NCBI GenBank assembly: GCA_009886755.1
Contig: QXYU01000050.1
Coordinates: forward strand, 1-64,000
DNA: 64,000 nt
Source: Flavobacteriaceae bacterium
Lineage (GTDB): Bacteria > Bacteroidota > Bacteroidia > Flavobacteriales > Flavobacteriaceae
Reading direction: 5' to 3'
Part shown: positions 1-64,000 of the stretch, piece after piece
Layout of the letters: the number at the start of each line of letters is the position of its first letter
Position numbering within the stretch: position 1 is the stretch's first letter
The notes under the pieces: generated by a model
The model's input: the letters and a program-made list of their open reading frames with translations, nothing else
Database searches by the model: none
Told to the model about the DNA's origin: nothing
Position numbers and translations under genes: made by a program

Positions 1-53
1 AGAGCATCACCTTGCCAAGGTGAGGGTCGCGGGTTCAAATCCCGTCTTTCGCT
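1..53 (+). tRNA. tRNA-Gly(GCC), 5' end cut by window
   Basis: The visible part has the anticodon stem-loop with GCC, a variable loop, the T-arm GGTTCAAAT, and the 3' acceptor strand CTTTCGC followed by discriminator T at 53. The first roughly 20 bases (5' acceptor and most of the D-arm) lie before the window. CCA is not encoded. It lies 18 nt before tRNA-Leu and is probably co-transcribed with it. Confidence 0.93.
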
Positions 54-71
54 CTTTTTTATTTAAGTTCA

Positions 72-156
72 GCTCGGATGGTGGAATTGGTAGACACGTT
101 GGACTTAAAATCCAATGACCATTGCGGTCGTGCGGGTTCAAGTCCCGCTCCGAGTA
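72..156 (+). tRNA. tRNA-Leu(UAA)
   Basis: A complete class II tRNA. The acceptor GCTCGGA (72-78) pairs with TCCGAGT (149-155) through one terminal G-U pair, and the discriminator is A156. The anticodon loop CTTAAAA gives anticodon TAA. A long variable arm and the T-loop GGTTCAAGT are present. CCA is not encoded. A strong terminator follows immediately. Confidence 0.95.
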
Positions 157-158
157 CA

Positions 159-187
159 AAACCCTCTTTTTTGGAGGGTTTTTTTAT
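159..187 (+). terminator. Rho-independent terminator after tRNA pair
   Basis: AACCCTC and GAGGGTT form a GC-containing hairpin with a T-rich loop, followed by a run of T. It sits directly behind tRNA-Leu and ends the tRNA transcript. The stretch from about 190 to 409 contains no recognisable gene. It has one perfect TAnnTTTG box at 192-199 of uncertain use. Confidence 0.85.
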
Positions 188-409
188 GCGTTAAATTTGA
201 ATTATCCAAATCATAATAATACAAATCAACAAACAAGCGAAATTGACCTTTTCAATCCCTAGCAAATTTTGTTGTTAAACATCTACCCAATATAGATCGC
301 AGTTTTGGCTTTTACCAGACCTGCAATTTTTTGCACCTAAAAGAAGAGCGTTTTTCAATTTTTGTTTTTCATGTTGTAGGAGTATGATGTAACTTTTTAT
401 ATTAGTGAC

Positions 410-2833
410 ATGAGAAAAGTCAATTTAATATTAAAAGCCCTAGGATTTGTAGTGATTATGGGTATTCTTTTAGGGTATGTGGGGTATCGCTATTTTGACA
501 CCACCTTTTTAAATTTTGAATCCGATTACAAAGCTGCACTTGTTTTTAAGGAGTTGCAATCAGAGGGTTACTCTTTTATGGATCGGAATGCCAATGGGCA
601 ATTGGACGTATATGAAGACGATCGTCAGCCCCTTGCAATGCGAGTTGCAGATGTGCTTTCGCAGATGACAATAGAAGAAAAAATACACCTGCTCAAAGGC
701 TCCGGAATGGCTTCTGGACTGGGACAATCTGATTCCGGAGGGGTAGCAGGAGCCGTAGGAACAATCGTTCCCACAACTCGATTGGGAATTCCTAGTGTGA
801 ATCTTTCCGATGGTCCGGCGGGTCTTCGAATCCAGTCCAAGCGGAAGGGGCAGGAGAAAGATTTCTATTGCACTTCTTTTCCCATTGCAAGCCTTTTGTC
901 CTCATCTTGGAATGAAGCTTTGATTTATGAAATAGGTAGCGCTATGGGAGAAGAAGCACGTGATTATGGTGTTGATGTAATTCTAGGTCCAGGAGTCAAT
1001 ATTCACCGGCATCCTTTATGCGGTCGAAACTTTGAGTATTTCTCAGAGGATCCGATGCTTTCGGGCTATATAGGAGCAGCCATTGTTAATGGAATCCAAA
1101 GTATTGGGATAGGGGCTACAGTCAAACATTTTGTTGCCAACAACCAAGAAACGCATCGTATTTTTAATGATGCTCGTGTTTCCGAAAGGGCTTTACGAGA
1201 AATTTACTTGAAAGGATTTGAACATATTGTCCATCGGGCGCATCCATGGTCCATCATGACATCCTACAATAAGGTTAATGGGGTTTATACTTCGGAAAAT
1301 GAGCGATTACTCACCCAAATCCTAAGAAATGATTGGGGTTTTGAAGGGTTGGTGATGACAGATTGGTTTGGAGGGAAGGATGCTGTGGCTCAAATTCAAG
1401 CGGGGAATGATTTGTTAGAACCCGGGACATTGCGACAGTGGGAAGCGCTGCGCGAAGCGTATCAAGAGGAGGTGCTAACAGAAGCAGATGTTGATCGTGC
1501 CGCGAGACGTATTTTAACCCTTGTTTTTCAAACGCGCAAGTTTCAGAACTATACGCGCAACAATTCACCCAATCTAAAAAAACACGCTATTCTTGCGCGC
1601 ACTGCTGCCGCTGAGGGAATGGTGCTCTTGAAAAATCAAAATGTACTCCCATTTGAACCTTCCAAAAACATAGCCTTGTTTGGAATTACCTCCTATGATT
1701 TTATTGCAGGAGGAACCGGCTCCGGCGATGTCAATGAAGCGTACACTGTATCCCTGGAGGAAGGTTTATCTGATGCGGGTTATCAAATCAATCAAGCAGC
1801 CAAAAAGCGTTTCGAACAACATAAAGAGAAATACCGTGAAGCCTTTGAAAAGCCAGTAGAATTTGAAGCTATTTTCACCCCATACACCCCCCCTGAAATC
1901 ACCTATACAAAAGCGCAAATTGCCGAAATTGCGACTACTTCTGATTTGGGCGTGATAACCTTGGGAAGAAACTCAGGAGAGCTCGTTGACCGCTCGGCAA
2001 AACCAGGAGATTACAATCTAACAGAGGTGGAAAAAAATATGATTGCTAGGGTTTGTAAAGAATTCCACTCGGCAGGGAAAAAAGTAGTTGTTATACTCAA
2101 TATTGGGGGTGTCATTGAAACCGCCTCCTGGAATACACAACCAGATGGCATCGTTTTGGCATTGCAAGGAGGGCAAGAAGGAGGCCATTCTATAGCAGAT
2201 ATTCTGTCAGGGAAGGTAAATCCTAGTGGGAAGTTACCGGTCAGTTTCCCCATTGTCTTGGAAGATCACGCTTCGGATCTAAACTTTCCAAAAAATCCTA
2301 AAAAAATCAGCATGAGTGATATGGTTGTTGGAATGATCTTCCCTCCCGAAGGACGCTCAGAGAGTGATTGGGTAAAAAATGAAGATTACACCCGATACGA
2401 AGAGGGGATTTATGTAGGTTATCGCCATTTTGACAAAAAGAACCTCCCCGTTTCCTATCCCTTTGGATATGGATTAAGTTATACAGAATTTGACTATGGT
2501 CTGCCAGAGATGGAAGTTCAAGACGACACGATTCAGATGACAATAGCCATCACCAACAAAGGAGGCGTTGCAGGAAAGGAAGTAGTTCAGGTATATGTTG
2601 AAAAAAAAGATTCTCAAATAGACCGTCCCAAACGAGAATTGAAGGCTTTTGCCAAAACCAGTTTATTGTCGGCCAATAGCTCGCAAGAGCTTCAACTTGA
2701 AATTCCTGTCCAAGAATTAGCCTATTGGGATGAAAAAGCCAATGACTGGATTTTGGAAAAAGGGACTTATACCATTCAAGTGGGTTCTTCTTCAAGGGAT
2801 ATCCGCCGATCAGCTTCCTTTCAATGGGATTGA
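410..2833 (+). CDS. GH3-family beta-glucosidase-like glycoside hydrolase
   Basis: This 807-aa protein is a glycoside hydrolase of family 3, which releases terminal sugars from beta-glycosides by a retaining mechanism. An N-terminal hydrophobic segment (about residues 9-26) acts as signal peptide or anchor, so the enzyme is exported. Residues 58-70 (DRNANGQLDVYED) form the EF-hand-like calcium loop common before GH3 barrels. The barrel contains NLSDGPAGLR and the nucleophile motif MTDW (Asp318). The C-terminal sandwich has the GRNSGE/DR region expected to carry the acid/base, and a fibronectin-III-like domain ends the protein. No type IX sorting tail is visible. It stands alone rather than in a SusCD polysaccharide locus, so the substrate cannot be named. 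Confidence 0.93.
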   Translation: MRKVNLILKALGFVVIMGILLGYVGYRYFDTTFLNFESDYKAALVFKELQSEGYSFMDRNANGQLDVYEDDRQPLAMRVADVLSQMTIEEKIHLLKGSGMASGLGQSDSGGVAGAVGTIVPTTRLGIPSVNLSDGPAGLRIQSKRKGQEKDFYCTSFPIASLLSSSWNEALIYEIGSAMGEEARDYGVDVILGPGVNIHRHPLCGRNFEYFSEDPMLSGYIGAAIVNGIQSIGIGATVKHFVANNQETHRIFNDARVSERALREIYLKGFEHIVHRAHPWSIMTSYNKVNGVYTSENERLLTQILRNDWGFEGLVMTDWFGGKDAVAQIQAGNDLLEPGTLRQWEALREAYQEEVLTEADVDRAARRILTLVFQTRKFQNYTRNNSPNLKKHAILARTAAAEGMVLLKNQNVLPFEPSKNIALFGITSYDFIAGGTGSGDVNEAYTVSLEEGLSDAGYQINQAAKKRFEQHKEKYREAFEKPVEFEAIFTPYTPPEITYTKAQIAEIATTSDLGVITLGRNSGELVDRSAKPGDYNLTEVEKNMIARVCKEFHSAGKKVVVILNIGGVIETASWNTQPDGIVLALQGGQEGGHSIADILSGKVNPSGKLPVSFPIVLEDHASDLNFPKNPKKISMSDMVVGMIFPPEGRSESDWVKNEDYTRYEEGIYVGYRHFDKKNLPVSYPFGYGLSYTEFDYGLPEMEVQDDTIQMTIAITNKGGVAGKEVVQVYVEKKDSQIDRPKRELKAFAKTSLLSANSSQELQLEIPVQELAYWDEKANDWILEKGTYTIQVGSSSRDIRRSASFQWD

Positions 2834-3017
2834 TATTGCATTCTCAAGGGCGCTCTTTTTCTGTTTTTTTCCTTCTGATCGTAAGCCACAAGGAGCTTTA
2901 ATTCGTAATGAATCGAGAACTCTTTTTTTAGTTATGTTGTTCAATTCACAGGTTCTTCCTACTTTAACCTCAGAGCGAACCCCACGACGCAAATCACCTA
3001 CACAAAACCAACCGTTT

Positions 3018-3785
3018 ATGAAGCGAAAAAATATAGTCATCACAGGAGCAAGCTCAGGTTTGGGAATGGGAATGGCGCGTGAATTTGCCCAACAGGGTTA
3101 TAATTTGGCACTATGTGCCCGAAGAACTGATAAGCTGGAAAGCCTCAAAGAAGACCTTTTGAAAATCAATCCGTCAATTACAGTATTGACACATCCTTTA
3201 GATGTCAATGATTCCAAGGCTGTATTTTCTGTTTTTGAATCCTTTCGAAAGACTTTTGAAGCAGCAGGGGGAACTCTTGATCGTGTGATTGTTAATGCAG
3301 GAATAGGCCGTGGGGGGTCTCTTGGGAAAGGCTTGGAAGGGCCCAATATGGAAACCGCGATCACCAATTTTTGTGGCGCCTTATCACAGATGGAAGCCGC
3401 ATTGCAGATATTTCGAGAGCAAAATCACGGACATTTGGTTGCGGTTTCTTCGATGTCCGCATTTCGAGGATATCCAGGAGCAATGAATGTATATGCGGCC
3501 ACCAAGGCAGGTTTAAAAAGTTTGGCTGAGGGCGCACGGATAGAAGTTTACAACCGTCCCATTCGGGTCACGACCCTGTTTCCGGGGTATATTCAGTCTG
3601 AAATGACCGATTCGATCGGAAAACCACCGCCCTATATGATCTCTTTGGAAAAAGGGGCGCGGCTATTGGTCAAAGCCATCAATAAAGAGAAAAATACGGC
3701 TATTGTTCCTTTTTGGCCGTGGTACTTTTTTAAGGTAATCATGAATCAACTCAGTCCTGGAATGATTCGTAAAGTATTTGGATAA
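3018..3785 (+). CDS. Short-chain dehydrogenase/reductase (LvaD-like position)
   Basis: A 255-aa classical SDR, an NAD(P)-dependent oxidoreductase. It shows the Rossmann glycine motif TGASSGLG (residues 9-16), NAG at 93-95, and the catalytic Ser144/145, Tyr159 and Lys163. The frame is open further upstream, but the ATG at 3018 puts the Rossmann strand at the N-terminus as is usual for the family, so that start is chosen. The stop is 2 nt before the acyl-CoA dehydrogenase start, so it is the first gene of a three-gene operon with an ACAD and an APH-like kinase. The same combination occurs in levulinate (lva) operons. The exact substrate is unknown. The 184 bp upstream holds no other gene. Confidence 0.9.
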   Translation: MKRKNIVITGASSGLGMGMAREFAQQGYNLALCARRTDKLESLKEDLLKINPSITVLTHPLDVNDSKAVFSVFESFRKTFEAAGGTLDRVIVNAGIGRGGSLGKGLEGPNMETAITNFCGALSQMEAALQIFREQNHGHLVAVSSMSAFRGYPGAMNVYAATKAGLKSLAEGARIEVYNRPIRVTTLFPGYIQSEMTDSIGKPPPYMISLEKGARLLVKAINKEKNTAIVPFWPWYFFKVIMNQLSPGMIRKVFG

Positions 3786-3787
3786 TT

Positions 3788-5011
3788 ATGGATTTTACTC
3801 CTTCAGAACGTTCCCAAGCCTATTTAGAGCGCTTGAAGACATTTATGCAAGCGCATGTGTACCCCTTTGAAGAAAGCTATCGGGAATACCATCGAGAGCA
3901 CAACAACCACGGCCGTTGGCGCGAATGGTCAGAGCATCCTGAAGTGGCCAAAATCAAACAGAAAGCCAAGGAAGCAGGACTTTGGAATTTGTTTTTACCC
4001 GATGCAAAGCTAGGGGAAGGACTTAGCGTATTGGAATACGCCCCTATGGCTGAAGAAATGGGTCGGGTGTATAATTCATCAGAATTTTTTAATTGCAATG
4101 CTCCAGATACGGGAAATATGGAAGTGCTTTACCATTTTGGATCCGATCAACAGAAAGAGCAGTGGCTTCAACCCCTTTTGGATGCGAAAATAAAATCGGT
4201 CTTTTCAATGACAGAACCGCAGGTAGCTTCTTCGGATGCCACCAATATAGAAACATCTATTACTCCCGATGGAGATTCTATTGTTGTCAATGGAAAAAAA
4301 TGGTGGTCGACCGGTTTGGGTCATGCCGAAGCTCGATTGGCAATTGTATTAGGAAAAACAGATCCTAAGGCCGCACGACATCAACAACACAGCATGGTAT
4401 TGGTGCCGCTTGATACGCCAGGCGTGACCATCAAGCGAATGCAAAATACTTTTGGAGTCTATGATGCACCCAGCGGTCATGGAGAGGTTCATTTTGACCA
4501 AGTACGGGTGCCCAAGGCTAATTTGATTCAGGATTTTGGTGCTGGCTTTGCCATTGCCCAAGGACGTTTGGGTCCAGGAAGGATCCATCACTGTATGCGA
4601 TGCATCGGAGCGGCCGAACGCGCCTTGGAATTGGCACTGCACCGTAGTGGAACTCGTGAGGCTTTTCAAAAACCACTAGCTCGTCTGGGAGGAAATGCCG
4701 AACGCTTTGCCAAGGCACGAATTGCCATTGATCAAGCCCGTTTGCTCACGCTTTATACCGCTTGGAAAATTGATCAAAAAGGGGTCAAAGCGAGCATGAC
4801 TGAAATTGCAGCCATCAAAGTAGTCGCCCCAACCGTATTGCAAGAGGTGACCGATATGGCTATGCAAATCCATGGAGGTGCAGGAATATCGGATGATTTT
4901 CCATTGACAGGCTTTTTTATGCAAGCCAGAGCTCTTCGTTTGGCAGATGGCCCCGATGAGGTGCATTTGGGAACTGTAGCTAAGTTGGAATTCAAAAAAC
5001 ATCTTTCCTAG
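3788..5011 (+). CDS. Acyl-CoA dehydrogenase-like flavoprotein (ACAD11/LvaC type)
   Basis: A 407-aa acyl-CoA dehydrogenase-fold protein expected to bind FAD and an acyl-CoA. The N-terminus (HVYPFEESYRE, then GLWNLFLPD) and the late motif ADGPDEVH near residue 386 are typical of the ACAD10/ACAD11 and LvaC branch rather than of ordinary fatty-acyl dehydrogenases. Members of that branch eliminate phosphate from 4-phosphoacyl-CoA made by a partner kinase. The kinase gene begins directly after this stop codon (TAGATG), which supports that reading. An ordinary alpha,beta-dehydrogenation role remains possible. Confidence 0.9.
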   Translation: MDFTPSERSQAYLERLKTFMQAHVYPFEESYREYHREHNNHGRWREWSEHPEVAKIKQKAKEAGLWNLFLPDAKLGEGLSVLEYAPMAEEMGRVYNSSEFFNCNAPDTGNMEVLYHFGSDQQKEQWLQPLLDAKIKSVFSMTEPQVASSDATNIETSITPDGDSIVVNGKKWWSTGLGHAEARLAIVLGKTDPKAARHQQHSMVLVPLDTPGVTIKRMQNTFGVYDAPSGHGEVHFDQVRVPKANLIQDFGAGFAIAQGRLGPGRIHHCMRCIGAAERALELALHRSGTREAFQKPLARLGGNAERFAKARIAIDQARLLTLYTAWKIDQKGVKASMTEIAAIKVVAPTVLQEVTDMAMQIHGGAGISDDFPLTGFFMQARALRLADGPDEVHLGTVAKLEFKKHLS

Positions 5012-6079
5012 ATGGCAAGCACTTTAGATGTTGAAAGACCTCAGCGAAAAGGAGAGGAACTCGACCTTAAACGCCTATTACCTTGGCTGGAAGAAGCCTT
5101 GCCAGAGTTAACAGGGAGGCCTGCAATCACACAGTTCTCGGGAGGGGCGTCCAATTGGACGTATCGACTGCAATTTCCCGATCAGGACTTGATTCTTCGT
5201 CGGGCACCATCTGGAAAAAAGGCCAAAGGAGCCCATGACATGGTGCGTGAATACGAACTGCAGAAAAGCCTAAAGCCACATTATTCCTATGTGCCTAAAA
5301 TGTGGGCTGTTTGCGCAGACGAAGCGGTTTTGGGTTCTACTTTCTATGTAATGGAACGGCTCGAAGGGCTTATTCTGAGAAAAAACCCACCAAGAGATAT
5401 TCGATGGAATAAGCAACAGGTGGAAACGCTCTGCTATTCCTTTTGGGATAAATTGATCGAATTGCATCAAGTGGACTACCAAAAGGAAGGGTTGACACAA
5501 CTCGGCAAAGGAGCTGGCTATGTGGAACGACAAATTCACGGATGGAATAAGCGGTACGCTAATGCCGTGACTTGGAATGTCCCGTCCGGTAAAAAAGTAA
5601 TGCGCTGGTTGGAAGCCCATATCCCCAAGGAAGAAAATCTTTGTGTGATTCACAACGATTTTAGACTGGATAATGTGGTATTGTCTCCTGAAAACCCCGC
5701 TGATATTTTGGGAGTATTGGATTGGGAAATGGCAGCTATTGGCGACCCCTTGATGGACTTAGGAAACAGCCTAGCCTATTGGGTGGAACCGACCGATGAT
5801 TTTTTCATCAAAGGAATGCGTTTGCAACCTTCACATCTTTCGGGGATGCTTAACCGAGAACAAATCATTGCTTATTACACACAGCAACGGGGAATGGCGA
5901 TTGAGGATTTTCGATTCTATCGCGTATATGGATTGTTTCGCCTGGCCGGTATTGTGCAGCAAATCTATTACCGCTATGCTAAGGGATATACCCAAAACAA
6001 AAGCTTTAAAAACTTTTGGACGTTGAGTTTTTATCTGATCAAAACCTGCGAAAACATTATTCGTAAAGGAACGCGCTAG
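5012..6079 (+). CDS. APH-family phosphotransferase (ACAD10/11 kinase domain, LvaA-like)
   Basis: A 355-aa aminoglycoside-phosphotransferase-fold kinase. It has an N-terminal lobe with FSGGASNWTY, the catalytic loop HNDFRLDN (Asp216 as base, Asn221 for metal) and the second metal motif DWE (Asp237). Its length and motifs match the stand-alone kinase that partners ACAD10/11-like dehydrogenases, and it starts immediately after such a gene. By family knowledge the likely substrate is a 4-hydroxyacyl-CoA, not an antibiotic. No counterpart of the small LvaB subunit is seen nearby. Its TAG stop shares CTAG with the stop of the convergent HAD gene. Confidence 0.88.
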   Translation: MASTLDVERPQRKGEELDLKRLLPWLEEALPELTGRPAITQFSGGASNWTYRLQFPDQDLILRRAPSGKKAKGAHDMVREYELQKSLKPHYSYVPKMWAVCADEAVLGSTFYVMERLEGLILRKNPPRDIRWNKQQVETLCYSFWDKLIELHQVDYQKEGLTQLGKGAGYVERQIHGWNKRYANAVTWNVPSGKKVMRWLEAHIPKEENLCVIHNDFRLDNVVLSPENPADILGVLDWEMAAIGDPLMDLGNSLAYWVEPTDDFFIKGMRLQPSHLSGMLNREQIIAYYTQQRGMAIEDFRFYRVYGLFRLAGIVQQIYYRYAKGYTQNKSFKNFWTLSFYLIKTCENIIRKGTR

Positions 6080-6741
6080 ACGTTTGGGAAAAAGTCAGGT
6101 ATTCGATCAAATGCAATCGCTTTAAAATCATGGATTAGATAATCGGCTAGTTGATAGTCCTGGTTATGAGAATGCACACTTTTATACGCTACACAGAAAA
6201 TTCCTGCCGCATGGGCCGCTTTGATTCCATTGGTGGAGTCTTCTATGACCATACACTCTAAAGTGGAAAATCCGGCTGTTTGTGCAGCTTTGATAAAGAT
6301 TTCAGGGTGTGGTTTGGAAGCGGCTAAATCGGCACCACTGAGCTTGCCAACAAAATAACGATCTAGATCAAAACGTTTGAATATACGATTGATATTGGGC
6401 AGAGAAGCGGAGGAAGCCAAGACCAATGTCAATCCATTGCGATGGTACTCTTGGATTCGATCCAGCACCCCATCAATGAGTTCCAGAGCGTTATCTTCTT
6501 CAAATAGCTTTTTAAAATGGCGTCGTTTGACCGTTACCAGTTCTTGGGGGGTTACGTTCAGTGAGAATGCATCGCAGAGCCTTATACAAATCGGAAGAGT
6601 TGCTTGTCCGGTAAAGGATTCATACAAGGAATCGGTTACTTCAAGACCATAGTCTGCAAACATTTTATAATAGGCTTTGCGATGTAAGGGCTCGCTGTCC
6701 ACAATGACCCCGTCCATATCAAAAAGAACAGCTTTCAGCAT
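6076..6741 (-). CDS. HAD-superfamily hydrolase (beta-phosphoglucomutase-like)
   Basis: A 221-aa HAD phosphatase/phosphomutase of the subfamily with an N-terminal helical cap. DMDGVIVDSEPLH (from Asp8) supplies the nucleophile and acid, and later motifs include LASSAS and KPHPEIF followed by IEDSTNGIKAA. It probably acts on a small phosphorylated sugar. The frame is open to a TTG at 6759, but that codon lies inside a perfect -7 box, so the ATG at 6741 is the start. The 3' end overlaps the kinase gene by 4 nt tail to tail. Confidence 0.87.
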   Translation of the reverse strand: MLKAVLFDMDGVIVDSEPLHRKAYYKMFADYGLEVTDSLYESFTGQATLPICIRLCDAFSLNVTPQELVTVKRRHFKKLFEEDNALELIDGVLDRIQEYHRNGLTLVLASSASLPNINRIFKRFDLDRYFVGKLSGADLAASKPHPEIFIKAAQTAGFSTLECMVIEDSTNGIKAAHAAGIFCVAYKSVHSHNQDYQLADYLIHDFKAIAFDRIPDFFPNV

Positions 6742-6756
6742 TTTCAGTGTTTTGCA

Positions 6757-6764
6757 CAAAAGTA
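6757..6764 (-). promoter_or_regulatory. -7 box TACTTTTG for the HAD gene
   Basis: A perfect match to the Bacteroidota -7 consensus TAnnTTTG, 15 nt before the ATG at 6741. It makes the upstream in-frame TTG an unlikely start. Confidence 0.6.
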
Positions 6765-6899
6765 CCGACTTACGGATGAATAAATATATTTTCTTTTGAG
6801 AGTTAGCCGTAGCACTGTTTCATTGAGTGAAGTAAAAACGAATACAATGAACTAACAAAAAGGAATGTATATTGCTGTGAAAAAGTAATTCTTACAGTT

Positions 6900-9800
6900 A
6901 TGAATAGAGCGATACAATTTGGAGCCTTACTAGTAACGAGCCTGTGTTTTGGTCAGTTCTCTACGGCATTGATGAACGAAATGAAACCCCGGAACATTGG
7001 TCCTGGTGGAATGAGTGGTCGGATCACAGCCATTGATGTAGTGCTTCAGAACCCCAATATTATTTATGCAGGGTCGGCCTCAGGGGGTCTTTGGAAATCT
7101 ACCAGTGGGGGGATTCGATGGGCACCTATATTCGAAGATCAGATCACGGCCTCTATCGGAGCTGTCGCCATTCAACAATCCAATCCTGACGTTGTATGGG
7201 TTGGAACGGGTGAAGGAAATCCAAGAAACAGTCTCAATGGAGGGTATGGCATTTTCAAATCTTTAGATGGAGGCAAAAGCTGGCAAAAGAGTGGCTTAGA
7301 AAAAACACGACACATCCACCGAATTATAATTGACCCTCAAAATCCTAATACCGTATATGTCGCTGCCATCGGTTCTCCTTGGGGGGAACACCGCGAGCGT
7401 GGCGTCTATAAAACTGTGGATGGCGGTAAAAGTTGGAAAAAGATTTTATATGCCAACCCCAAAACAGGAGCAGCCGATCTTGTGATGGATCCGAACAATC
7501 CGAACAAGCTGATTGCAGCGTTATGGGAACACAAACGCGATCCATGGTTTTTTAAATCAGGAGGAAAAGGAAGCGGTTTGTTCATCACCTATGACGGTGG
7601 CGACAATTGGAAGCAAATCACCCATAAAGAGGGGTTACCAGAGGGGGAGCTTGGACGTATTGGAATTGCCATAGCACCCAGCGATCCCAACCGTGTTTAT
7701 GCGCTGATAGAGGCTAAAAAAAACGGGTTTTACCGTTCTGACGACGGAGGACACCAGTGGAAGCTGGTCAATGAGGAGGAAGAAATCGGGAACCGACCTT
7801 TCTACTATTCTGACATCCGCGTTGATCCGCAAAATGAGAATCGTATTTATTCCATTTTCACCTACGTAAATGTATCCGAGGATGGGGGAAAGAGTTTTGA
7901 AGAATTGATGCCCGCATATTACGTTGACAATGGAGTACACCCGGATCACCATGCATGGTGGATTCACCCAGAGGATGGAAGTTTTATGATCAATGGCAAT
8001 GATGGAGGTTTGAATATCACCCGTGATCGAGGAAAAAATTGGCGTTTTGTAGATAATATCCCAGTGGGACAGTTTTACCATATCAATGTAGATATGGATT
8101 ATCCCTACAATGTCTATGGGGGCATGCAAGATAATGGTTCTTGGAAGGGTCCGGCCTATGTATGGCGAGATCAAGGAATTCGAAATGCTTACTGGCAAGA
8201 GATTTTGTTTGGTGATGGTTTTGATGTAGTTCCGAACCTAGCCAATTCTCGTTTTGGTTTTGGAATGAGCCAGCAAGGAAGTGTTTCCCGATATGATGCT
8301 GAAACGGGAGACAATTATTCGATCAAACCAACCCATCCCGATCCAGAGGTTCGTTTGCGTTTTAATTGGAACGCAGCAATAGCCAAGGATCCATTTAAGT
8401 CTTCCACGCTTTACTTTGGCAGCCAGTTTGTCCACAAAAGCCAAGATGAAGGTTTGACCTGGGAAGTGATTTCTCCGGACTTGACGACCAATGATAAAAA
8501 CAAACAAAGGCAAAGTGATAGCGGAGGATTGACTCTAGATGCCACGGGAGCAGAAAACCACTGTACCCTCTTGGTAATTGAACCGTCTCCATTGGAGAAA
8601 AATATGCTTTGGACGGCTTCGGACGACGGTCGTGTACACTACACTCAAAACGGAGGAAGTACATGGATAGAGGTCACCAAAAACATCAAGGGCTTACCCC
8701 AAGGCAGCTGGATTCCACAGATAAAAGCATCTACCTATCAAAAGGGAGCTGCTTTGCTTGTAGCAAATGACTATCGCAGGTTCAACTATACGCCCTATGT
8801 GTATCGGACTACTAATTATGGGAAAAGCTGGGAACGAATTGTAGATGCCAAAGATGTGTCAAGTTATGCCTTGTCGATTGTTCAAGATCCAGTGGCGCCG
8901 AATTTATTTTTTCTGGGCACCGATGACGGCTTGTATGTGTCTATAGACGGGGCAGCAAGTTGGGAGAAAATGGATTCAAAACTTTTCCCAACGGTATCAA
9001 CCAAAGACCTAGTGATTCATCCGCGTGAACCCGATTTGATTATTGGAACCTTCGGCCGTGCGGCCTGGGTTTTGGACGACATTGAACCCCTTCGCCAATT
9101 GGCAAAAAACCCAAATTCACTTAAACAGGATATTGTTTTATTTGACGCTCCCACGGCCTATCATGCTGCCAATCAACAACCCACAGGAACGCGTTTTGGT
9201 GGGGATGCCCTATACAACGGTGAAAACCGACCCGAAGGAGGGCGGTTTACCTTTTATTACAAAGCCAAAAAGTCTATGGATCAAAAGCAGCGATTAAAAC
9301 TAGCCCTATACAAAGATGAGGTGCTGGTCAAGACACTTGAAAGAAAGGCTCCAGACACTACTGGTTTTTATCGTTGGACATGGGATTTGACAGAGGAAGC
9401 AGTTGAGCGTCCTGAACGCTTTAAGGAAAAAGAAGAAAAAGATGACGATGATGAAAGAAGTGGCAAGCCAGCACTTCCGGGTACCTACCAGGCAACATTG
9501 TCCTATGGTGATTCCCAATCAAAAGCGACTATAACATTGGCATTAGACCCAAGAATTGAAGATACCGAAACAGCCTTCAATGAACGTTATCAAGCCTTAA
9601 AGTCTTTGGAAGAAATGACCACATTAGCCGCTGCTGCAGTAGGGCAAGTTCAGCACAGTCGTCGAGAGGTCAATGCGTTAAAAAAATCTTTAAAGGATTC
9701 AACGGAAACTGAGGAAATAAGTTCCTTGGCTTCGAAAACCCTAACGTCCTTGATCGCTTTGGAAGCGTTGTTTATTGGAAAAGAAGACAAACGGCAAGGG

Positions 9801-10046
9801 ATTGTTAGAAATCCAACGCCTCATGTGATGACTCGAATCAGTCGCGCAAGTTCTTATGTAAGAACCCGCCCCGCCGGACTTACTGAAACAGAGCAGCAGT
9901 TGATCCGTAAAACAGAACAGCAGTTGGATGCCGCTTTGGATTCAATAAATGCCTTTTATAAAGAGCAATGGGAAATATATCGCACCCAAACTGCAGCTTT
10001 GCCCAAACAAAAAGAGAAGGTTCTTTTGACGTTTAAAAGAGACTAG
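6900..10046 (+). CDS. Secreted Asp-box (BNR/VPS10-like) beta-propeller protein
   Basis: A 1048-aa exported protein. An N-terminal signal peptide of about 20 residues is followed by a long propeller region (roughly residues 30-740) with many Asp-boxes of the type S-x-DGG-x-x-W, such as SLDGGKSW, TVDGGKSW, TYDGGDNW and TQNGGSTW. This is the sortilin/VPS10 and BNR glycosyl-hydrolase-like family common in Bacteroidota. The fold does not by itself show catalysis, so it is not called a sialidase. After about residue 760 come a beta-sandwich-like part, an acidic/basic spacer (KEEKDDDDERSGK) and a helical C-terminus. No type IX sorting domain is visible. The gene is monocistronic as far as can be seen. 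Confidence 0.85.
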   Translation: MNRAIQFGALLVTSLCFGQFSTALMNEMKPRNIGPGGMSGRITAIDVVLQNPNIIYAGSASGGLWKSTSGGIRWAPIFEDQITASIGAVAIQQSNPDVVWVGTGEGNPRNSLNGGYGIFKSLDGGKSWQKSGLEKTRHIHRIIIDPQNPNTVYVAAIGSPWGEHRERGVYKTVDGGKSWKKILYANPKTGAADLVMDPNNPNKLIAALWEHKRDPWFFKSGGKGSGLFITYDGGDNWKQITHKEGLPEGELGRIGIAIAPSDPNRVYALIEAKKNGFYRSDDGGHQWKLVNEEEEIGNRPFYYSDIRVDPQNENRIYSIFTYVNVSEDGGKSFEELMPAYYVDNGVHPDHHAWWIHPEDGSFMINGNDGGLNITRDRGKNWRFVDNIPVGQFYHINVDMDYPYNVYGGMQDNGSWKGPAYVWRDQGIRNAYWQEILFGDGFDVVPNLANSRFGFGMSQQGSVSRYDAETGDNYSIKPTHPDPEVRLRFNWNAAIAKDPFKSSTLYFGSQFVHKSQDEGLTWEVISPDLTTNDKNKQRQSDSGGLTLDATGAENHCTLLVIEPSPLEKNMLWTASDDGRVHYTQNGGSTWIEVTKNIKGLPQGSWIPQIKASTYQKGAALLVANDYRRFNYTPYVYRTTNYGKSWERIVDAKDVSSYALSIVQDPVAPNLFFLGTDDGLYVSIDGAASWEKMDSKLFPTVSTKDLVIHPREPDLIIGTFGRAAWVLDDIEPLRQLAKNPNSLKQDIVLFDAPTAYHAANQQPTGTRFGGDALYNGENRPEGGRFTFYYKAKKSMDQKQRLKLALYKDEVLVKTLERKAPDTTGFYRWTWDLTEEAVERPERFKEKEEKDDDDERSGKPALPGTYQATLSYGDSQSKATITLALDPRIEDTETAFNERYQALKSLEEMTTLAAAAVGQVQHSRREVNALKKSLKDSTETEEISSLASKTLTSLIALEALFIGKEDKRQGIVRNPTPHVMTRISRASSYVRTRPAGLTETEQQLIRKTEQQLDAALDSINAFYKEQWEIYRTQTAALPKQKEKVLLTFKRD

Positions 10047-10176
10047 TTTGTAATACCATTTTTACTGGATTTTCTAAAAAGGGGCTATTTGAGCAAACGT
10101 GTTTCAGACAGGAACAAGGGCGGTCTCAGGAGGTTTTCATTGTCCTTTTTTAAGAAAAATTCATAAAATTATTTTG

Positions 10177-10184
10177 TACTTTTA
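10177..10184 (+). promoter_or_regulatory. Candidate -7 box TACTTTTA before the adhesin operon
   Basis: A 7-of-8 match to TAnnTTTG, preceded by an AT-rich stretch and 47 nt before the adhesin start. It is the best promoter candidate in the 185-bp gap after the propeller gene. Confidence 0.35.
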
Positions 10185-10231
10185 CTACACTATATACAAA
10201 CGCCTGAAGTGGCCTCTGTGGGGGTGGCCTA

Positions 10232-13200
10232 ATGAAAAAAAAACTAACGTTTTGCTTAATTTTTGCCTTGCCGCTTTTTGGGTGGGCGCAAGACACTGAT
10301 GGTGATGGCCTTACCGACGCGGATGAATTAACTATTGGAACAAATCCAAATGTATTTGAAGACAATGATTCCGACGGTATCCCCGACCACTTTGATCCCG
10401 ATGATGACAATGATGGTATTCTAGATGCTGAAGAATGCGGTTATCTCAATGGATCCATAGTTAACGGAGGCTTTGAATCTACGGTCCCTTGTGATGGTAT
10501 TTTTGATGAGTCGATTGTTTTGGGCTGGTCAACTACTGCTTCGGACCAAAAAATTGAAATTTGGTGTACGTCAAGGACACTGTCAGGGTTTACATATTAT
10601 GCCAATTCAGGTTCTAGGCTGTCGGAAATCAACGCCAATCAAATAGCAGCCTTATATCAAGAAATTGCAACCACACCGAATCAGTATATGATCTGGTCGT
10701 ATTCTTTACAAGGCAGAAATCTCAACGAATCCATGCAAGTCAGAGCGGGTCAAACAACCACCACTGCGGTTGTATTGAGCACTTTGAATGCAATTCAAAA
10801 TACATGGCAGCGCCAAACAGGAATCTATCAAGTGCCTGCCGGACAAACATCTACCGTTTTTTTATTTGAATCGATTACGGGGGGAGGTACAGGGAATCTG
10901 ATTGACGATGTATCTTTTGATCAGCCTGCCAATGCTTGTACTTTGGATACCGATGGCGATGGAATTCAAAATAGTTTTGATACCGATGCCGATGGAGACG
11001 GTTATCCAGATAGTGTTGAAGGAACCAATGACGATGATGGAGATGGCATCGTTAATTTCTTAGATCCTACGGATTTTGGTTTCGCGGTTTCCCCCACATC
11101 AATTACCGTTTCAGAATCGCCTACAACACAAAGCTTTACTATTGTTCTTACTCGGATCCCTACTTCTAATGTGGTATTATCCCTAGTGATATCAGATAGC
11201 AGTGAAATTTCATTGAGTACCACAACACTGACTTTTACCACAGTTACTTGGTCTTCCACACAAACCGTAACTGTAACTGGAGTTGATGATTTTGTTCGGG
11301 ATGGGGACATTCTTCAGGATTTAATCATAACAGTTGTCGATAGTCTTTCGGATGACAATTACGATACAGTATCGGATACATTGATTTCGGTAAGAACTCA
11401 GGATAATGACGATGAGCTCTGTGCTACCATTCCCTTTAGCACCACTGATTTTAATTATATCGCTAGTGCCTCGGCAAGTTCCAGTATTGAAATATCATTA
11501 ACCACCCCAACCTTATGGGTGAATGGTGCGGCTTGGTGTGTTCGAAAACTAGACTTAAGAACGGATTTTAACTTGCAGTTTGATCTCTTTTTTGGACAAG
11601 ATGGAGTAGGTCAATATGGAGCTGACGGAATTGCGTTTGTAATACAAAACATTGACACTGGACAAGGAACTTTTGGGGAGGGAGTTGGCTATGGAGGTAT
11701 CACCCCCTCCTATGCGATAGAAATTGACACCTATCAGAACACTTACGACCCCCCAAGCGACCATATCGTTTTTGTGCCTAACGGACAGTACTCTAGTACG
11801 CTGTCAGCACCAGACCTGCAAACGATTAATAATGTAGAGAATAATCAATATCACAACATCTCCATTTCATGGGATTATTCCGAATCAAAACTTTCCTATC
11901 AGTTTAATCACAGCGACGGCACGACTTATACAAATTCAAAAACCATCGATATAATCAACACCATTTTAAATAGTGATGTTGGTTATTGGGGCTTTACATC
12001 TGCCTCTGGAGGTTTCTACAATGCACATAATGTAAGGTTTACAGCCTCTTCTACCATCTGTTTGGCTAGGGAAATTCTTGCGCCCACCGGTAGTAGTTCT
12101 CAGTCTTTTTGTTTGCCGGGAACTCCTACTCTAAACGATATGGTTCTGAATGTAGAAAACGATTCTGCAGGGCTTCCCTACAATATTGTTTGGTTTACTA
12201 CGGCAACAGGAACAACTCAGCTGCCTTACAACACTCCTTTGGTAGAAGGGACAACCTATTACGCAGAGGCGGCCAATTTTTCAGACCCTACGAATGTTAA
12301 CTATCGTCAAAGTGTAACGCGAATCCCTGTTTTGGTGTCCTTGATTGATGCGGGTTTTTCAGTGGTCACACCCACTTTGAGTTTGTCAGAAGGTGGCGGA
12401 ACGACTTCCGTTGGCTTAGCCCTAACGGATCAGCCCAGTAGTACTGTTGTGATTAATCTGACAGCAAGCACCGCTTCGGATGTGAGCTTTAGCATAAGTA
12501 GTTTCACTTTTACGAATGCCAACTGGAATGTAACACAAACGGCAACGGTCACCATCGTTGATGATAATGTTGCTGAAGGAACCGAAACGGTCAGTATAAG
12601 CCTTTCGGTTGCTGCCGCTTTGAGTGATGATTGCTACGACTCCATGCCTGACCAAATTTTTGCACTTTCGATTGCAGACAATGATACGGCAGGATACACG
12701 GTAACTGCCGTAAGCGGAACCCTCCAGGAAAACAACCCTACAACACGAAGCATTCAGGTAAGCTTAACAATCGAACCATCGACCAATGTAATTTTTGATT
12801 GGCAGAATGGCGATACTACTGAGGTGGGATTAAGTGCTAGTAGCATGACATTTACACCTTCAAATTGGAATATACCACAGACTTTAACCTTGAGTGCTGT
12901 TGATGATATCATCGTTGATGGAAGCCAAACAAGCTCTTTAGTAATTAGTGTGAACGCAGCTTCACCCGCTATTTTTTCAGCTTTGGCTAGTAAAACACGA
13001 ACGGTGATCACCCGCGATGATGACAATGTAGGGGTATTGATGTCTCCGATGCAAGGTGCTTTAACAGAAGGAAGTGCTGCCACGGCAAGCTTTACGGTTG
13101 TTTTAAAATCTGTTCCTACAGGAACTGTCACCATCAACCTGAGTTTGAGTAATTCGGGTCAGGTGTCATTGAGTACCACCACCTTGGTGTTTACGCCATC

Positions 13201-14908
13201 CAATTGGAATGTATCCCAAACGGTTACCCTTAGTAGTATTGATGATTCCCTGTTGGAGGGCACCCAAACCACAACCATCACTTTAGCCATTGACCCAACC
13301 TCGCCAGCTGTTTATGCTGCGGTGGCGGATACCTATGCAACCGTTACAACATCGGACAATGAGACAGCAGATATAATTGTAAACAGTATTGATAATTCCA
13401 CGGGAGAAGATGGGGATACGGGAAGTTTTAGTATGCGTCTTACTGCGATCCCATCGGGAGACGTCGTCATTAACCTGTCCTCCTCCAATATCGGAGAAGG
13501 AAGTGTACAAAGTACGGTTCGCTTTACGCCGAGTAATTGGAGTGTTGATCAAATTATAGTAGTGACAGGAGTAGATGACAATCCACCGGTAATGGATGGT
13601 ACAATCCCATATCAAATAATAACAGGGAATGTAAGTTCTACAGATTCCTTGTATAATACTCTGAATGGAACTACACTTACTGATCTTACATTTTACAATA
13701 AAGACAATGAAGTTCCAGGGATTCTTGTAACTGCTCTTGCAAACGATTATACTGCATCTGAGGCAGGTGATACAGTTACCTTGCAATTCGAGCTGGTGAT
13801 TCAGCCCCTTGGTGGGGCAGATGTAACGCTTCCTTTGCGTATTGATTCTGGAGCTGATGAACTTCAATTGGGTGTCGCTACGATTACCATTAGCAATGCA
13901 GATTGGAATAATCCATCGGCCAATCAGGTAATCGTTACTGGCTTGGATGATCTGATTGTGGATGGAGATCAGCAGGGCATTGTCATTACTGGAGATCCCA
14001 CTTCCTCAGACACAAACTATAACAATTTGACTGCTGCAGATGTGGCTGATCCAACCCTTATCAATCAAGATAACGATGTGGCTGCACTTTTCTTTTCCAT
14101 TCCTGAAACGGTTAGTGAATCGGGACAAACAACTTCTTTTACCATCACTTTGGCAACGGAAATTGTCAATTCAGTGGTACTATCCTTAGAAGTGATGGAC
14201 GACACAGAATTGTCACTCATCGCATCGAATGTACTTTTCGATGCTAGCAATTGGAATGTACCAAAATTGATTAGGGTCTTTGGAGTTGATGATCCCGATC
14301 TAGACGGTGATATCACATCGGTAATCGAGATTTCTGTGGTCTCGACCACTACGGAAATACCCTATAAAAGTTTGATTCCTTACGTTATGGCAATCACAAA
14401 CTTTGATAATGAAGTCACTAACGTGGCTACCGACACCAGCGGGGAAGGAAGTGGTTCCACTACCGAAACTAATGGAGGAGAAAGTGGTTCAGTTACCGAA
14501 ACAATATCCGAGGTTGCCAGTCCAACAACTCCATTAACTCCTGAAGAGCCCGAAAGTCCAAGCGAACCGGTAACCAACCCCATTGTAGAGGCAGTGAAAA
14601 AGGAAATGGAAGTACATCAAAATATTCAAATACCTACTGCTTTTTCACCAGATGAAAACGGCTTGAATGATGGCTGGGTTATTGAAGGATTGGAAAAATA
14701 TCCCAATAATCGCTTGGAAATATGGAGTCGATGGGGCTTCAAAGTGTATGAAAGTGTCAATTATCAAAATGATTGGATTGGGCAATCAACGATCGGATTT
14801 CGAGTTGGTAATAATTCGGAACTCCCCGAAGGCACCTATTTTTACAAACTCATAGTGGAAGAACGCGCGATCTTCCGAGGCTATATTTATTTAAAAAGGA
14901 TACCATGA
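10232..14908 (+). CDS. Giant adhesin with lectin-like, Calx-beta-like repeats and type IX (type B) C-terminal domain
   Basis: A 1558-aa cell-surface protein. In order it has a signal peptide ending near GWAQ20; thrombospondin type 3 calcium repeats (about 21-67); a jelly-roll-like region; more TSP3 repeats (about 237-285); one Calx-beta-like repeat (287-395); a legume-lectin-like domain (about 397-608, with ADGIAFVIQ and AIEIDTYQ); an Ig-like segment (about 612-700); six further Calx-beta-like repeats (706-1394); a Ser/Thr/Glu/Pro linker; and a gliding-motility-associated C-terminal domain (about 1464-1558, PTAFSPDENGLNDGW then WGFKVYES). That last domain is the type B signal for the type IX secretion system. 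The stop overlaps the porP/sprF-like start by ATGA, matching the sprB-sprF style of locus. It is likely an adhesin or glycan-binding surface fibre. Confidence 0.9.
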   Translation: MKKKLTFCLIFALPLFGWAQDTDGDGLTDADELTIGTNPNVFEDNDSDGIPDHFDPDDDNDGILDAEECGYLNGSIVNGGFESTVPCDGIFDESIVLGWSTTASDQKIEIWCTSRTLSGFTYYANSGSRLSEINANQIAALYQEIATTPNQYMIWSYSLQGRNLNESMQVRAGQTTTTAVVLSTLNAIQNTWQRQTGIYQVPAGQTSTVFLFESITGGGTGNLIDDVSFDQPANACTLDTDGDGIQNSFDTDADGDGYPDSVEGTNDDDGDGIVNFLDPTDFGFAVSPTSITVSESPTTQSFTIVLTRIPTSNVVLSLVISDSSEISLSTTTLTFTTVTWSSTQTVTVTGVDDFVRDGDILQDLIITVVDSLSDDNYDTVSDTLISVRTQDNDDELCATIPFSTTDFNYIASASASSSIEISLTTPTLWVNGAAWCVRKLDLRTDFNLQFDLFFGQDGVGQYGADGIAFVIQNIDTGQGTFGEGVGYGGITPSYAIEIDTYQNTYDPPSDHIVFVPNGQYSSTLSAPDLQTINNVENNQYHNISISWDYSESKLSYQFNHSDGTTYTNSKTIDIINTILNSDVGYWGFTSASGGFYNAHNVRFTASSTICLAREILAPTGSSSQSFCLPGTPTLNDMVLNVENDSAGLPYNIVWFTTATGTTQLPYNTPLVEGTTYYAEAANFSDPTNVNYRQSVTRIPVLVSLIDAGFSVVTPTLSLSEGGGTTSVGLALTDQPSSTVVINLTASTASDVSFSISSFTFTNANWNVTQTATVTIVDDNVAEGTETVSISLSVAAALSDDCYDSMPDQIFALSIADNDTAGYTVTAVSGTLQENNPTTRSIQVSLTIEPSTNVIFDWQNGDTTEVGLSASSMTFTPSNWNIPQTLTLSAVDDIIVDGSQTSSLVISVNAASPAIFSALASKTRTVITRDDDNVGVLMSPMQGALTEGSAATASFTVVLKSVPTGTVTINLSLSNSGQVSLSTTTLVFTPSNWNVSQTVTLSSIDDSLLEGTQTTTITLAIDPTSPAVYAAVADTYATVTTSDNETADIIVNSIDNSTGEDGDTGSFSMRLTAIPSGDVVINLSSSNIGEGSVQSTVRFTPSNWSVDQIIVVTGVDDNPPVMDGTIPYQIITGNVSSTDSLYNTLNGTTLTDLTFYNKDNEVPGILVTALANDYTASEAGDTVTLQFELVIQPLGGADVTLPLRIDSGADELQLGVATITISNADWNNPSANQVIVTGLDDLIVDGDQQGIVITGDPTSSDTNYNNLTAADVADPTLINQDNDVAALFFSIPETVSESGQTTSFTITLATEIVNSVVLSLEVMDDTELSLIASNVLFDASNWNVPKLIRVFGVDDPDLDGDITSVIEISVVSTTTEIPYKSLIPYVMAITNFDNEVTNVATDTSGEGSGSTTETNGGESGSVTETISEVASPTTPLTPEEPESPSEPVTNPIVEAVKKEMEVHQNIQIPTAFSPDENGLNDGWVIEGLEKYPNNRLEIWSRWGFKVYESVNYQNDWIGQSTIGFRVGNNSELPEGTYFYKLIVEERAIFRGYIYLKRIP
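12349..14415 (+). repeat. Six tandem Calx-beta-like protein repeats inside the adhesin
   Basis: Six diverged units of roughly 110-120 codons each carry the signature FTPSNWNVxQTVTL followed by DDxxxDG and end in an (D/N)DN-type acidic boundary. A seventh unit lies apart at about 11085-11415. The repeats are clear at protein level but weak at DNA level, so this is an old duplication series. Confidence 0.75.
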
Positions 14909-15849
14909 TAAAAAAAGTAAAATCCTTGCTGCTGTTGCTTTTCTTGTTGTTGGTGTCTCATCGCGGTCATGCTCAGCAAGAAGCTACTTTTGCGCAATTT
15001 ATGTTTGCACATCAGTTACTTAATCCTGCCTATGTGGGGGCCAAGTCCTATACCAATCTAACCGCCTTGCGTCGTGATCAATGGGTGGGTTTTGAAGGGG
15101 CGCCTGTTACCCAAGCATTGGCAGTAAATGGTCGGATCAAAGGAAGAAAATTAGGTTGGGGGTTAAGTGTTTTAAATGACAATATTGGTCCTGTGGTTAA
15201 TACTTCTGTAAGCTTGGATGCGGCTTATCATTTACAAATCAACGAAGCTGGGCATCAGCTGGCGGTAGGAGTCAAGATTGGAGCTCAGAATTATAACATT
15301 GATACTTCGATGATCCAAACGATCACACCTGGGGATGCCGCTTTTGTAATGGGAGACAGTGGAGAATTGATTCCCAATGTCGGCTTTGGGGTCTATTATC
15401 ATCATACTCGATTTTATGTTGGCTTTTCCATTCCGCGGTTGCTGAATAGTGACCTTTATGAGGTGTCGAGACATGCCTATATGATATGTGGTGCAATTTT
15501 TAATCTAACTACTGATTGGAGTATCAAGCCCAGTATTTTGCTTAAGCAATCCGAAGGTTCTCCCTTAGGCTACGATTTCAGTACTCTACTCGTATATAGT
15601 AAACGTTTCTGGTTGGGGCCACGACTAAGGAGTGCGCTGGAAGCACCGTTGCCAGATTCTGAATTTGGTGGATCTTACGGGCTATTGGGTGGAGTTCATT
15701 TGTCACCCAACTGGAGTGTAGGGTATGCTTATAATACAGGTTTGGGAGACCTCAGTCCCAGTTTTAATTCCGGTAGCCACGAGATCATGATTCGATTTGA
15801 TTTTAACGTTAGAGACCTTAGAACGCTTCGTTCACCCAGAATATTTTGA
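14905..15849 (+). CDS. Type IX secretion membrane protein PorP/SprF family
   Basis: A 314-aa outer-membrane beta-barrel of the PorP/SprF family. A signal peptide (MIKKVKSLLLLLFLLLVSH, cleaved near GHAQ) precedes the family-typical start of the mature protein: FAQFMFAHQLLNPAYVG, then RDQWVGFEGAP. SprF-type proteins are needed to secrete or attach their neighbouring type B cargo, here the adhesin whose stop it overlaps. The downstream OmpA-like gene starts 1 nt after this stop, so all three are probably made together. Assignment to PorP or to SprF specifically is not possible from one locus. Confidence 0.92.
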   Translation: MIKKVKSLLLLLFLLLVSHRGHAQQEATFAQFMFAHQLLNPAYVGAKSYTNLTALRRDQWVGFEGAPVTQALAVNGRIKGRKLGWGLSVLNDNIGPVVNTSVSLDAAYHLQINEAGHQLAVGVKIGAQNYNIDTSMIQTITPGDAAFVMGDSGELIPNVGFGVYYHHTRFYVGFSIPRLLNSDLYEVSRHAYMICGAIFNLTTDWSIKPSILLKQSEGSPLGYDFSTLLVYSKRFWLGPRLRSALEAPLPDSEFGGSYGLLGGVHLSPNWSVGYAYNTGLGDLSPSFNSGSHEIMIRFDFNVRDLRTLRSPRIF

Positions 15850-15850
15850 T

Positions 15851-17989
15851 ATGAGAAATTTATGTATTTGTATCGTTTTATTGAGCTGTGTGAAAGGTTT
15901 TTCACAGCATCCCTCGGTTGCTTGGGGCGATTACTATTTTTTCAATCAAAACTATCCCAAAGCAATTGATATTTATATTAATGCTGGAGACAGCTTGGAA
16001 TTGACAACTCAGCAGAATTTGGCCAAATCTTATCTAGCCATGGGTGATGAAAAAGAAGCCCGTCAGCTATTTAAAGCAATTGTGACCAACCCCATGGCGG
16101 ATATTGAAGACTATTTTCGATATGCACAGCTCCTAAAAGACAATCCCAAGTTGGCTGAAGAATACCGCGACAAAGCGGCGCAGCTCCCAGTATCGTTTCA
16201 GAGTTTATGGGCAGAAGACAGTTTGCTCTACAAAAAAAGGTTCATGGAACTTCGTTATGAAGCTTTGCAGCCCTTAGCATTGAATACCCAAGAAGCAGAG
16301 TTTGCTGCAACACTTATTCCGGGAGGTAATGATTCCCAACAACTGCTATATGTTACTTCTCGTAAGATGGAAGGGGAGAAAAAACGGCTCCGACGAATTT
16401 TGTCAAAACATCCAGTCTATAATCTAGCACAAGCAACTATTGATTCGACTCAGACAACCGGTCCCGTTCGTTTGTTGCAATTAGGGTTGAATACCGTTTT
16501 GCAAGACGGCCCAGTAGCCTATGATGCCGAAACAAAAACCCTATACATAACACGTTCTGCCACCCAAAAAGACGAACAAGGTGTTATCCATTTGGAGTTG
16601 ATTCAGACAAATTACCCCAAACAAGAAAATCGATCCCCAACAGTATTGTCACTGAATATGCCGGGCTACAGCACATTGCATCCCAGTTTTGATGTCAAGG
16701 GACAGCGTCTTTTTTTTGCTAGTGATCGCCCGGGAGGGTTTGGAGGGTATGATCTGTATGTGGCCCAACGGAAGCCTGACGGCGGGTTTGAATCTCCGAT
16801 TAATTTGGGAAAAGACATCAATACGGAAGTCAATGAAGTATTCCCCAATTGGGTGATGGGGCAGTTGTCTTATAGTTCGAATAGTGAAGAAGGAATCGGT
16901 GGGCTTGATATATGGTTGGCGGAAGAGGTGATGATCAATCGCTGGGTAAAAACAGCTCTTGGAGCTCCATACAATACAGTTGCTGATGATTTTGGATGGA
17001 CGCTCCATAAGACTTTTGGTTTGCAGTCATCCTCTAGAGAAGGCGGTAAAGGCGATGATGATTTATATGCTTTTGAGGCGACTCCAGATTTGACAGGGGT
17101 AGCAGATGAGTACGAATACTTTGTGTCTGACACCTTGGTGGTATCAGCTCTTGGGGTGCATCATAATGATGAGGAATTGATGCGGCAACAAAACCCTTTG
17201 CATCGTTTTTTTGATCGCTCTTACGAATTGACAACACCCCCTAAAGGAAGTTTCAAATGGAATCAGAATGGGTCGTTTTTGTATTTTAACCCAGTGGCGG
17301 AAAGTATCCGCGATTCATTTACATATCAGATTCAAACTGACTATGGGAAATCAGACCCTATCTTGGTTTTACTTCATCAAAAAAACAAACCTATTTCAGG
17401 CTTGTCAAAAGAAATACGAACAACATTTGAACCTATTTTTTTCAATTACGATCGCGCCGATTTGTTGACACAATACAAAGACCGATTGGATCGTGTTGTG
17501 AGTGCTTTGAAACAATATCCTAAAATGGTCGTTCGGGTAAACTCTTATACAGACAGTCGTGGATCGGAGACGTATAACCTAGAACTATCTAAAAGCCGTC
17601 ACCAAACAATGATTCGTTACATCGATGAAGCATTGAATGAGACTGGACGTGTTGTAGGGGTTGCGCTTGGGGAGTCTAAAGTCCCTGAAAACAATCGAAA
17701 AGATTATGTACTCTATGGAGGAAGTTATGGCGCCAAAGAAAACGCGCTCGAAAGGAGTGAGCAATTCATCCAAGCTGGGGAAACATCCATAGTCGAAAAA
17801 ACTCCAAATGGATTATATCGTGTCCTTGTGGGAACTTATGAAAGTTTTAAGGACGTAAAAGCGGCATCGGAACGTCTGGAATCAGAAACAGGGATCGGCT
17901 TATGGATTGATGAAAGTCCGGTGAACAAGAGACCTGACGAGTTTCATAGCAAACAACGTCGTGTGGAGTTTGAAGTTCTAAACTACTAA
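15851..17989 (+). CDS. OmpA-family protein with TPR, PD40-like propeller and an inserted SPOR-like domain
   Basis: A 712-aa envelope protein. A signal peptide (to about residue 20) is followed by TPR-like helices (about 25-130), a PD40/WD40-like propeller with RLFFASDRPGGFGGYD (about 150-410), a sandwich segment, and an OmpA peptidoglycan-binding domain starting at Phe526 (FFNYDRADLL, then VNSYTDSRGS). The usual last OmpA strand, QRRVEFEVL, appears only at the very C-terminus (about 702-710). Between it and GESKVPENN lies an extra segment (about 617-690) matching a SPOR repeat: YVLYGGSYG, then YRVLVGTYESFKDVKAASE. ATG 15851 is preferred over the longer frame from 15797 because it begins the signal peptide. 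The gene is third in the adhesin-PorP operon and probably anchors the surface complex to the cell wall. Confidence 0.9.
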   Translation: MRNLCICIVLLSCVKGFSQHPSVAWGDYYFFNQNYPKAIDIYINAGDSLELTTQQNLAKSYLAMGDEKEARQLFKAIVTNPMADIEDYFRYAQLLKDNPKLAEEYRDKAAQLPVSFQSLWAEDSLLYKKRFMELRYEALQPLALNTQEAEFAATLIPGGNDSQQLLYVTSRKMEGEKKRLRRILSKHPVYNLAQATIDSTQTTGPVRLLQLGLNTVLQDGPVAYDAETKTLYITRSATQKDEQGVIHLELIQTNYPKQENRSPTVLSLNMPGYSTLHPSFDVKGQRLFFASDRPGGFGGYDLYVAQRKPDGGFESPINLGKDINTEVNEVFPNWVMGQLSYSSNSEEGIGGLDIWLAEEVMINRWVKTALGAPYNTVADDFGWTLHKTFGLQSSSREGGKGDDDLYAFEATPDLTGVADEYEYFVSDTLVVSALGVHHNDEELMRQQNPLHRFFDRSYELTTPPKGSFKWNQNGSFLYFNPVAESIRDSFTYQIQTDYGKSDPILVLLHQKNKPISGLSKEIRTTFEPIFFNYDRADLLTQYKDRLDRVVSALKQYPKMVVRVNSYTDSRGSETYNLELSKSRHQTMIRYIDEALNETGRVVGVALGESKVPENNRKDYVLYGGSYGAKENALERSEQFIQAGETSIVEKTPNGLYRVLVGTYESFKDVKAASERLESETGIGLWIDESPVNKRPDEFHSKQRRVEFEVLNY

Positions 17990-18045
17990 TCTAGATCAAA
18001 ACAAAATCCGGAATCAAGACGCTTCTTCCTTGACTGATTGCTGTC

Positions 18046-18339
18046 CTAACTTAGGAGCGATTGCACCTTCATGGCGAGTCCCATATCTCCTGCAATTTTC
18101 ACTTGTCCTCCCATTACAGCCATCATCGGATTTAAATCACCGTCGCGTAGTTTCTCCAGAACTTCTCTACTTACCGTTATACTGCAGTCGGCTTCTTTAT
18201 CATCCGTGCTTATTTGGTTTTCATCGCCGGTTCCGTCAATGAATATCACGGTATCGTCAACAACAAATTTAAGGGTTCCTCCAATGGCACTGGCGTTGTC
18301 GGCACGTTGTTTTAGTTGATCGTAAACTTCTTGATTCAT
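18046..18339 (-). CDS. SCP2 sterol-binding domain protein
   Basis: A 97-aa stand-alone SCP2-like domain: FVVDDTVIFIDG, an acidic strand with ADCSITVSREVLEKL, and the C-terminal MMAVMGGQVKIAGDMG characteristic of the family. Such proteins bind lipids or acyl-CoA in the cytosol. An upstream in-frame start at 18399 would add a non-conserved tail, so ATG 18339 is chosen. The gene is divergent from the fadN-fadA-tetR operon, which fits a role in lipid handling. Confidence 0.85.
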   Translation of the reverse strand: MNQEVYDQLKQRADNASAIGGTLKFVVDDTVIFIDGTGDENQISTDDKEADCSITVSREVLEKLRDGDLNPMMAVMGGQVKIAGDMGLAMKVQSLLS

Positions 18340-18356
18340 AGGTTTTGAATTTAAAT

Positions 18357-18406
18357 CTAAATGTAATAAAAAAAAGTGACGGTGTGTCATATTTTTCATA
18401 CATTAG
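18357..18406. promoter_or_regulatory. Imperfect inverted repeat in the SCP2 / fadN divergent promoter
   Basis: CTAAATGTA (from 18357) and TACATTAG (ending 18406) are near-mirror arms around AGTGAC-GGTGT-GTCAT, with A-rich and T-rich stretches between. Each strand carries a TAnnTTTG-like element near the arm end. It lies between the SCP2 and fadN starts, so it could combine divergent promoters with an operator for the TetR regulator encoded at the end of the fad operon. That link is inferred. Confidence 0.4.
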
Positions 18407-18426
18407 CTTCAATCAAAGAAAAAAAC

Positions 18427-20826
18427 ATGAGTTATCGCATCAAAAAAGTAGCCGTACTGGGTTCTGGCGTAATGGGATCTGGTATTGCTTGTCACTTGGC
18501 CAACGTGGGCATGGAAGTGGTGATGTTGGATATTCTTCCCTTCGATTTGGAGGCTGGAGGAACCAACCTTGCACTTCGCAATCAAGTTGCCAATCAAGCC
18601 TTATCCAAGGCTATAAAATCCAAACCAGCAGCCCTTTTCGACAAGAAGTTTGCCCAACGTATCACGACAGGGAATTTTGAGGATGACTTTGATAAAATAG
18701 CCGATGCCGATTGGATTGTAGAAGTTGTAGTGGAGCGCTTAGATATCAAACAAGCAGTCTTTGAAAAAGTAGAAGCCCATCGCAAGTCAGGCAGTTTGGT
18801 TAGTTCGAACACTTCTAGTATTCCAATTCATTTATTGGCAGAAGGTCGTTCTGCGGAATTCAAAAAGCATTTCTGTGGAACACATTTTTTTAACCCTCCG
18901 CGCTACCTTCGGTTGTTAGAAATTATTCCTATTCCAGAAAGCGATCCCAAGATGATCGAATTTTTCATGGAGTTTGGGGATGTCTATCTAGGAAAACAAA
19001 CGGTTTTGTGTAAAGACACGCCGGCTTTTATCGCCAATCGAATTGGAGTAATGTCCGGTGTGCGTATGATGTCCTTGACACAAGAATACGGAATGTCTGT
19101 GGAAGAGGTAGATGCCATTACAGGTCCTTTAATTGGACGTCCCAAAACAGCTACTTTTAAGTTGCAAGATTTGGTGGGAATTGATACGGGCGAAAAGGTA
19201 ACCAACTTTGTGAGAGACAACGTTCAAGACGATCCCTTTTTTGAGAGTATTAAGGGAGACGCAGATCCTAAGTTCATGACCTACCTGATCGAAAATAAAT
19301 TTTTCGGAAATAAATCAGGAAAAGGATTCTATGATCGCACCAAAAAAAGAGATGAAAAGGGACGCAGTATTATTAATGTCTTAAACCTTGAGACTTTAGA
19401 ATATGCTCCTACCACCCGACCCAAGCTTCCCATTGTAAAAGAAGCCAAGGCCATAGAACAGATGGGCAAACGCTTTCAGTTTTTAATTTCCGGTGAAGGT
19501 CGGGAGTGTCAATTCCTGCGAAATTACTTTGCATCTTTATTGTCCTACACTGCGGACCGTATCCCTGAAATTGCCGATGAGATCTTTTTGGTTGACGATG
19601 CCATGCGTGCCGGTTATGTATGGGACTTTGGTCCTTTCGAGTACTGGGATTTGATTGGCGTTACCGCTGGAATTGAATTGATTGAGTCCTGCGGCTGGAT
19701 CACTCCTGACTGGGTCAAGGAAATGCAGTCCAAGGGAATCGAGCAATTCTATAAATTCGAAAACGGAATCAAAAAATGTTACAGTCTTTCCGCGAAAGCT
19801 TATGAGCCCGTCAAGAGTACTGAAGGGCTGATTATCCTAGATAGCTATCGTGAAAACACTCCCATTCTTAAGAATAGTGAATGTACAGTGCATGATATTG
19901 GCGATGGCGTCATGTGTTTGGAATTCACCAGTAAGAGTAATGCTATTGGAGAAGGAATTGGAAAAGCCATGGTCGAAGCCATTGAAATTGCCGAGCGCGA
20001 CAACTGGAATGGAATTGTTATAGGAAACAATGCCAAGCAGTTCTCTGTAGGCGCCAATCTTATGAATGTAGGGATGATGGCCATGCAAAAGAAATTTGAT
20101 GATTTGAATCAAATGGTCAAAGATTTTCAAGATATCAATATGCGAGTACGGACGTCCAAAATTCCCGTAGTGGTCGCAACCCAGGGCTATGTATTTGGAG
20201 GAGGATGTGAAATTTCCATGCATTGTGATGCGGGTATTTACGCTGCCGAATCCTATATCGGTTTGGTAGAAGTAGGTGTTGGATTGTTGCCGGGAGGTGG
20301 AGGAACCAAAGAATTTGCCCTCCGTGCTTCGGACGCTTTTTTTGAGGGAGATGTGAAAATCCCAACCTTGGTCAGTCACTTTAAGAATATCGCTACAGCA
20401 GCTGTAGGCACCTCCGCAACGGAAGCCTTCAATCTGCACTATCTCCAAGAAGGCAGGGACTTTTTGTGTTACAACACACAACGCAATATCGGAGAAGCCA
20501 AAGCCAAAGTATTGGAGTTGGCTCCTAACTATGTGCCCCCTTCGGTTCGGACTGATATCGAAGTGCTGGGACGTACCGGAATTAGTGCGCTTTATACAGC
20601 CATCAATGAGTTTAAGCTGGGTGGCTATATGTCGGATTACGATGTAGAAATTGCACGTGAAATTGCGCGAGTAATTTGTGGTGGGGATCTCACCAGTCCA
20701 CAGAAAGTCGATGAGCAATATTTATTGGACATTGAGCGCGAAGGATTTTTGACCTTGCTGGGGAATCAAAAAACTCAAGACCGAATCCAGCATATTTTAA
20801 TGTATAACAGACCCCTTAGAAACTAA
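18427..20826 (+). CDS. fadN: 3-hydroxyacyl-CoA dehydrogenase / enoyl-CoA hydratase (FadN type)
   Basis: A 799-aa bifunctional beta-oxidation enzyme: hydration of 2-enoyl-CoA and NAD-dependent oxidation of the 3-hydroxyacyl-CoA. The NAD-binding GSGVMG (12-17) is N-terminal, followed by the 3HCDH C-domain. The enoyl-CoA hydratase domain is C-terminal, with FSVGANL, then GYVFGGGCEISMH and GVGLLPGGGGT. This order (dehydrogenase first) is that of Bacillus FadN/YusL and is the reverse of proteobacterial FadB/FadJ. ATG 18427 directly precedes the Rossmann strand and is preferred over the longer frame at 18376. The thiolase follows 6 nt later. Confidence 0.93.
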   Translation: MSYRIKKVAVLGSGVMGSGIACHLANVGMEVVMLDILPFDLEAGGTNLALRNQVANQALSKAIKSKPAALFDKKFAQRITTGNFEDDFDKIADADWIVEVVVERLDIKQAVFEKVEAHRKSGSLVSSNTSSIPIHLLAEGRSAEFKKHFCGTHFFNPPRYLRLLEIIPIPESDPKMIEFFMEFGDVYLGKQTVLCKDTPAFIANRIGVMSGVRMMSLTQEYGMSVEEVDAITGPLIGRPKTATFKLQDLVGIDTGEKVTNFVRDNVQDDPFFESIKGDADPKFMTYLIENKFFGNKSGKGFYDRTKKRDEKGRSIINVLNLETLEYAPTTRPKLPIVKEAKAIEQMGKRFQFLISGEGRECQFLRNYFASLLSYTADRIPEIADEIFLVDDAMRAGYVWDFGPFEYWDLIGVTAGIELIESCGWITPDWVKEMQSKGIEQFYKFENGIKKCYSLSAKAYEPVKSTEGLIILDSYRENTPILKNSECTVHDIGDGVMCLEFTSKSNAIGEGIGKAMVEAIEIAERDNWNGIVIGNNAKQFSVGANLMNVGMMAMQKKFDDLNQMVKDFQDINMRVRTSKIPVVVATQGYVFGGGCEISMHCDAGIYAAESYIGLVEVGVGLLPGGGGTKEFALRASDAFFEGDVKIPTLVSHFKNIATAAVGTSATEAFNLHYLQEGRDFLCYNTQRNIGEAKAKVLELAPNYVPPSVRTDIEVLGRTGISALYTAINEFKLGGYMSDYDVEIAREIARVICGGDLTSPQKVDEQYLLDIEREGFLTLLGNQKTQDRIQHILMYNRPLRN

Positions 20827-20832
20827 TTCAGC

Positions 20833-22002
20833 ATGGAAGCATATATCGTAAAAGGCTATCGCTCTGCGGTAGGAAAAGCAAAAAAAGGGGGGTTTCGTAA
20901 TTACCGCTCCGATGATCTAGCAGTCGATGTCATTCGGCATTTGGTTGCACAGGTACCTGAATTGGATCCCACAACAGTGGATGATGTTATTGTTGGTTGT
21001 GCCAATCCCGAGGGAGAACAAGGCTTGCAAATTGGTCGATTGATTGGGGCGCGTGCCTTGGGCAAAGAAGTTCCAGGGATTACGATAAATCGCTATTGCG
21101 CCTCCGGATTGGAGTCTATTTCTATGGCGGTTGGAAAAATCAAAGCAGGTTTTGGTCATATTTATGTGGCTGGTGGAACGGAGAGCATGAGTTTATTGCC
21201 CATGACGGGATACAAGCTTTCTCCGAGTTACCAAGCCAATCAAGAAAATATCAACTACCATGTGAGTATGGGAGCGACGGCAGAAGCGGTGGCGGGGAAG
21301 TACAACATCACCCGTGAAGCGGCGGATGCTTTTTCAGTAGCTTCTCATCAAAAAGCAGCCAAAGCCATCGATTCGGGTATTTTCCAAGAGGAAATAGTTC
21401 CAGTAACGATTGAAGAAGTATTTGTAAAAAATGGTCAGCGAAGCACCTCAAGTCACACTGTGATGCAAGATGAGGGTGTGCGTCGAGAAACGTCTATGGA
21501 GGGATTGGGGCGTTTACGTCCCGCCTTTAAACAAGGTGGTGTGGTCACTGCTGGGAATGCGTCACAGACTTCAGACGGCGCGGCATTTACGTTGGTGATG
21601 AGCGAAGAAATGGTCAAGCAATTAGGCTTACAGCCCATTGCTCGCTTGGTTTCTTGTGCCGTTGGTGGCGTAGATCCTTTGTTTATGGGTATTGGTCCTT
21701 GCGTGGCTATTCCTAAGGCTTTGAAACAAGCAGGATTGGCTTTGAATGACATTCAGCAGACGGAACTCAACGAAGCTTTTGCGGTACAAGCCTTAGCCGT
21801 AATTCAAGAAACAGGACTCGATCCAGACACGGTAAATGTCAACGGAGGTGCCATCGCAATGGGGCACCCCCTAGGATGTACCGGAGCCAAGTTGTCTATT
21901 CAACTTCTCAATGAAATGAAACGCAGAGACCAACGCTATGGAATGGTTACGGCCTGTGTGGGAGGAGGACAAGGAATTGCAGGCGTTTTTGAACGATTAT
22001 AG
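20833..22002 (+). CDS. fadA: Acetyl-CoA C-acyltransferase (3-ketoacyl-CoA thiolase)
   Basis: A 389-aa degradative thiolase that cleaves 3-ketoacyl-CoA with CoA to give acetyl-CoA. The nucleophile Cys89 sits in NRYCASGLE, His345 in GGAIAMGHPLGCTGA, and the second active Cys375 in CVGGGQG. Length and motifs are full. It forms the last beta-oxidation step with the upstream FadN. The stop TAG shares its G with the GTG start of the tetR gene, so the three are translationally coupled. Confidence 0.95.
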   Translation: MEAYIVKGYRSAVGKAKKGGFRNYRSDDLAVDVIRHLVAQVPELDPTTVDDVIVGCANPEGEQGLQIGRLIGARALGKEVPGITINRYCASGLESISMAVGKIKAGFGHIYVAGGTESMSLLPMTGYKLSPSYQANQENINYHVSMGATAEAVAGKYNITREAADAFSVASHQKAAKAIDSGIFQEEIVPVTIEEVFVKNGQRSTSSHTVMQDEGVRRETSMEGLGRLRPAFKQGGVVTAGNASQTSDGAAFTLVMSEEMVKQLGLQPIARLVSCAVGGVDPLFMGIGPCVAIPKALKQAGLALNDIQQTELNEAFAVQALAVIQETGLDPDTVNVNGGAIAMGHPLGCTGAKLSIQLLNEMKRRDQRYGMVTACVGGGQGIAGVFERL

Positions 22003-22592
22003 TGAGTTTAAGCGTACGAGAATCCAATAAAAAGAAAATACGGGAGGCGCTCTTTGCCGAGGGTCTCCGCCTGTTTTCCGAAAAGGGGATACAGCATACC
22101 ACAGTTAACGATATTGTACAGGCGGTGGGCATTGCGCGGGGAACTTTTTATAATTATTTTGATGATGTACAGAGCCTTTTTGAGGCTTTGATTGAATCCA
22201 TCAATAGACGGATTCAGGAAAATGTGAAAGAGAATCGAAAAAAAGCAGATTCCATCTACGAGTATTTGTACAGCACGTTTAAAAGTTATTTAGACTTCGT
22301 TTCGGCCCCTCAGATGAAGGAGTTCCACACCAAAAATCAAGCTGCCATTCGGCAAAGCACCTACCAAAGCGATCAGATCCGTTCCGTAATACAAGACATC
22401 AATCGTGACCTCCGAAATGACCCTAATGTCAACGAATTCGATCAGAATTATGAGTTCCTACTTTTGAGTATTATGTTGGTGGGAGCGCCTCCCGAATTAT
22501 TTATCGCCACCCAATCTTCTACGGTTGAATTTACCAGTGAACAGCTGGCCTCTTTTTTAGCCAAGACCTTTCATCGGGTGTTGGTCAAATAA
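22002..22592 (+). CDS. TetR-family transcriptional regulator, probably of fatty-acid degradation
   Basis: A 196-aa TetR-type repressor. The N-terminal HTH has ALFAEGLRLFSEKG, then TTVNDIVQAVGIARGTFYNYF, and the C-terminal helical ligand domain is variable. The start is GTG at 22002 and overlaps the thiolase stop by one base; no in-frame ATG lies before the HTH. Its place at the end of the fad operon suggests it senses acyl-CoA and controls that operon, in the manner of FadR-type TetR proteins. The ligand is inferred only. Confidence 0.88.
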   Translation: MSLSVRESNKKKIREALFAEGLRLFSEKGIQHTTVNDIVQAVGIARGTFYNYFDDVQSLFEALIESINRRIQENVKENRKKADSIYEYLYSTFKSYLDFVSAPQMKEFHTKNQAAIRQSTYQSDQIRSVIQDINRDLRNDPNVNEFDQNYEFLLLSIMLVGAPPELFIATQSSTVEFTSEQLASFLAKTFHRVLVK

Positions 22593-22593
22593 A

Positions 22594-23025
22594 CTACACT
22601 TTCTTTACCACATAGGTCACCACTCCCCAAATTTGTAATTGATTTTCTTCGGTAACTTTGATGGGTTGATAGCGCGGATTTTCCGGCATCAGATAGATGC
22701 AGTCTTTTTCTACTTTTAAACGTTTGACGGTAAACTCCCCGTCGATAAAACAAACGGCAATAGCACTGTTTTCGGGTTCTTGACTGCGATCGATCACCAG
22801 CAAGTCTCCATCATCCAGACCGGCACCTTGCATAGACTGACCCGATACCCGAGCATAGAAGGTAGCCTCCTCATTTTTGACCACTTCTTGATCAATACTG
22901 ATGCGAAGCTCTTTAAAGTCGTCGGCAGGGGAAGGGAAACCTGCGGAAATCCCTTCTTGTACCAAATGAAGCATTTTTCGAGTCGCTGGGTTGGGTTTGA
23001 AAAAAGAAAGGTGGGATTCGCTCAT
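22594..23025 (-). CDS. umuD: UmuD-like S24 self-cleaving protein
   Basis: A 143-aa LexA/UmuD-fold protein. The cleavage region ISAGFPSPADD gives a predicted Ala28-Gly29 site. Catalytic Ser64 (GQSM) and Lys101 (TVKRL) have the same spacing as in E. coli UmuD. After RecA-stimulated cleavage, UmuD' supports the UmuC polymerase in translesion synthesis. It starts 2 nt after the umuC stop, so here umuC comes first in the transcript, the reverse of the E. coli order. The stop is convergent with tetR, 1 nt apart. Confidence 0.93.
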   Translation of the reverse strand: MSESHLSFFKPNPATRKMLHLVQEGISAGFPSPADDFKELRISIDQEVVKNEEATFYARVSGQSMQGAGLDDGDLLVIDRSQEPENSAIAVCFIDGEFTVKRLKVEKDCIYLMPENPRYQPIKVTEENQLQIWGVVTYVVKKV

Positions 23026-23027
23026 GG

Positions 23028-24287
23028 TTACTTTACTTTAATGATATCAGTAAGTGCTGTTGTATATCGTTTGGAAAGGTGCTCTTGGCGCATTTTCCAG
23101 GTACGTTTTAGGTCTTGATTGCCTAGCTTCATCTGGTGGGGGCCGTACCGATGATGGATTTTGTCAATGGCGTACATCAAGGCTTGATGCTTCCCTACAT
23201 GCGATTCAAACAAGGTGAGTTGTCGGGTTTCGGCAGGGGTAAGCCCCAGAGCGATCACCCCTGCTTTTTTATAATGAATGCCTTTTCGAAAAAGGCTTTT
23301 GGCAGCCGTTAAGGCATACTTACTCAGGTCCAGATTGGAATTGGAAGCATAGGGAAGGGTTACGGTACAGCTATTGCGATAGGGGGTAGCTCCTTTTTTA
23401 TGCGGATCGCTGCGTACAAAAACATAGAGTGCGCTGCAGTTGCTACGTTGCTTTCGGAGTTTTTCGGCACAGCTCACGGCAAAGGTAGCCACACGCTCTT
23501 CCAAGTCACCCCATTGACTTACGGTTGTTTCAAAACTTCGCGTGGTGGCAATGGATTTTTTGGGAGGGTCAATTTCTTCCAGTTGGATAAAAGGGAGTCC
23601 TTGGAGATCTTTTTTTAGACGCAGCCCCAAGACACTCATATGGGCTCGTATCCAGTCATCAGGCAAGCGAACAAAATCCAGAGCGGTTTGCAAACCCATG
23701 GCTTCCAAACGCATTTTGTGCTGTCGACCAATTCCCCAAACCTCTCCGATGGCTGTCCATCTCAATGCTTTGATGCGTTTTTCTTCGGTGTCAATTACAT
23801 ATACACCTTGCGTTTTTGCCGTAAATTTTTTAGCAATTTTATTAGCAATCTTAGCCAGTGCCTTGCTAGGCGCTAAGCCCACTGATACGGGAATCCCGGT
23901 CCATTGTTTGACTTGTTTGCGCATTCGGGCGCATTCGACTTTTAGGTCAAAATATTCAAACCCCTTGAATTGTAAAAAAGCTTCGTCGATACTGTAGATT
24001 TCCACATTGGGGGTATAGCGTTTTAGGACAGTCATCACCCGGTGGCTCATGTCCCCATAAAGCGCATAGTTGGAAGAAAACACCTGAATGTTTTGACGCT
24101 TGAACTGGTCTTTATACTGAAACGCTGGCGCACCCATGGGAATGCCCAGGGCTTTGGCTTCATTGCTACGCGCAATGACACAGCCGTCATTATTGGACAA
24201 AATCACAATCGGGCGCCCTTCGAACTGAGGTTGAAAAACCCGTTCACAAGATGCATAAAAGTTGTTACAGTCGACTAAAGCAAACAC
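23028..24287 (-). CDS. umuC: DNA polymerase V catalytic subunit UmuC
   Basis: A 419-aa Y-family DNA polymerase for replication past damaged bases. It has FALVDCNNFYASCERVF with metal ligand Asp6, YSIDEAF with Asp101 and Glu102, the helix-hairpin-helix part AIGEVWGIGRQ, and the C-terminal RTWKMRQEHLSKRYTT typical of UmuC. The start is GTG at 24287; there is no earlier in-frame ATG before the first strand. It is the promoter-proximal gene of the umuC-umuD pair. A hairpin-forming inverted repeat begins exactly at the start codon side. Confidence 0.94.
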   Translation of the reverse strand: MFALVDCNNFYASCERVFQPQFEGRPIVILSNNDGCVIARSNEAKALGIPMGAPAFQYKDQFKRQNIQVFSSNYALYGDMSHRVMTVLKRYTPNVEIYSIDEAFLQFKGFEYFDLKVECARMRKQVKQWTGIPVSVGLAPSKALAKIANKIAKKFTAKTQGVYVIDTEEKRIKALRWTAIGEVWGIGRQHKMRLEAMGLQTALDFVRLPDDWIRAHMSVLGLRLKKDLQGLPFIQLEEIDPPKKSIATTRSFETTVSQWGDLEERVATFAVSCAEKLRKQRSNCSALYVFVRSDPHKKGATPYRNSCTVTLPYASNSNLDLSKYALTAAKSLFRKGIHYKKAGVIALGLTPAETRQLTLFESHVGKHQALMYAIDKIHHRYGPHQMKLGNQDLKRTWKMRQEHLSKRYTTALTDIIKVK

Positions 24288-24327
24288 CTCTCAAAAGTCT
24301 AAAAAAAAGACTAGAAACTTTGAGAGG
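24287..24327. promoter_or_regulatory. Inverted repeat at the umuC 5' end
   Basis: CCTCTCAAA (24287-24295) and TTTGAGAGG (24319-24327) are perfect 9-bp inverted arms. An inner AGTCT/AGACT pair surrounds an A-tract. On the umuC strand the repeat lies immediately before the GTG. It could be an operator for damage control or an mRNA hairpin covering the start. It is not a canonical LexA box. The rest of the 176-bp gap to sucA shows no gene. Confidence 0.45.
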
Positions 24328-24463
24328 ATTGAGGTTATTTGTAAAAAATCACTTTGTTTTTTTAAAAAACCAAGCCCCCCTCTATCCAATTGTGTTATTT
24401 GCACTTTCGGACGCTGCCCCTGTTGGTAAAAGTTGTATTTTTACACTGATTTAGAATTGGCAA

Positions 24464-27220
24464 ATGGATAACTATTCATTTTTAAACGCAGCACACACTG
24501 CATATTTTTCAGAGCTTTATGATCAGTATCTAAAGGAGCCGGATTTGGTGGAGCCCAGTTGGCGTGCTTTCTTCCAAGGGTTTGACTTTGGAATGGAAAA
24601 CGGACAAATTACGGAGGCTGTAGCGGAAGTACCAGAATCCGTTCGGAAAGAGTTTCAGGTAGTAAAACTGATCGATGCTTATCGTTCGCGCGGACATTTG
24701 TTTACCAAAACCAACCCCGTTCGCGATCGAAGAAAATATACACCTACCTTGGCGATTGAGAATTTTGGATTGGCGCAGGCGGACTTAGAAACTACCTTCA
24801 ATGCAGGTTCCATCATGGGAATTGGTCCCTCTTCCTTGGCCAAAATAATCAAACACTTACAAGCGATTTATTGCGAGTCCATTGGGCTGGAGTATATGTA
24901 TATCCGTGACCCTGAAAAAGTCAACTGGATTCAACATCGCTTAAATGTCAATAACAATCATCCGCAATTTGATGCCGATCAGAAAAAACACATTCTGCAT
25001 AAGCTCAATCAAGCGGTGAGTTTTGAGAATTTTTTACACACTAAATATGTAGGTCAAAAACGTTTTTCTTTAGAAGGGGGCGAATCATTGATTCCGGCCT
25101 TGGATGCCGTTATTGAATCTGCTGCAGAGCAAGGTGTCGAAGAATTTGTCATGGGGATGGCCCACCGGGGTCGCCTCAATACACTGACCAATATTTTTGG
25201 AAAATCAGCCAAAGACATCTTTAGTGAGTTTGACGGCAAGGATTATGAAGAGGTCGTTTTTGACGGAGATGTAAAATACCACCTAGGGTGGACTTCCAAA
25301 CGAACAACAGATACTGGGAAGCAAATCAATATGAATATTGCACCCAATCCATCGCACTTAGAAACAGTAGGTGCCGTGGTGCAAGGAATCACCCGTGCCA
25401 AACTCGAAAAACAGTTTGACGGAGACACAACCAAAGTATTGCCCATCTTGGTGCATGGCGATGCGGCGATTGCGGGACAAGGATTGCCTTATGAAATCGT
25501 GCAGATGGCACGACTGAAGGGCTATGGAACAGGAGGAACTGTTCATATTGTGGTCAACAACCAAATTGGATTTACCACCAACTATCTCGATGCACGTTCT
25601 AGTACTTATTGCACGGATGTGGGTAAGGTGACTCTGTCTCCAGTTATGCACGTAAATGCTGATGATGCAGAAGCCGTAGTGCATGCTACGCTGTTTGCCT
25701 TAGATTTCCGAATGACTTTCGGGCGCGATGTGTTTATCGACTTGTTGGGATACCGAAAATATGGACACAACGAAGGGGACGAACCACGTTTTACACAACC
25801 TCAACTGTATAAGTCAATCTCCAAGCATAAAAATCCACGGGATATTTATGCCGAGCAGTTAATGGCGCAGGGAGTGATTGATGCAGATTATATTAAAACC
25901 TTAGAAAAACAGTACAAAGCAAGCCTTGAAGAAGACTTGGAAGATTCTCGAAAAATAGAGAAAACGCTCATTACGCCTTTTATGCATGATGAATGGGAAG
26001 AAATGCCTCGTGTGGATGAATCTACCATGCTGAAGAATGTTCCTACCGCTGTTTCTTCAGATCAATTGGAAGTGGTTGCCAAAACCTTGTCCGAATTGCC
26101 TTCGGATAAAAAGTTTCTGCGCAAAACAGAAAAACTGATTGGGGATCGCAAAAAAATGTTTTTTGAAACCCAAAAGCTCGATTGGGCTATGGGAGAGCTG
26201 CTGGCCTATGGTACCTTGTTGCAAGAGGGACACGGTGTCCGTATTTCGGGGCAAGACGTGGAACGCGGAACTTTTTCACATCGCCACGCGGTACTGAAAG
26301 CAGAAGCCTCCGAAGAAGAACACATTCAACTGAATCATATTTCAGCTGAGCAAGGCAGATTCTCGATATACAATTCGCTTCTTTCCGAGTATGGAGTGTT
26401 GGGATTTGATTATGGTTATGCAATGGCCAGTCCAAACAGTCTGACCATTTGGGAAGCTCAATTTGGGGATTTTTCCAACGGTGCTCAGATTGTAATTGAC
26501 CAGTATATTTCTGCCGCTGAAGACAAGTGGAAAACTCAAAATGGAATTGTTTTGTTATTGCCCCACGGCTACGAGGGACAGGGAGCGGAACATTCCTCGG
26601 GTCGTATGGAGCGTTATCTGCAGTTGTGTGCCAAAGACAACATGTTTATTGCCAATTGTACAACGCCAGCCAATATGTTTCATTTGCTGCGCCGTCAGGT
26701 CAAAGCGCAATATCGCAAGCCTTTGATTGTCTTTACACCTAAAAGCCTGCTGCGTCTACCACAAGCGGTTTCTTCCCCAGAAGAATTTACTTCCGGATAT
26801 TTTCAAACGCTTATCAACGACACAAAAGTAGCAGCGAATAAAGTGACAACGGTTGTTCTTTGTTCGGGAAAATTCTATTACGACCTTGACAAAGCGCGTA
26901 CAGAAAAGAAACGTGAAGATGTTGCCCTCCTTCGTGTGGAGCAACTGTTTCCATTACCGGAAAAAGAAATAGCGTCTGCATTAGCACAATACACCAATGC
27001 GAATGATATCGTTTGGGCTCAGGAAGAACCCCGTAATATGGGAGCATGGGGTTATTTATTGCTTCAGCATTCTGAATCGGCTCGTTGGCGGTGTGCTTCA
27101 CGCCGTCCATATGGTGCTCCGGCAGCCGGAAGTGCGGCTCGTTCCCTAAGAAGACATCAGCAGGTAATCGAATATGTTTTCGATGCCTCTCAAAACAATC
27201 AATTACGAAAGAATAAGTAA
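24464..27220 (+). CDS. sucA: 2-oxoglutarate dehydrogenase E1 component
   Basis: A 918-aa thiamine-diphosphate E1 subunit that decarboxylates 2-oxoglutarate in the TCA cycle and passes the succinyl group to E2. The N-terminal part has AAHTAYFSELYDQYLKEP. The ThDP domain has MGMAHRGRLN, NPSHLE, HGDAAIAGQG and NNQIGFTT, and the C-terminal transketolase-like part has LLPHGYEGQGAEHSS. Length is normal. sucB begins 12 nt downstream; no lpd gene is present here. Confidence 0.96.
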   Translation: MDNYSFLNAAHTAYFSELYDQYLKEPDLVEPSWRAFFQGFDFGMENGQITEAVAEVPESVRKEFQVVKLIDAYRSRGHLFTKTNPVRDRRKYTPTLAIENFGLAQADLETTFNAGSIMGIGPSSLAKIIKHLQAIYCESIGLEYMYIRDPEKVNWIQHRLNVNNNHPQFDADQKKHILHKLNQAVSFENFLHTKYVGQKRFSLEGGESLIPALDAVIESAAEQGVEEFVMGMAHRGRLNTLTNIFGKSAKDIFSEFDGKDYEEVVFDGDVKYHLGWTSKRTTDTGKQINMNIAPNPSHLETVGAVVQGITRAKLEKQFDGDTTKVLPILVHGDAAIAGQGLPYEIVQMARLKGYGTGGTVHIVVNNQIGFTTNYLDARSSTYCTDVGKVTLSPVMHVNADDAEAVVHATLFALDFRMTFGRDVFIDLLGYRKYGHNEGDEPRFTQPQLYKSISKHKNPRDIYAEQLMAQGVIDADYIKTLEKQYKASLEEDLEDSRKIEKTLITPFMHDEWEEMPRVDESTMLKNVPTAVSSDQLEVVAKTLSELPSDKKFLRKTEKLIGDRKKMFFETQKLDWAMGELLAYGTLLQEGHGVRISGQDVERGTFSHRHAVLKAEASEEEHIQLNHISAEQGRFSIYNSLLSEYGVLGFDYGYAMASPNSLTIWEAQFGDFSNGAQIVIDQYISAAEDKWKTQNGIVLLLPHGYEGQGAEHSSGRMERYLQLCAKDNMFIANCTTPANMFHLLRRQVKAQYRKPLIVFTPKSLLRLPQAVSSPEEFTSGYFQTLINDTKVAANKVTTVVLCSGKFYYDLDKARTEKKREDVALLRVEQLFPLPEKEIASALAQYTNANDIVWAQEEPRNMGAWGYLLLQHSESARWRCASRRPYGAPAAGSAARSLRRHQQVIEYVFDASQNNQLRKNK

Positions 27221-27232
27221 ACTCTGTCCATC

Positions 27233-28447
27233 ATGATACTAGAAATGAAAGTTCCTTCCCCAGGAGAATCCATTACCGAAGTTGAAATTGCCCAATGGCT
27301 CGTTGAAGACGGCGACTATGTGGAAAAAGATCAAGCCATTGCAGAAGTAGATTCTGACAAAGCAACGCTTGAATTGCCTGCGGAAGTAAGCGGTACCATT
27401 TCCCTGAAAGCCGAAGAAGGCGATGCAGTAGCTGTTGGACAAATCGTTTGTCATATTGATACGGACGGAGAACCCCAAGCAGGAGCCGCATCCAAAGAAG
27501 TCGATGCTGTACCCGCAACGGCTGCTCCTCAAGCAACCCCTCCGGCTGCCCCTGTGGCGAGTAGTTATGCCACTGGCGCCGCTTCTCCAGCTGCTAAAAA
27601 AATCATTGCAGAAAAAGGATTAGACGCCGGTCAAATTCAAGGGACAGGAAGAGATGGACGTATCACCAAAGCCGATGCTGTGAATGCCAAAGCCGCGATG
27701 GGATCCATTCCTGCCAACGGCAAAAGAGGTGAGGAACGAAAGAAAATGTCCATGCTTCGACGCAAAGTAGCAGAGCGTTTGGTAAGTGTGAAAAACGATA
27801 CCGCCATGCTGACTACTTTTAACGAGGTGGATATGGCGCCTATTTTTGCTTTGCGTAGCGAATACAAAGAAGTATTCAAGGAAAAACACGAGGTAGGACT
27901 GGGCTTTATGAGTTTTTTCACCAAAGCCGTGGTCCGTGCACTGGAACTTTTCCCCGATGTAAACTCTATGATTGATGGCGATCACCAAATCAAATTTGAT
28001 TTTTGCGATATCAGTGTTGCCGTTTCTGGCCCCAAAGGGCTGATGGTACCCGTGGTTCGCAATGCAGAGACGCTTACATTCAAAGAGATTGAGGCCGAAA
28101 TCAAACGATTGGCCATTCGTGCGCGAGACGGACAAATTACCGTGGACGACATGACTGGAGGAACCTTTACCATTTCCAACGGTGGGGTGTTTGGCTCCAT
28201 GCTATCAACTCCGATCATCAACCCTCCGCAGTCGGCAATTCTTGGAATGCACAATATTATTGAACGTCCGGTGGCCATTGAAGGGAAGGTTGAAATTCGT
28301 CCCATGATGTATTTGGCTTTGTCTTATGACCACAGAATTATTGACGGTAGAGAATCTGTAGGTTTCCTAGTGGCAATTAAAGAAGCATTGGAAGATCCTA
28401 TTGCTTTGTTGATGGATAATGATGTCAAATCGGCCTTAGAGCTGTAG
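27233..28447 (+). CDS. sucB: Dihydrolipoyl succinyltransferase (2-oxoglutarate dehydrogenase E2)
   Basis: A 404-aa E2 subunit. It has one N-terminal lipoyl domain with the lipoylated Lys43 in DSDKATLEL, an Ala/Pro-rich linker, the E3-binding domain ([14 protein letters not shown], then [12 protein letters not shown]), and the catalytic domain ending in [11 protein letters not shown] (His367, Asp371). It transfers succinyl from lipoate to CoA. It is co-transcribed with sucA. Its last 12 nt overlap the end of the convergent retropepsin-like gene. Confidence 0.96.
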
Positions 28448-28852
28448 GCGCAGCTCCATTTTGTCATAGTCTATTAGTGCCTTCATCTCGGTTAAAAGAT
28501 CAGCGCCTATAATACCGTCGATACCTGGTGCCCCCTGTTTGGCAAGGGTGTTGTTAATGCTCTCTAGATCCAAAAGCATTACTGGAAATGCCCCTAGGGG
28601 TGTTCCCTTACTGTCTTGCCAAAAAGCTTTTTTCATTTTTTGTGCTTCTAGCTTTTCGGCTCCAGCTCCTGCCGCTTCTGTGGGCTCTTCCTGTGCCACC
28701 AGTTGGTAGTGTTCTTGCTTTATTTTGGCGATACAGCTGTTGCTAGCACCAGTATCAATCAAGAAAAAACCATGTTGTTTGTTAATCCGTAAGGAACAGC
28801 AAATATGATCGGTTTCGATGCGTTGGAAAGGGATGATGTAGTATGAGTTCAT
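28436..28852 (-). CDS. Retropepsin-like aspartic protease domain protein
   Basis: A 138-aa protein with one aspartic-protease half-fold. [13 protein letters not shown] holds the catalytic DTGAS (Asp33), and a later [10 protein letters not shown] resembles the second hydrophobic-hydrophobic-Gly motif of clan AA. It has no signal peptide. Active enzymes of this type dimerise. A Glu/Ala-rich loop at about residues 55-70 replaces the flap region. The substrate is unknown. A near-consensus -7 box (TTATTTTG) lies one base before the ATG. Confidence 0.75.
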
Positions 28853-28893
28853 GCAAAATAAGTATGGAAGGTTAACGACCCATACGAAAGTAC

Positions 28894-28901
28894 TATTTTT
28901 G
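28894..28901 (+). promoter_or_regulatory. -7 box TATTTTTG, 4 nt before tatD
   Basis: A perfect TAnnTTTG. With the start point about 4 nt after the box, transcription would begin at or next to the tatD ATG, giving a leaderless mRNA. Confidence 0.6.
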
Positions 28902-28905
28902 TGGG

Positions 28906-29673
28906 ATGAAATTGATCGATTCGCATACCCACCTCTATGTAGAGCAGTTTGATGAAGACCGAGAGGCGGTATTGGCCCGTGCCCAAAAAGAAGGGATTCA
29001 TCATTTTTTGATTCCCGCTATTGATGCCAGTTACTACGATCGGATGAAGGCACTACAATCCTTAGCTCCTCAACAAATTCATCTGATGGCGGGTTTGCAC
29101 CCGACCCATGTGGCATCAAATTTTCAAGAAGAATTGGCGGTGGTGGAGTCGGAACTGAACACAGGGAGCTATTGTGCGGTAGGGGAAATCGGGATTGACC
29201 TCTATTGGGAGAAAAAATTTGTAAAGGAACAACAGCAGGCTTTCGCCACACAGATTCAATGGGCGATTGATCGTGATCTCCCTGTAGTGATTCACTGTCG
29301 AGAGGCATTTGATGCAGTTTTCGAAGTCTTGGACTCTTTTGATGCGCAAAGGCTCAAAGGAATTTTTCATTGTTTTACAGGCAATCAAAAACAGGCAGAA
29401 CAAGCCTTGGCTAACAATCTATTGCTGGGAATCGGAGGGGTGGTCACCTTTAAAAATGGTAAAATCGATCAGTTCTTGAATGAAATTCCGTTGGAACAAA
29501 TTGCCTTGGAAACCGATGCACCTTATTTAGCTCCTGTCCCGTATCGTGGCAAAAGAAATGAAAGTTCCTATCTCAGTCTAATAGCCGCCAAAGTGGCCTC
29601 ACTCTATGGATTGTCGATTGAAGAAGTGGCACAACGCACCTCTGAAAACATACAACGGGTATTTTCGCTTTAG
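28906..29673 (+). CDS. tatD: TatD-family metal-dependent hydrolase (DNase)
   Basis: A 255-aa TIM-barrel metal hydrolase. Metal ligands are seen in DSHTHLY (His7, His9), GEIGID (Glu94), VIHCREAF, GIFHCFTGN and ETDAPYLAP. TatD-type proteins act as 3'-5' exonucleases or D-aminoacyl-tRNA-deacylase-like enzymes in DNA quality control. The gene is single and precedes tRNA-Ser. The ATG follows the promoter box by only 4 nt. Confidence 0.93.
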   Translation: MKLIDSHTHLYVEQFDEDREAVLARAQKEGIHHFLIPAIDASYYDRMKALQSLAPQQIHLMAGLHPTHVASNFQEELAVVESELNTGSYCAVGEIGIDLYWEKKFVKEQQQAFATQIQWAIDRDLPVVIHCREAFDAVFEVLDSFDAQRLKGIFHCFTGNQKQAEQALANNLLLGIGGVVTFKNGKIDQFLNEIPLEQIALETDAPYLAPVPYRGKRNESSYLSLIAAKVASLYGLSIEEVAQRTSENIQRVFSL

Positions 29674-29750
29674 AACAAGTATTCCATTGCTGTATTTTTC
29701 GAGAAAAGCCACTGAAAAATTATTTTTTTTTACTTCTTTTGCCTTTAATT

Positions 29751-29838
29751 AGAGAGGTGGCCGAGTGGTCGAAGGCGCACGCCTGGAAAGTGTGTATACG
29801 CCAAAAGCGTATCGAGGGTTCGAATCCCTTCCTCTCTG
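29751..29838 (+). tRNA. tRNA-Ser(GGA)
   Basis: A class II tRNA. The acceptor AGAGAGG (29751-29757) pairs with CCTCTCT (29831-29837), and the discriminator is G29838. The anticodon loop CTGGAAA reads GGA. A long variable arm (TATACGCCAAAAGCGTATC) and T-loop GGTTCGAAT are present. CCA is not encoded. Confidence 0.95.
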
Positions 29839-29880
29839 CTAAGTTAGTTTTTGGTATATAAAGAAATTGTGTTAAGGTAA

Positions 29881-29970
29881 TTAGAGATTAATTACTACAT
29901 AATAAGCAATTGCACAAAAGAATATTGCCAATCCTATATAAAAGATATTAAGAGCAGTTTTCAATTTCAT
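29881..29970 (-). CDS. Small hydrophobic membrane peptide, 29 aa (unrecognised)
   Basis: A short open frame from ATG 29970 to TAA 29881 encodes a Lys-containing start (MKLKTALNIF) and one unbroken hydrophobic stretch (YIGLAIFFCAIAYYVVI), so it is a plausible single-pass inner-membrane peptide. It sits alone in the 396-bp gap between tRNA-Ser and exbB. The composition is far from what random AT-rich DNA usually gives, but no homology can be checked here. The function is unknown. Confidence 0.5.
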   Translation of the reverse strand: MKLKTALNIFYIGLAIFFCAIAYYVVINL

Positions 29971-30234
29971 ACAATTTAAATATAAAGAATTTTAGGATAT
30001 AAAATAGTAGCAATTAGGAGGGTGCTATTCGTACTGGAGAATCAATGGCATAGGAAGCCGCATCAAAATTACTTTTGTATGTTCTTTTATTTTGTTGTTT
30101 ATTTACGATCATAACACAAAAAGTTAATAGAACATAGAAGCTATGGGAGCCTTTCTCACTGCTTTATAATGTTTGTTCGTATCGAATTTTTTTTAACTTT
30201 AGAAACTTTTAATAAAGACAAAAATTCTTAACCA
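29971..30234. other. Gap before exbB
   Basis: This AT-rich gap contains no protein gene I can support beyond the 29-aa frame on its left. It has a perfect -7 box TACTTTTG at 30070-30077 on the plus strand with no obvious gene behind it, and the exbB promoter near its right end. A small RNA start at about 30081 is possible but unproven. Confidence 0.4.
30172..30201 (+). promoter_or_regulatory. Promoter of the exbB operon
   Basis: TTTG at 30172-30175 and TAACTTTA at 30194-30201 are separated by 18 nt, close to the Bacteroidota -33/-7 layout. The -7 box matches 7 of 8 positions. The leader to the ATG at 30235 would be about 30 nt. Confidence 0.5.
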
Positions 30235-31017
30235 ATGAAAAGAGTATTGATGAGCCTCGTTCTAATGGGGATTTTAATGACCACTTTTACTACTTATGCG
30301 GCAACAACCGCAGAGGATGTAAACACTGTAGCAGCTGTTCAAGACGCAACTGACGAAGAAGCGGCAGAAGAAATGCCAGCCGAATCGGCATCTTTCACAC
30401 AGGAATTGAAAAAACGCTTTATCGAAGGAGGACCAGGATTTATGGGAATCGTATTGATTTGTTTGATCCTAGGGCTTGCCATTGCTATTGAGCGTATTAT
30501 TTTCTTAAACCTATCTACTACCAACACTGCAAAACTAACGGCAGGCGTTGAAGAAGCGCTTTCTTCTGGTGGTGTAGAATCTGCTAAAGAATTGTGCCGC
30601 AACACCAAAGGCCCTGTAGCCTCCATTTTTTATCAAGGTCTTGACCGTGTAGATGAAGGTGTTGAGAATGCTGAAAAAGCTGTTATTGCCTACGGAGGTG
30701 TACAAATGGGTCAGCTCGAAAAGAATGTTTCTTGGATTTCCTTATTTATCGCCTTGGCTCCCATGCTTGGGTTTATGGGTACTGTAATCGGAATGATTCA
30801 AGCCTTTGATAAAATTGAAGCTGCAGGAGACATGCAACCATCTTTAGTAGCAGGAGGGATTAAAGTAGCCCTTCTTACTACCGTATTTGGATTGATTGTA
30901 GCCATTATTCTACAAATTTTTTACAACTATATCGTTGCCAAAATCGATAGTATTGTAAATGACATGGAAGATGCTTCTATCACGTTGATCGATATATTGG
31001 TCGCACACAAAAAATAA
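30235..31017 (+). CDS. exbB: MotA/TolQ/ExbB proton channel protein
   Basis: A 260-aa ExbB-type subunit that, with ExbD, uses the proton gradient to energise TonB-dependent outer-membrane transport. It has a cleavable-looking N-terminal signal (to about residue 23) and an acidic periplasmic segment. The first core membrane helix spans about 67-88 (GIVLICLILGLAIAIERI). The paired helices lie around WISLFIALAPMLGFMGTVIGM and VALLTTVFGLIVAIILQIF, which form the MotA_ExbB signature. It leads a four-gene operon with two exbD genes. Confidence 0.92.
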   Translation: MKRVLMSLVLMGILMTTFTTYAATTAEDVNTVAAVQDATDEEAAEEMPAESASFTQELKKRFIEGGPGFMGIVLICLILGLAIAIERIIFLNLSTTNTAKLTAGVEEALSSGGVESAKELCRNTKGPVASIFYQGLDRVDEGVENAEKAVIAYGGVQMGQLEKNVSWISLFIALAPMLGFMGTVIGMIQAFDKIEAAGDMQPSLVAGGIKVALLTTVFGLIVAIILQIFYNYIVAKIDSIVNDMEDASITLIDILVAHKK

Positions 31018-31041
31018 GTTGGACCTCTTAATATATTGACA

Positions 31042-31491
31042 ATGAATATTCAAAATATCATCAAAATAGTCAGCGGTGTTCTAGGGGTACTGGGAGTAAT
31101 ATTCCTCCTTAGAATCATCGGTCTTGGCGATGAAGAAATCAAAATGGCAGCCAGCATGGGGGACTACGGTTCCGTCTCTGCATTGGTTAACTTGGCACTT
31201 TTCATTCTTGGAATTGCTGTGGTAGTCACATTGATTTTCTCATTGGTTGGATTGACTTCTGACAGTAAAAAACTAAAAAAAGCACTCATTTCAGTAGGCC
31301 TGTTTGCCTTGGTTATTGCCATTGGGTACGGAATGTCTACGGGAGTTGAAACCCCCTTGAAAGACGGAGAAGTGCTTTCTGCTAGCGGATCACGCTGGGT
31401 AGGAGCAGGCTTGCGAATCTTTTACATATTGGCCATTGTTGCCATTGCAGCTATGGGGCTTTCTGGAGTGCAACGAATCCTTAAAAGATAA
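31042..31491 (+). CDS. Four-helix membrane protein of the exbB-exbD operon (unrecognised)
   Basis: A 149-aa integral membrane protein. Four hydrophobic stretches are visible: about 5-24, 47-68, 79-98 and 122-142. An amphipathic segment lies after the first helix. No family motif is recognised. It starts 24 nt after exbB and ends 6 nt before the first exbD, so it very probably works with the Exb complex. ATG 31042 is chosen over an in-frame TTG two codons earlier. Conservation in the same place in other Flavobacteriia would be the best clue to its role. Confidence 0.75.
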   Translation: MNIQNIIKIVSGVLGVLGVIFLLRIIGLGDEEIKMAASMGDYGSVSALVNLALFILGIAVVVTLIFSLVGLTSDSKKLKKALISVGLFALVIAIGYGMSTGVETPLKDGEVLSASGSRWVGAGLRIFYILAIVAIAAMGLSGVQRILKR

Positions 31492-31497
31492 AGTAGT

Positions 31498-32121
31498 ATG
31501 GCAAAAAGAGCCGCACCTGAAGTGAATGCTGGATCCATGGCGGATATCGCATTCCTCTTGTTGATCTTCTTTTTGGTGACGACTACGATAGAAACCGACA
31601 GTGGTCTGAATCGTAAGTTGCCACCGATGGATGAGCAAGAGCAGGAAGATATTATTATCCGACAGCGAAACATCTTTACCGTGGTTGTAAACAAATACAA
31701 TCAATTGCTTGTAGAAGAAGAGCCTACCGAAATTCAAGACTTGCGTCAAATGGCGATTGAGTTTTTGGATAACGGAGGGGGTCAAGGAGAAGAAGCTTGT
31801 GATTTTTGTCAAGGCAAAAGAGATTCTTCATCTTCTGACAACCCGCAAAAGGCAATTATATCTTTGAAGAATGACAGAGAAACATCCTACAAAGTATATG
31901 TCGCTGTGCAAAATGAATTGGTAGCCGCGTATAATGACTTGCGAAACCGTGAGTTTCAACGCTTGAATCCCATGTTGGGAATGAATTTCGTTGAAGCAAA
32001 CAAAATCTACAACGACCCTCGTACATCTACGAATGAAAAGTCCGCTTTAAAACCAAAGTTGGACGAGGTGAAAAACTTGTTTCCACAGAAATTATCAGAG
32101 GCTGAGCCCAATAAAAACTAG
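31498..32121 (+). CDS. exbD: ExbD-type biopolymer transporter, with CxxC-bearing insertion
   Basis: A 207-aa ExbD-like protein, longer than the usual 135-150 aa. The single N-terminal helix holds the proton-carrying Asp16 (MADIAFLLLIFFLVTT). The periplasmic part is expanded by a segment with Cys101 and Cys104 (EEACDFCQGKRD), followed by SDNPQKAIISL, which resumes the ExbD fold. The CxxC could form a disulfide in the periplasm. It is the first of two exbD genes, 5 nt apart. Confidence 0.9.
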   Translation: MAKRAAPEVNAGSMADIAFLLLIFFLVTTTIETDSGLNRKLPPMDEQEQEDIIIRQRNIFTVVVNKYNQLLVEEEPTEIQDLRQMAIEFLDNGGGQGEEACDFCQGKRDSSSSDNPQKAIISLKNDRETSYKVYVAVQNELVAAYNDLRNREFQRLNPMLGMNFVEANKIYNDPRTSTNEKSALKPKLDEVKNLFPQKLSEAEPNKN

Positions 32122-32126
32122 AACGT

Positions 32127-32609
32127 ATGTCAAAGTTTAAAAAGAAAAAGAGTGGTGATCTGCCCGCGATTTCAACGGCTTCACTTCCCGATATCGTTTT
32201 CATGTTATTGTTCTTCTTTATGGTTGCAACAGTAATGCGTGATAGTACTTTGATGGTAAGCAATACGTTGCCTGCCGCGGATCAAGTACAAAAACTGGAT
32301 AAAAAAGACCGGATTATGTATATCTATGCGGGTAAGCCATCCAGTCGTTATGCTGACAAATACGGAACCGGGGGGCGTATTCAGTTGAATGACAAATTTG
32401 CCACTGTGGAAGAAGTAGGCGCTTTTATTTTAGCCGAACGTGCTTCCAAAAGACAAGAGTTGCAAAATGTTTTGACCACCGCCCTTAAGGTGGATGGAGA
32501 TACCAAAATGGGACTCGTTAGTGATATCAAGCAAGAACTTCGTAAAGTGAATGCATTGAAAATTAACTACACAACTCGTGTTGGGGATTACCGCCAAAAC
32601 ATGAATTAA
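32127..32609 (+). CDS. exbD: ExbD-type biopolymer transporter (second copy)
   Basis: A 160-aa ExbD-like protein. A basic cytoplasmic tail (MSKFKKKKSG) precedes the transmembrane helix with Asp22 (SLPDIVFMLLFFFMVATV). The periplasmic domain is short. It probably forms a heteromeric ExbD pair with the preceding gene product around the ExbB pentamer; two different ExbD paralogues are common in Bacteroidota. A strong terminator follows. Confidence 0.92.
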   Translation: MSKFKKKKSGDLPAISTASLPDIVFMLLFFFMVATVMRDSTLMVSNTLPAADQVQKLDKKDRIMYIYAGKPSSRYADKYGTGGRIQLNDKFATVEEVGAFILAERASKRQELQNVLTTALKVDGDTKMGLVSDIKQELRKVNALKINYTTRVGDYRQNMN

Positions 32610-32629
32610 TACCTTTTCAATAGTATTTA

Positions 32630-32658
32630 AATGCCTCGTTTACGAGGCATTTTTTTTT
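32630..32658 (+). terminator. Rho-independent terminator after exbD
   Basis: AATGCCTCG and CGAGGCATT form a perfect 9-bp stem with a TTTA loop, followed by a T-run to 32658. It ends the exbB operon just before the beta-barrel gene. Confidence 0.9.
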
Positions 32659-32670
32659 ACCTTTCGGCTC

Positions 32671-33306
32671 ATGGATCGTAGGTTTCGATATTGTTTTTTT
32701 CTAATTATCAGCAGTTTTTTGGTGTCCTATGCTCAAGATGCTGAGGAAGATTCCTTCTATAGAGAAGACCAATTTTATTTTGGTGTCAGCTATCTTGTAA
32801 ACGAAAGCAAAGCCGTTTCCTTTAATCAGGAGGGGTTGTCAGGTCAGTTTTCTTTGGGTTTTATTCGTGATTTTCCTTTACATCGCTCAGGTCGCTTGGC
32901 TCTAGGTTTAGGACTAGGGTATGAAAGATTTGGTCTGAGGAACAACATTCGCTGGAATTTGGAAGAAGCACAACCAGAATTTTCCTACGCGCAAAACCCC
33001 CAACCCTTTTCTTTTCAATCGTTAAGCCTACCTGTTGAATTGCGTTGGCGTTCTTCATCTCTAACTAAATACGCTTTTTGGCGGGTGTATGGTGGAATGA
33101 AATGGAATCGAAATTGGGCTTTGAAATCAGAGCAACAACAATTGCTTTCCGAATGGATTCCTTCGGCTTATCTTTCCGTAGGATACAACACATGGAATCT
33201 GCAATTGGCGTATACCCTCAAACCCTTATTTGTGCAGTCTATAGTAATGGAAGATGAAGCAAATATTCGTCTGTTATCCTTAGGGCTTGTTTTTTATTTC
33301 TTCTAA
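32671..33306 (+). CDS. Outer-membrane beta-barrel protein (porin/PorT-like superfamily)
   Basis: A 211-aa exported protein. The signal peptide (FLIISSFLVSYAQ, cleaved after AQ at about residue 22) is followed by alternating amphipathic strands (FYFGVSYLV, LALGLGLGYERFGL, SLSLPVELRW, WNLQLAYTL). It ends in LVFYFF, an aromatic C-terminal strand typical of outer-membrane barrels. It resembles the OMP_b-brl/PorT superfamily but cannot be assigned to type IX secretion. It follows the exb terminator and overlaps the convergent rpoN stop by 4 nt. Confidence 0.75.
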   Translation: MDRRFRYCFFLIISSFLVSYAQDAEEDSFYREDQFYFGVSYLVNESKAVSFNQEGLSGQFSLGFIRDFPLHRSGRLALGLGLGYERFGLRNNIRWNLEEAQPEFSYAQNPQPFSFQSLSLPVELRWRSSSLTKYAFWRVYGGMKWNRNWALKSEQQQLLSEWIPSAYLSVGYNTWNLQLAYTLKPLFVQSIVMEDEANIRLLSLGLVFYFF

Positions 33307-34745
33307 ATCTGTTTGCGCAATCGTGCTACTGGAAATTCCAATTGCTCTCGATATTTGGCAACGGTTCTTCGAGCTACGGGATAACCTTTTTCCTTTAACA
33401 ATCCCGATAATGCACTATCAGTGAGAGGGCTTTTTTTGTCTTCTTTCTGAATCAGTTGCTCCAATATTTTTTTGATCTCAATGGTAGATACGTCTTCCCC
33501 CTCTTCATTCTTCATTCCTTCTGAGAAGAAACTTTTGAGTAATTTGGTGCCATAAGGCGTATCGATATATTTGCTGTTGGCCACCCGAGAAATGGTGGAA
33601 ATATCCATGTGTATTTTATCAGCAATATCTTTTAGAATCATCGGCTTGAGATGCTTCTCATCGCCGCTTAGAAAATAATCTTTTTGGTGTTCAACAATCG
33701 CGTTTATCGTCATCGACAGTGTGTTATATCGCTGTTCGATGGCTTCAATAAACCATTTGGCGGCATCCAGTTTTTGCTTGATAAAAAGTACGGCTTCTTC
33801 TTGGGACTTACTCTTTTTAGGAGCTTCTTTATAACCGGCAAACATTTCTTTATAGGCGTTTGATACTCGAAGTTCAGGAGCATTACGTCGATTGAGTTCT
33901 ACGAGGACTTGCCCGTCTTCTAGTGTAAGAATAAAATCGGGTACAATATGGGTGTTGTGTGAGGAATTAGCCAATGCTCCACCCGGTTTTGGATTCAATT
34001 TAGAAACCACTTGAAAGACTTCTTTCAATGTCTCTTGATCAATCTCAAACTTGTCCATTAGTTTCTGATAGTGCTTTTTTGAAAACTCATCAAAAGCATT
34101 GGTAACGATTTCCAATGCTAGTTTTATGATCCGATTGGGATTTTGTTTGCGTTCCAATTGCAACTGAAGACATTCTTGAAGTGACCGCGCTCCCACACCA
34201 GGAGGATCTAGTTGTTGTACTTTTTTGAGAACACTTAGAACGGATTCCTTTTTGACAAAGATATTTTGGGTAAAAGCCAAATCGTCCATAATCTCATCAA
34301 CACTACGGCGGATGTAGCCACTTTCATCAATACTCCCTACCAAAAAGGTGGCAATATCAACTTCTTGATCTTTGAGAATGAGGTTTTGCAACTGACTACT
34401 GAGCATCTGATGGAAGCTAATGCCTCCTGATACGGGAATGCTCTTTTCTTCCTGATCGGCACTATAGTTGGAAATTTGGGTGCGATAGGCGGGGATGTCA
34501 TCGTCACTCAAATAGCTGTCAATATCAATGTCTTGTGTTTCTATGGATTGAGCGTCTTCATAGGGTTCAGGATCTGCCTCCTGCGTATTGAGATCTTTTC
34601 CGTTTTCCAGTGCTGGATTTTCACCAATCTCACCCTGTATTTTTTGTTCCAATTCTTGGGTAGACAACTGAATGAGTTTCATCAGTTGTATCTGCTGTGG
34701 TGATAGCTTTTGAGAAAGCTTTAATTGGAGCTGTTGTTTGATCAT
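33303..34745 (-). CDS. rpoN: RNA polymerase sigma-54 factor
   Basis: A 480-aa sigma-54. The Gln/Leu-rich activator region I (LSQKLSPQQIQLMKLIQL) is N-terminal, followed by an acidic region II (about 50-95), the core-binding domain, and the C-terminal RpoN box ARRTVAKYRE, which reads the -24 element. It directs polymerase to promoters that need AAA+ activators. It lies 49 nt after asnS but has its own -7 box, so it can be transcribed separately. Confidence 0.96.
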   Translation of the reverse strand: MIKQQLQLKLSQKLSPQQIQLMKLIQLSTQELEQKIQGEIGENPALENGKDLNTQEADPEPYEDAQSIETQDIDIDSYLSDDDIPAYRTQISNYSADQEEKSIPVSGGISFHQMLSSQLQNLILKDQEVDIATFLVGSIDESGYIRRSVDEIMDDLAFTQNIFVKKESVLSVLKKVQQLDPPGVGARSLQECLQLQLERKQNPNRIIKLALEIVTNAFDEFSKKHYQKLMDKFEIDQETLKEVFQVVSKLNPKPGGALANSSHNTHIVPDFILTLEDGQVLVELNRRNAPELRVSNAYKEMFAGYKEAPKKSKSQEEAVLFIKQKLDAAKWFIEAIEQRYNTLSMTINAIVEHQKDYFLSGDEKHLKPMILKDIADKIHMDISTISRVANSKYIDTPYGTKLLKSFFSEGMKNEEGEDVSTIEIKKILEQLIQKEDKKSPLTDSALSGLLKEKGYPVARRTVAKYREQLEFPVARLRKQI

Positions 34746-34761
34746 AGCTGAAATGCTATTT

Positions 34762-34769
34762 CAAAGATA
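34762..34769 (-). promoter_or_regulatory. -7 box TATCTTTG for rpoN
   Basis: A perfect TAnnTTTG on the minus strand, 16 nt before the rpoN ATG and downstream of the asnS stop. Confidence 0.6.
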
Positions 34770-34794
34770 CAAATTGCCTAAATATGTTTACGTC

Positions 34795-36225
34795 TTAGAA
34801 AGAAGCATTCTGTGGTGTGCGTGGAAAAGGAATTACATCACGTATATTACCCATTCCAGTGCTGAATTGAACCAAGCGTTCAAAGCCCAATCCAAAACCG
34901 GCGTGGGGTGCCGTTCCAAAACGACGAAGGTCAAGATACCAGTCGAGTTCTGCTGCATCAATCCCCTGCGCTGCAATGCGTTCTTGAAGAACATCCAGTC
35001 GCTCTTCACGCTGAGAACCTCCCACCATTTCACCAATTCCCGGAAAAAGGATATCCATGGCTCGAACGGTTTTCTGATCCTCGTTCAAGCGCATATAAAA
35101 GGCTTTTATCTGAGCAGGATAGTCGAATAATACGACAGGACATTTGAAGTGTTTTTCTACTAGAAAACGTTCGTGCTCGCTTTGCAGATCAACACCCCAT
35201 TCGTTTACTGGAAATTTGAATTTCTTCTTTTTATTGAGCTTGGAGTTTCTTAGAATCACAATTGCCTCGGTATAACTGATACGTTTGAATTCATTAGCTA
35301 CCACAAATTGAATTTTCTCTAACAATCCCATTTCACTGCGTTCGACTTGAGGTTTGTTTTTTTCCTCTTGGGTTAGACGTTCATCCAAAAAGGCTAAATC
35401 TTCCTTGCAGTGATCCAGTATGTATTGTAAAATATTCTTGATGAAAGCCTCGGCTAGATCCATATTATCATTGAGATCATAAAAAGCCATCTCTGGTTCG
35501 ATCATCCAGAATTCAGCCAAATGACGTGTGGTATTGGAGTTTTCAGCACGGAAAGTAGGCCCAAAAGTATAAACATTTCCAAGTCCCATGGCATATGTTT
35601 CGGCTTCCAATTGTCCAGACACGGTCAAATTGGTTTCTTTGGCAAAAAAATCTTGTCTATAGTCTACCGCTTGATCTTCACCCAAGGGTGGATTTTTAGG
35701 GTCTAGAGTGGTTACTCGAAACATTTCTCCGGCTCCTTCTGCATCACTACCAGTGATGATGGGTGTATTGACATAATAAAAACCTTCATTGCGAAAAAAT
35801 TGATGAACCGCAAAGGCCAGTGCCGAACGAACGCGCATCACTGCGCTGAACGTGTTGGTTCGCACTCGAAGGTGTGCCTGTTCTCGAAGAAATTCAAAGC
35901 TGTGTTTTTTGGGTTGAATAGGATATTGCTCTGGATCAGCCCCACCGAGTACATTAAGCTCAGCCACTTGAATTTCAACAGATTGTCCTTTTCCTTGACT
36001 GGCAATCAATACTCCTTTAATTGCGAGCGCGGCACCTGTATTGATTTGTTTTAGAACGGCTTCTTCGAAATTTTCAAAATCAACTACACATTGAAGGTTT
36101 TGCAGTGTTGAGCCGTCATTCAATGCGATAAAACGATTGGCACGAAAAGTACGAACCCAACCTTTTAAGGTAACCTCTTGTCCTATAGAACTCGCATCTT
36201 CTAAGAGCGTAGCGATTTTAATCAT
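34795..36225 (-). CDS. asnS: Asparaginyl-tRNA synthetase
   Basis: A 476-aa class II aminoacyl-tRNA synthetase that charges tRNA-Asn. The N-terminal OB fold (VTLKGWVRTFRANRFIALND) binds the anticodon. The catalytic core has motif 2 (FRAENSNTTRHLAEFWMIE) and motif 3 (GFGLGFERLVQF). The frame is open to a TTG at 36246, but that lies in a perfect -7 box, so ATG 36225 (MIKIATLL) is the start. Confidence 0.96.
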   Translation of the reverse strand: MIKIATLLEDASSIGQEVTLKGWVRTFRANRFIALNDGSTLQNLQCVVDFENFEEAVLKQINTGAALAIKGVLIASQGKGQSVEIQVAELNVLGGADPEQYPIQPKKHSFEFLREQAHLRVRTNTFSAVMRVRSALAFAVHQFFRNEGFYYVNTPIITGSDAEGAGEMFRVTTLDPKNPPLGEDQAVDYRQDFFAKETNLTVSGQLEAETYAMGLGNVYTFGPTFRAENSNTTRHLAEFWMIEPEMAFYDLNDNMDLAEAFIKNILQYILDHCKEDLAFLDERLTQEEKNKPQVERSEMGLLEKIQFVVANEFKRISYTEAIVILRNSKLNKKKKFKFPVNEWGVDLQSEHERFLVEKHFKCPVVLFDYPAQIKAFYMRLNEDQKTVRAMDILFPGIGEMVGGSQREERLDVLQERIAAQGIDAAELDWYLDLRRFGTAPHAGFGLGFERLVQFSTGMGNIRDVIPFPRTPQNASF

Positions 36226-36243
36226 GTTATTAAAATTTTGCTG

Positions 36244-36251
36244 CAAAGATA
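36244..36251 (-). promoter_or_regulatory. -7 box TATCTTTG for asnS
   Basis: A perfect TAnnTTTG, 18 nt before the ATG at 36225. It lies between asnS and the end of the exporter gene, so asnS has its own promoter. Confidence 0.6.
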
Positions 36252-36279
36252 AAGTTATTTCTGTTTGAGGCGGCAGCGA

Positions 36280-38664
36280 TTAGTTGTCTTGTTTTTCTTC
36301 GATGATTTTAATTTTGGGCTCCTTCAAAACCCGTTCATTGCTAAAACTCCCCTCAAGAGAGATCAAAAGGGATGGCAATAAAACCAAGTTGGCAAGCATT
36401 GCAAACATAAGCGTTACAGCCACCAATCCTCCTAAGGCTCTGGTGCCTCCAAAATTGGAACTCATAAATACGATAAACCCAAAAAAGAGAACTACCGAAG
36501 TATAGAACATACTGATTCCAGTTTCCTTTAATGCGGCATACACAGATCGTTTAATTTTCCAGTCCGAATCGATTAGTTCCTGACGATACTTGGCTAAAAA
36601 ATGAATGGTGTCATCTACCGATATTCCAAAGGCTATGCTGAATACTAAAATGGTGGAGGGTTTTAAAGGGATACCTGTGTAGCCCATAACCCCTGCGGTA
36701 ATAATTAAGGGTAAGAGGTTGGGAATCAGAGATACCACAATCATTTTTGTCGATCGAAACATATATGCCATAAACAGCGCAATCAAAACTACAGCAAGCA
36801 GAAGGGAAAGGAATAGATTTTTAATCAAATAGTGTGTTCCTTTTAGGAATAGGAGAGATTTTCCTGTCATTTCAACCGTAAAGCGTTTTTCTGGAAATAT
36901 TTTCCCAATCGCTTTGAGCAAGTCTGCTTCAATTTGCTCCATACGATCTGTGGGTACGTCCCGCATAAAAGTCGTAATTCGGGCCAATTGCCCTGTACTA
37001 TCAACGTAGTTGGTTAACAAATTGCCGTCACCAGAGGCATTATTGATGTAGGGTATAATAAAACGATTTTCCTGAGGAGAAGGGAGTTGGTAATAATTGA
37101 CATTGCCATTATAATAGGCTTGTTTGGCATATTTGTATACATTGACAATCGAGACAGGGGTGGAAAGCTCAGGAATTTCTGCAATAGTCTCGTGCAAACG
37201 GTTGATCCGTCGAAGGGTAGACAGGCTATAAATGCCCTTAGGACGCTTTGCATCAATGCTTATTTCCAAGGGGACAATCCCATTGAACTCATTCTCAAAA
37301 AACACGATATCGTCAAAGAATGCTGCTTTTTTGGGCATATCCTCGATAAGGCTCCCGGATATTTTTATTTGATAAATTCCAATGATTCCTAGCACCAAGC
37401 CAATCAAGGCAACACTATATACCGCAATTTTTTTATGTCGAACGATGGTTTCCATTTCACGGACAATGCGTTCCATCCATTTGTTTTTCAAATGCTTCAG
37501 ATGCTTGGAGTTGGGTCGGGGTAGAAAGCTGTAAACAATCGGAATCATCAAAAGTGACAGCAGGAAGATGCCAATGATATTCAAGGAGGCAACAATCCCA
37601 AACTCCTTTAGAATCTTGCTATTGGTCAAGATAAAAGTGGCAAATCCAGAGGCGGTGGTGAGATTGGTCATCAAGGTAGCGTTCCCGATCTTGGTGATTA
37701 CGCGCTGTAAAGATTTGGCTTTGTTGCCGTGCTTGGCAACTTCCAACTGGTATTTATTGATAAGGAAAATACAATTTGGAACCCCAATGACAATAATTAA
37801 TGGAGGAATCAATGCCGTTAGTACGGTGATTTCATAACGCAAAAAGCCCAAAACGCCAAAGGCCCACATCACGCCGATCAGAACAACGAGTAGCGAGATA
37901 AACGTGGCACGGAAGGAACGGAAGAAGAGAAAGAAAATAAGAGAGGTCAGCAGTGTGGCAAAGAGAACAAAAAGGCCAATCTCATCAACGATATTTTGTG
38001 CGTTCAAAGTTCGAACGTACGGCATTCCTGAGACCCTAAGATCTGATTGCTCACTTTTTTCAAAGCGTTCTACTTCTGGGATTAGATTCTTGAAAATAAA
38101 ATCTTTTCGGGCGGCGGTGTTTACCACATCTTTTTTCATATACACCAGAGAACGAATGGTTCCCGTTTCTGGATTGAAAAGCAGGTCTTTGTAGAAGGGT
38201 AATTCCAGAAATAATCTTTGTTTGAATTGATTAAGGGTCTTTTGATCACGACTAGTGGAATCCAAGAGAGGGACAAAATCAAAGCGTTCTTTTTGGGTAT
38301 TTTTTGTCAGTCCTTGGAGGTTTTCGACCGAGAGGACACTTTCAATTTCGGGAAAGGCAGTCAGTTTTTGATTTAATTTCTCCCAAGCTTTTAGCTTATC
38401 GGCTTGAAAAAAAGCTGTGTCTTGCAGTGCAATAACAATCAGATTCCCTTCCTCGCCAAAGGTGTGTAGGAATTTCTGATATCTAACGTTTTCAGGATGC
38501 TTGTCGGGGAGGAGGTTGGCTTCGGAATATGTGAATTGCATATATTGCCACTGCGAAGCCCAAAAGAAGGTTGTGGCGACGATACCTAGTAAGATCAGAA
38601 ATCGGTTTCGAAGAATAAGCCTTGCTACGCTTCCCCAAAAACTAAATTGGCTTTTCTTTTTCAT
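36280..38664 (-). CDS. RND-superfamily (MMPL-type) exporter
   Basis: A 794-aa membrane protein with the duplicated RND layout: a first helix at about 15-33, a large extracytoplasmic loop, five clustered helices (about 230-390), a second half beginning near residue 415, another large loop, and five final helices. It has the motifs IPPLIIVIGVPNCIFLIN and FSIAFGISVDDTIHFLAKYR, where Asp residues of the second half are expected to carry protons. Such exporters move lipids or other hydrophobic molecules across the inner membrane. The substrate is unknown. It follows frr by 27 nt and is probably read through from pyrH-frr. Confidence 0.88.
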   Translation of the reverse strand: MKKKSQFSFWGSVARLILRNRFLILLGIVATTFFWASQWQYMQFTYSEANLLPDKHPENVRYQKFLHTFGEEGNLIVIALQDTAFFQADKLKAWEKLNQKLTAFPEIESVLSVENLQGLTKNTQKERFDFVPLLDSTSRDQKTLNQFKQRLFLELPFYKDLLFNPETGTIRSLVYMKKDVVNTAARKDFIFKNLIPEVERFEKSEQSDLRVSGMPYVRTLNAQNIVDEIGLFVLFATLLTSLIFFLFFRSFRATFISLLVVLIGVMWAFGVLGFLRYEITVLTALIPPLIIVIGVPNCIFLINKYQLEVAKHGNKAKSLQRVITKIGNATLMTNLTTASGFATFILTNSKILKEFGIVASLNIIGIFLLSLLMIPIVYSFLPRPNSKHLKHLKNKWMERIVREMETIVRHKKIAVYSVALIGLVLGIIGIYQIKISGSLIEDMPKKAAFFDDIVFFENEFNGIVPLEISIDAKRPKGIYSLSTLRRINRLHETIAEIPELSTPVSIVNVYKYAKQAYYNGNVNYYQLPSPQENRFIIPYINNASGDGNLLTNYVDSTGQLARITTFMRDVPTDRMEQIEADLLKAIGKIFPEKRFTVEMTGKSLLFLKGTHYLIKNLFLSLLLAVVLIALFMAYMFRSTKMIVVSLIPNLLPLIITAGVMGYTGIPLKPSTILVFSIAFGISVDDTIHFLAKYRQELIDSDWKIKRSVYAALKETGISMFYTSVVLFFGFIVFMSSNFGGTRALGGLVAVTLMFAMLANLVLLPSLLISLEGSFSNERVLKEPKIKIIEEKQDN

Positions 38665-38691
38665 ATCCTCGGGAAGCGCTTCCCTCTGGTG

Positions 38692-39246
38692 CTATACGGT
38701 TAGAATTTCTTTTTCTTTGTTTTGAAGAATTTGGTCAACTTCTTTGATAAAACGATCGGTCAATTCTTGAATATCCTGTTCGTAATTTTTCTGTTGATCT
38801 TCTGTGGCTTCAGCTTTTTTGATCTCTTGATTCGCGTCCTTTCGGAAGCCTCGAATACTAATTTTATTGTTTTCCGCTTCGGCTTTGGCCAGCTTGACAA
38901 GATCTCTTCTGCGTTCTTCGGTCAAAGGAGGGATGGTGATGATTATCGACTCACCATTGTTCATGGGAGTAAACCCTAGGTTGGCTACCAAAATGGCTTT
39001 TTCAATATCGGCAAGCATGGATTTTTCCCAGGGCTGAACGCTTAAGGTTCGTGCATCGGGTGTATTTACGTTGGCAACCTGACTCAGAGGGGTTTGTGCA
39101 CCGTAGTATTCTACGTTAACTGTGGAGAGCATCACGGGGTTCGCCTTACCTGCACGGATATTCAATAATTCTTTTTCCAAATGCGCAAGGGACTGTTCCA
39201 TACGTTCTTTGGCGGTCGCAACAATAAAGTCTAATTCTTCATTCAT
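38692..39246 (-). CDS. frr: Ribosome recycling factor
   Basis: A 184-aa RRF that, with EF-G, splits post-termination ribosomes. It is full length, with LLNIRAGKANP, VQPWEKSMLADIEKAI and the helical end RRDLVKLAKAEAE then VRGFRKDA-like RGFRKDANQEIK. It begins 11 nt after pyrH, the usual bacterial pairing. Confidence 0.97.
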   Translation of the reverse strand: MNEELDFIVATAKERMEQSLAHLEKELLNIRAGKANPVMLSTVNVEYYGAQTPLSQVANVNTPDARTLSVQPWEKSMLADIEKAILVANLGFTPMNNGESIIITIPPLTEERRRDLVKLAKAEAENNKISIRGFRKDANQEIKKAEATEDQQKNYEQDIQELTDRFIKEVDQILQNKEKEILTV

Positions 39247-39257
39247 AATCTAATATT

Positions 39258-39965
39258 TTAAAGGTAAACGCGAGTTCCAATGTTTTCCCCTTCGGCTATT
39301 TTTTTGAGATTGCCTCGGGTATTCATATCAAAAACGATTATGGGAAGTTCGTTTTCCTGACTAAGAGTAAAGGCTGTTGTATCCATTACTTTGAGTCCTT
39401 TTTTCAAAACATCATCAAAGGAAAGGGTGTCAAATTTGATAGCGCCTTTATTTTTCTCAGGGTCTTCGTTGTAGATTCCGTCAACACGAGTTCCTTTGAG
39501 GATAACATCAGCATTGATTTCTATGGCTCGCAATACAGCAGCGGAATCGGTAGTGAAATAAGGATTTCCTGTTCCCGATCCAAAAATCACCACACGACCT
39601 TTTTCTAGGTGACGAGTCGCTTTTCGTTTGATAAAAGGCTCGGCAATGGCTTCAATTTTAATGGCTGTTTGCAAGCGGGTGGGAACGTCGTTGTTTTCCA
39701 ACGCGCTTTGAAGTGCCAATCCATTAATGACTGTAGCAAGCATTCCCATATAGTCGGCTTGAACACGATCCATTCCTGTGCTAGCTCCTGAAACCCCTCG
39801 GAAAATATTTCCTCCTCCAATAACGATTGCCAATTCAATTCCCATCTCGTGAAGGGTTTTGATGTCTTTGGCATAGTCATCCAAACGCTGGGGGTCTATA
39901 CCGTGATTTCGGCTTCCCATGAGTGCTTCGCCGCTTAGTTTTAATAAAATCCGTTTGTATTTCAT
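39258..39965 (-). CDS. pyrH: UMP kinase
   Basis: A 235-aa hexameric amino-acid-kinase-fold enzyme that phosphorylates UMP to UDP in pyrimidine synthesis. Motifs: [43 protein letters not shown] and [16 protein letters not shown]. It is first in a pyrH-frr(-exporter) transcript with its own promoter box. Confidence 0.97.
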
Positions 39966-39982
39966 AGCCCGTTTGATTCTCG

Positions 39983-39990
39983 CAAATATA
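39983..39990 (-). promoter_or_regulatory. -7 box TATATTTG for pyrH-frr
   Basis: A perfect TAnnTTTG, 17 nt before the pyrH ATG, in the short gap behind nadC. Confidence 0.6.
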
Positions 39991-40027
39991 AGAAAACAGG
40001 AGGGATTCGAGAAATAGCGATTAGGGC

Positions 40028-40903
40028 TTAGTGGGTCGCTTTAAGACTTAAATCAATGTTTTGTGCGGAATGTGTAAGGGCGCCCATGGAGATATAATCA
40101 ACCCCAGTTTCTGCAATGGCGACAATGGTGTCTTCCGTTATGTTGCCGGAGGCTTCTGTAGGGAATTGATTGGCATTGATTTCAAGAGCTTGACGAAGCG
40201 TGTTGGGATTCATATTGTCCAATAAAACCCTGTGAATCCAAGGAAACTGAAGACATGTTTGCAATTCTTCAAGGCTTCGTGTTTCCACAACCACCGGGAG
40301 AACTTTATTTTTTTGATCGAGATAGGTTCTGACTTTATTTAAGGTATCAACCATAGAGCCATTATAGTCAATATGATTGTCTTTGATCATCAACTCGTCA
40401 TACAATCCCATACGGTGGTTGGTACCCCCTCCGATGCGCACAGCCCATTTTTCAGCATGGCGAAAATTGGGGGTTGTTTTTCGCGTATCCAAAAGGCGGC
40501 ACTGGGTATGACTTATTTTGGCACTTAAGCGGCGAGTCAATGTAGCGATACCACTCATGCGTTGCATACAATTCAAAACCAAACGTTCTGTAGCCAAAAG
40601 GCTTTGCGAGGAGCCTTCCACTTCAAAAACTACCGTTCCAGTGGTGACTTCTTCGCCGTCGGATATATGAGTGGTCAGCTTTAAGTTTGAATCATAGTGT
40701 TGAAAAATCAGATGGGCCATGGCTACTCCAGCGATTATACAATCTTCTTTAACCAACAGTTTTGCACGGCGGGTTTCCGCGGTGGTCAAACAGGCATTTC
40801 CCGAATGATCGCCTTCGCCAAGGTCTTCCTCCAAAGCTGATTCAATCAACTTTATAAGAGGTTTTCGATAGGTGGTTAAAAAGTTGTCAGGCATTGTCTG
40901 CAT
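40028..40903 (-). CDS. nadC: Nicotinate-nucleotide pyrophosphorylase (quinolinate PRTase)
   Basis: A 291-aa enzyme that converts quinolinate and PRPP to nicotinate mononucleotide, the third step of de novo NAD synthesis. Motifs include [34 protein letters not shown] with the PRPP/quinolinate Arg and Lys residues, MIKDNHID and [12 protein letters not shown]. It overlaps the nadB end by 17 nt; the ATG at 40894 is an equally possible start. Confidence 0.95.
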
Positions 40904-42440
40904 TGTAAAAAGTTCCCTGATTCGTTTTGATGTGCTGCGATTGCTTGATTAATATATAGGCCACACTAACCATATTCCGCAATTCACAAAATTGAGGTGT
41001 TAATTTTAATTTTTGATACAATTCTAGGGTTTCCAGATAGATGGCGCTCAGTTTTTGTTCGGCTTTGTTCAAGTCATCATCCGCTTTAAAAATTCCTGCG
41101 TATTGGGTCATAACTTTTCGTAGTCTGTTTTTTAAGACGGTCATTTGTTTCATTTTTTCCACGGAAACTTCGGGATTGCCCTCCCATTCGGGAAGTGCTT
41201 CATAAAAATCGTCTTCAAGGGCTTCGGTAGTCACAAAAGTACTACTGTCAAGTGCTGCTCGGTGGGCAAACACGAGAGACTCCAACAGGGAGTTTGAAGC
41301 CAGTCGATTGGCTCCATGAAGTCCAGTGTAGCTACATTCTCCAATGGCATAGAGACCGTCTAATTGGCTTCGGCTTTGTGCATTTACGGCGATGCCTCCA
41401 CAAAAATAATGTGCTGCCGGAGCGATTGGAATAGGTTCTTTGGGAACGTTAATTTCCAAATGGTGACAGGTGTCATAAATGGTTGGGAAGTGTTGTTGAA
41501 ATTTTTCTTTTTCAATACACTGGCAGTCCAAGTGAACAAAAGCAGCGTCTGTGGCTGTCATTTCTTGTGCAATGGCTCGTGCCACCACATCACGGGGTGC
41601 TAGATCCTTGCGGGAGTCATAGGAAGCCATAAAAGCGGTTCCTTTTTTGTTTCGCAATACAGCACCTTCCCCCCGAACGGCCTCTGATATCAGAAAAGTA
41701 CTGCCATTGACTTTGGGGACTAAAGCCGTAGGATGAAATTGAACATAAGGCAAGCCTTCAATTTTTACACGTGCACGGTAGGCTGCTCCTAGTCCGTCTC
41801 CCGTAGCTCCGTAAGGATTGGTAGTGTGATTGTAAAGCTGTCCGGCTCCTCCCGTACTGAGAATAGTAGCTTTGCTTCCAATGGTAAGTATTTCTTCTTT
41901 TTCTTTGGAAATAACATAGGCACCATAGCATTTCTGATGATTGGTTTTGGTATGGTGATCGGTGATTAAGTCTACCAACACATGGTTTTCCAAACAGCGA
42001 ACATTTGAAAAGGATTGAATTTTTTTGATGAGTGCTTCCTGAATTTGTAATCCGGTTTGGTCTTTGTAGTGGACAATTCTCTTTTCGGAATGGCCGCCCT
42101 CTTTGGTGAGATGGAGCTCTTTTTGCTGGGTATCAAACAACGTTCCCCAGTCTTGTAATTCACGCAAGCGCTCTTGTCCCTCCTCAATGACAAATTTCAC
42201 CACTTCCGAATCACACAAACCATCGCCGGCAATCAAGGTGTCTTGAATGTGTTTTTCAAATGAATCTTGTTTAAAATCAGAAACGACAGCAATACCTCCT
42301 TGAGCATAACGGGTATTAGTTTCTCGGAGTTCGTCCTTGGCAATCAGGATCAGTTGCAGGTCTGGATGCTGCTCCGCAATTTTTATGGCATAGGTGAGCC
42401 CCGAAATACCACTGCCGATAACAAGGATGTCTGTTGTCAT
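40887..42440 (-). CDS. nadB: L-aspartate oxidase
   Basis: A 517-aa FAD enzyme that oxidises L-aspartate to iminoaspartate, the first step of NAD synthesis. It has DILVIGSGISGLTYAI at the FAD site, RYAQGGIAVV, HPTALVPKVNGSTFLISEA, CGGIAVNAQSRSQLDGLYA and GANRLASNSLLESLVF. A fumarate-reductase-like helical C-terminus follows. It begins 3 nt after nadA in the nadA-nadB-nadC operon. Confidence 0.95.
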   Translation of the reverse strand: MTTDILVIGSGISGLTYAIKIAEQHPDLQLILIAKDELRETNTRYAQGGIAVVSDFKQDSFEKHIQDTLIAGDGLCDSEVVKFVIEEGQERLRELQDWGTLFDTQQKELHLTKEGGHSEKRIVHYKDQTGLQIQEALIKKIQSFSNVRCLENHVLVDLITDHHTKTNHQKCYGAYVISKEKEEILTIGSKATILSTGGAGQLYNHTTNPYGATGDGLGAAYRARVKIEGLPYVQFHPTALVPKVNGSTFLISEAVRGEGAVLRNKKGTAFMASYDSRKDLAPRDVVARAIAQEMTATDAAFVHLDCQCIEKEKFQQHFPTIYDTCHHLEINVPKEPIPIAPAAHYFCGGIAVNAQSRSQLDGLYAIGECSYTGLHGANRLASNSLLESLVFAHRAALDSSTFVTTEALEDDFYEALPEWEGNPEVSVEKMKQMTVLKNRLRKVMTQYAGIFKADDDLNKAEQKLSAIYLETLELYQKLKLTPQFCELRNMVSVAYILIKQSQHIKTNQGTFYNADNA

Positions 42441-42443
42441 AGT

Positions 42444-43442
42444 TTAGCCAAGGGCAAGCATCCGATCGATGGGTGCTTTGGCAGCCGCGATCAATTGCGA
42501 GTCTAATTGTATTTCAGGCAGTTCAAAACGCAAGCAGTTGTACAGTTTTTCTAGCGTGTTGAGTTTCATATAAGCACATTCACTACAGGCGCAACTTTCG
42601 TCTTCCACAGGTGCTGGGATAAATGTTTTTCCAGGACAACGTTTCTTCATTTCATGGAGAATCCCTGCTTCTGTGGCCACGATAAAAGAAGTGGCTTGAC
42701 TTTCTTGGGCATAGTTTAATAAGCCTGAAGTGCTGCCAACATATTTGGCGATATCCAATACTTGTGATTCACTTTCCGGATGAGCGATGAACTCTGCCGT
42801 GGGGTGTTCCTGTGCTAGTGCCACAATTCGATCAAAAGAAAAAGCTTCGTGTACCAAGCAAGAGCCTTCCCAAAGGATCATATCACGTCCTGTTTCTTTG
42901 ATGAGGTAGCGTCCGAGATTTTTATCGGGAGCAAAAATGATGGGTGTTTCCTTAGGAATGGATTCGATCACACGAAGGGCGTTACTGGAGGTACAAACAA
43001 TATCACTTAAGGCTTTGATCTCCGCGGAACAATTGATGTAAGTCACCACGACTGCATCCGGATGTTGCTCTTTGAATTTTTTAAAATCAGTAGGAGGACA
43101 GGAATCCGCTAGGGAACAGCCAGCTTTGAGATCGGGGAGGAGTACTTTTTTACTCGGATTAATAATTTTGGCGGTTTCCGCCATAAAATGAACTCCCGCA
43201 AACACAATGACATCTTCTTTCACTTCTTTAGCGGCTTGGGCCAAATAAAGACTGTCACCTAAATAATCTGCTAGTTCCTGAATGGCATCCTCTTGATAAT
43301 AATGTGCCAAAAGGACAGCGTTTTTTTCTTCCTTCAAACGGAGAATCTCTGCTTCTAGAGAAATGCCTTCAGGTATGGGTTCGTTTATGAATCCACGACG
43401 CTGCAGCTGGGGTAAATGTATTTGAGTATCGTGCGCTTTCAT
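42444..43442 (-). CDS. nadA: Quinolinate synthase
   Basis: A 332-aa [4Fe-4S] enzyme that condenses iminoaspartate with dihydroxyacetone phosphate to quinolinate. Cluster cysteines are at Cys109 ([11 protein letters not shown]), Cys195 ([10 protein letters not shown]) and in the C-terminal CACSEC group (284-289). [19 protein letters not shown] is the substrate-binding start. It is the first gene of the NAD operon, with a perfect -7 box close upstream. Confidence 0.96.
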
Positions 43443-43452
43443 AGTTTTTATA

Positions 43453-43460
43453 CAAAAATA
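43453..43460 (-). promoter_or_regulatory. -7 box TATTTTTG for nadA-nadB-nadC
   Basis: A perfect TAnnTTTG, 10 nt before the nadA ATG, in the 44-bp gap behind truB. Confidence 0.6.
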
Positions 43461-43486
43461 GCGAAAAAGCTACTTTTTATCTACTT

Positions 43487-44203
43487 CTATTGAACTGGAC
43501 TCTCCAAGCTTTTGATTAAATCGTCGAGGGAAAGGGCATCGGCTACGTCATAGTGGCCAATTTTTGTTCTTCTAAGCGAGCTTAGATGTGCTCCAGATTC
43601 AAGGGTTTTTCCAAAGTCGTGCGCCAATGAGCGGATATAGGTGCCTTTGCTGCAGCGCACTCGAAAGGATAGCTCAGGGAAGTGGCTGGGGTCAAGAGAA
43701 AATTCATTGATATGTATTTTCCGTGGGTGGACTTCCACGGTTTCCCCTTTTCGAGCATGTTCATAAAGCCGTACGCCATCTTTCTTAATGGCAGAAAATA
43801 GGGGAGGATATTGCAGTTGTTCTCCTTCAAAGGTTTTACGAGCCACTTCAATGGTTGCTGCGTTAATTTGTTCGGTTGGAAAAGTGGCATCGATGGGAGT
43901 TTCCAAATCATAGGAGGGTGTGGTACTTCCCAGTTGAATATGACCTGTATATTCTTTTTCCATTCCTTGGAATTCAGAAATACGTTTGGTCCACTGCCCA
44001 ACACAAATCAACAACAGACCCGAGGCAAGGGGATCCAAAGTTCCGGCATGGCCTACTTTTATTTTTTTCAATCCAAAACGTTGCTTGAGATGCCATCGAA
44101 TTTTATTGACCACTTGAAAAGAGGTCCAATTCAAGGGTTTATCCACCAAAAGCAACTGCCCTTGTAGCCAATAGTCAACGGTTAATTTATATAAAGAGTT
44201 CAT
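43487..44203 (-). CDS. truB: tRNA pseudouridine-55 synthase
   Basis: A 238-aa TruB that makes pseudouridine 55 in the tRNA T-loop. The catalytic Asp57 is in GHAGTLDPLASG. Other motifs are LLVDKPLNWTSF, YTGHIQLGSTTPSYD and CSKGTYIRSLAHD. It overlaps the uppP end by 17 nt and closes the ftsX-DUF3098-uppP-truB cluster. Confidence 0.96.
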   Translation of the reverse strand: MNSLYKLTVDYWLQGQLLLVDKPLNWTSFQVVNKIRWHLKQRFGLKKIKVGHAGTLDPLASGLLLICVGQWTKRISEFQGMEKEYTGHIQLGSTTPSYDLETPIDATFPTEQINAATIEVARKTFEGEQLQYPPLFSAIKKDGVRLYEHARKGETVEVHPRKIHINEFSLDPSHFPELSFRVRCSKGTYIRSLAHDFGKTLESGAHLSSLRRTKIGHYDVADALSLDDLIKSLESPVQ

Positions 44204-44978
44204 AGCCTAAAGCAAGAAGTCCAACCAACAAACAGTAGAGTGCGAAGTAGGAGAGTTGACTGCGCTTGACCAAGGCAATCATCCACCGGCATGCGACTAT
44301 GCCCGTTATAAAAGCGGCTACAAAACCAATAGTAAGCGGTAAGAAAGCAACTTCCACGGGTGCCGAGTCCATATCCAATATACGTTTGAGCATACTCCCC
44401 AGAATGAGTGGAATCACCATCAAAAAAGAAAAACGGGCTGCTTTTTCCCGTTTGATCCCCAATAGGACAGCAGTGGCAATGGTAGCTCCACTTCTAGAAA
44501 TACCCGGTAGAATAGCAATGGCCTGCGCCATGCCGATTAGGGCTGCATTTTTGGAAGAAAGAGGACGCCCTTCCAAACCTTTTCGATCGGCAATGCGAAG
44601 CAACAGTGCTGTTAGTAGTAAAGCGGTACCAACGAGCACTAAATTCCCTTCAAAAAGTTGCGCGATTTGATCTTCTAAAAAAAGACCAACCCCTGCAGCT
44701 GGAATCATGGAAATCACGATGAAAAGAGCAAATGTCCAGCTTTCATTTTTTTTGAATTCCAAAAGACCTTTGAGAATGGCACCAATATCCTTTCGGAAAA
44801 CATAAACCGTACTCAAGGCAGTGGCGGTGTGCAATACGATGGTTAGGAGAAGGCCCTCTTGGGGTACAGTGTCACCGAGAAAAACTTTAGCCAATTCCAA
44901 ATGACCGCTGGAGGAAACAGGTAGAAATTCTGTAAGCCCTTGAATAATCCCTAACAAAAGGGCCGAGAGCCATTCCAT
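44187..44978 (-). CDS. uppP: Undecaprenyl-diphosphate phosphatase
   Basis: A 263-aa inner-membrane BacA/UppP that recycles the lipid carrier for peptidoglycan. Signature motifs are GIIQGLTEFLPVSSSGHLE near the N-terminus and LPGISRSGATI in the second half, with about eight hydrophobic helices. Its ATG overlaps the last codons of the DUF3098 gene. Confidence 0.96.
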   Translation of the reverse strand: MEWLSALLLGIIQGLTEFLPVSSSGHLELAKVFLGDTVPQEGLLLTIVLHTATALSTVYVFRKDIGAILKGLLEFKKNESWTFALFIVISMIPAAGVGLFLEDQIAQLFEGNLVLVGTALLLTALLLRIADRKGLEGRPLSSKNAALIGMAQAIAILPGISRSGATIATAVLLGIKREKAARFSFLMVIPLILGSMLKRILDMDSAPVEVAFLPLTIGFVAAFITGIVACRWMIALVKRSQLSYFALYCLLVGLLALGYELFI

Positions 44979-45214
44979 TAAGCTTTTGTTTTGGCAAAAA
45001 TAGAATAGACAGCCATCCCAAATCCGATGAGAACCAAGCTAGGAGCCAAACGGATGCGACGGAAACTGAAAATATCAGGATTGAATACTGAGGGATCTTC
45101 ACTGCCTCCTCCTGACATTAGAACAAACCCCAAGGCAATGATCCCCAAAGCAACAAGGAGTAAGCGGTAATTTTTTTTATCAAAAATGAAGGTTTTCTTT
45201 TTTTTAGATTCCAT
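44978..45214 (-). CDS. DUF3098 small membrane protein
   Basis: A 78-aa protein with a basic N-terminus (MESKKKKTF, DKKNY) and two hydrophobic helices (about 18-35 and 58-72) around GGGSEDP and FNPDIFSFRRI, which identifies the DUF3098 family of Bacteroidota. The function is unknown. Its constant place between ftsX and uppP suggests a role in the envelope or division. Confidence 0.88.
   Translation of the reverse strand: MESKKKKTFIFDKKNYRLLLVALGIIALGFVLMSGGGSEDPSVFNPDIFSFRRIRLAPSLVLIGFGMAVYSIFAKTKA
44995..45002 (-). promoter_or_regulatory. Candidate internal -7 box TATTTTTG before uppP
   Basis: A perfect TAnnTTTG, 16 nt before the uppP ATG. It lies inside the last codons of the DUF3098 gene, so it would be an internal promoter; chance is not excluded. 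Confidence 0.4.
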
Positions 45215-45225
45215 AGTAGTAAGGC

Positions 45226-46104
45226 TTAATAAACAGCGTCGGTCTTTAAGTTCAGGTATAATTGAGTGGCGAAATAGGTGCTAAAATAAGTGATGCTCAA
45301 CCCTAGTGCCACTACAATTCCAAGAATTATGGCGGGTTCCTCTGGGTGGCGGAGAATTTGCAGTTCTGGAAAACGCTGATCCAATTCCCAAACCACGGCA
45401 GCAATTCCTGCACTGGCAATCAATGATGCCGCCAAGCCTAACTGAACATGAGTTCGGATAAACGGACGTCTGATAAATCGTTTGTGTGCGCCTACCAGTT
45501 GCATGGTTTTGATGACAAAACGCTTGGAGTGAATCGACAGACGAATGGAGCTGTTGATCAGCAACATGGCTACAACCACAAATAATACGGCGGCAAACAA
45601 CAGCCAGTAACTAATTTTTTGAATATTGGCATCTAGTAATTCTAGGAGCGGCTGATCATAGATGATCTCATCCACAAAACTGTTGTTCTCAAAAGAAGCA
45701 CTGATGTTCTTCACAAAAAAGGGGGTCGCATAGTCCGCATTGAAATAGACATCTACCGAAGCCAAGAGTGGATTATAACCTAAAAACTCCATAAAGTCTT
45801 CGCCAATTTCGTTGGTATGAATTTGGGCGGCCTCTTCTTTGGAAACCCAAACAACCTTTTTTGTAGCAGTGTTCAATCGGAGCGTTTTGATCAGCTGCTG
45901 AACTTCGATTTCTTTGACTGAATCGTTAATGTATAAGGTTAAGGCAATTTGTTCTTTGAAATGGTCAGCGACCTTTTTGGAGTTTAACAACAAGGCACCT
46001 AGAATGCCTACCAGAAACAACACTAGGGAGATACTGATAACCACTGAAAAATAGGTGTTTCTGAGGCGGCGTTTTTGAAACCGGTCTTCTGAGGACTTAT
46101 GCAA
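45226..46104 (-). CDS. ftsX: Cell division protein FtsX-like permease
   Basis: A 292-aa FtsX-like membrane protein. One helix at about 22-43 (FSVVISISLVLFLVGILGALL), a periplasmic domain (about 50-165) and three C-terminal helices make the standard FtsX topology. With FtsE it controls peptidoglycan hydrolases at division. No ftsE is present in the window. The only available start before the first conserved residues is TTG at 46104, because an in-frame TAA stands two codons upstream. A 7-of-8 -7 box (TATTTTTA, 46121-46128) lies 16 nt before it. Confidence 0.9.
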   Translation of the reverse strand: MHKSSEDRFQKRRLRNTYFSVVISISLVLFLVGILGALLLNSKKVADHFKEQIALTLYINDSVKEIEVQQLIKTLRLNTATKKVVWVSKEEAAQIHTNEIGEDFMEFLGYNPLLASVDVYFNADYATPFFVKNISASFENNSFVDEIIYDQPLLELLDANIQKISYWLLFAAVLFVVVAMLLINSSIRLSIHSKRFVIKTMQLVGAHKRFIRRPFIRTHVQLGLAASLIASAGIAAVVWELDQRFPELQILRHPEEPAIILGIVVALGLSITYFSTYFATQLYLNLKTDAVY

Positions 46105-46192
46105 TGCTGTTTATTTTGAGTAAAAATAAGAAACAAACCCATACGGGACTACTTTTAGGGCTTTCAAACTTTTTCTTTCAGGGGTAGTGCCG

Positions 46193-46200
46193 TATTTTTG
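46193..46200 (+). promoter_or_regulatory. -7 box TATTTTTG for leuS
   Basis: A perfect TAnnTTTG, 18 nt before the GTG at 46219. An in-frame TTG at 46198 lies inside this box and is therefore not the start. Confidence 0.6.
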
Positions 46201-46218
46201 GGCTTTAAAAAAAAAGGT

Positions 46219-49032
46219 GTGAGTTACGACTTTAAAGCGATTGAAGCCAAATGGCAACAATATTGGGCTAAAAACCAAACCTATAAGGCAGACAACAATA
46301 GTACCCAGCCCAAATACTATGTTTTGGATATGTTTCCCTACCCTTCCGGGGCGGGCTTGCATGTAGGGCATCCACTCGGCTATATTGCGAGTGATATTGT
46401 TGCACGCTACTATCGGCACAAAGGCTATAATGTACTTCATCCACAAGGCTATGACTCTTTTGGGTTGCCTGCAGAACAATATGCCATTCAAACGGGGCAA
46501 CATCCTGCAAAAACCACCAAAAATAATATCGAACGCTATCGGCAGCAGCTCGATCGCATGGGTTTTTCCTTTGATTGGAGTCGTGAAATCCGAACATCCA
46601 ACGCCGATTATTACAAATGGACACAGTGGATTTTTCTACTCCTTTTCGACCACTATTATTGTGTCGATACTGACAAGGCACAACCGATTTCACAGCTAAT
46701 CGACCGTTTCCAAAAGGAGGGTAATAGTCAATTCGCAGCCATTTGCGATGCTGACACTCCTATTTTTTCGGCCTCCGAATGGCAAGACTATTCCGAAGAA
46801 CAACAGCAGGAATTGCTTTTGAAATATCGATTGACCTATTTGGCCGAATCCGAAGTAAACTGGTGTCCTGCTTTGGGAACTGTTTTGGCGAACGATGAAA
46901 TTATTGATGGTGTTTCTGAACGGGGAGGACATTCCGTAACCAAAAAGAGTATGCGGCAATGGAGTATGCGGATTGGTGCCTATGCCGAACGCTTACTTCA
47001 AGGGCTTAACACTATTGATTGGCCAGAACCGCTAAAAGAAATGCAGCGCAATTGGATTGGAAAATCTACCGGTGCCAATGTACAGTTTGCCATAGCAGGA
47101 CATGCGGAACAGATAGAAGTATTTACTACGCGTCCCGACACACTTTTTGGCGTTAGTTTTATGACTTTGGCACCTGAGTTGGAATTGGTACAACAAATCA
47201 CAACTCCAGAACAGCAAGAGGCTGTGACCGCCTATATTGAAAAAACAAAACAGCGATCGGAACGCGATCGTCAATCCGATGTAAAATCCATTTCGGGGGT
47301 CTTTACGGGGGCTTATGCTTTGCATCCATTTACCCAAGAACGGGTCCCTATTTGGGTCGGAGATTATGTTCTTGCGGGCTATGGAACAGGTGCTGTGATG
47401 GCTGTTCCTTGTGGCGATCAACGTGATTATAATTTTGCCAAGCATTTTGATCTGCTGATCCCTAATATTTTTGAGGGCATTGACATATCAGAAGCCGCGT
47501 ATGCAGAAAAGGGAAGTACTCCTTTGTGCGATTCTGATTTTCTAAACGGATTGGCTTATGAGGAGGCACTTCCAAAGGTCATAGAAGCATTAGAAGCTGC
47601 TGGAAAAGGAAAAGGAAGTGTTACCTATCGTTTGCGAGATGCTATTTTTTCCCGCCAACGGTATTGGGGAGAACCCATTCCTATTTACTACAAAAACAAC
47701 CTCCCTTGCCCGTTGACTCTAGAAGATTTGCCCCTAGAGTTACCTGCGGTTGAAAAATACCTTCCCACGCCAGAAGGAAACCCACCCTTGGGGAATGCAA
47801 CTGAATGGGGCTGGGATGAAAAGGCTCGAAAAGTGGTTGCTGTTTCAGAAATTGATCATCAGACCGTTTTTCCGTTGGAGCTAAACACCATGCCCGGATG
47901 GGCGGGTAGTTCTTGGTATTTCTATCGTTATATGGATGCTCAAAACAGCCAAGCCTTTGCTGATAAAAAAGCCGTGGATTATTGGCAAGATGTGGATCTC
48001 TATCTTGGGGGAAGCGAACACGCTACTGGCCACTTGTTGTACTCCCGTTTTTGGCAAAAATTCCTTTATGACTTGGGGGAGTTGCCAGTAGATGAGTATG
48101 CTAAAAAACTGATCAATCAAGGAATGATTTTGGGGGAATCTGCCATTGCTTATCGCAAACCCGGAACCAATTCTTACGTTTCCAAAGGTCTGGTGGGTGA
48201 TGCCAAAATGGAAGCCATACGTGTGGATGTCAATTTGGTAAATACCTCCTATGAGCTCGATTTGGACGGTCTGCGTGCATGGCAACCACAGTTTGCCGAT
48301 GCTGATTTTGAATTGGAAGCAGGTAAGTTTATTGTCGGCACCGAGGTCGAAAAAATGTCCAAATCCAAGTACAATGTCGTTAATCCAGATGCCATTTGCG
48401 ATCGCTATGGTGCCGACACGCTTCGTATGTATGAAATGTTTTTAGGTCCCTTGGAGCAAGCCAAGCCATGGAATACAGCAGGTATTTCTGGAGTGCACTC
48501 TTTTCTAAAAAAACTATGGCGCCTTTTCTTTGAGGACGAAAAACTCCGCCTGTCAGAAGAAGAGCCTTCAGCGGCAGCATACAAAAGCTTGCATCAGACA
48601 ATTAAAAAAATCAATACGGATATTGCTCAGTTTTCCTTCAACACCTGTATCAGTACCTTTATGATTTGTGTCAATGAATTGAGTGCTGAAGGCACCGCAT
48701 CTCGTAAAATAGTAGAACCTTTGGTAGTGCTTTTGGCTCCATTTGCACCGCATATTGCTGAAGAATTGTGGGAGAAATTGGGACACAAAGAATCAATAAC
48801 AACTGCCGGGTATCCTATCCATGATGAGAAGTACCTTAAGGAAACAGAAAAAGAATATCCCGTTTCTTTCAATGGGAAAATGCGATTCACCTATTCTTTG
48901 CCGTTGGATATGGACAAAGCGGCCATCGAAAAACAGATTTTAGCGGAGCCACAAACACAAAAGTACTTGGAAGGAAAAACACCCAAAAAGGTAATTGTGG
49001 TTCCTGGAAAAATAATCAACATCGTATTGTAA
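46219..49032 (+). CDS. leuS: Leucyl-tRNA synthetase
   Basis: A 937-aa class I synthetase that charges tRNA-Leu. HVGH (in GAGLHVGHPLGY) and KMSKSKYN are the ATP-binding signatures. The CP1 editing domain contains FTTRPDTLFGV and TGAVMAVPCGDQRD. The anticodon-binding and C-terminal domains are complete. The frame opens at TTG 46198, but GTG 46219 gives the normal N-terminus (MSYDFKAIEAKWQQYW) and fits the promoter. The stop TAA overlaps the next ATG by one base. Confidence 0.95.
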   Translation: MSYDFKAIEAKWQQYWAKNQTYKADNNSTQPKYYVLDMFPYPSGAGLHVGHPLGYIASDIVARYYRHKGYNVLHPQGYDSFGLPAEQYAIQTGQHPAKTTKNNIERYRQQLDRMGFSFDWSREIRTSNADYYKWTQWIFLLLFDHYYCVDTDKAQPISQLIDRFQKEGNSQFAAICDADTPIFSASEWQDYSEEQQQELLLKYRLTYLAESEVNWCPALGTVLANDEIIDGVSERGGHSVTKKSMRQWSMRIGAYAERLLQGLNTIDWPEPLKEMQRNWIGKSTGANVQFAIAGHAEQIEVFTTRPDTLFGVSFMTLAPELELVQQITTPEQQEAVTAYIEKTKQRSERDRQSDVKSISGVFTGAYALHPFTQERVPIWVGDYVLAGYGTGAVMAVPCGDQRDYNFAKHFDLLIPNIFEGIDISEAAYAEKGSTPLCDSDFLNGLAYEEALPKVIEALEAAGKGKGSVTYRLRDAIFSRQRYWGEPIPIYYKNNLPCPLTLEDLPLELPAVEKYLPTPEGNPPLGNATEWGWDEKARKVVAVSEIDHQTVFPLELNTMPGWAGSSWYFYRYMDAQNSQAFADKKAVDYWQDVDLYLGGSEHATGHLLYSRFWQKFLYDLGELPVDEYAKKLINQGMILGESAIAYRKPGTNSYVSKGLVGDAKMEAIRVDVNLVNTSYELDLDGLRAWQPQFADADFELEAGKFIVGTEVEKMSKSKYNVVNPDAICDRYGADTLRMYEMFLGPLEQAKPWNTAGISGVHSFLKKLWRLFFEDEKLRLSEEEPSAAAYKSLHQTIKKINTDIAQFSFNTCISTFMICVNELSAEGTASRKIVEPLVVLLAPFAPHIAEELWEKLGHKESITTAGYPIHDEKYLKETEKEYPVSFNGKMRFTYSLPLDMDKAAIEKQILAEPQTQKYLEGKTPKKVIVVPGKIINIVL

Positions 49033-49292
49033 TGACGGATTTTCAAATTGAATTACTAGGCTTTGCTGCTGCCTTTTTAACCACTTTTGGTTTTGTTCCA
49101 CAAGCCATAAAAATTTTCAAATCTAAAGACACTTCGAGTATTTCCTTGAGCATGTATGTGGTATTGTTGTTGGGGGTTTCGCTCTGGCTGGTCTATGGGA
49201 TTTTGTTGCAACGTCCGGCTATTATTTTGGCAAATTCAGTTTCTATGATCCTCCAATTATGGATCATCATAATAACGTTAAAACACCGTTAA
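49032..49292 (+). CDS. SemiSWEET sugar transporter (PQ-loop/MtN3 family)
   Basis: An 86-aa three-helix protein with GFVPQAIKIFKSKDTSSIS, the PQ motif of SemiSWEET, followed by LWLVYGILL and a last helix IILANSVSMILQLWIIIITL. Dimers of such proteins carry sugars across the inner membrane. It is coupled to leuS through the TAATG overlap, an arrangement with no obvious functional link. Confidence 0.9.
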   Translation: MTDFQIELLGFAAAFLTTFGFVPQAIKIFKSKDTSSISLSMYVVLLLGVSLWLVYGILLQRPAIILANSVSMILQLWIIIITLKHR

Positions 49293-49340
49293 TAAACCCT
49301 TTCAATTCCTAGTTTCGTAGTATTTTTAAAATAAAAAATA

Positions 49341-50027
49341 ATGTATCTAATCATCGTTCTTGCAACAGCCGGTTTTAGTATGTGGGTAAGTAGCACCTTA
49401 AAACGCAAATTCAAAAAATATTCTCAGCAATCCCTCCAGAGTGGTATGTCAGGAAAAGAAATTGCAGAGCAAATGCTAATGGAGCACGGCATACGATATG
49501 TAAAAGTGGTTTCTATTTCGGGAATGCTAAGCGATCATTACAATCCCAAAACCAAAACAGTAAACCTGAGTGAAGGCGTCTATTCCCAGCGCAATGCTGC
49601 CGCAGCGGCGGTGGCAGCGCACGAATGTGGACATGCAGTACAACACGCCACAGGCTATGAGTGGCTTCAGATGCGATCAACACTGGTGCCCGCTGTTAGT
49701 GTCGCCTCCAATCTGTCTATGTGGGTTATTTTTGGGGGATTGGTAGCCATGCAAACCCTAGCTTTTGGACAAACCATTGCAATGATTGGTGTTGGAATGT
49801 TTGGTTTGGGAACCTTGTTTAGTTTCATCACACTACCAGTAGAATACGACGCCAGCAATCGCGCTTTGGCTTGGCTCAAACGCAAACAAATAGTCACCCA
49901 GCAGGAATTGGTCGGGGCAGAGGATGCTTTGAAATGGGCGGCACGCACCTATGTAGTGGCTGCTATTGGTTCGCTAGCTACACTGATCTACTTGGCTTTT
50001 CGGGTCGCAGGTAATAGCCGCGATTAA
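49341..50027 (+). CDS. Membrane zinc metallopeptidase (YugP/Zn-peptidase_2 family)
   Basis: A 228-aa membrane protein. An N-terminal helix precedes a zinc site HECGHAVQHATGY (HExxH variant HECGH), and two to three hydrophobic helices follow (about 115-170 and 200-220). LPVEYDASNRALAWL, seen between helices, is the family's second motif and supplies the Glu/Asn part. The role is unknown, presumably membrane or periplasmic proteolysis. Confidence 0.88.
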   Translation: MYLIIVLATAGFSMWVSSTLKRKFKKYSQQSLQSGMSGKEIAEQMLMEHGIRYVKVVSISGMLSDHYNPKTKTVNLSEGVYSQRNAAAAAVAAHECGHAVQHATGYEWLQMRSTLVPAVSVASNLSMWVIFGGLVAMQTLAFGQTIAMIGVGMFGLGTLFSFITLPVEYDASNRALAWLKRKQIVTQQELVGAEDALKWAARTYVVAAIGSLATLIYLAFRVAGNSRD

Positions 50028-50029
50028 TA

Positions 50030-50503
50030 TCACAGCTGAATTTGCCGTTGGATCTGTTGGTCTAAGGAAATATAGGTTTCCGTTCGTGAAATTCCCTCAA
50101 TGGTCTGTACTTTGGTATTCAACACCTGCATTAGGTGTTCGTTGTCTCGACAGAGTATTTTGACTAACACACTCCAGTTTCCAGTAGTATAGTGACATTC
50201 AATCACCTCAGGAACTTTTTTCAGCTGGCGTACTGCTTCTTGATTACGCAATGCCTGATCGAGGTAAATCCCAATAAAAGCTAAGGTTTTATAGCCCAGC
50301 ACTTTCGGGTCAATTAATACTTGAGACCCAGCAATCAGTTTAGATTTCTCTAATTTCTTTAGTCGTTGATGGACAGCGGTACCCGATATTCCTACTTCTT
50401 TAGCAATACTGTTCACAGGACTTCTAGCATCGGTCATTAGTCGTTTCAAGATCAATTTATCGATGCCGTCTAGTTGTACTTCGTTGTCGGAAATTCTAGC
50501 CAT
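50030..50503 (-). CDS. Lrp/AsnC-family transcriptional regulator
   Basis: A 157-aa regulator. The N-terminal winged HTH (LDGIDKLILKRL, then SIAKEVGISGTAVHQRLKKL) is followed by the RAM/AsnC ligand domain (VPEVIECHYTTGNWSVLVKI). The frame is open to TTG 50542, but a perfect -7 box lies between, so ATG 50503 is the start. It is divergent from the DUF423 gene. The effector is probably an amino acid, unidentified. Confidence 0.92.
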   Translation of the reverse strand: MARISDNEVQLDGIDKLILKRLMTDARSPVNSIAKEVGISGTAVHQRLKKLEKSKLIAGSQVLIDPKVLGYKTLAFIGIYLDQALRNQEAVRQLKKVPEVIECHYTTGNWSVLVKILCRDNEHLMQVLNTKVQTIEGISRTETYISLDQQIQRQIQL

Positions 50504-50523
50504 GGTATTTGATATGTAAGCTG

Positions 50524-50531
50524 CAAAGGTA
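50524..50531 (-). promoter_or_regulatory. -7 box TACCTTTG for the lrp-like gene
   Basis: A perfect TAnnTTTG, 20 nt before the ATG at 50503. Confidence 0.6.
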
Positions 50532-50580
50532 CTTTTTCGCAATTAATACAATATATTCGCTAGTAATTATTTAAAAAACA

Positions 50581-50961
50581 ATGGAAAAAAGCTATTTGAT
50601 TTCGGGTGTGATATTTATATTGTTGAGTATTATACTGGGTGCTTTTGGGAGCCACGCACTGCGCCCCATATTGCCGGAATCCTCTTTCTATGGCTATACG
50701 GTAGCAACCCATTACCTCGGTTTTCAGGGACTCGGTCTATTGGTGATTGGATTGTTGCAAGTCCACTATGAAATCCCTGCTTTGGTTTATCAAGGATTAT
50801 TTTGGGGCACTTTGGTTTTTAGCGGAAGCCTCCTTCTTCTAACCCTTGGAAAATTGATGGAGTGGAACCTCGGGTTTGTTGGACCTATAACACCAATAGG
50901 GGGATTGATGTTGATCCTAAGTTGGGGTCTTTTGTTACGCTTTTTTATTCGCTTGCCCTAG
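50581..50961 (+). CDS. DUF423 membrane protein
   Basis: A 126-aa protein with four hydrophobic helices. It contains ILGAFGSHALRPILPESSFYGYTVATHYLGFQGLGL-type spacing seen across the DUF423/YgdD family, including the early GAFGSHAL and the later ITPIGGLMLILSWG. The function is unknown. It is separated from the divergent lrp-like gene by 77 bp. Confidence 0.88.
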   Translation: MEKSYLISGVIFILLSIILGAFGSHALRPILPESSFYGYTVATHYLGFQGLGLLVIGLLQVHYEIPALVYQGLFWGTLVFSGSLLLLTLGKLMEWNLGFVGPITPIGGLMLILSWGLLLRFFIRLP

Positions 50962-50971
50962 CAGCAAAAAA

Positions 50972-51712
50972 CTATTTATTTCCATTGATGTATTTCTCAA
51001 TGGCCATTGTCATTGAGGGTGTCTCTGGGGTGGGTGCTTTGATGTCAACGCGGAGCTTGGCTTGGTCAGCAGCGGCGATAGTGGTGTTTCCGTAAACAGC
51101 AATACGCGTATCGTTTTGTTCAAAATCCGGGAAGTTTTTTAAAAGCGATTCGATCCCAGACGGACTGAAGAAAACAAGAATATCGTAATAAACATCACGA
51201 AGATCAGACAAATCACTTACTACTGTTTTGTATAACTGCGCTCGTGTCCAGTTGATTTTCATTTTGTCTAACAACTCTGGTAGTGAAGACTTCAAAATAT
51301 CAGAAGTAGGAAGCAAATAGGTTTCCTTATTATACTTCTTAAAAGTGCTTTCTAAATCTGCAATGGATTTTTCGCCTACATAGATTTTACGCTTTCGATA
51401 CACAACGTATTTTTGAAGGTAAAAAGCAACTGCTTCGGACTGACAAAAATATTTAGTACTGTCAGGTACTTTATAACGCATTTCTTCGGTCAATCTAAAA
51501 AAGTGATCTACCGCGTTTCGACTTGTCAATATGATATTGTCAAAGTTAGAAAAATCAATCTTCTGCTGCCGTACTTCTTTTGCCGTTACACCTTCTACGT
51601 GAATGAAGGGGCGAAAATCAATCTTGAGCTTGTGTTTATCCTTTAGCTTCGCGTAGGGTGACTTATCAGATGCTGGCTCAGGTTGTGAGACCAATATTGA
51701 CTTTACTTTCAT
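50972..51712 (-). CDS. hemD: Uroporphyrinogen-III synthase family protein
   Basis: A 246-aa HemD-like protein of two alternating alpha/beta lobes. It has ILVSQPEPASDKSPY at the start, DNIILTSRNAVDHFF, then ETYLLPTSDILKSSLPELL and DILVFFSPSGIESLL, and AVYGNTTIAAADQ near the end. It would close and invert hydroxymethylbilane to uroporphyrinogen III for haem synthesis. Sequence in this family is loose, so the call rests mainly on the FFSPSGI and YGNTT motifs. It follows the DUF4271 gene by 11 nt. Confidence 0.85.
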   Translation of the reverse strand: MKVKSILVSQPEPASDKSPYAKLKDKHKLKIDFRPFIHVEGVTAKEVRQQKIDFSNFDNIILTSRNAVDHFFRLTEEMRYKVPDSTKYFCQSEAVAFYLQKYVVYRKRKIYVGEKSIADLESTFKKYNKETYLLPTSDILKSSLPELLDKMKINWTRAQLYKTVVSDLSDLRDVYYDILVFFSPSGIESLLKNFPDFEQNDTRIAVYGNTTIAAADQAKLRVDIKAPTPETPSMTMAIEKYINGNK

Positions 51713-51723
51713 GGGTTGTTAGT

Positions 51724-52392
51724 TTAATTCAAAAGGAATTTACCCGTCCATTTGTAAATCCAAATCCAAGGTGCAATTTTGAAGATACAAATATACAAAA
51801 ATATATATATCGAACTTTGAAAACTAGGCTTTGTAAGCGACACATAATGGACGCTTTGAATAAATAAATTTCCGACAAGGAATAACCCAAAACCTATCCA
51901 TAAAAACAGGGTTGGATTCTCCATGGGTGAAAAGTAATACAGAAGGCTTATGCAATACAAGACAAGAGCTAAGTAACCGTAACTGGATACGCCTTTAAAA
52001 ACGAGCAATTTCGAAATAGTTTGTAATTCAAAGAGCCATGCAATCAGATGGAGTGAAAAATAGCGGAGCAAACTAACGGCAATGAGGATGCCTAGACTTG
52101 ATAAGAAAACAGTGGGGCTGAGTTCTGCTGCAAAATAATGACTCCACAGAAAGGTTGCAAGGAGACTTAGAGTGATCATTAAAAAAATATAAATCCCCAA
52201 TTGAAAGGGTCGCCAAAGAGACAGATCTCGTTCCTTTCCGAAAATCCGTAAGTAACTGGTGAAATCAAAAAGACGAATGAAATAGGTCGCTTCGTATTTG
52301 TAGCTACGGTAGAGTAGACTCAGCAGTGCAAACTGCAAAAAGAATACAGCTAAAACCCAATTTTCAATTGTTGCGACACGACTAATCCACAT
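51724..52392 (-). CDS. DUF4271 integral membrane protein
   Basis: A 222-aa protein with five to six hydrophobic helices, beginning MWISRVATIENW. It contains YIMRLFDF-like YFIRLFDFTSYLRIFGKE and a region of long helices (LISLYYFSP), in the layout of DUF4271. It is co-transcribed with hemD. ATG 52392 is chosen because the longer frame (from 52422) starts upstream of a perfect -7 box, which is only 4 nt from this ATG. Confidence 0.8.
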   Translation of the reverse strand: MWISRVATIENWVLAVFFLQFALLSLLYRSYKYEATYFIRLFDFTSYLRIFGKERDLSLWRPFQLGIYIFLMITLSLLATFLWSHYFAAELSPTVFLSSLGILIAVSLLRYFSLHLIAWLFELQTISKLLVFKGVSSYGYLALVLYCISLLYYFSPMENPTLFLWIGFGLFLVGNLFIQSVHYVSLTKPSFQSSIYIFLYICIFKIAPWIWIYKWTGKFLLN

Positions 52393-52396
52393 GTGG

Positions 52397-52404
52397 CAAA
52401 AATA
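52397..52404 (-). promoter_or_regulatory. -7 box TATTTTTG, 4 nt before DUF4271
   Basis: A perfect TAnnTTTG on the minus strand, so close to the ATG at 52392 that the mRNA should be leaderless. Confidence 0.6.
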
Positions 52405-52457
52405 CAAGTTTATTAAAATCAATGCGTGATTCCACTTTTATTTTAGGTAATACTGGT

Positions 52458-52465
52458 TACTTTTG
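52458..52465 (+). promoter_or_regulatory. -7 box TACTTTTG, 5 nt before the mannosyltransferase
   Basis: A perfect TAnnTTTG, 5 nt before the ATG at 52471, implying a leaderless or nearly leaderless transcript divergent from DUF4271. Confidence 0.6.
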
Positions 52466-52470
52466 AAATA

Positions 52471-53193
52471 ATGAATCGCCATATAATTGTCATACCTACC
52501 TACAACGAAGTAGAAAATATCGCTGAAATCATTCATGAAATATTTTCACTGCCATTGCCGTTTTCTGTTTTGGTAGTAGATGACAATTCACCCGATGGAA
52601 CTGCCCAAGCGGTTCAACAACTTCAATCGCAGTATTCTGACCGTTTGTTTTTGGAACAACGACTCAAAAAAGAAGGCTTAGGACCTGCGTATTTGCATGG
52701 CTTTTGCTGGGCTTTGCCTCAGGGTTTTGAATATGTAATTCAGATGGATGCTGATTTTTCTCACGACCCAGAAGCTTTGGCGTCGTTTGTAGCCAGCTTT
52801 GAAAAAGGTTCGGATGTGGTGGTGGGCTCTCGCTACTCTGATGGAGTGACGGTTGTCAATTGGCCCATCAGTCGTATTTTACTTTCATATTTCGCTTCGC
52901 AGTTTGTGCAGCTGATTACGCGAATGCCTATCAAAGATCCCACAGCAGGTTATGTAGGATACCGAAAAACAGTTTTGAAATCCTTAGATCTCGGAGCCGT
53001 CCGTTATGTGGGCTATGCTTATCAAATTGAAATGAAATACAAGGCCTGGAAAAAAGGCTTTAAGCTGACGGAAATCCCCATCGTTTTTAAGAATAGAGTC
53101 AAGGGGCATTCAAAAATGAGTGGTCAAATTATTTGGGAAGCCTTTTTTGGGGTTCTATTTTTACCGTTACAAAATTTATTTAGAAAAAAATGA
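52471..53193 (+). CDS. Polyprenol-phosphate mannose synthase (GT2, DPM1-like)
   Basis: A 240-aa GT2 glycosyltransferase. VIPTYNEVENI opens the GT-A fold, VVDDNSPDGTA binds the nucleotide, and QMDADFSHDPEAL holds the metal-binding DxD. A DPM1-like end KNRVKGHSKMSG completes it without added membrane helices. It would move mannose from GDP-mannose to polyprenyl phosphate, a donor for periplasmic glycosylation such as Bacteroidota O-glycosylation. It overlaps the dihydroorotase start by ATGA. Confidence 0.9.
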   Translation: MNRHIIVIPTYNEVENIAEIIHEIFSLPLPFSVLVVDDNSPDGTAQAVQQLQSQYSDRLFLEQRLKKEGLGPAYLHGFCWALPQGFEYVIQMDADFSHDPEALASFVASFEKGSDVVVGSRYSDGVTVVNWPISRILLSYFASQFVQLITRMPIKDPTAGYVGYRKTVLKSLDLGAVRYVGYAYQIEMKYKAWKKGFKLTEIPIVFKNRVKGHSKMSGQIIWEAFFGVLFLPLQNLFRKK

Positions 53194-54527
53194 AGCGAAC
53201 GCTGATACAACAATCAACGGTAATCAATGAGGGGAAGTCCCAAGTACTGGATGTGGCTATTGAAGGAGAGCGAATTGTGGCCATTGCCCCAAGGATTAGC
53301 CCTGCGGTGGGCGACCATTGTATAGATGCCCAAGGGCTTCATTTATTACCCGGTTTGATTGATGATCAAGTTCATTTTCGAGAGCCAGGATTGACGCACA
53401 AGGCCGACATTGCCAGCGAATCGCAAGCAGCCATTGCGGGCGGGATCACTTCCTTTATTGAGATGCCAAATACCCAACCACAAACCACAACAATCGAGGA
53501 GTTGGAAGCCAAGTTTGACACAGCCTCCCAAAAAACAGCAGCCAATTATTCCTTTATGTTTGGGGGCACCAATGACAATCTGGACGAAATCTTGAAATTG
53601 GATCAGAAGGCTGTGGCAGGATTAAAACTTTTTTTAGGCTCCTCTACAGGGAATATGTTGGTCGATTCACCAGAAATATTAGAGAAAATATTTTCCAGTA
53701 CGGATTTGGTCATATCGGTTCACTGTGAAGATGAGCAAACCATTCGCGCCAATACTGAAAAATACGTGAATCAATACGGTGATGACATTCCGGTGGAACT
53801 ACACCCGATCATTCGAAGTGAAGAGGCTTGTTATTTGTCTTCTTCAAAGGCGATTGCGTTGGCCAAAAAAACAGGAGCACGTTTGCATGTTTTTCATCTA
53901 TCCACCGTCAAGGAAACGGAATTGTTTGATTCTTCCATTCCGTTGGAGGAAAAGAAAATTACAGCGGAAGTCTGTGTGCATCATCTTTGGTTTTCAGACA
54001 AAGACTATGCGGATAAAAAAACACTCATCAAATGGAATCCAGCAGTCAAAACCCAAGCCGATCAAGACGGCTTATGGGCGGCACTTAATGACGACCGGAT
54101 TGATGTATTGGCGACAGATCATGCGCCCCATACTTGGGATGAAAAACAAAATCCATACACCAAAGCTCCTTCGGGGGGGCCTTTGGTACAGCATGCGCTT
54201 TTAGCCCTTCTCACCGCCTCTAAAAACGAAAAAATAAGCTTGGAACGCTTGGTGCAAAAGGCTTGTCACAACCCTGCAATCTTATTTGATATCAAAGAAC
54301 GAGGCTACATCAGACCGGGCTACTATGCGGATTTGGTATTGGTTGACCTTAAAAAGCCTTGCACGGTTACACTAGAGTCTATTTTGTACAAATGCGGCTG
54401 GTCACCCTTTGAGGGAACCACTTTTGCTGCCAGCATTCATAGTACCTTTGTCAACGGAACCCTCGCCTATGCCGATGGAAAAATTCAAGCGACTCAGGCG
54501 GGACAACGATTAACATTTGACCGATGA
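53190..54527 (+). CDS. pyrC: Dihydroorotase-family amidohydrolase with altered metal site
   Basis: A 445-aa amidohydrolase like class I dihydroorotases, which close carbamoyl-aspartate to dihydroorotate. Seen: LPGLIDDQVHFREPG, the carboxylation-type Lys146 (AGLKLFLGSSTGN), His178 (SVHCEDE), His236 (HVFHLST) and Asp310 (LATDHAPH). The usual HxH is QxH here: Gln60 replaces the first metal His and His62 remains. As the other ligands are intact the enzyme may still be active with a changed or single-metal site. Overlap with its neighbours on both sides shows one operon. Confidence 0.87.
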   Translation: MKRTLIQQSTVINEGKSQVLDVAIEGERIVAIAPRISPAVGDHCIDAQGLHLLPGLIDDQVHFREPGLTHKADIASESQAAIAGGITSFIEMPNTQPQTTTIEELEAKFDTASQKTAANYSFMFGGTNDNLDEILKLDQKAVAGLKLFLGSSTGNMLVDSPEILEKIFSSTDLVISVHCEDEQTIRANTEKYVNQYGDDIPVELHPIIRSEEACYLSSSKAIALAKKTGARLHVFHLSTVKETELFDSSIPLEEKKITAEVCVHHLWFSDKDYADKKTLIKWNPAVKTQADQDGLWAALNDDRIDVLATDHAPHTWDEKQNPYTKAPSGGPLVQHALLALLTASKNEKISLERLVQKACHNPAILFDIKERGYIRPGYYADLVLVDLKKPCTVTLESILYKCGWSPFEGTTFAASIHSTFVNGTLAYADGKIQATQAGQRLTFDR

Positions 54528-54889
54528 GAAAATATTTAGTGCTTCTTTGTTTTGTGATACTAGCGATACCCGCATGCTCGTTGGGTTTTAGTGAAAAACC
54601 TAAGGACTTAATCAAAGAAGATACTATGGTTGCCATTCAAATGGATCTCAGTTTGATAGAAGTATTGCAAAAAAGGTATCCTGGAGAGGTAATTGCTGAT
54701 TCCATTCTGGGAATGCCCTATATATATGCGAAGTATTCCGTTGATTCCCTTCAATTGGCAGAATCGGAAACCTATTATGCCAAAAACCCCAAACAATACG
54801 CTCGAATTTATTCGAGTGTAAAAATCGCTTTGGATCAAAAGATTGATAGTATCAGTCGGGCGATACAAAAAATAGACAAAAAAGAATAA
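54524..54889 (+). CDS. DUF4296 lipoprotein
   Basis: A 121-aa exported lipoprotein. The signal MRKYLVLLCFVILAIPAC ends in a lipobox with Cys18. A helical domain (KDLIKEDTMVAIQMDLSL, then YPGEVIADSILGMPYIYAKY) matches DUF4296 of Bacteroidota. It overlaps dihydroorotase by ATGA. The function is unknown. Confidence 0.85.
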   Translation: MRKYLVLLCFVILAIPACSLGFSEKPKDLIKEDTMVAIQMDLSLIEVLQKRYPGEVIADSILGMPYIYAKYSVDSLQLAESETYYAKNPKQYARIYSSVKIALDQKIDSISRAIQKIDKKE

Positions 54890-54899
54890 ATCTCCTGTT

Positions 54900-55895
54900 T
54901 TACTCTTTAGTCAGGTAGCCTTTCAAGCGTTCGGAAAGTTTGGAGTAGTGAAAGTCTTTTATTTGGTGAGTACTTTTAGTGTTTTCATAATGACTCCTTT
55001 CGGTCAAACTGTTGATAAGAGCAGGGTTTAATTTTCTTTTTTTACCCAAAAAACCAAGTAGCTGTTCTAGTCGATAAACGATTCGGAGCTGTTTTTTAGA
55101 CAGTCGAAAGGGTTTAAAAGACTTGTTTTTGAGGTGACATATCTGCTTCAGTAATTCTTCATAGCTCCAATTATCGGAGACCAACACAAAGCGCTCCCGA
55201 TGGATTTTTTGCTCATAAGCCAAACGGATAGCTTTTACGACATCCTCTACAGCTACAAAACCAGTGCCCCCACTTGTCAGCCACTGGGGTTCTTTTTTTT
55301 GTTGAGCAAGCAACTGTGCCAAGGGGCTATTGGGAGCACCACTGCCGAGAATCACACCTGGATTAAAGAGGCAGCCTTTCAAACCTTCTTCAAAACCGCG
55401 CCAAACTTCAAGCTCGGCGAGGTATTTGGAATACCCGTAGGCAGAATACTGGGCTTCGTCGTTCCAAGTACTTTCCTCATTTAGCGGTAGATGATCCATA
55501 CCAGCACCCAAGGCCGCAATAGAACTTACATGTCCAAACCATTCAATTTTGTTTTTGAGAGCCCAATCGACAAGCTGGGCTGTTCCTCCTGCATTGATCT
55601 CGATCATTTTGGATTCATCTCCAGCGTATAGCGAAACGAAAGCTGCGGCATGGATTAGGTGGGTAACTTTTTCAAAAACCATTTCTAGGGAACTCCATTG
55701 AGTTAGATCGGCTTGATACCATTCAATGGCTTTTATCTGATGGAGTGCTTCCGGTGCCTGTTGTTCAAGGAATTGTAGGGTTTCTCCTTTTCGGGAAGGA
55801 GTCCTATAGAGTGCAATAAGTGGGATGTTGGATGGTAGAAATTCTTTGAGTAAATACCGACCGACAAATCCAGTGGCTCCAGATATCAATAGCAT
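54900..55895 (-). CDS. NAD-dependent epimerase/dehydratase family protein
   Basis: A 331-aa extended SDR. LLISGATGFVGRYLL is the NAD site, LIHAAAFVSL follows, and YGYSKYLAE holds the catalytic Tyr and Lys. The C-terminal substrate domain is present. The substrate (nucleotide sugar, sterol-like or other) is not evident. It is divergent from tyrS. A near-consensus box (TAGTTTTA, 55898-55905) is 2 nt before its ATG. Confidence 0.88.
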   Translation of the reverse strand: MLLISGATGFVGRYLLKEFLPSNIPLIALYRTPSRKGETLQFLEQQAPEALHQIKAIEWYQADLTQWSSLEMVFEKVTHLIHAAAFVSLYAGDESKMIEINAGGTAQLVDWALKNKIEWFGHVSSIAALGAGMDHLPLNEESTWNDEAQYSAYGYSKYLAELEVWRGFEEGLKGCLFNPGVILGSGAPNSPLAQLLAQQKKEPQWLTSGGTGFVAVEDVVKAIRLAYEQKIHRERFVLVSDNWSYEELLKQICHLKNKSFKPFRLSKKQLRIVYRLEQLLGFLGKKRKLNPALINSLTERSHYENTKSTHQIKDFHYSKLSERLKGYLTKE

Positions 55896-55946
55896 GCGTA
55901 AAACTAAGGAATTTAAACGGCTGTTTTTTCTTTGCTTTTAGAAATC

Positions 55947-55954
55947 TATCTTTG
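55947..55954 (+). promoter_or_regulatory. -7 box TATCTTTG for tyrS
   Basis: A perfect TAnnTTTG, 17 nt before the tyrS ATG. Confidence 0.6.
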
Positions 55955-55971
55955 CTGCTCAAATAACCATT

Positions 55972-57267
55972 ATGCCAAAGAATTTTGTAGAAGAACTACG
56001 TTGGAGAGGACTCATCCACGATATCATGCCCGACACCGAAGCCTATTTAAACGAGAACTCAATAGCGGGTTATATTGGGTTTGATCCCACAGCCGATTCT
56101 TTGCATATTGGGAGTCTTGTTCAGATCCTAATCCTCATGCATTTTCAACAAGCAGGGCACCGTCCCATTGTTTTGGTAGGAGGGGCTACAGGAATGATTG
56201 GGGATCCTTCTGGCAAGTCAGACGAACGCAATTTATTAGATGCTGAAACTCTCCAGAAAAACTGTGATGGAATTCAAAACCAACTAGCAAGCTTTTTGGA
56301 TTTTGACGCGAGTACACCAAACGCAGCTGTTTTGGTCAACAATTACGATTGGATGAAAGATTTCAGTCTGATTGATTTTTCTCGAGACGTGGGGAAACAT
56401 ATCTCAGTCAATTATATGATGGCCAAGGATTCTGTTAAGAAGCGTCTAGGATCCGAATCTAAGGTAGGGATGTCTTTTACAGAATTCACCTATCAATTGC
56501 TTCAGGGCTATGACTTTTTACACCTTTATGAAACACTGGATTGTAAACTCCAAATGGGAGGGAGCGATCAATGGGGAAATATCACCACCGGAACCGAACT
56601 GGTACGCCGTAAAGCAGGGGGGAAAGCGTTTGCGATTACCTGTCCATTAATTACTAAAGCCGACGGGACAAAGTTCGGAAAAACCGAAGGGGGAAATATT
56701 TGGCTGGATAAAAAACGAACCTCACCCTACAAGTTCTATCAGTATTGGCTCAATGCTTCTGATGTCGATGCAGAAAATTATATTAAAATCTTCACTTTTT
56801 TTAAGCAAGAAGAGATAGATAAACGCATTAAAGAACATCAAGAAGCCCCTCACTTACGATTGTTGCAGAAAGAACTGGCAGCAGCGGTAACAACTTTAGT
56901 TCACGGTTCTGAAGAACTCGAAAAGGTACTTAAGGCTTCAGCCATTCTATTTGGAAAGTCCACTGAGGAGGATCTCAAAACACTTGATGCGCAAACCTTT
57001 TTAGACGTTTTCGAAGGGGTGCCTCAAGCCAGTGTCAGTGCGGCTAGTATTGCTGAGGGCTTGGATATGATTGCCGCTTTGGCTGCTGAAACAAATTTTC
57101 TTGCTTCCAATGGAGAAGCCCGACGAGCACTCAAAGAAAATTCAATTTCCGTAAACAAAAAGAAGGTTACAGAAGCCTATCAAATTGGAAACACCGATCG
57201 TATTGCCGATCGCTATGTGCTGCTCCAGCGTGGAAAGAAAAATTATTTTATTCTTACGATTGACTAG
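55972..57267 (+). CDS. tyrS: Tyrosyl-tRNA synthetase
   Basis: A 431-aa class I synthetase. The HIGH variant is in [13 protein letters not shown], then [31 protein letters not shown], and the KMSKS variant [11 protein letters not shown]-terminal S4 domain ends the protein ([18 protein letters not shown]). It charges tRNA-Tyr. The 3' end overlaps the LuxE-like gene tail to tail by 14 nt. Confidence 0.97.
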
Positions 57268-58255
57268 CGTCTCCAGCCATTAAATTACAGCCTCGAATTT
57301 CGGCAGTGTCAAATCGCCCTAAAACTTCAAAACGTTTGTTGTCGTGTTTTTTTCCTAAGTCTTGAGTAGCTAAAAAAGCACAACTGTTTTGATTGGCTAA
57401 ATCAATAACATTGATTCCACCGATTTGCCCTAATGCTAGATTGTAAAAAGGATCCGTAGTGTCTCGAATGCTTATATCCATCCAAGATGGAGCTGAAAAT
57501 AGCCCCTCTTTCTGCGCATAGGCTTGGGAAAGCATTTCCGTCATTCCGTATTCGGAGTGAATGCTGGAGGTGCCAAATGTCTTTTGGAGTTCTCGATGTA
57601 GCTCACTGCGAACAAGTTCTTTTTTTCTCCCTTTCATACCCCCTGTTTCCATCACGGTGGTATGGTGGAGTTGTTGGGGGAAGCGACTTCCAAAATCCAA
57701 CAAAGCAAAGGATACACCGATCAACAGTGTTTTTTGTCCTTGAGCTTCCAGATGTTGCAATTGCTCTGCTAGGGCTTCCCATTCGTTCAGATAAAAACCG
57801 CTTTCTTTTTTCCCACTTTTTGCAATCATGTCAGAAACCATATAGACCAAAGATGCATCTTGTCGTTCTAGATAGGATGGTAATAAGGCGAGGACTACAA
57901 AATCTTCAATGGCGCCATAATCGTTGGCAAAAGCTTTCCGAAAGCTCCATTCGTAGAGATTCAAATCCGAAACAAAATGTTGGGCAGGCGTACTTGCGGT
58001 GGTGCCACTAGATCGAAAGACGGTTTGTATGGGTTCGTTTCCAGTGATAACCGAACGTGATTTAAACAACGAAACGGGTAAATAGGGGAGTTTTTTTAGG
58101 CAGTTGACACTACTCGGATTTCGGTTGATCAAATCGCAATAGGAACGGTAAACATCACAATGCTCATATTGATATTGGAAGGTGTGGAAGACGGCTTTTT
58201 CGAAAGCAGTTTCCGAATCAATGGCTTGCAGATCCGCGGGAGTGAGGGCTTGCAT
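57254..58255 (-). CDS. LuxE/PaaK-like acyl-protein synthetase family protein
   Basis: A 333-aa adenylating enzyme of the LuxE (acyl-protein ligase) family. The phosphate-binding motif FRSSGTTAS stands near residue 83, followed by [19 protein letters not shown] and [14 protein letters not shown]. It would activate a fatty acid or other carboxylate as AMP-ester. No luxCDAB genes are present, so it is not a luminescence gene. It starts exactly one codon step after the type IX mini-protein (TAA then ATG), so the two are one operon. Confidence 0.85.
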
Positions 58256-58594
58256 TTAAGGAATAACCAGTCGTTGAACGCCCGTTTTTTCATCTTGGGT
58301 GACGCGAATCAGGTAGATGCCTGTGTTCAAATACGACAAATCAAATGTGTTTTCTTGGGTATAGGCTTGGAAAACGGTTTCACCCATTACATTGTATAGT
58401 ATTACCTCTTTGGGTGACGGACTCGAACATTGAATATAAAGCGGTCCTTGATTCAAGGGGTTGGGGTAAATAGTGAACTGGAGCGCTGGGGCTTTGGTTG
58501 TTTCCAACAAAGGCGGTTCAGGCGATTGCGCATGGAGAGAGTTGACAATCCAACAGCAGCTAATAATGAAAAGAAGGAAGGGGGCTCGTTTCAT
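58256..58594 (-). CDS. Tiny secreted protein consisting of a type A type IX sorting domain
   Basis: A 112-aa protein: signal peptide (APFLLFIISCCWIVNSLHAQ), a short Pro-rich spacer, and then the type A sorting domain (FTIYPNPLNQGPLYIQ, VILYNVMGETVFQAY, FDLSYLNTGIYLIRV, RLVIP). Almost nothing is left as passenger. ATG 58594 is chosen because it starts the signal peptide and follows a perfect -7 box; the frame is open to 58633. It is operonic with the LuxE-like ligase. Confidence 0.88.
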   Translation of the reverse strand: MKRAPFLLFIISCCWIVNSLHAQSPEPPLLETTKAPALQFTIYPNPLNQGPLYIQCSSPSPKEVILYNVMGETVFQAYTQENTFDLSYLNTGIYLIRVTQDEKTGVQRLVIP

Positions 58595-58611
58595 AATTCG
58601 TAATTCCCTAA

Positions 58612-58619
58612 CAAATTTA
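58612..58619 (-). promoter_or_regulatory. -7 box TAAATTTG for the type IX mini-protein and LuxE operon
   Basis: A perfect TAnnTTTG, 17 nt before the ATG at 58594. Confidence 0.6.
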
Positions 58620-58684
58620 CTATTATTTTTCACTGTCTTAAACTAAAAAATGGATAACTTAAAGTTAAGGTAATATGCATTTGC

Positions 58685-58692
58685 TAAATTTG
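58685..58692 (+). promoter_or_regulatory. Candidate -7 box TAAATTTG for the two-component operon
   Basis: A perfect TAnnTTTG on the plus strand, giving a leader of about 85 nt to the response-regulator ATG. A short inverted repeat, CTTAA-AG-TTAAG (58658-58669), lies about where the -33 region would be. Confidence 0.45.
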
Positions 58693-58780
58693 AAGAGTAA
58701 ACAACGTATCATTCCGTTTTGGAGCACCCCTTTTCGAGAACAATAAAATCCTCCAAAAACGATTTCAACGCTAGGCACCT

Positions 58781-59467
58781 ATGAGAAAAAGTGATTTAAA
58801 AATTTTATTGGTTGATGACGAACCGGACATTCGTGAGATTATTGGATTTAATCTATCAAACGAGGGGTACCAGATTCATGAGGCGAAGGATGGAGAAATT
58901 GCGGTTAAAAAAGCCGAAGAAATTATTCCACATCTAATCATCATGGATATTATGATGCCCAATCTGGATGGCATTTCTGCTTGTGAGCAAATTCGTCGAA
59001 ATCCCAAGCTCCAAGCAACAGTTATTATGTTTTTGAGTGCTCGAGGCGAGGATTTTTCCTACGTTGCGGCCTTCGATGCTGGAGCCGATGACTATGTCAC
59101 CAAGCCCATCAAACCCAAAGTGTTAATTTCCAAAGTAAAAGGGCTTTTGCGACGTTTTAAAAATGCGGAGTCCACACCCTCAATTATTGACTTGGGAGAT
59201 TTGGTGATTGATCGGGAAGAGTACACCGTCACTTTAAAAGGAAATTCGTTTTCCCTGCCTCGCAAGGAGTTTGAACTCCTATATTTACTAGCTTCCCGCC
59301 CTGGAAAAGTTCACAAACGAGAAAAGATCATGGAAAAAATATGGGGTAGTGACGTTGTGGTTGGCGATCGAACTATTGATGTTCATATTCGAAAGCTTCG
59401 CGAAAAAGTCGGTGATCAATATTTTAAAACAGTCAAGGGAGTAGGCTACAAATTTGAAAACCATTAA
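58781..59467 (+). CDS. OmpR/PhoB-family response regulator
   Basis: A 228-aa two-component regulator. The receiver has VDDEPD, the phosphorylated Asp56 (LIIMDIMMP) and Lys in VTKPIKP. The C-terminal winged HTH begins near 130 and contains LPRKEFELLYLLASRPGKV and DRTIDVHIRKLREKVG. The histidine kinase overlaps it by 14 nt, so the pair is co-translated. The closest type is PhoB/PhoP-like; the signal is unknown. Confidence 0.94.
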   Translation: MRKSDLKILLVDDEPDIREIIGFNLSNEGYQIHEAKDGEIAVKKAEEIIPHLIIMDIMMPNLDGISACEQIRRNPKLQATVIMFLSARGEDFSYVAAFDAGADDYVTKPIKPKVLISKVKGLLRRFKNAESTPSIIDLGDLVIDREEYTVTLKGNSFSLPRKEFELLYLLASRPGKVHKREKIMEKIWGSDVVVGDRTIDVHIRKLREKVGDQYFKTVKGVGYKFENH

Positions 59468-60530
59468 TTACCGTCTATTGCCTGTCTTTAAGAATTATCG
59501 GATTGCCTTTCAAATATCATTTGCTGTTAGTACTGTGGTATTGGTTTTGTTATATGTTGCACTCCTCTTGACAGGATTGATTAGTATTTCATTTGTATAT
59601 CATTTGGGAGTTTTGTTGATTTCTGTTTTGGTGGGCTTTTTTTGCTTTTTTCTTATTTACTACCGTATTGAAAAGTTTATCTCAAATCGGGTTAAGGAGA
59701 TTTACAAAAACCTTTCTCCAACCGACTACCCCCAGTTTGAAAAAGCCATGGCTTCCGATGTGACGGCCATTACGCAAAGTCTTCAGAAATTTGCCACGGA
59801 TCAAAAACTTGAAATAGAACTCCTCAAGGAACGTGAAAATTATCGCAAGGAATTTATTGGGAATATTTCCCATGAACTAAAAACCCCTCTTTTCACTATC
59901 CAAGGGTATATTCTGACCCTTTTGGATGGCGGTGTCAAGGACAAAAAAATCCGAAAAAAATACCTCAATCGGGCAGCCAAAGGAGTGGAACGTTTAACTT
60001 TTATTATTCGCGATCTGGATTTGATCACCCAGTTTGAAGCGGGGATACAAAACCTTGAAATCAAGCGTTTTAATTTGGTGGACTTGGTGAATAATGTATT
60101 TGAACTGCTTGAAATGCAAGCTGCAAAATACAATATTACCTTACAATTTGACACCCAATATTCCGACCCCATATGGGTTTCAGCCGATGAGGAACGAATC
60201 ATGCAAGTGATCACCAATTTGATAGTAAATTCACTGAAGTATGGCGTTAAAAACGGTCTGACCGAAGTGGGATTTACTCTGGTAAACGATCAAAAAGTGA
60301 TTGTCTCGGTGCGAGATAATGGAGAAGGAATAGATGAAGATCATTTGCCGCGACTCTTCGAGCGTTTTTACCGAATTGACAAATCTGGGAATCGCAAACA
60401 GGGAGGGTCTGGTTTGGGGCTTTCTATTGTGAAGCATATCATTGAAGCGCATCAAGAAAAAATCTATGTAAAAAGTACGCCGGGTGTGGGTTCGGAGTTC
60501 TCCTTTTCACTTCAGGTGGAAGTCGAATAA
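59454..60530 (+). CDS. Sensor histidine kinase
   Basis: A 358-aa membrane kinase. Two close helices (about 20-40 and 46-68) leave almost no periplasmic loop, so sensing may be within the membrane. The H-box NISHELKTP has the phosphorylated His140. The N-box (VITNLIVNSLKYG), G1 (VRDNGEGI) and G2 (GGSGLGLSIVKHII) regions follow. It is a partner of the preceding regulator and resembles the PhoR class without a PAS domain. Confidence 0.94.
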   Translation: MKTINYRLLPVFKNYRIAFQISFAVSTVVLVLLYVALLLTGLISISFVYHLGVLLISVLVGFFCFFLIYYRIEKFISNRVKEIYKNLSPTDYPQFEKAMASDVTAITQSLQKFATDQKLEIELLKERENYRKEFIGNISHELKTPLFTIQGYILTLLDGGVKDKKIRKKYLNRAAKGVERLTFIIRDLDLITQFEAGIQNLEIKRFNLVDLVNNVFELLEMQAAKYNITLQFDTQYSDPIWVSADEERIMQVITNLIVNSLKYGVKNGLTEVGFTLVNDQKVIVSVRDNGEGIDEDHLPRLFERFYRIDKSGNRKQGGSGLGLSIVKHIIEAHQEKIYVKSTPGVGSEFSFSLQVEVE

Positions 60531-60558
60531 AGTCCTTCCTAGCTTCAATCCGAATTCG

Positions 60559-60566
60559 TAGTTTTG
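60559..60566 (+). promoter_or_regulatory. -7 box TAGTTTTG, 4 nt before trmB
   Basis: A perfect TAnnTTTG separated from the trmB ATG by only CCCC, implying a leaderless mRNA. Confidence 0.6.
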
Positions 60567-60570
60567 CCCC

Positions 60571-61242
60571 ATGGGCAGTAAAAACAAACTCAAACGCTTC
60601 CGTGAGAATGAAACCTTCTCACACGTTATTCAACCGAGTCGAGAAACGCTCGAAAAAGACCAGTTTGAATGGAAAGGTCTTTGGGCTTCCTTTTTTAAAA
60701 ACGATCATCCCATCGTCTTGGAGTTGGGATGCGGTAAAGGGGAATATACCGTTCACTTGGCAGAAAAATACCCTGATAAAAATTTTATTGGGATTGATAT
60801 CAAAGGAGCTCGTTTTTGGCGAGGGGCAAAAACCATTCAGCAAAATAGCATTCTAAATGCCGCTTTTATTCGGGCGCAAATAGAATTGATCAACCAATTG
60901 TTTGCAGCGGGGGAGGTCAGCGAAATCTGGATTACATTTCCCGATCCACAGATCAAGTTCAAACGTACCAAACACCGGTTGACCAATCCCCAGATGCTTG
61001 ATCGTTACAAAAAAGTGCTAGTGCCACAAGGGGTGATTCATCTAAAAACAGATAGTGAATTCTTACACGGATATACCCTTGGAATTCTAAACGATTCGGC
61101 CTACTCGATTGACTATGCTCATCACGATATCTATGATAATCCTCACGCACCAGAAGAAGCTACGGCTGTTCAGACCTTCTATGAACAGATTTTTTTAACG
61201 GAGAATAAAGCCATTACCTACCTAAAGTTCCACCATACATGA
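60571..61242 (+). CDS. trmB: tRNA (guanine-N7)-methyltransferase
   Basis: A 223-aa SAM-dependent enzyme that makes m7G46 in tRNA. Motifs: VLELGCGKGEYT (SAM site), NFIGIDIKGARFWRG and the family signature TFPDPQIKFKRTKHRL. Full length. Its stop overlaps the next ATG as ATGA, so it is translated together with the alkyltransferase-like gene. Confidence 0.95.
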   Translation: MGSKNKLKRFRENETFSHVIQPSRETLEKDQFEWKGLWASFFKNDHPIVLELGCGKGEYTVHLAEKYPDKNFIGIDIKGARFWRGAKTIQQNSILNAAFIRAQIELINQLFAAGEVSEIWITFPDPQIKFKRTKHRLTNPQMLDRYKKVLVPQGVIHLKTDSEFLHGYTLGILNDSAYSIDYAHHDIYDNPHAPEEATAVQTFYEQIFLTENKAITYLKFHHT

Positions 61243-61598
61243 AGCATCAACCCCAAACGTTGAACTTTTTTCAGCAAGTCTATACGGTTGTTCGTCAAAT
61301 TCCCGAAGGGAGGGTAAGTACCTATGGCGCCATTGGGCGCTATTTAGGAGCTCCCCAAAGTGCTCGGATGGTGGGTTGGGCAATGAATGCAGCGCATCAG
61401 GACCCCAGTATTCCTGCTCAACGTGTGGTGAATCGCTCGGGATTGCTTACGGGCAAACACCACTTTCCAGGTTCACAATTGATGCAGCAGTTATTAGAAA
61501 ATGAGGGGGTGAAGGTCTTAAACGATCAAGTTCAAAATTTTAAAGAAATCCTTTGGTATCCGTCGGAGCATTTGCCTTTGTGGGAAAACCCGCTTTAG
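61239..61598 (+). CDS. Alkyltransferase-like protein (ATL; MGMT family without active Cys)
   Basis: A 119-aa protein of the Ogt/MGMT DNA-binding domain. It has IPEGRVSTYGAIGRYLG and GWAMNAAHQ, but the active-site PCHR is PAQRVV here, with Ala60 in place of the acceptor Cys. It therefore cannot take alkyl groups and should instead bind O6-alkylguanine and hand it to nucleotide excision repair, as known ATLs do. NRSGLLTGKHHFPG completes the family fold. It is coupled to trmB. Confidence 0.88.
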   Translation: MKHQPQTLNFFQQVYTVVRQIPEGRVSTYGAIGRYLGAPQSARMVGWAMNAAHQDPSIPAQRVVNRSGLLTGKHHFPGSQLMQQLLENEGVKVLNDQVQNFKEILWYPSEHLPLWENPL

Positions 61599-61623
61599 GC
61601 TTTTCTATCTCCTTTTCCCAGCC

Positions 61624-61631
61624 TATATTTG
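61624..61631 (+). promoter_or_regulatory. -7 box TATATTTG for mrp
   Basis: A perfect TAnnTTTG, 17 nt before the mrp ATG at 61649, just after the ATL stop. It argues against the longer upstream frame. Confidence 0.6.
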
Positions 61632-61648
61632 TCAGCAATCGCAAGGCT

Positions 61649-62779
61649 ATGAAAATCACGAAAGAGCAAGTAAAAAAAGCACTTGAAACAATAAGCGCAC
61701 CGGGCGAAGGCGGCAATCTGATCGAGAGTCGGGCAGTAACCAATATTCAAATTTTTGGCGATGAAATTGATTTGAATATCGAATTGGCCAATCCTAGCCT
61801 TCAAGCGCGTAAAAAAGTGGAAGTTTCCATACTCAAAACCCTGCATGAGCAGGTGTATGAAAAAGCAAAAATCAACATCAATGTAGCCGTAAAAAAAGCC
61901 CCTGTTCAGGAGCCCATCAAGGGGCAGCCGGTTCCGGGAATTGATTCAATTATTGCGATTTCATCCGGTAAAGGCGGCGTAGGCAAATCAACTGTCACAG
62001 CCAATTTGGCCGTTTCCCTAGCCCAGATGGGGTGTAAGGTTGGCATTTTGGACGCAGATATTTATGGGCCCTCCATTCCCATGATGTTTGACATGGAAGG
62101 AGCCAGACCGCTATCGATTCAAGTGGATGGAGCCTCTAAAATGGAACCTATAGAGAACTATGGGGTAAAAGTACTGTCTATTGGATTTTTTACCAAGCCA
62201 GAACAAGCAGTCATCTGGCGTGGTCCCATGGCAACCAAAGCACTCAATCAATTGATTTTTGATGCCGCTTGGGGGGAATTAGATTTCTTATTGATAGATC
62301 TCCCTCCAGGTACGGGTGATATTCATTTGAGTATCGTTCAGGCCCTTCCGCTCAACGGAGCGGTGGTGGTCAGTACACCCCAAAGTGTTGCTTTGGCAGA
62401 CGCCCGTAAAGGAATTGCGATGTTCCAACAAGACAATATCAATGTACCTATTTTGGGTGTTGTTGAAAACATGGCCTATTTTACTCCAGCAGAGCTTCCC
62501 GACCATAAATATTATATCTTTGGCGAGCGCGGAGCTGAGTATCTTGCTGCGGACAAGGATGTTCCCTTTTTGGGAGCCTTACCCCTGATACAAAGTGTTC
62601 GCGAAGCAGCCGATGTAGGAAGACCTGCTGCGTTGCAAGAAAATACTGCCGTACGGGAAACAATCGATCAAACGGCACGTAATATGGTAGAGGAACTCAT
62701 TCGAAGAAACGATAACCTTCCCCCAACCAAAGTGGTGGAGATAACCAATATGGTGGGATGTAGTGCTGTAAAAAAATAA
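61649..62779 (+). CDS. mrp: Mrp/ApbC-family Fe-S cluster carrier ATPase
   Basis: A 376-aa protein with an N-terminal DUF59/MIP18-like domain (about 1-85) and a P-loop ATPase with the deviant Walker A KGGVGKST (108-115). ADIYGPSIPMMFD, WRGPMATKALNQLI and LLIDLPPGTGDIHLS follow. Mrp proteins bind and deliver Fe-S clusters. The frame is open from 61553 inside the ATL gene, but ATG 61649 follows a perfect promoter box and gives the usual N-terminus. It is followed 4 nt later by the nifU-like gene. Confidence 0.94.
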   Translation: MKITKEQVKKALETISAPGEGGNLIESRAVTNIQIFGDEIDLNIELANPSLQARKKVEVSILKTLHEQVYEKAKININVAVKKAPVQEPIKGQPVPGIDSIIAISSGKGGVGKSTVTANLAVSLAQMGCKVGILDADIYGPSIPMMFDMEGARPLSIQVDGASKMEPIENYGVKVLSIGFFTKPEQAVIWRGPMATKALNQLIFDAAWGELDFLLIDLPPGTGDIHLSIVQALPLNGAVVVSTPQSVALADARKGIAMFQQDNINVPILGVVENMAYFTPAELPDHKYYIFGERGAEYLAADKDVPFLGALPLIQSVREAADVGRPAALQENTAVRETIDQTARNMVEELIRRNDNLPPTKVVEITNMVGCSAVKK

Positions 62780-62783
62780 AACG

Positions 62784-63029
62784 ATGACAGGTACTGAATT
62801 AGAAGAAACGGTTTTAACGGCGTTGGACGAAATCCGACCCTTTTTGGCCTCCGATGGGGGAGATATTTCCCTAATAGGCATCGAAAACGACGAAGTAGTG
62901 AAGGTTCAGCTTCACGGAGCTTGTGTAGCCTGCTCTGTCAATCAAATGACAATGAAAACAGGTGTTGAAATGACCATCAAAAATCATGCACCTCAGATTC
63001 AAGAGGTGATCAGTGTAGAAGCTTCCTAA
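62784..63029 (+). CDS. NifU-like C-terminal domain protein
   Basis: An 81-aa single NifU/NfuA C-terminal domain. IRPFLASDGGDISLIGI precedes the cluster-binding CxxC (Cys47 and Cys50 in HGACVACSVNQMTMKTG). It is a scaffold or carrier for [4Fe-4S] clusters. The position between mrp and a ferredoxin supports an Fe-S delivery operon. Confidence 0.93.
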   Translation: MTGTELEETVLTALDEIRPFLASDGGDISLIGIENDEVVKVQLHGACVACSVNQMTMKTGVEMTIKNHAPQIQEVISVEAS

Positions 63030-63047
63030 ATCTAATACCATTATTTC

Positions 63048-63365
63048 TTGGACATCACAATTACACTTATCGATCGTGAAGATACTGAGCATCAACTATT
63101 AGCGCCAACGGATATGGCAATGAATCTGATGGAAGTCTGCAAAGCCCACGAATTGCCTGTAGAGGGAACCTGTGGCGGAATGGCACTCTGTGCCTCCTGT
63201 CAATGCTATGTAGAATCAGAGCATCCACTGCCTGAGATGTCGGAGGATGAAGAAGCTATGTTGGCCGAAGCCTTTCATGTTAAGGACAACAGTCGACTGG
63301 CCTGTCAAATCCCTATTAGACCGGAATTGGAGGGACTTCGAGTAGTGCTAGCGCCAGAAGAATAG
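63048..63365 (+). CDS. [2Fe-2S] ferredoxin
   Basis: A 105-aa plant/adrenodoxin-like ferredoxin. Cluster ligands are Cys42, Cys48, Cys51 and Cys86 (TCGGMALCASCQCY and RLACQIP). The start must be TTG at 63048: an in-frame TAA stands five codons upstream and no ATG occurs before the first strand (MDITITLIDRED). It probably supplies electrons or works with the adjacent Mrp and NifU-like proteins. Confidence 0.92.
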   Translation: MDITITLIDREDTEHQLLAPTDMAMNLMEVCKAHELPVEGTCGGMALCASCQCYVESEHPLPEMSEDEEAMLAEAFHVKDNSRLACQIPIRPELEGLRVVLAPEE

Positions 63366-63390
63366 TGCACGAGTGCAGACAATTAAAAAA

Positions 63391-64000
63391 ATGCTTAGAG
63401 TTATGGGAACAAGTATGTCAAAAGGGATGCTAGGAATTGTATTAACTTTAATACTAATGAATTGTTCAGACGATTATATTCCTGAAGTAATTGGTCATCG
63501 CGGTGCACGGGGGCATATCGCTGAAAACACATTGCCCTCTATACAGAAAGCCATGGCACTGGGAGTGGATGGTATTGAAATCGATATTTTCCGCTGTGCC
63601 ACAGGAGAATTGGTTGTCTTTCACGACGACACTTTGGACTTACTCACCGATGCTGAAGGGTATATCGAACAATTTCCTTTGGACAGCCTTCGGAAAATTA
63701 ATGTATTGGAAGGCTATCAGATTCCTACCTTAAAGGAAGTATTGGAGTTGATCGACGGGCAGGTACGACTCAATATTGAACTCAAAGGAAGTCAAACCGC
63801 GTTGTTGACCAACGAGCTTTTGCAAAATTATTTTAGCATAGAAGAAAGTGGTTGGGCTCCCGAGAAAGTGTTTGTTTCTAGTTTTGATTGGAAAGAACTC
63901 GAATTGTTTTATTCCGTTAATCAAACTGTTCCGATCGCCATTTTAACTGAGGACGACCCATTGGATGCAATTCCCGTAGCGCAGCAGTTAAAAGCCTTCG
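63391..64000 (+). CDS. Glycerophosphodiester phosphodiesterase lipoprotein (3' end cut)
   Basis: An open frame from ATG 63391 runs off the window (about 203 codons seen). A hydrophobic segment (MLGIVLTLILMNC) ends in a lipobox with Cys25, so it is an envelope lipoprotein. EVIGHRGARGHIAENTLPS and GIEIDIF, then VVFHDDTLD, are the catalytic and metal motifs of GDPD enzymes, which split glycerophosphodiesters to glycerol 3-phosphate and alcohol. Starts at in-frame ATGs 63403, 63415 or 63427 are also possible. Confidence 0.88.
   Translation, partial: MLRVMGTSMSKGMLGIVLTLILMNCSDDYIPEVIGHRGARGHIAENTLPSIQKAMALGVDGIEIDIFRCATGELVVFHDDTLDLLTDAEGYIEQFPLDSLRKINVLEGYQIPTLKEVLELIDGQVRLNIELKGSQTALLTNELLQNYFSIEESGWAPEKVFVSSFDWKELELFYSVNQTVPIAILTEDDPLDAIPVAQQLKAF

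Follow-up and report, generated by a model that had tools for sequence, protein, structure and literature searches.

A complete SPOR domain is nested in the C-terminal OmpA domain of a 712 amino acid PorE-like protein, which is encoded by an open reading frame at positions 15851–17989 (forward strand) of the window, i.e. the whole 64,000-nucleotide stretch of DNA analyzed here, from a marine member of the Flavobacteriaceae. The SPOR domain interrupts the loop that joins strands 3 and 4 of OmpA, and this nesting is confirmed by sequence, by relatives and by predicted structure. The explanation favored (probability about 0.6) is that of a PorE-like tether in which the nested SPOR is most likely a second, glycan-directed contact. 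The domain architecture is new; the kind of anchor is already known.

The gene order in the operon is adhesin, PorP/SprF, PorE-like. The ATG start codon of the PorE-like gene at position 15851 is 1 nt past the PorP stop codon. The features are as follows:

10232–14908, forward strand: adhesin-like substrate of the type IX system, combining an L-type lectin domain with a type B CTD (PF18483, 1e-33; PF13585, 3e-22; TIGR04131, 1e-11)
14905–15849, forward strand: PorP/SprF-family outer-membrane barrel, the likely partner (PF11751, 7.8e-67; TIGR03519, 3e-71)
15851–17989, forward strand: the 712-aa periplasmic PorE-like protein, composed of a putative signal peptide, a TPR region, a beta-propeller, an Ig-like domain and the OmpA domain that encloses SPOR
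15851–15907, forward strand: putative signal peptide, residues 1–19, with a cleavage-like FSQ (sequence and N-termini of relatives)
15917–16246, forward strand: TPR-type helical region, residues ~23–132 (Pfam TPR at 54–94, below cut-off; helices in the model)
16298–17077, forward strand: beta-propeller, PD40-like, residues ~150–409 (Pfam PD40, 0.005; Foldseek propeller matches including TolB, 4r40)
17105–17380, forward strand: Ig-like (Big_9-like) domain, residues ~419–510 (weak Pfam Big_9, 0.056)
17426–17674, forward strand: first part of the OmpA domain, residues 526–608, b1-a1-b2-a2-b3, with DAP-binding residues D568/N576/R583 (Pfam, alignment, model)
17696–17905, forward strand: nested SPOR domain, residues 616–685 (Pfam, b-a-b-b-a-b order in the model, and insert profile, see below)
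17936–17986, forward strand: closing helix and strand of OmpA, residues 696–712, ending KQRRVEFEVLNY (helix 696–702 and strand 704–711 in the model; aligns with the end of Pal)

An earlier inspection of this DNA (termed here the sequence-only reading) had placed a type IX adhesin next to the protein; the Pfam and NCBIfam matches agree that the adhesin, and PorP as well, share the operon. The L-type lectin domain of the adhesin is above cut-off, and a Calx-beta match is weak and below cut-off. In a promoter and terminator scan of the operon, the promoter matches were little different from those in shuffled sequences and were set aside. The putative signal peptides end in FSQ, FAQ or LGQ, and the N-termini of relatives showed no lipobox cysteine at any conserved place. 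A Foldseek search with the full-length model returns mostly propellers, and the Pfam Big_9 signal is likewise weak in relatives (0.019–0.048), sister proteins included. The nearest NCBIfam models are T9SS_PorE (NF052230; 195 bits, cut-off 600) and CHU_0125_OmpA (NF053607; 206 bits, cut-off 620). The protein is thus far under the cut-off for PorE proper and is named PorE-like. The host genome (97% complete) has four PorP/SprF genes and, by the search made for them, a single PorE-like gene, the nested one. GldM is found in all seven genomes checked, including that of the host.

Pfam places OmpA at aa positions 530–616 (E = 4.9e-8; 33.7 bits, gathering cut-off 27.2) and SPOR (PF05036) at 616–685 (E = 5.6e-8; 33.4 bits, cut-off 21). 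When the C-terminal fragment is scanned alone, the SPOR E-value is 6.5e-9. There are 94 residues from the “GE” of OmpA strand 3 (position 608) to the “RR” ahead of the last strand (position 703), against 20–25 at the same place in the closest sisters, and the net insert is thus approximately 70–74 residues. The figure of about 85 residues given by the sequence-only reading is close to these values, and the motifs that it quoted are indeed the two SPOR half-repeats.

The structure of residues 520–712 was predicted with AlphaFold2 using 24 aligned sequences (mean pLDDT = 91.5; pTM = 0.71). The elements follow in the order b1-a1-b2-a2-b3 of OmpA, then b-a-b-b-a-b of SPOR (in model numbering, strand 100–107, helix 110–122, strand 128–131, strand 137–144, helix 147–161 and strand 166–169), and finally the helix and strand that close OmpA (the strand at 185–192, model numbering). 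The full-length model agrees on the C-terminal strand, at residues 704–711. An alignment with VIA-align covers 108 of the 108 residues of Acinetobacter Pal, with model positions 6–191, at 1.7 Å (Z = 17.6), and further members of the Pal family among the top-ranked matches show Z values of 16–17. The best Foldseek match for the C-terminal domain is the C-terminal domain of PorE (6TOP), in a search that was filled by OmpA matches. In the predicted structure, the stretches before and after the insert are one OmpA domain of complete fold with the C-terminal strand in its sheet. A tandem arrangement was rejected in favor of nesting, as the tail strand is conserved downstream of the insert and matches the last part of Pal in the alignment. 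This bears out the proposal that an OmpA domain starting at residue 526 is interrupted by SPOR in its last loop and is closed by QRRVEFEVL. Structure prediction had been put forward as the check on it, and here the SPOR element order is present and the closing strand belongs to the OmpA sheet. All the computational tests that could be applied to the nesting favor it.

Among solved structures, a profile built on the inserts matches the SPOR domains of CwlC (5.8e-6) and FtsN (2.8e-4), entries 1x60 and 1uta. The host insert, searched as a single sequence against PDB sequences, did not find a SPOR domain. PPR repeat proteins were also matched by the insert profile, however these are multi-repeat scores in which single repeats are insignificant, and they were disregarded.

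The nesting is seen in 15 loci in total; it recurs in 14 loci beyond the window, and the sequence-only reading had proposed to look for it in other PorP/SprF operons. In 397 genomes from the same family, a profile search separates two groups: seven matches extend through the entire nested region (E = 1e-46 to 1e-107), and OmpA-only matches follow after a clear gap, at 1e-33 and weaker. Sister loci that were read added one more nested case (genome G567) and seven short-loop proteins. A scan of GTDB genomes yields 14 nested loci, plus insert-free sisters. Those hosts that have a name belong to uncultured Flavobacteriales and include Ca. Arcticimaribacter forsetii and other Ca. Arcticimaribacter, and in the genus of genome G392 the nested protein is carried by 12 of 19 genomes. 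There was no nested match in 394 other genomes sampled across the phylum. Of the loci from the family search, 14 were read, nested and short-loop ones together, and in each a PorP-like gene adjoins the PorE-like gene; with the exception of the short G549 stretch, they also have a long adhesin-like gene close to PorP.

The GE-to-RR spacing is 92–115 residues in nested proteins, 20–25 in sisters and 18–21 in outgroup PorE-like proteins (the pattern missed two nested rows, and the 94 residues of the window protein were counted by hand). The insert is precisely present or absent between closely related proteins, and these are in adhesin-PorP-PorE-like operons where flanking DNA was read. The nested protein of G567 (L103:9001–9624) has approximately 23 extra linker residues ahead of SPOR, which shows that the loop tolerates more insertion.

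It is extremely improbable that the architecture is an artefact, i.e. an assembly chimera or a chance profile match. Nearly all of the sequences come from metagenome bins, however the same architecture is present in 15 loci of many separate assemblies, and these include the 2.0-Mb single-chromosome record of Ca. Arcticimaribacter forsetii. In addition, when seven more nested C-terminal regions were scanned, all seven passed the Pfam SPOR cut-off (E = 1e-9 to 3e-4), and a chance SPOR match is therefore ruled out.

In a protein tree built with the insert region left out, nested and short-loop proteins share one clade (100/100), and at least four changes are required to explain the nested state. 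A single clade of nested proteins on the body tree is rejected (p-AU = 3.8e-11). The inserts as one clade stay compatible with the data (p-AU = 0.33, from few columns). Both results agree with an early gain followed by several losses, or with transfer of the insert; repeated independent gain of the insert is also conceivable.

PorE binds a stem-peptide fragment via D576, N584 and R591 (PMC7192894). In an alignment, D568, N576 and R583 of the protein described here correspond to these residues with equal spacing, and they are invariant. By homology to PorE, wall binding is a well based prediction for the OmpA domain. RlpA recognizes denuded glycan through Q270 and an arginine patch; Q270 is highly conserved, though not universal. 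The RlpA Q270 mutants could not be tested, and data from FtsN and DamX mark the position as important (PMC6895207). The equivalent of this glutamine is V, I, F, N or Y in the 15 nested SPOR domains and Gln in none. The same position is I or V in 27 of 27 SPOR domains of the family's ~300–460-aa class, and a few other SPOR domains keep Gln, e.g. that of a 139-aa protein in the host genome. Since the Gln is also lost in other SPOR domains accepted by Pfam, its loss concerns the ligand and not membership in the SPOR family. The basic contact R309 of RlpA is often kept in nested SPOR domains (R657 is its counterpart here, by alignment only), and the R309–R311 patch is kept only in part. Thus, of the two wall-binding modules envisaged by the sequence-only reading, the OmpA module agrees with the PorE contacts, and recognition of denuded glycan by SPOR is disfavored by the missing Gln and stays conjectural.

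Through PorE, PorP and a type B CTD protein are connected with the wall (PMC9143113). In F. johnsoniae operons with a PorE-like gene, the substrate appears to be statically anchored (PMC12618676). A role as anchor is well based by homology to these systems. In the proposed mechanism, the TPR and propeller would keep hold of the type B CTD adhesin by way of its carrier, the PorP/SprF barrel, as in PorE-PorP-PG1035 of P. gingivalis. The OmpA domain would grip the peptide stem of peptidoglycan through the conserved DAP-binding residues, as the PorE crystal structure suggests. SPOR would most likely contribute a second contact, to the glycan of that wall, which would reinforce or position the adhesin in its static anchorage. 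The chance that SPOR makes some glycan or wall contact is put at about even. Given that the key Gln is missing, specificity for denuded (septal) glycan has a lower probability.

SPOR may instead be a protein-protein or spacer module. It is possible, though doubtful, that it no longer binds sugar and acts as a rigid spacer or as a docking surface (e.g. for PorK/N, PorP or a wall enzyme) in a loop that tolerates insertions. The loss of the canonical Gln and the partial basic patch agree with this, as does the much greater divergence of the inserts compared with the OmpA part. Several sister proteins are without the insert, which is thus dispensable for anchoring. However, inserts of diverged species retain the fold and the GS[FY] half-repeat motif, and often also the Arg of the second half, and SPOR has also been recruited at the N-terminus of other PorE-like proteins (see below); both features argue against this reading. 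A specific form of the main explanation, and an unlikely one, is that SPOR sends the adhesin complex to division sites via denuded glycan, in which case the adhesin would be shown at the septum or new poles. Binding of denuded glycan is the defining function of characterized SPOR domains, yet the glutamine contact marked as important by the FtsN and DamX data is missing in every nested member (PMC6895207). Also unlikely is a dual wall reader, in which OmpA on peptide stems and SPOR on glycan at the same spot would dock adhesins on a particular wall state, e.g. newly split, septal or polar.

Four other PorE-like proteins (L214:1152–3854, L215:2412–5126, L216:112–3198 and L217:2939–6004) have SPOR near the N-terminus and OmpA at the C-terminus. 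Their open frames of 901–1029 aa encode SPOR (two copies in L216), a propeller, a carboxypeptidase-regulatory-like domain and the terminal OmpA. L215 and L216 adjoin PorP and a type IX CTD adhesin, and L217 is directly after an adhesin gene. SPOR and OmpA are thus together in one PorE-like protein, but SPOR is not nested, and the insert tree sets these SPOR domains apart from the nested ones. SPOR was therefore joined to PorE-like anchors at least twice. The N-terminal SPOR domains in other PorE-like proteins, two of them in such operons, suggest that SPOR is useful to this type of anchor.

In the searchable literature, whose scope leaves out most subscription-journal papers, there is no prior link between SPOR and the type IX system, and the present one would be the first within it. 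Two families known for wall binding are joined, one inside the other, at the loop that is bulged in PorE. If SPOR binds, the site of type B adhesin anchoring on the wall becomes directly testable, with sisters that carry or lack the insert as natural controls.

Among known systems, PorE of P. gingivalis (PDB 6TOP, NF052230) has in common with the protein described here the TPR-propeller-OmpA order, the peptidoglycan-binding residues, and PorP and type B CTD partners. Unlike it, PorE has a carboxypeptidase-regulatory-like domain, where a weak Ig-like (Big_9-like) domain is third here, and no SPOR. PorE also has a lipid anchor, which the protein described here may be without, and a helical bulge is present between the strands where SPOR is found here (PMC7192894). 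PorE-like proteins of Flavobacterium operons (e.g. Fjoh_3950) are likewise encoded together with a type B substrate and a PorP/SprF-like protein (PMC12618676). Other homologous PorE-like proteins of the family have a loop of 18–21 residues at the nesting point. The C-terminal domains of E. coli Pal and OmpA show a complete fold match (Pal-family Z = 16–17.6), but are without an inserted domain.

The SPOR-type proteins found elsewhere in the host genome (L181, L183 and L184) are an HU-CCDC81-SPOR protein without Gln, the 139-aa protein, whose SPOR has VQVG, and an Amidase_3 protein whose SPOR-like tail scores below threshold. In G392 (L226:916–2248) two reading frames overlap; the first terminates with TSP3-like repeats and the second with an HU-type SPOR, and a CTD-ending frame is adjacent. 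The overlapping frames are possibly a broken or frameshifted gene. The HU-CCDC81-SPOR proteins of Flavobacteriaceae display the same SPOR subclass as the nested domain (I/V-x-GS[FY], no Gln), but carry it as a free domain at the C-terminus of a protein with an HU domain, unlike the SPOR that is nested here within OmpA.
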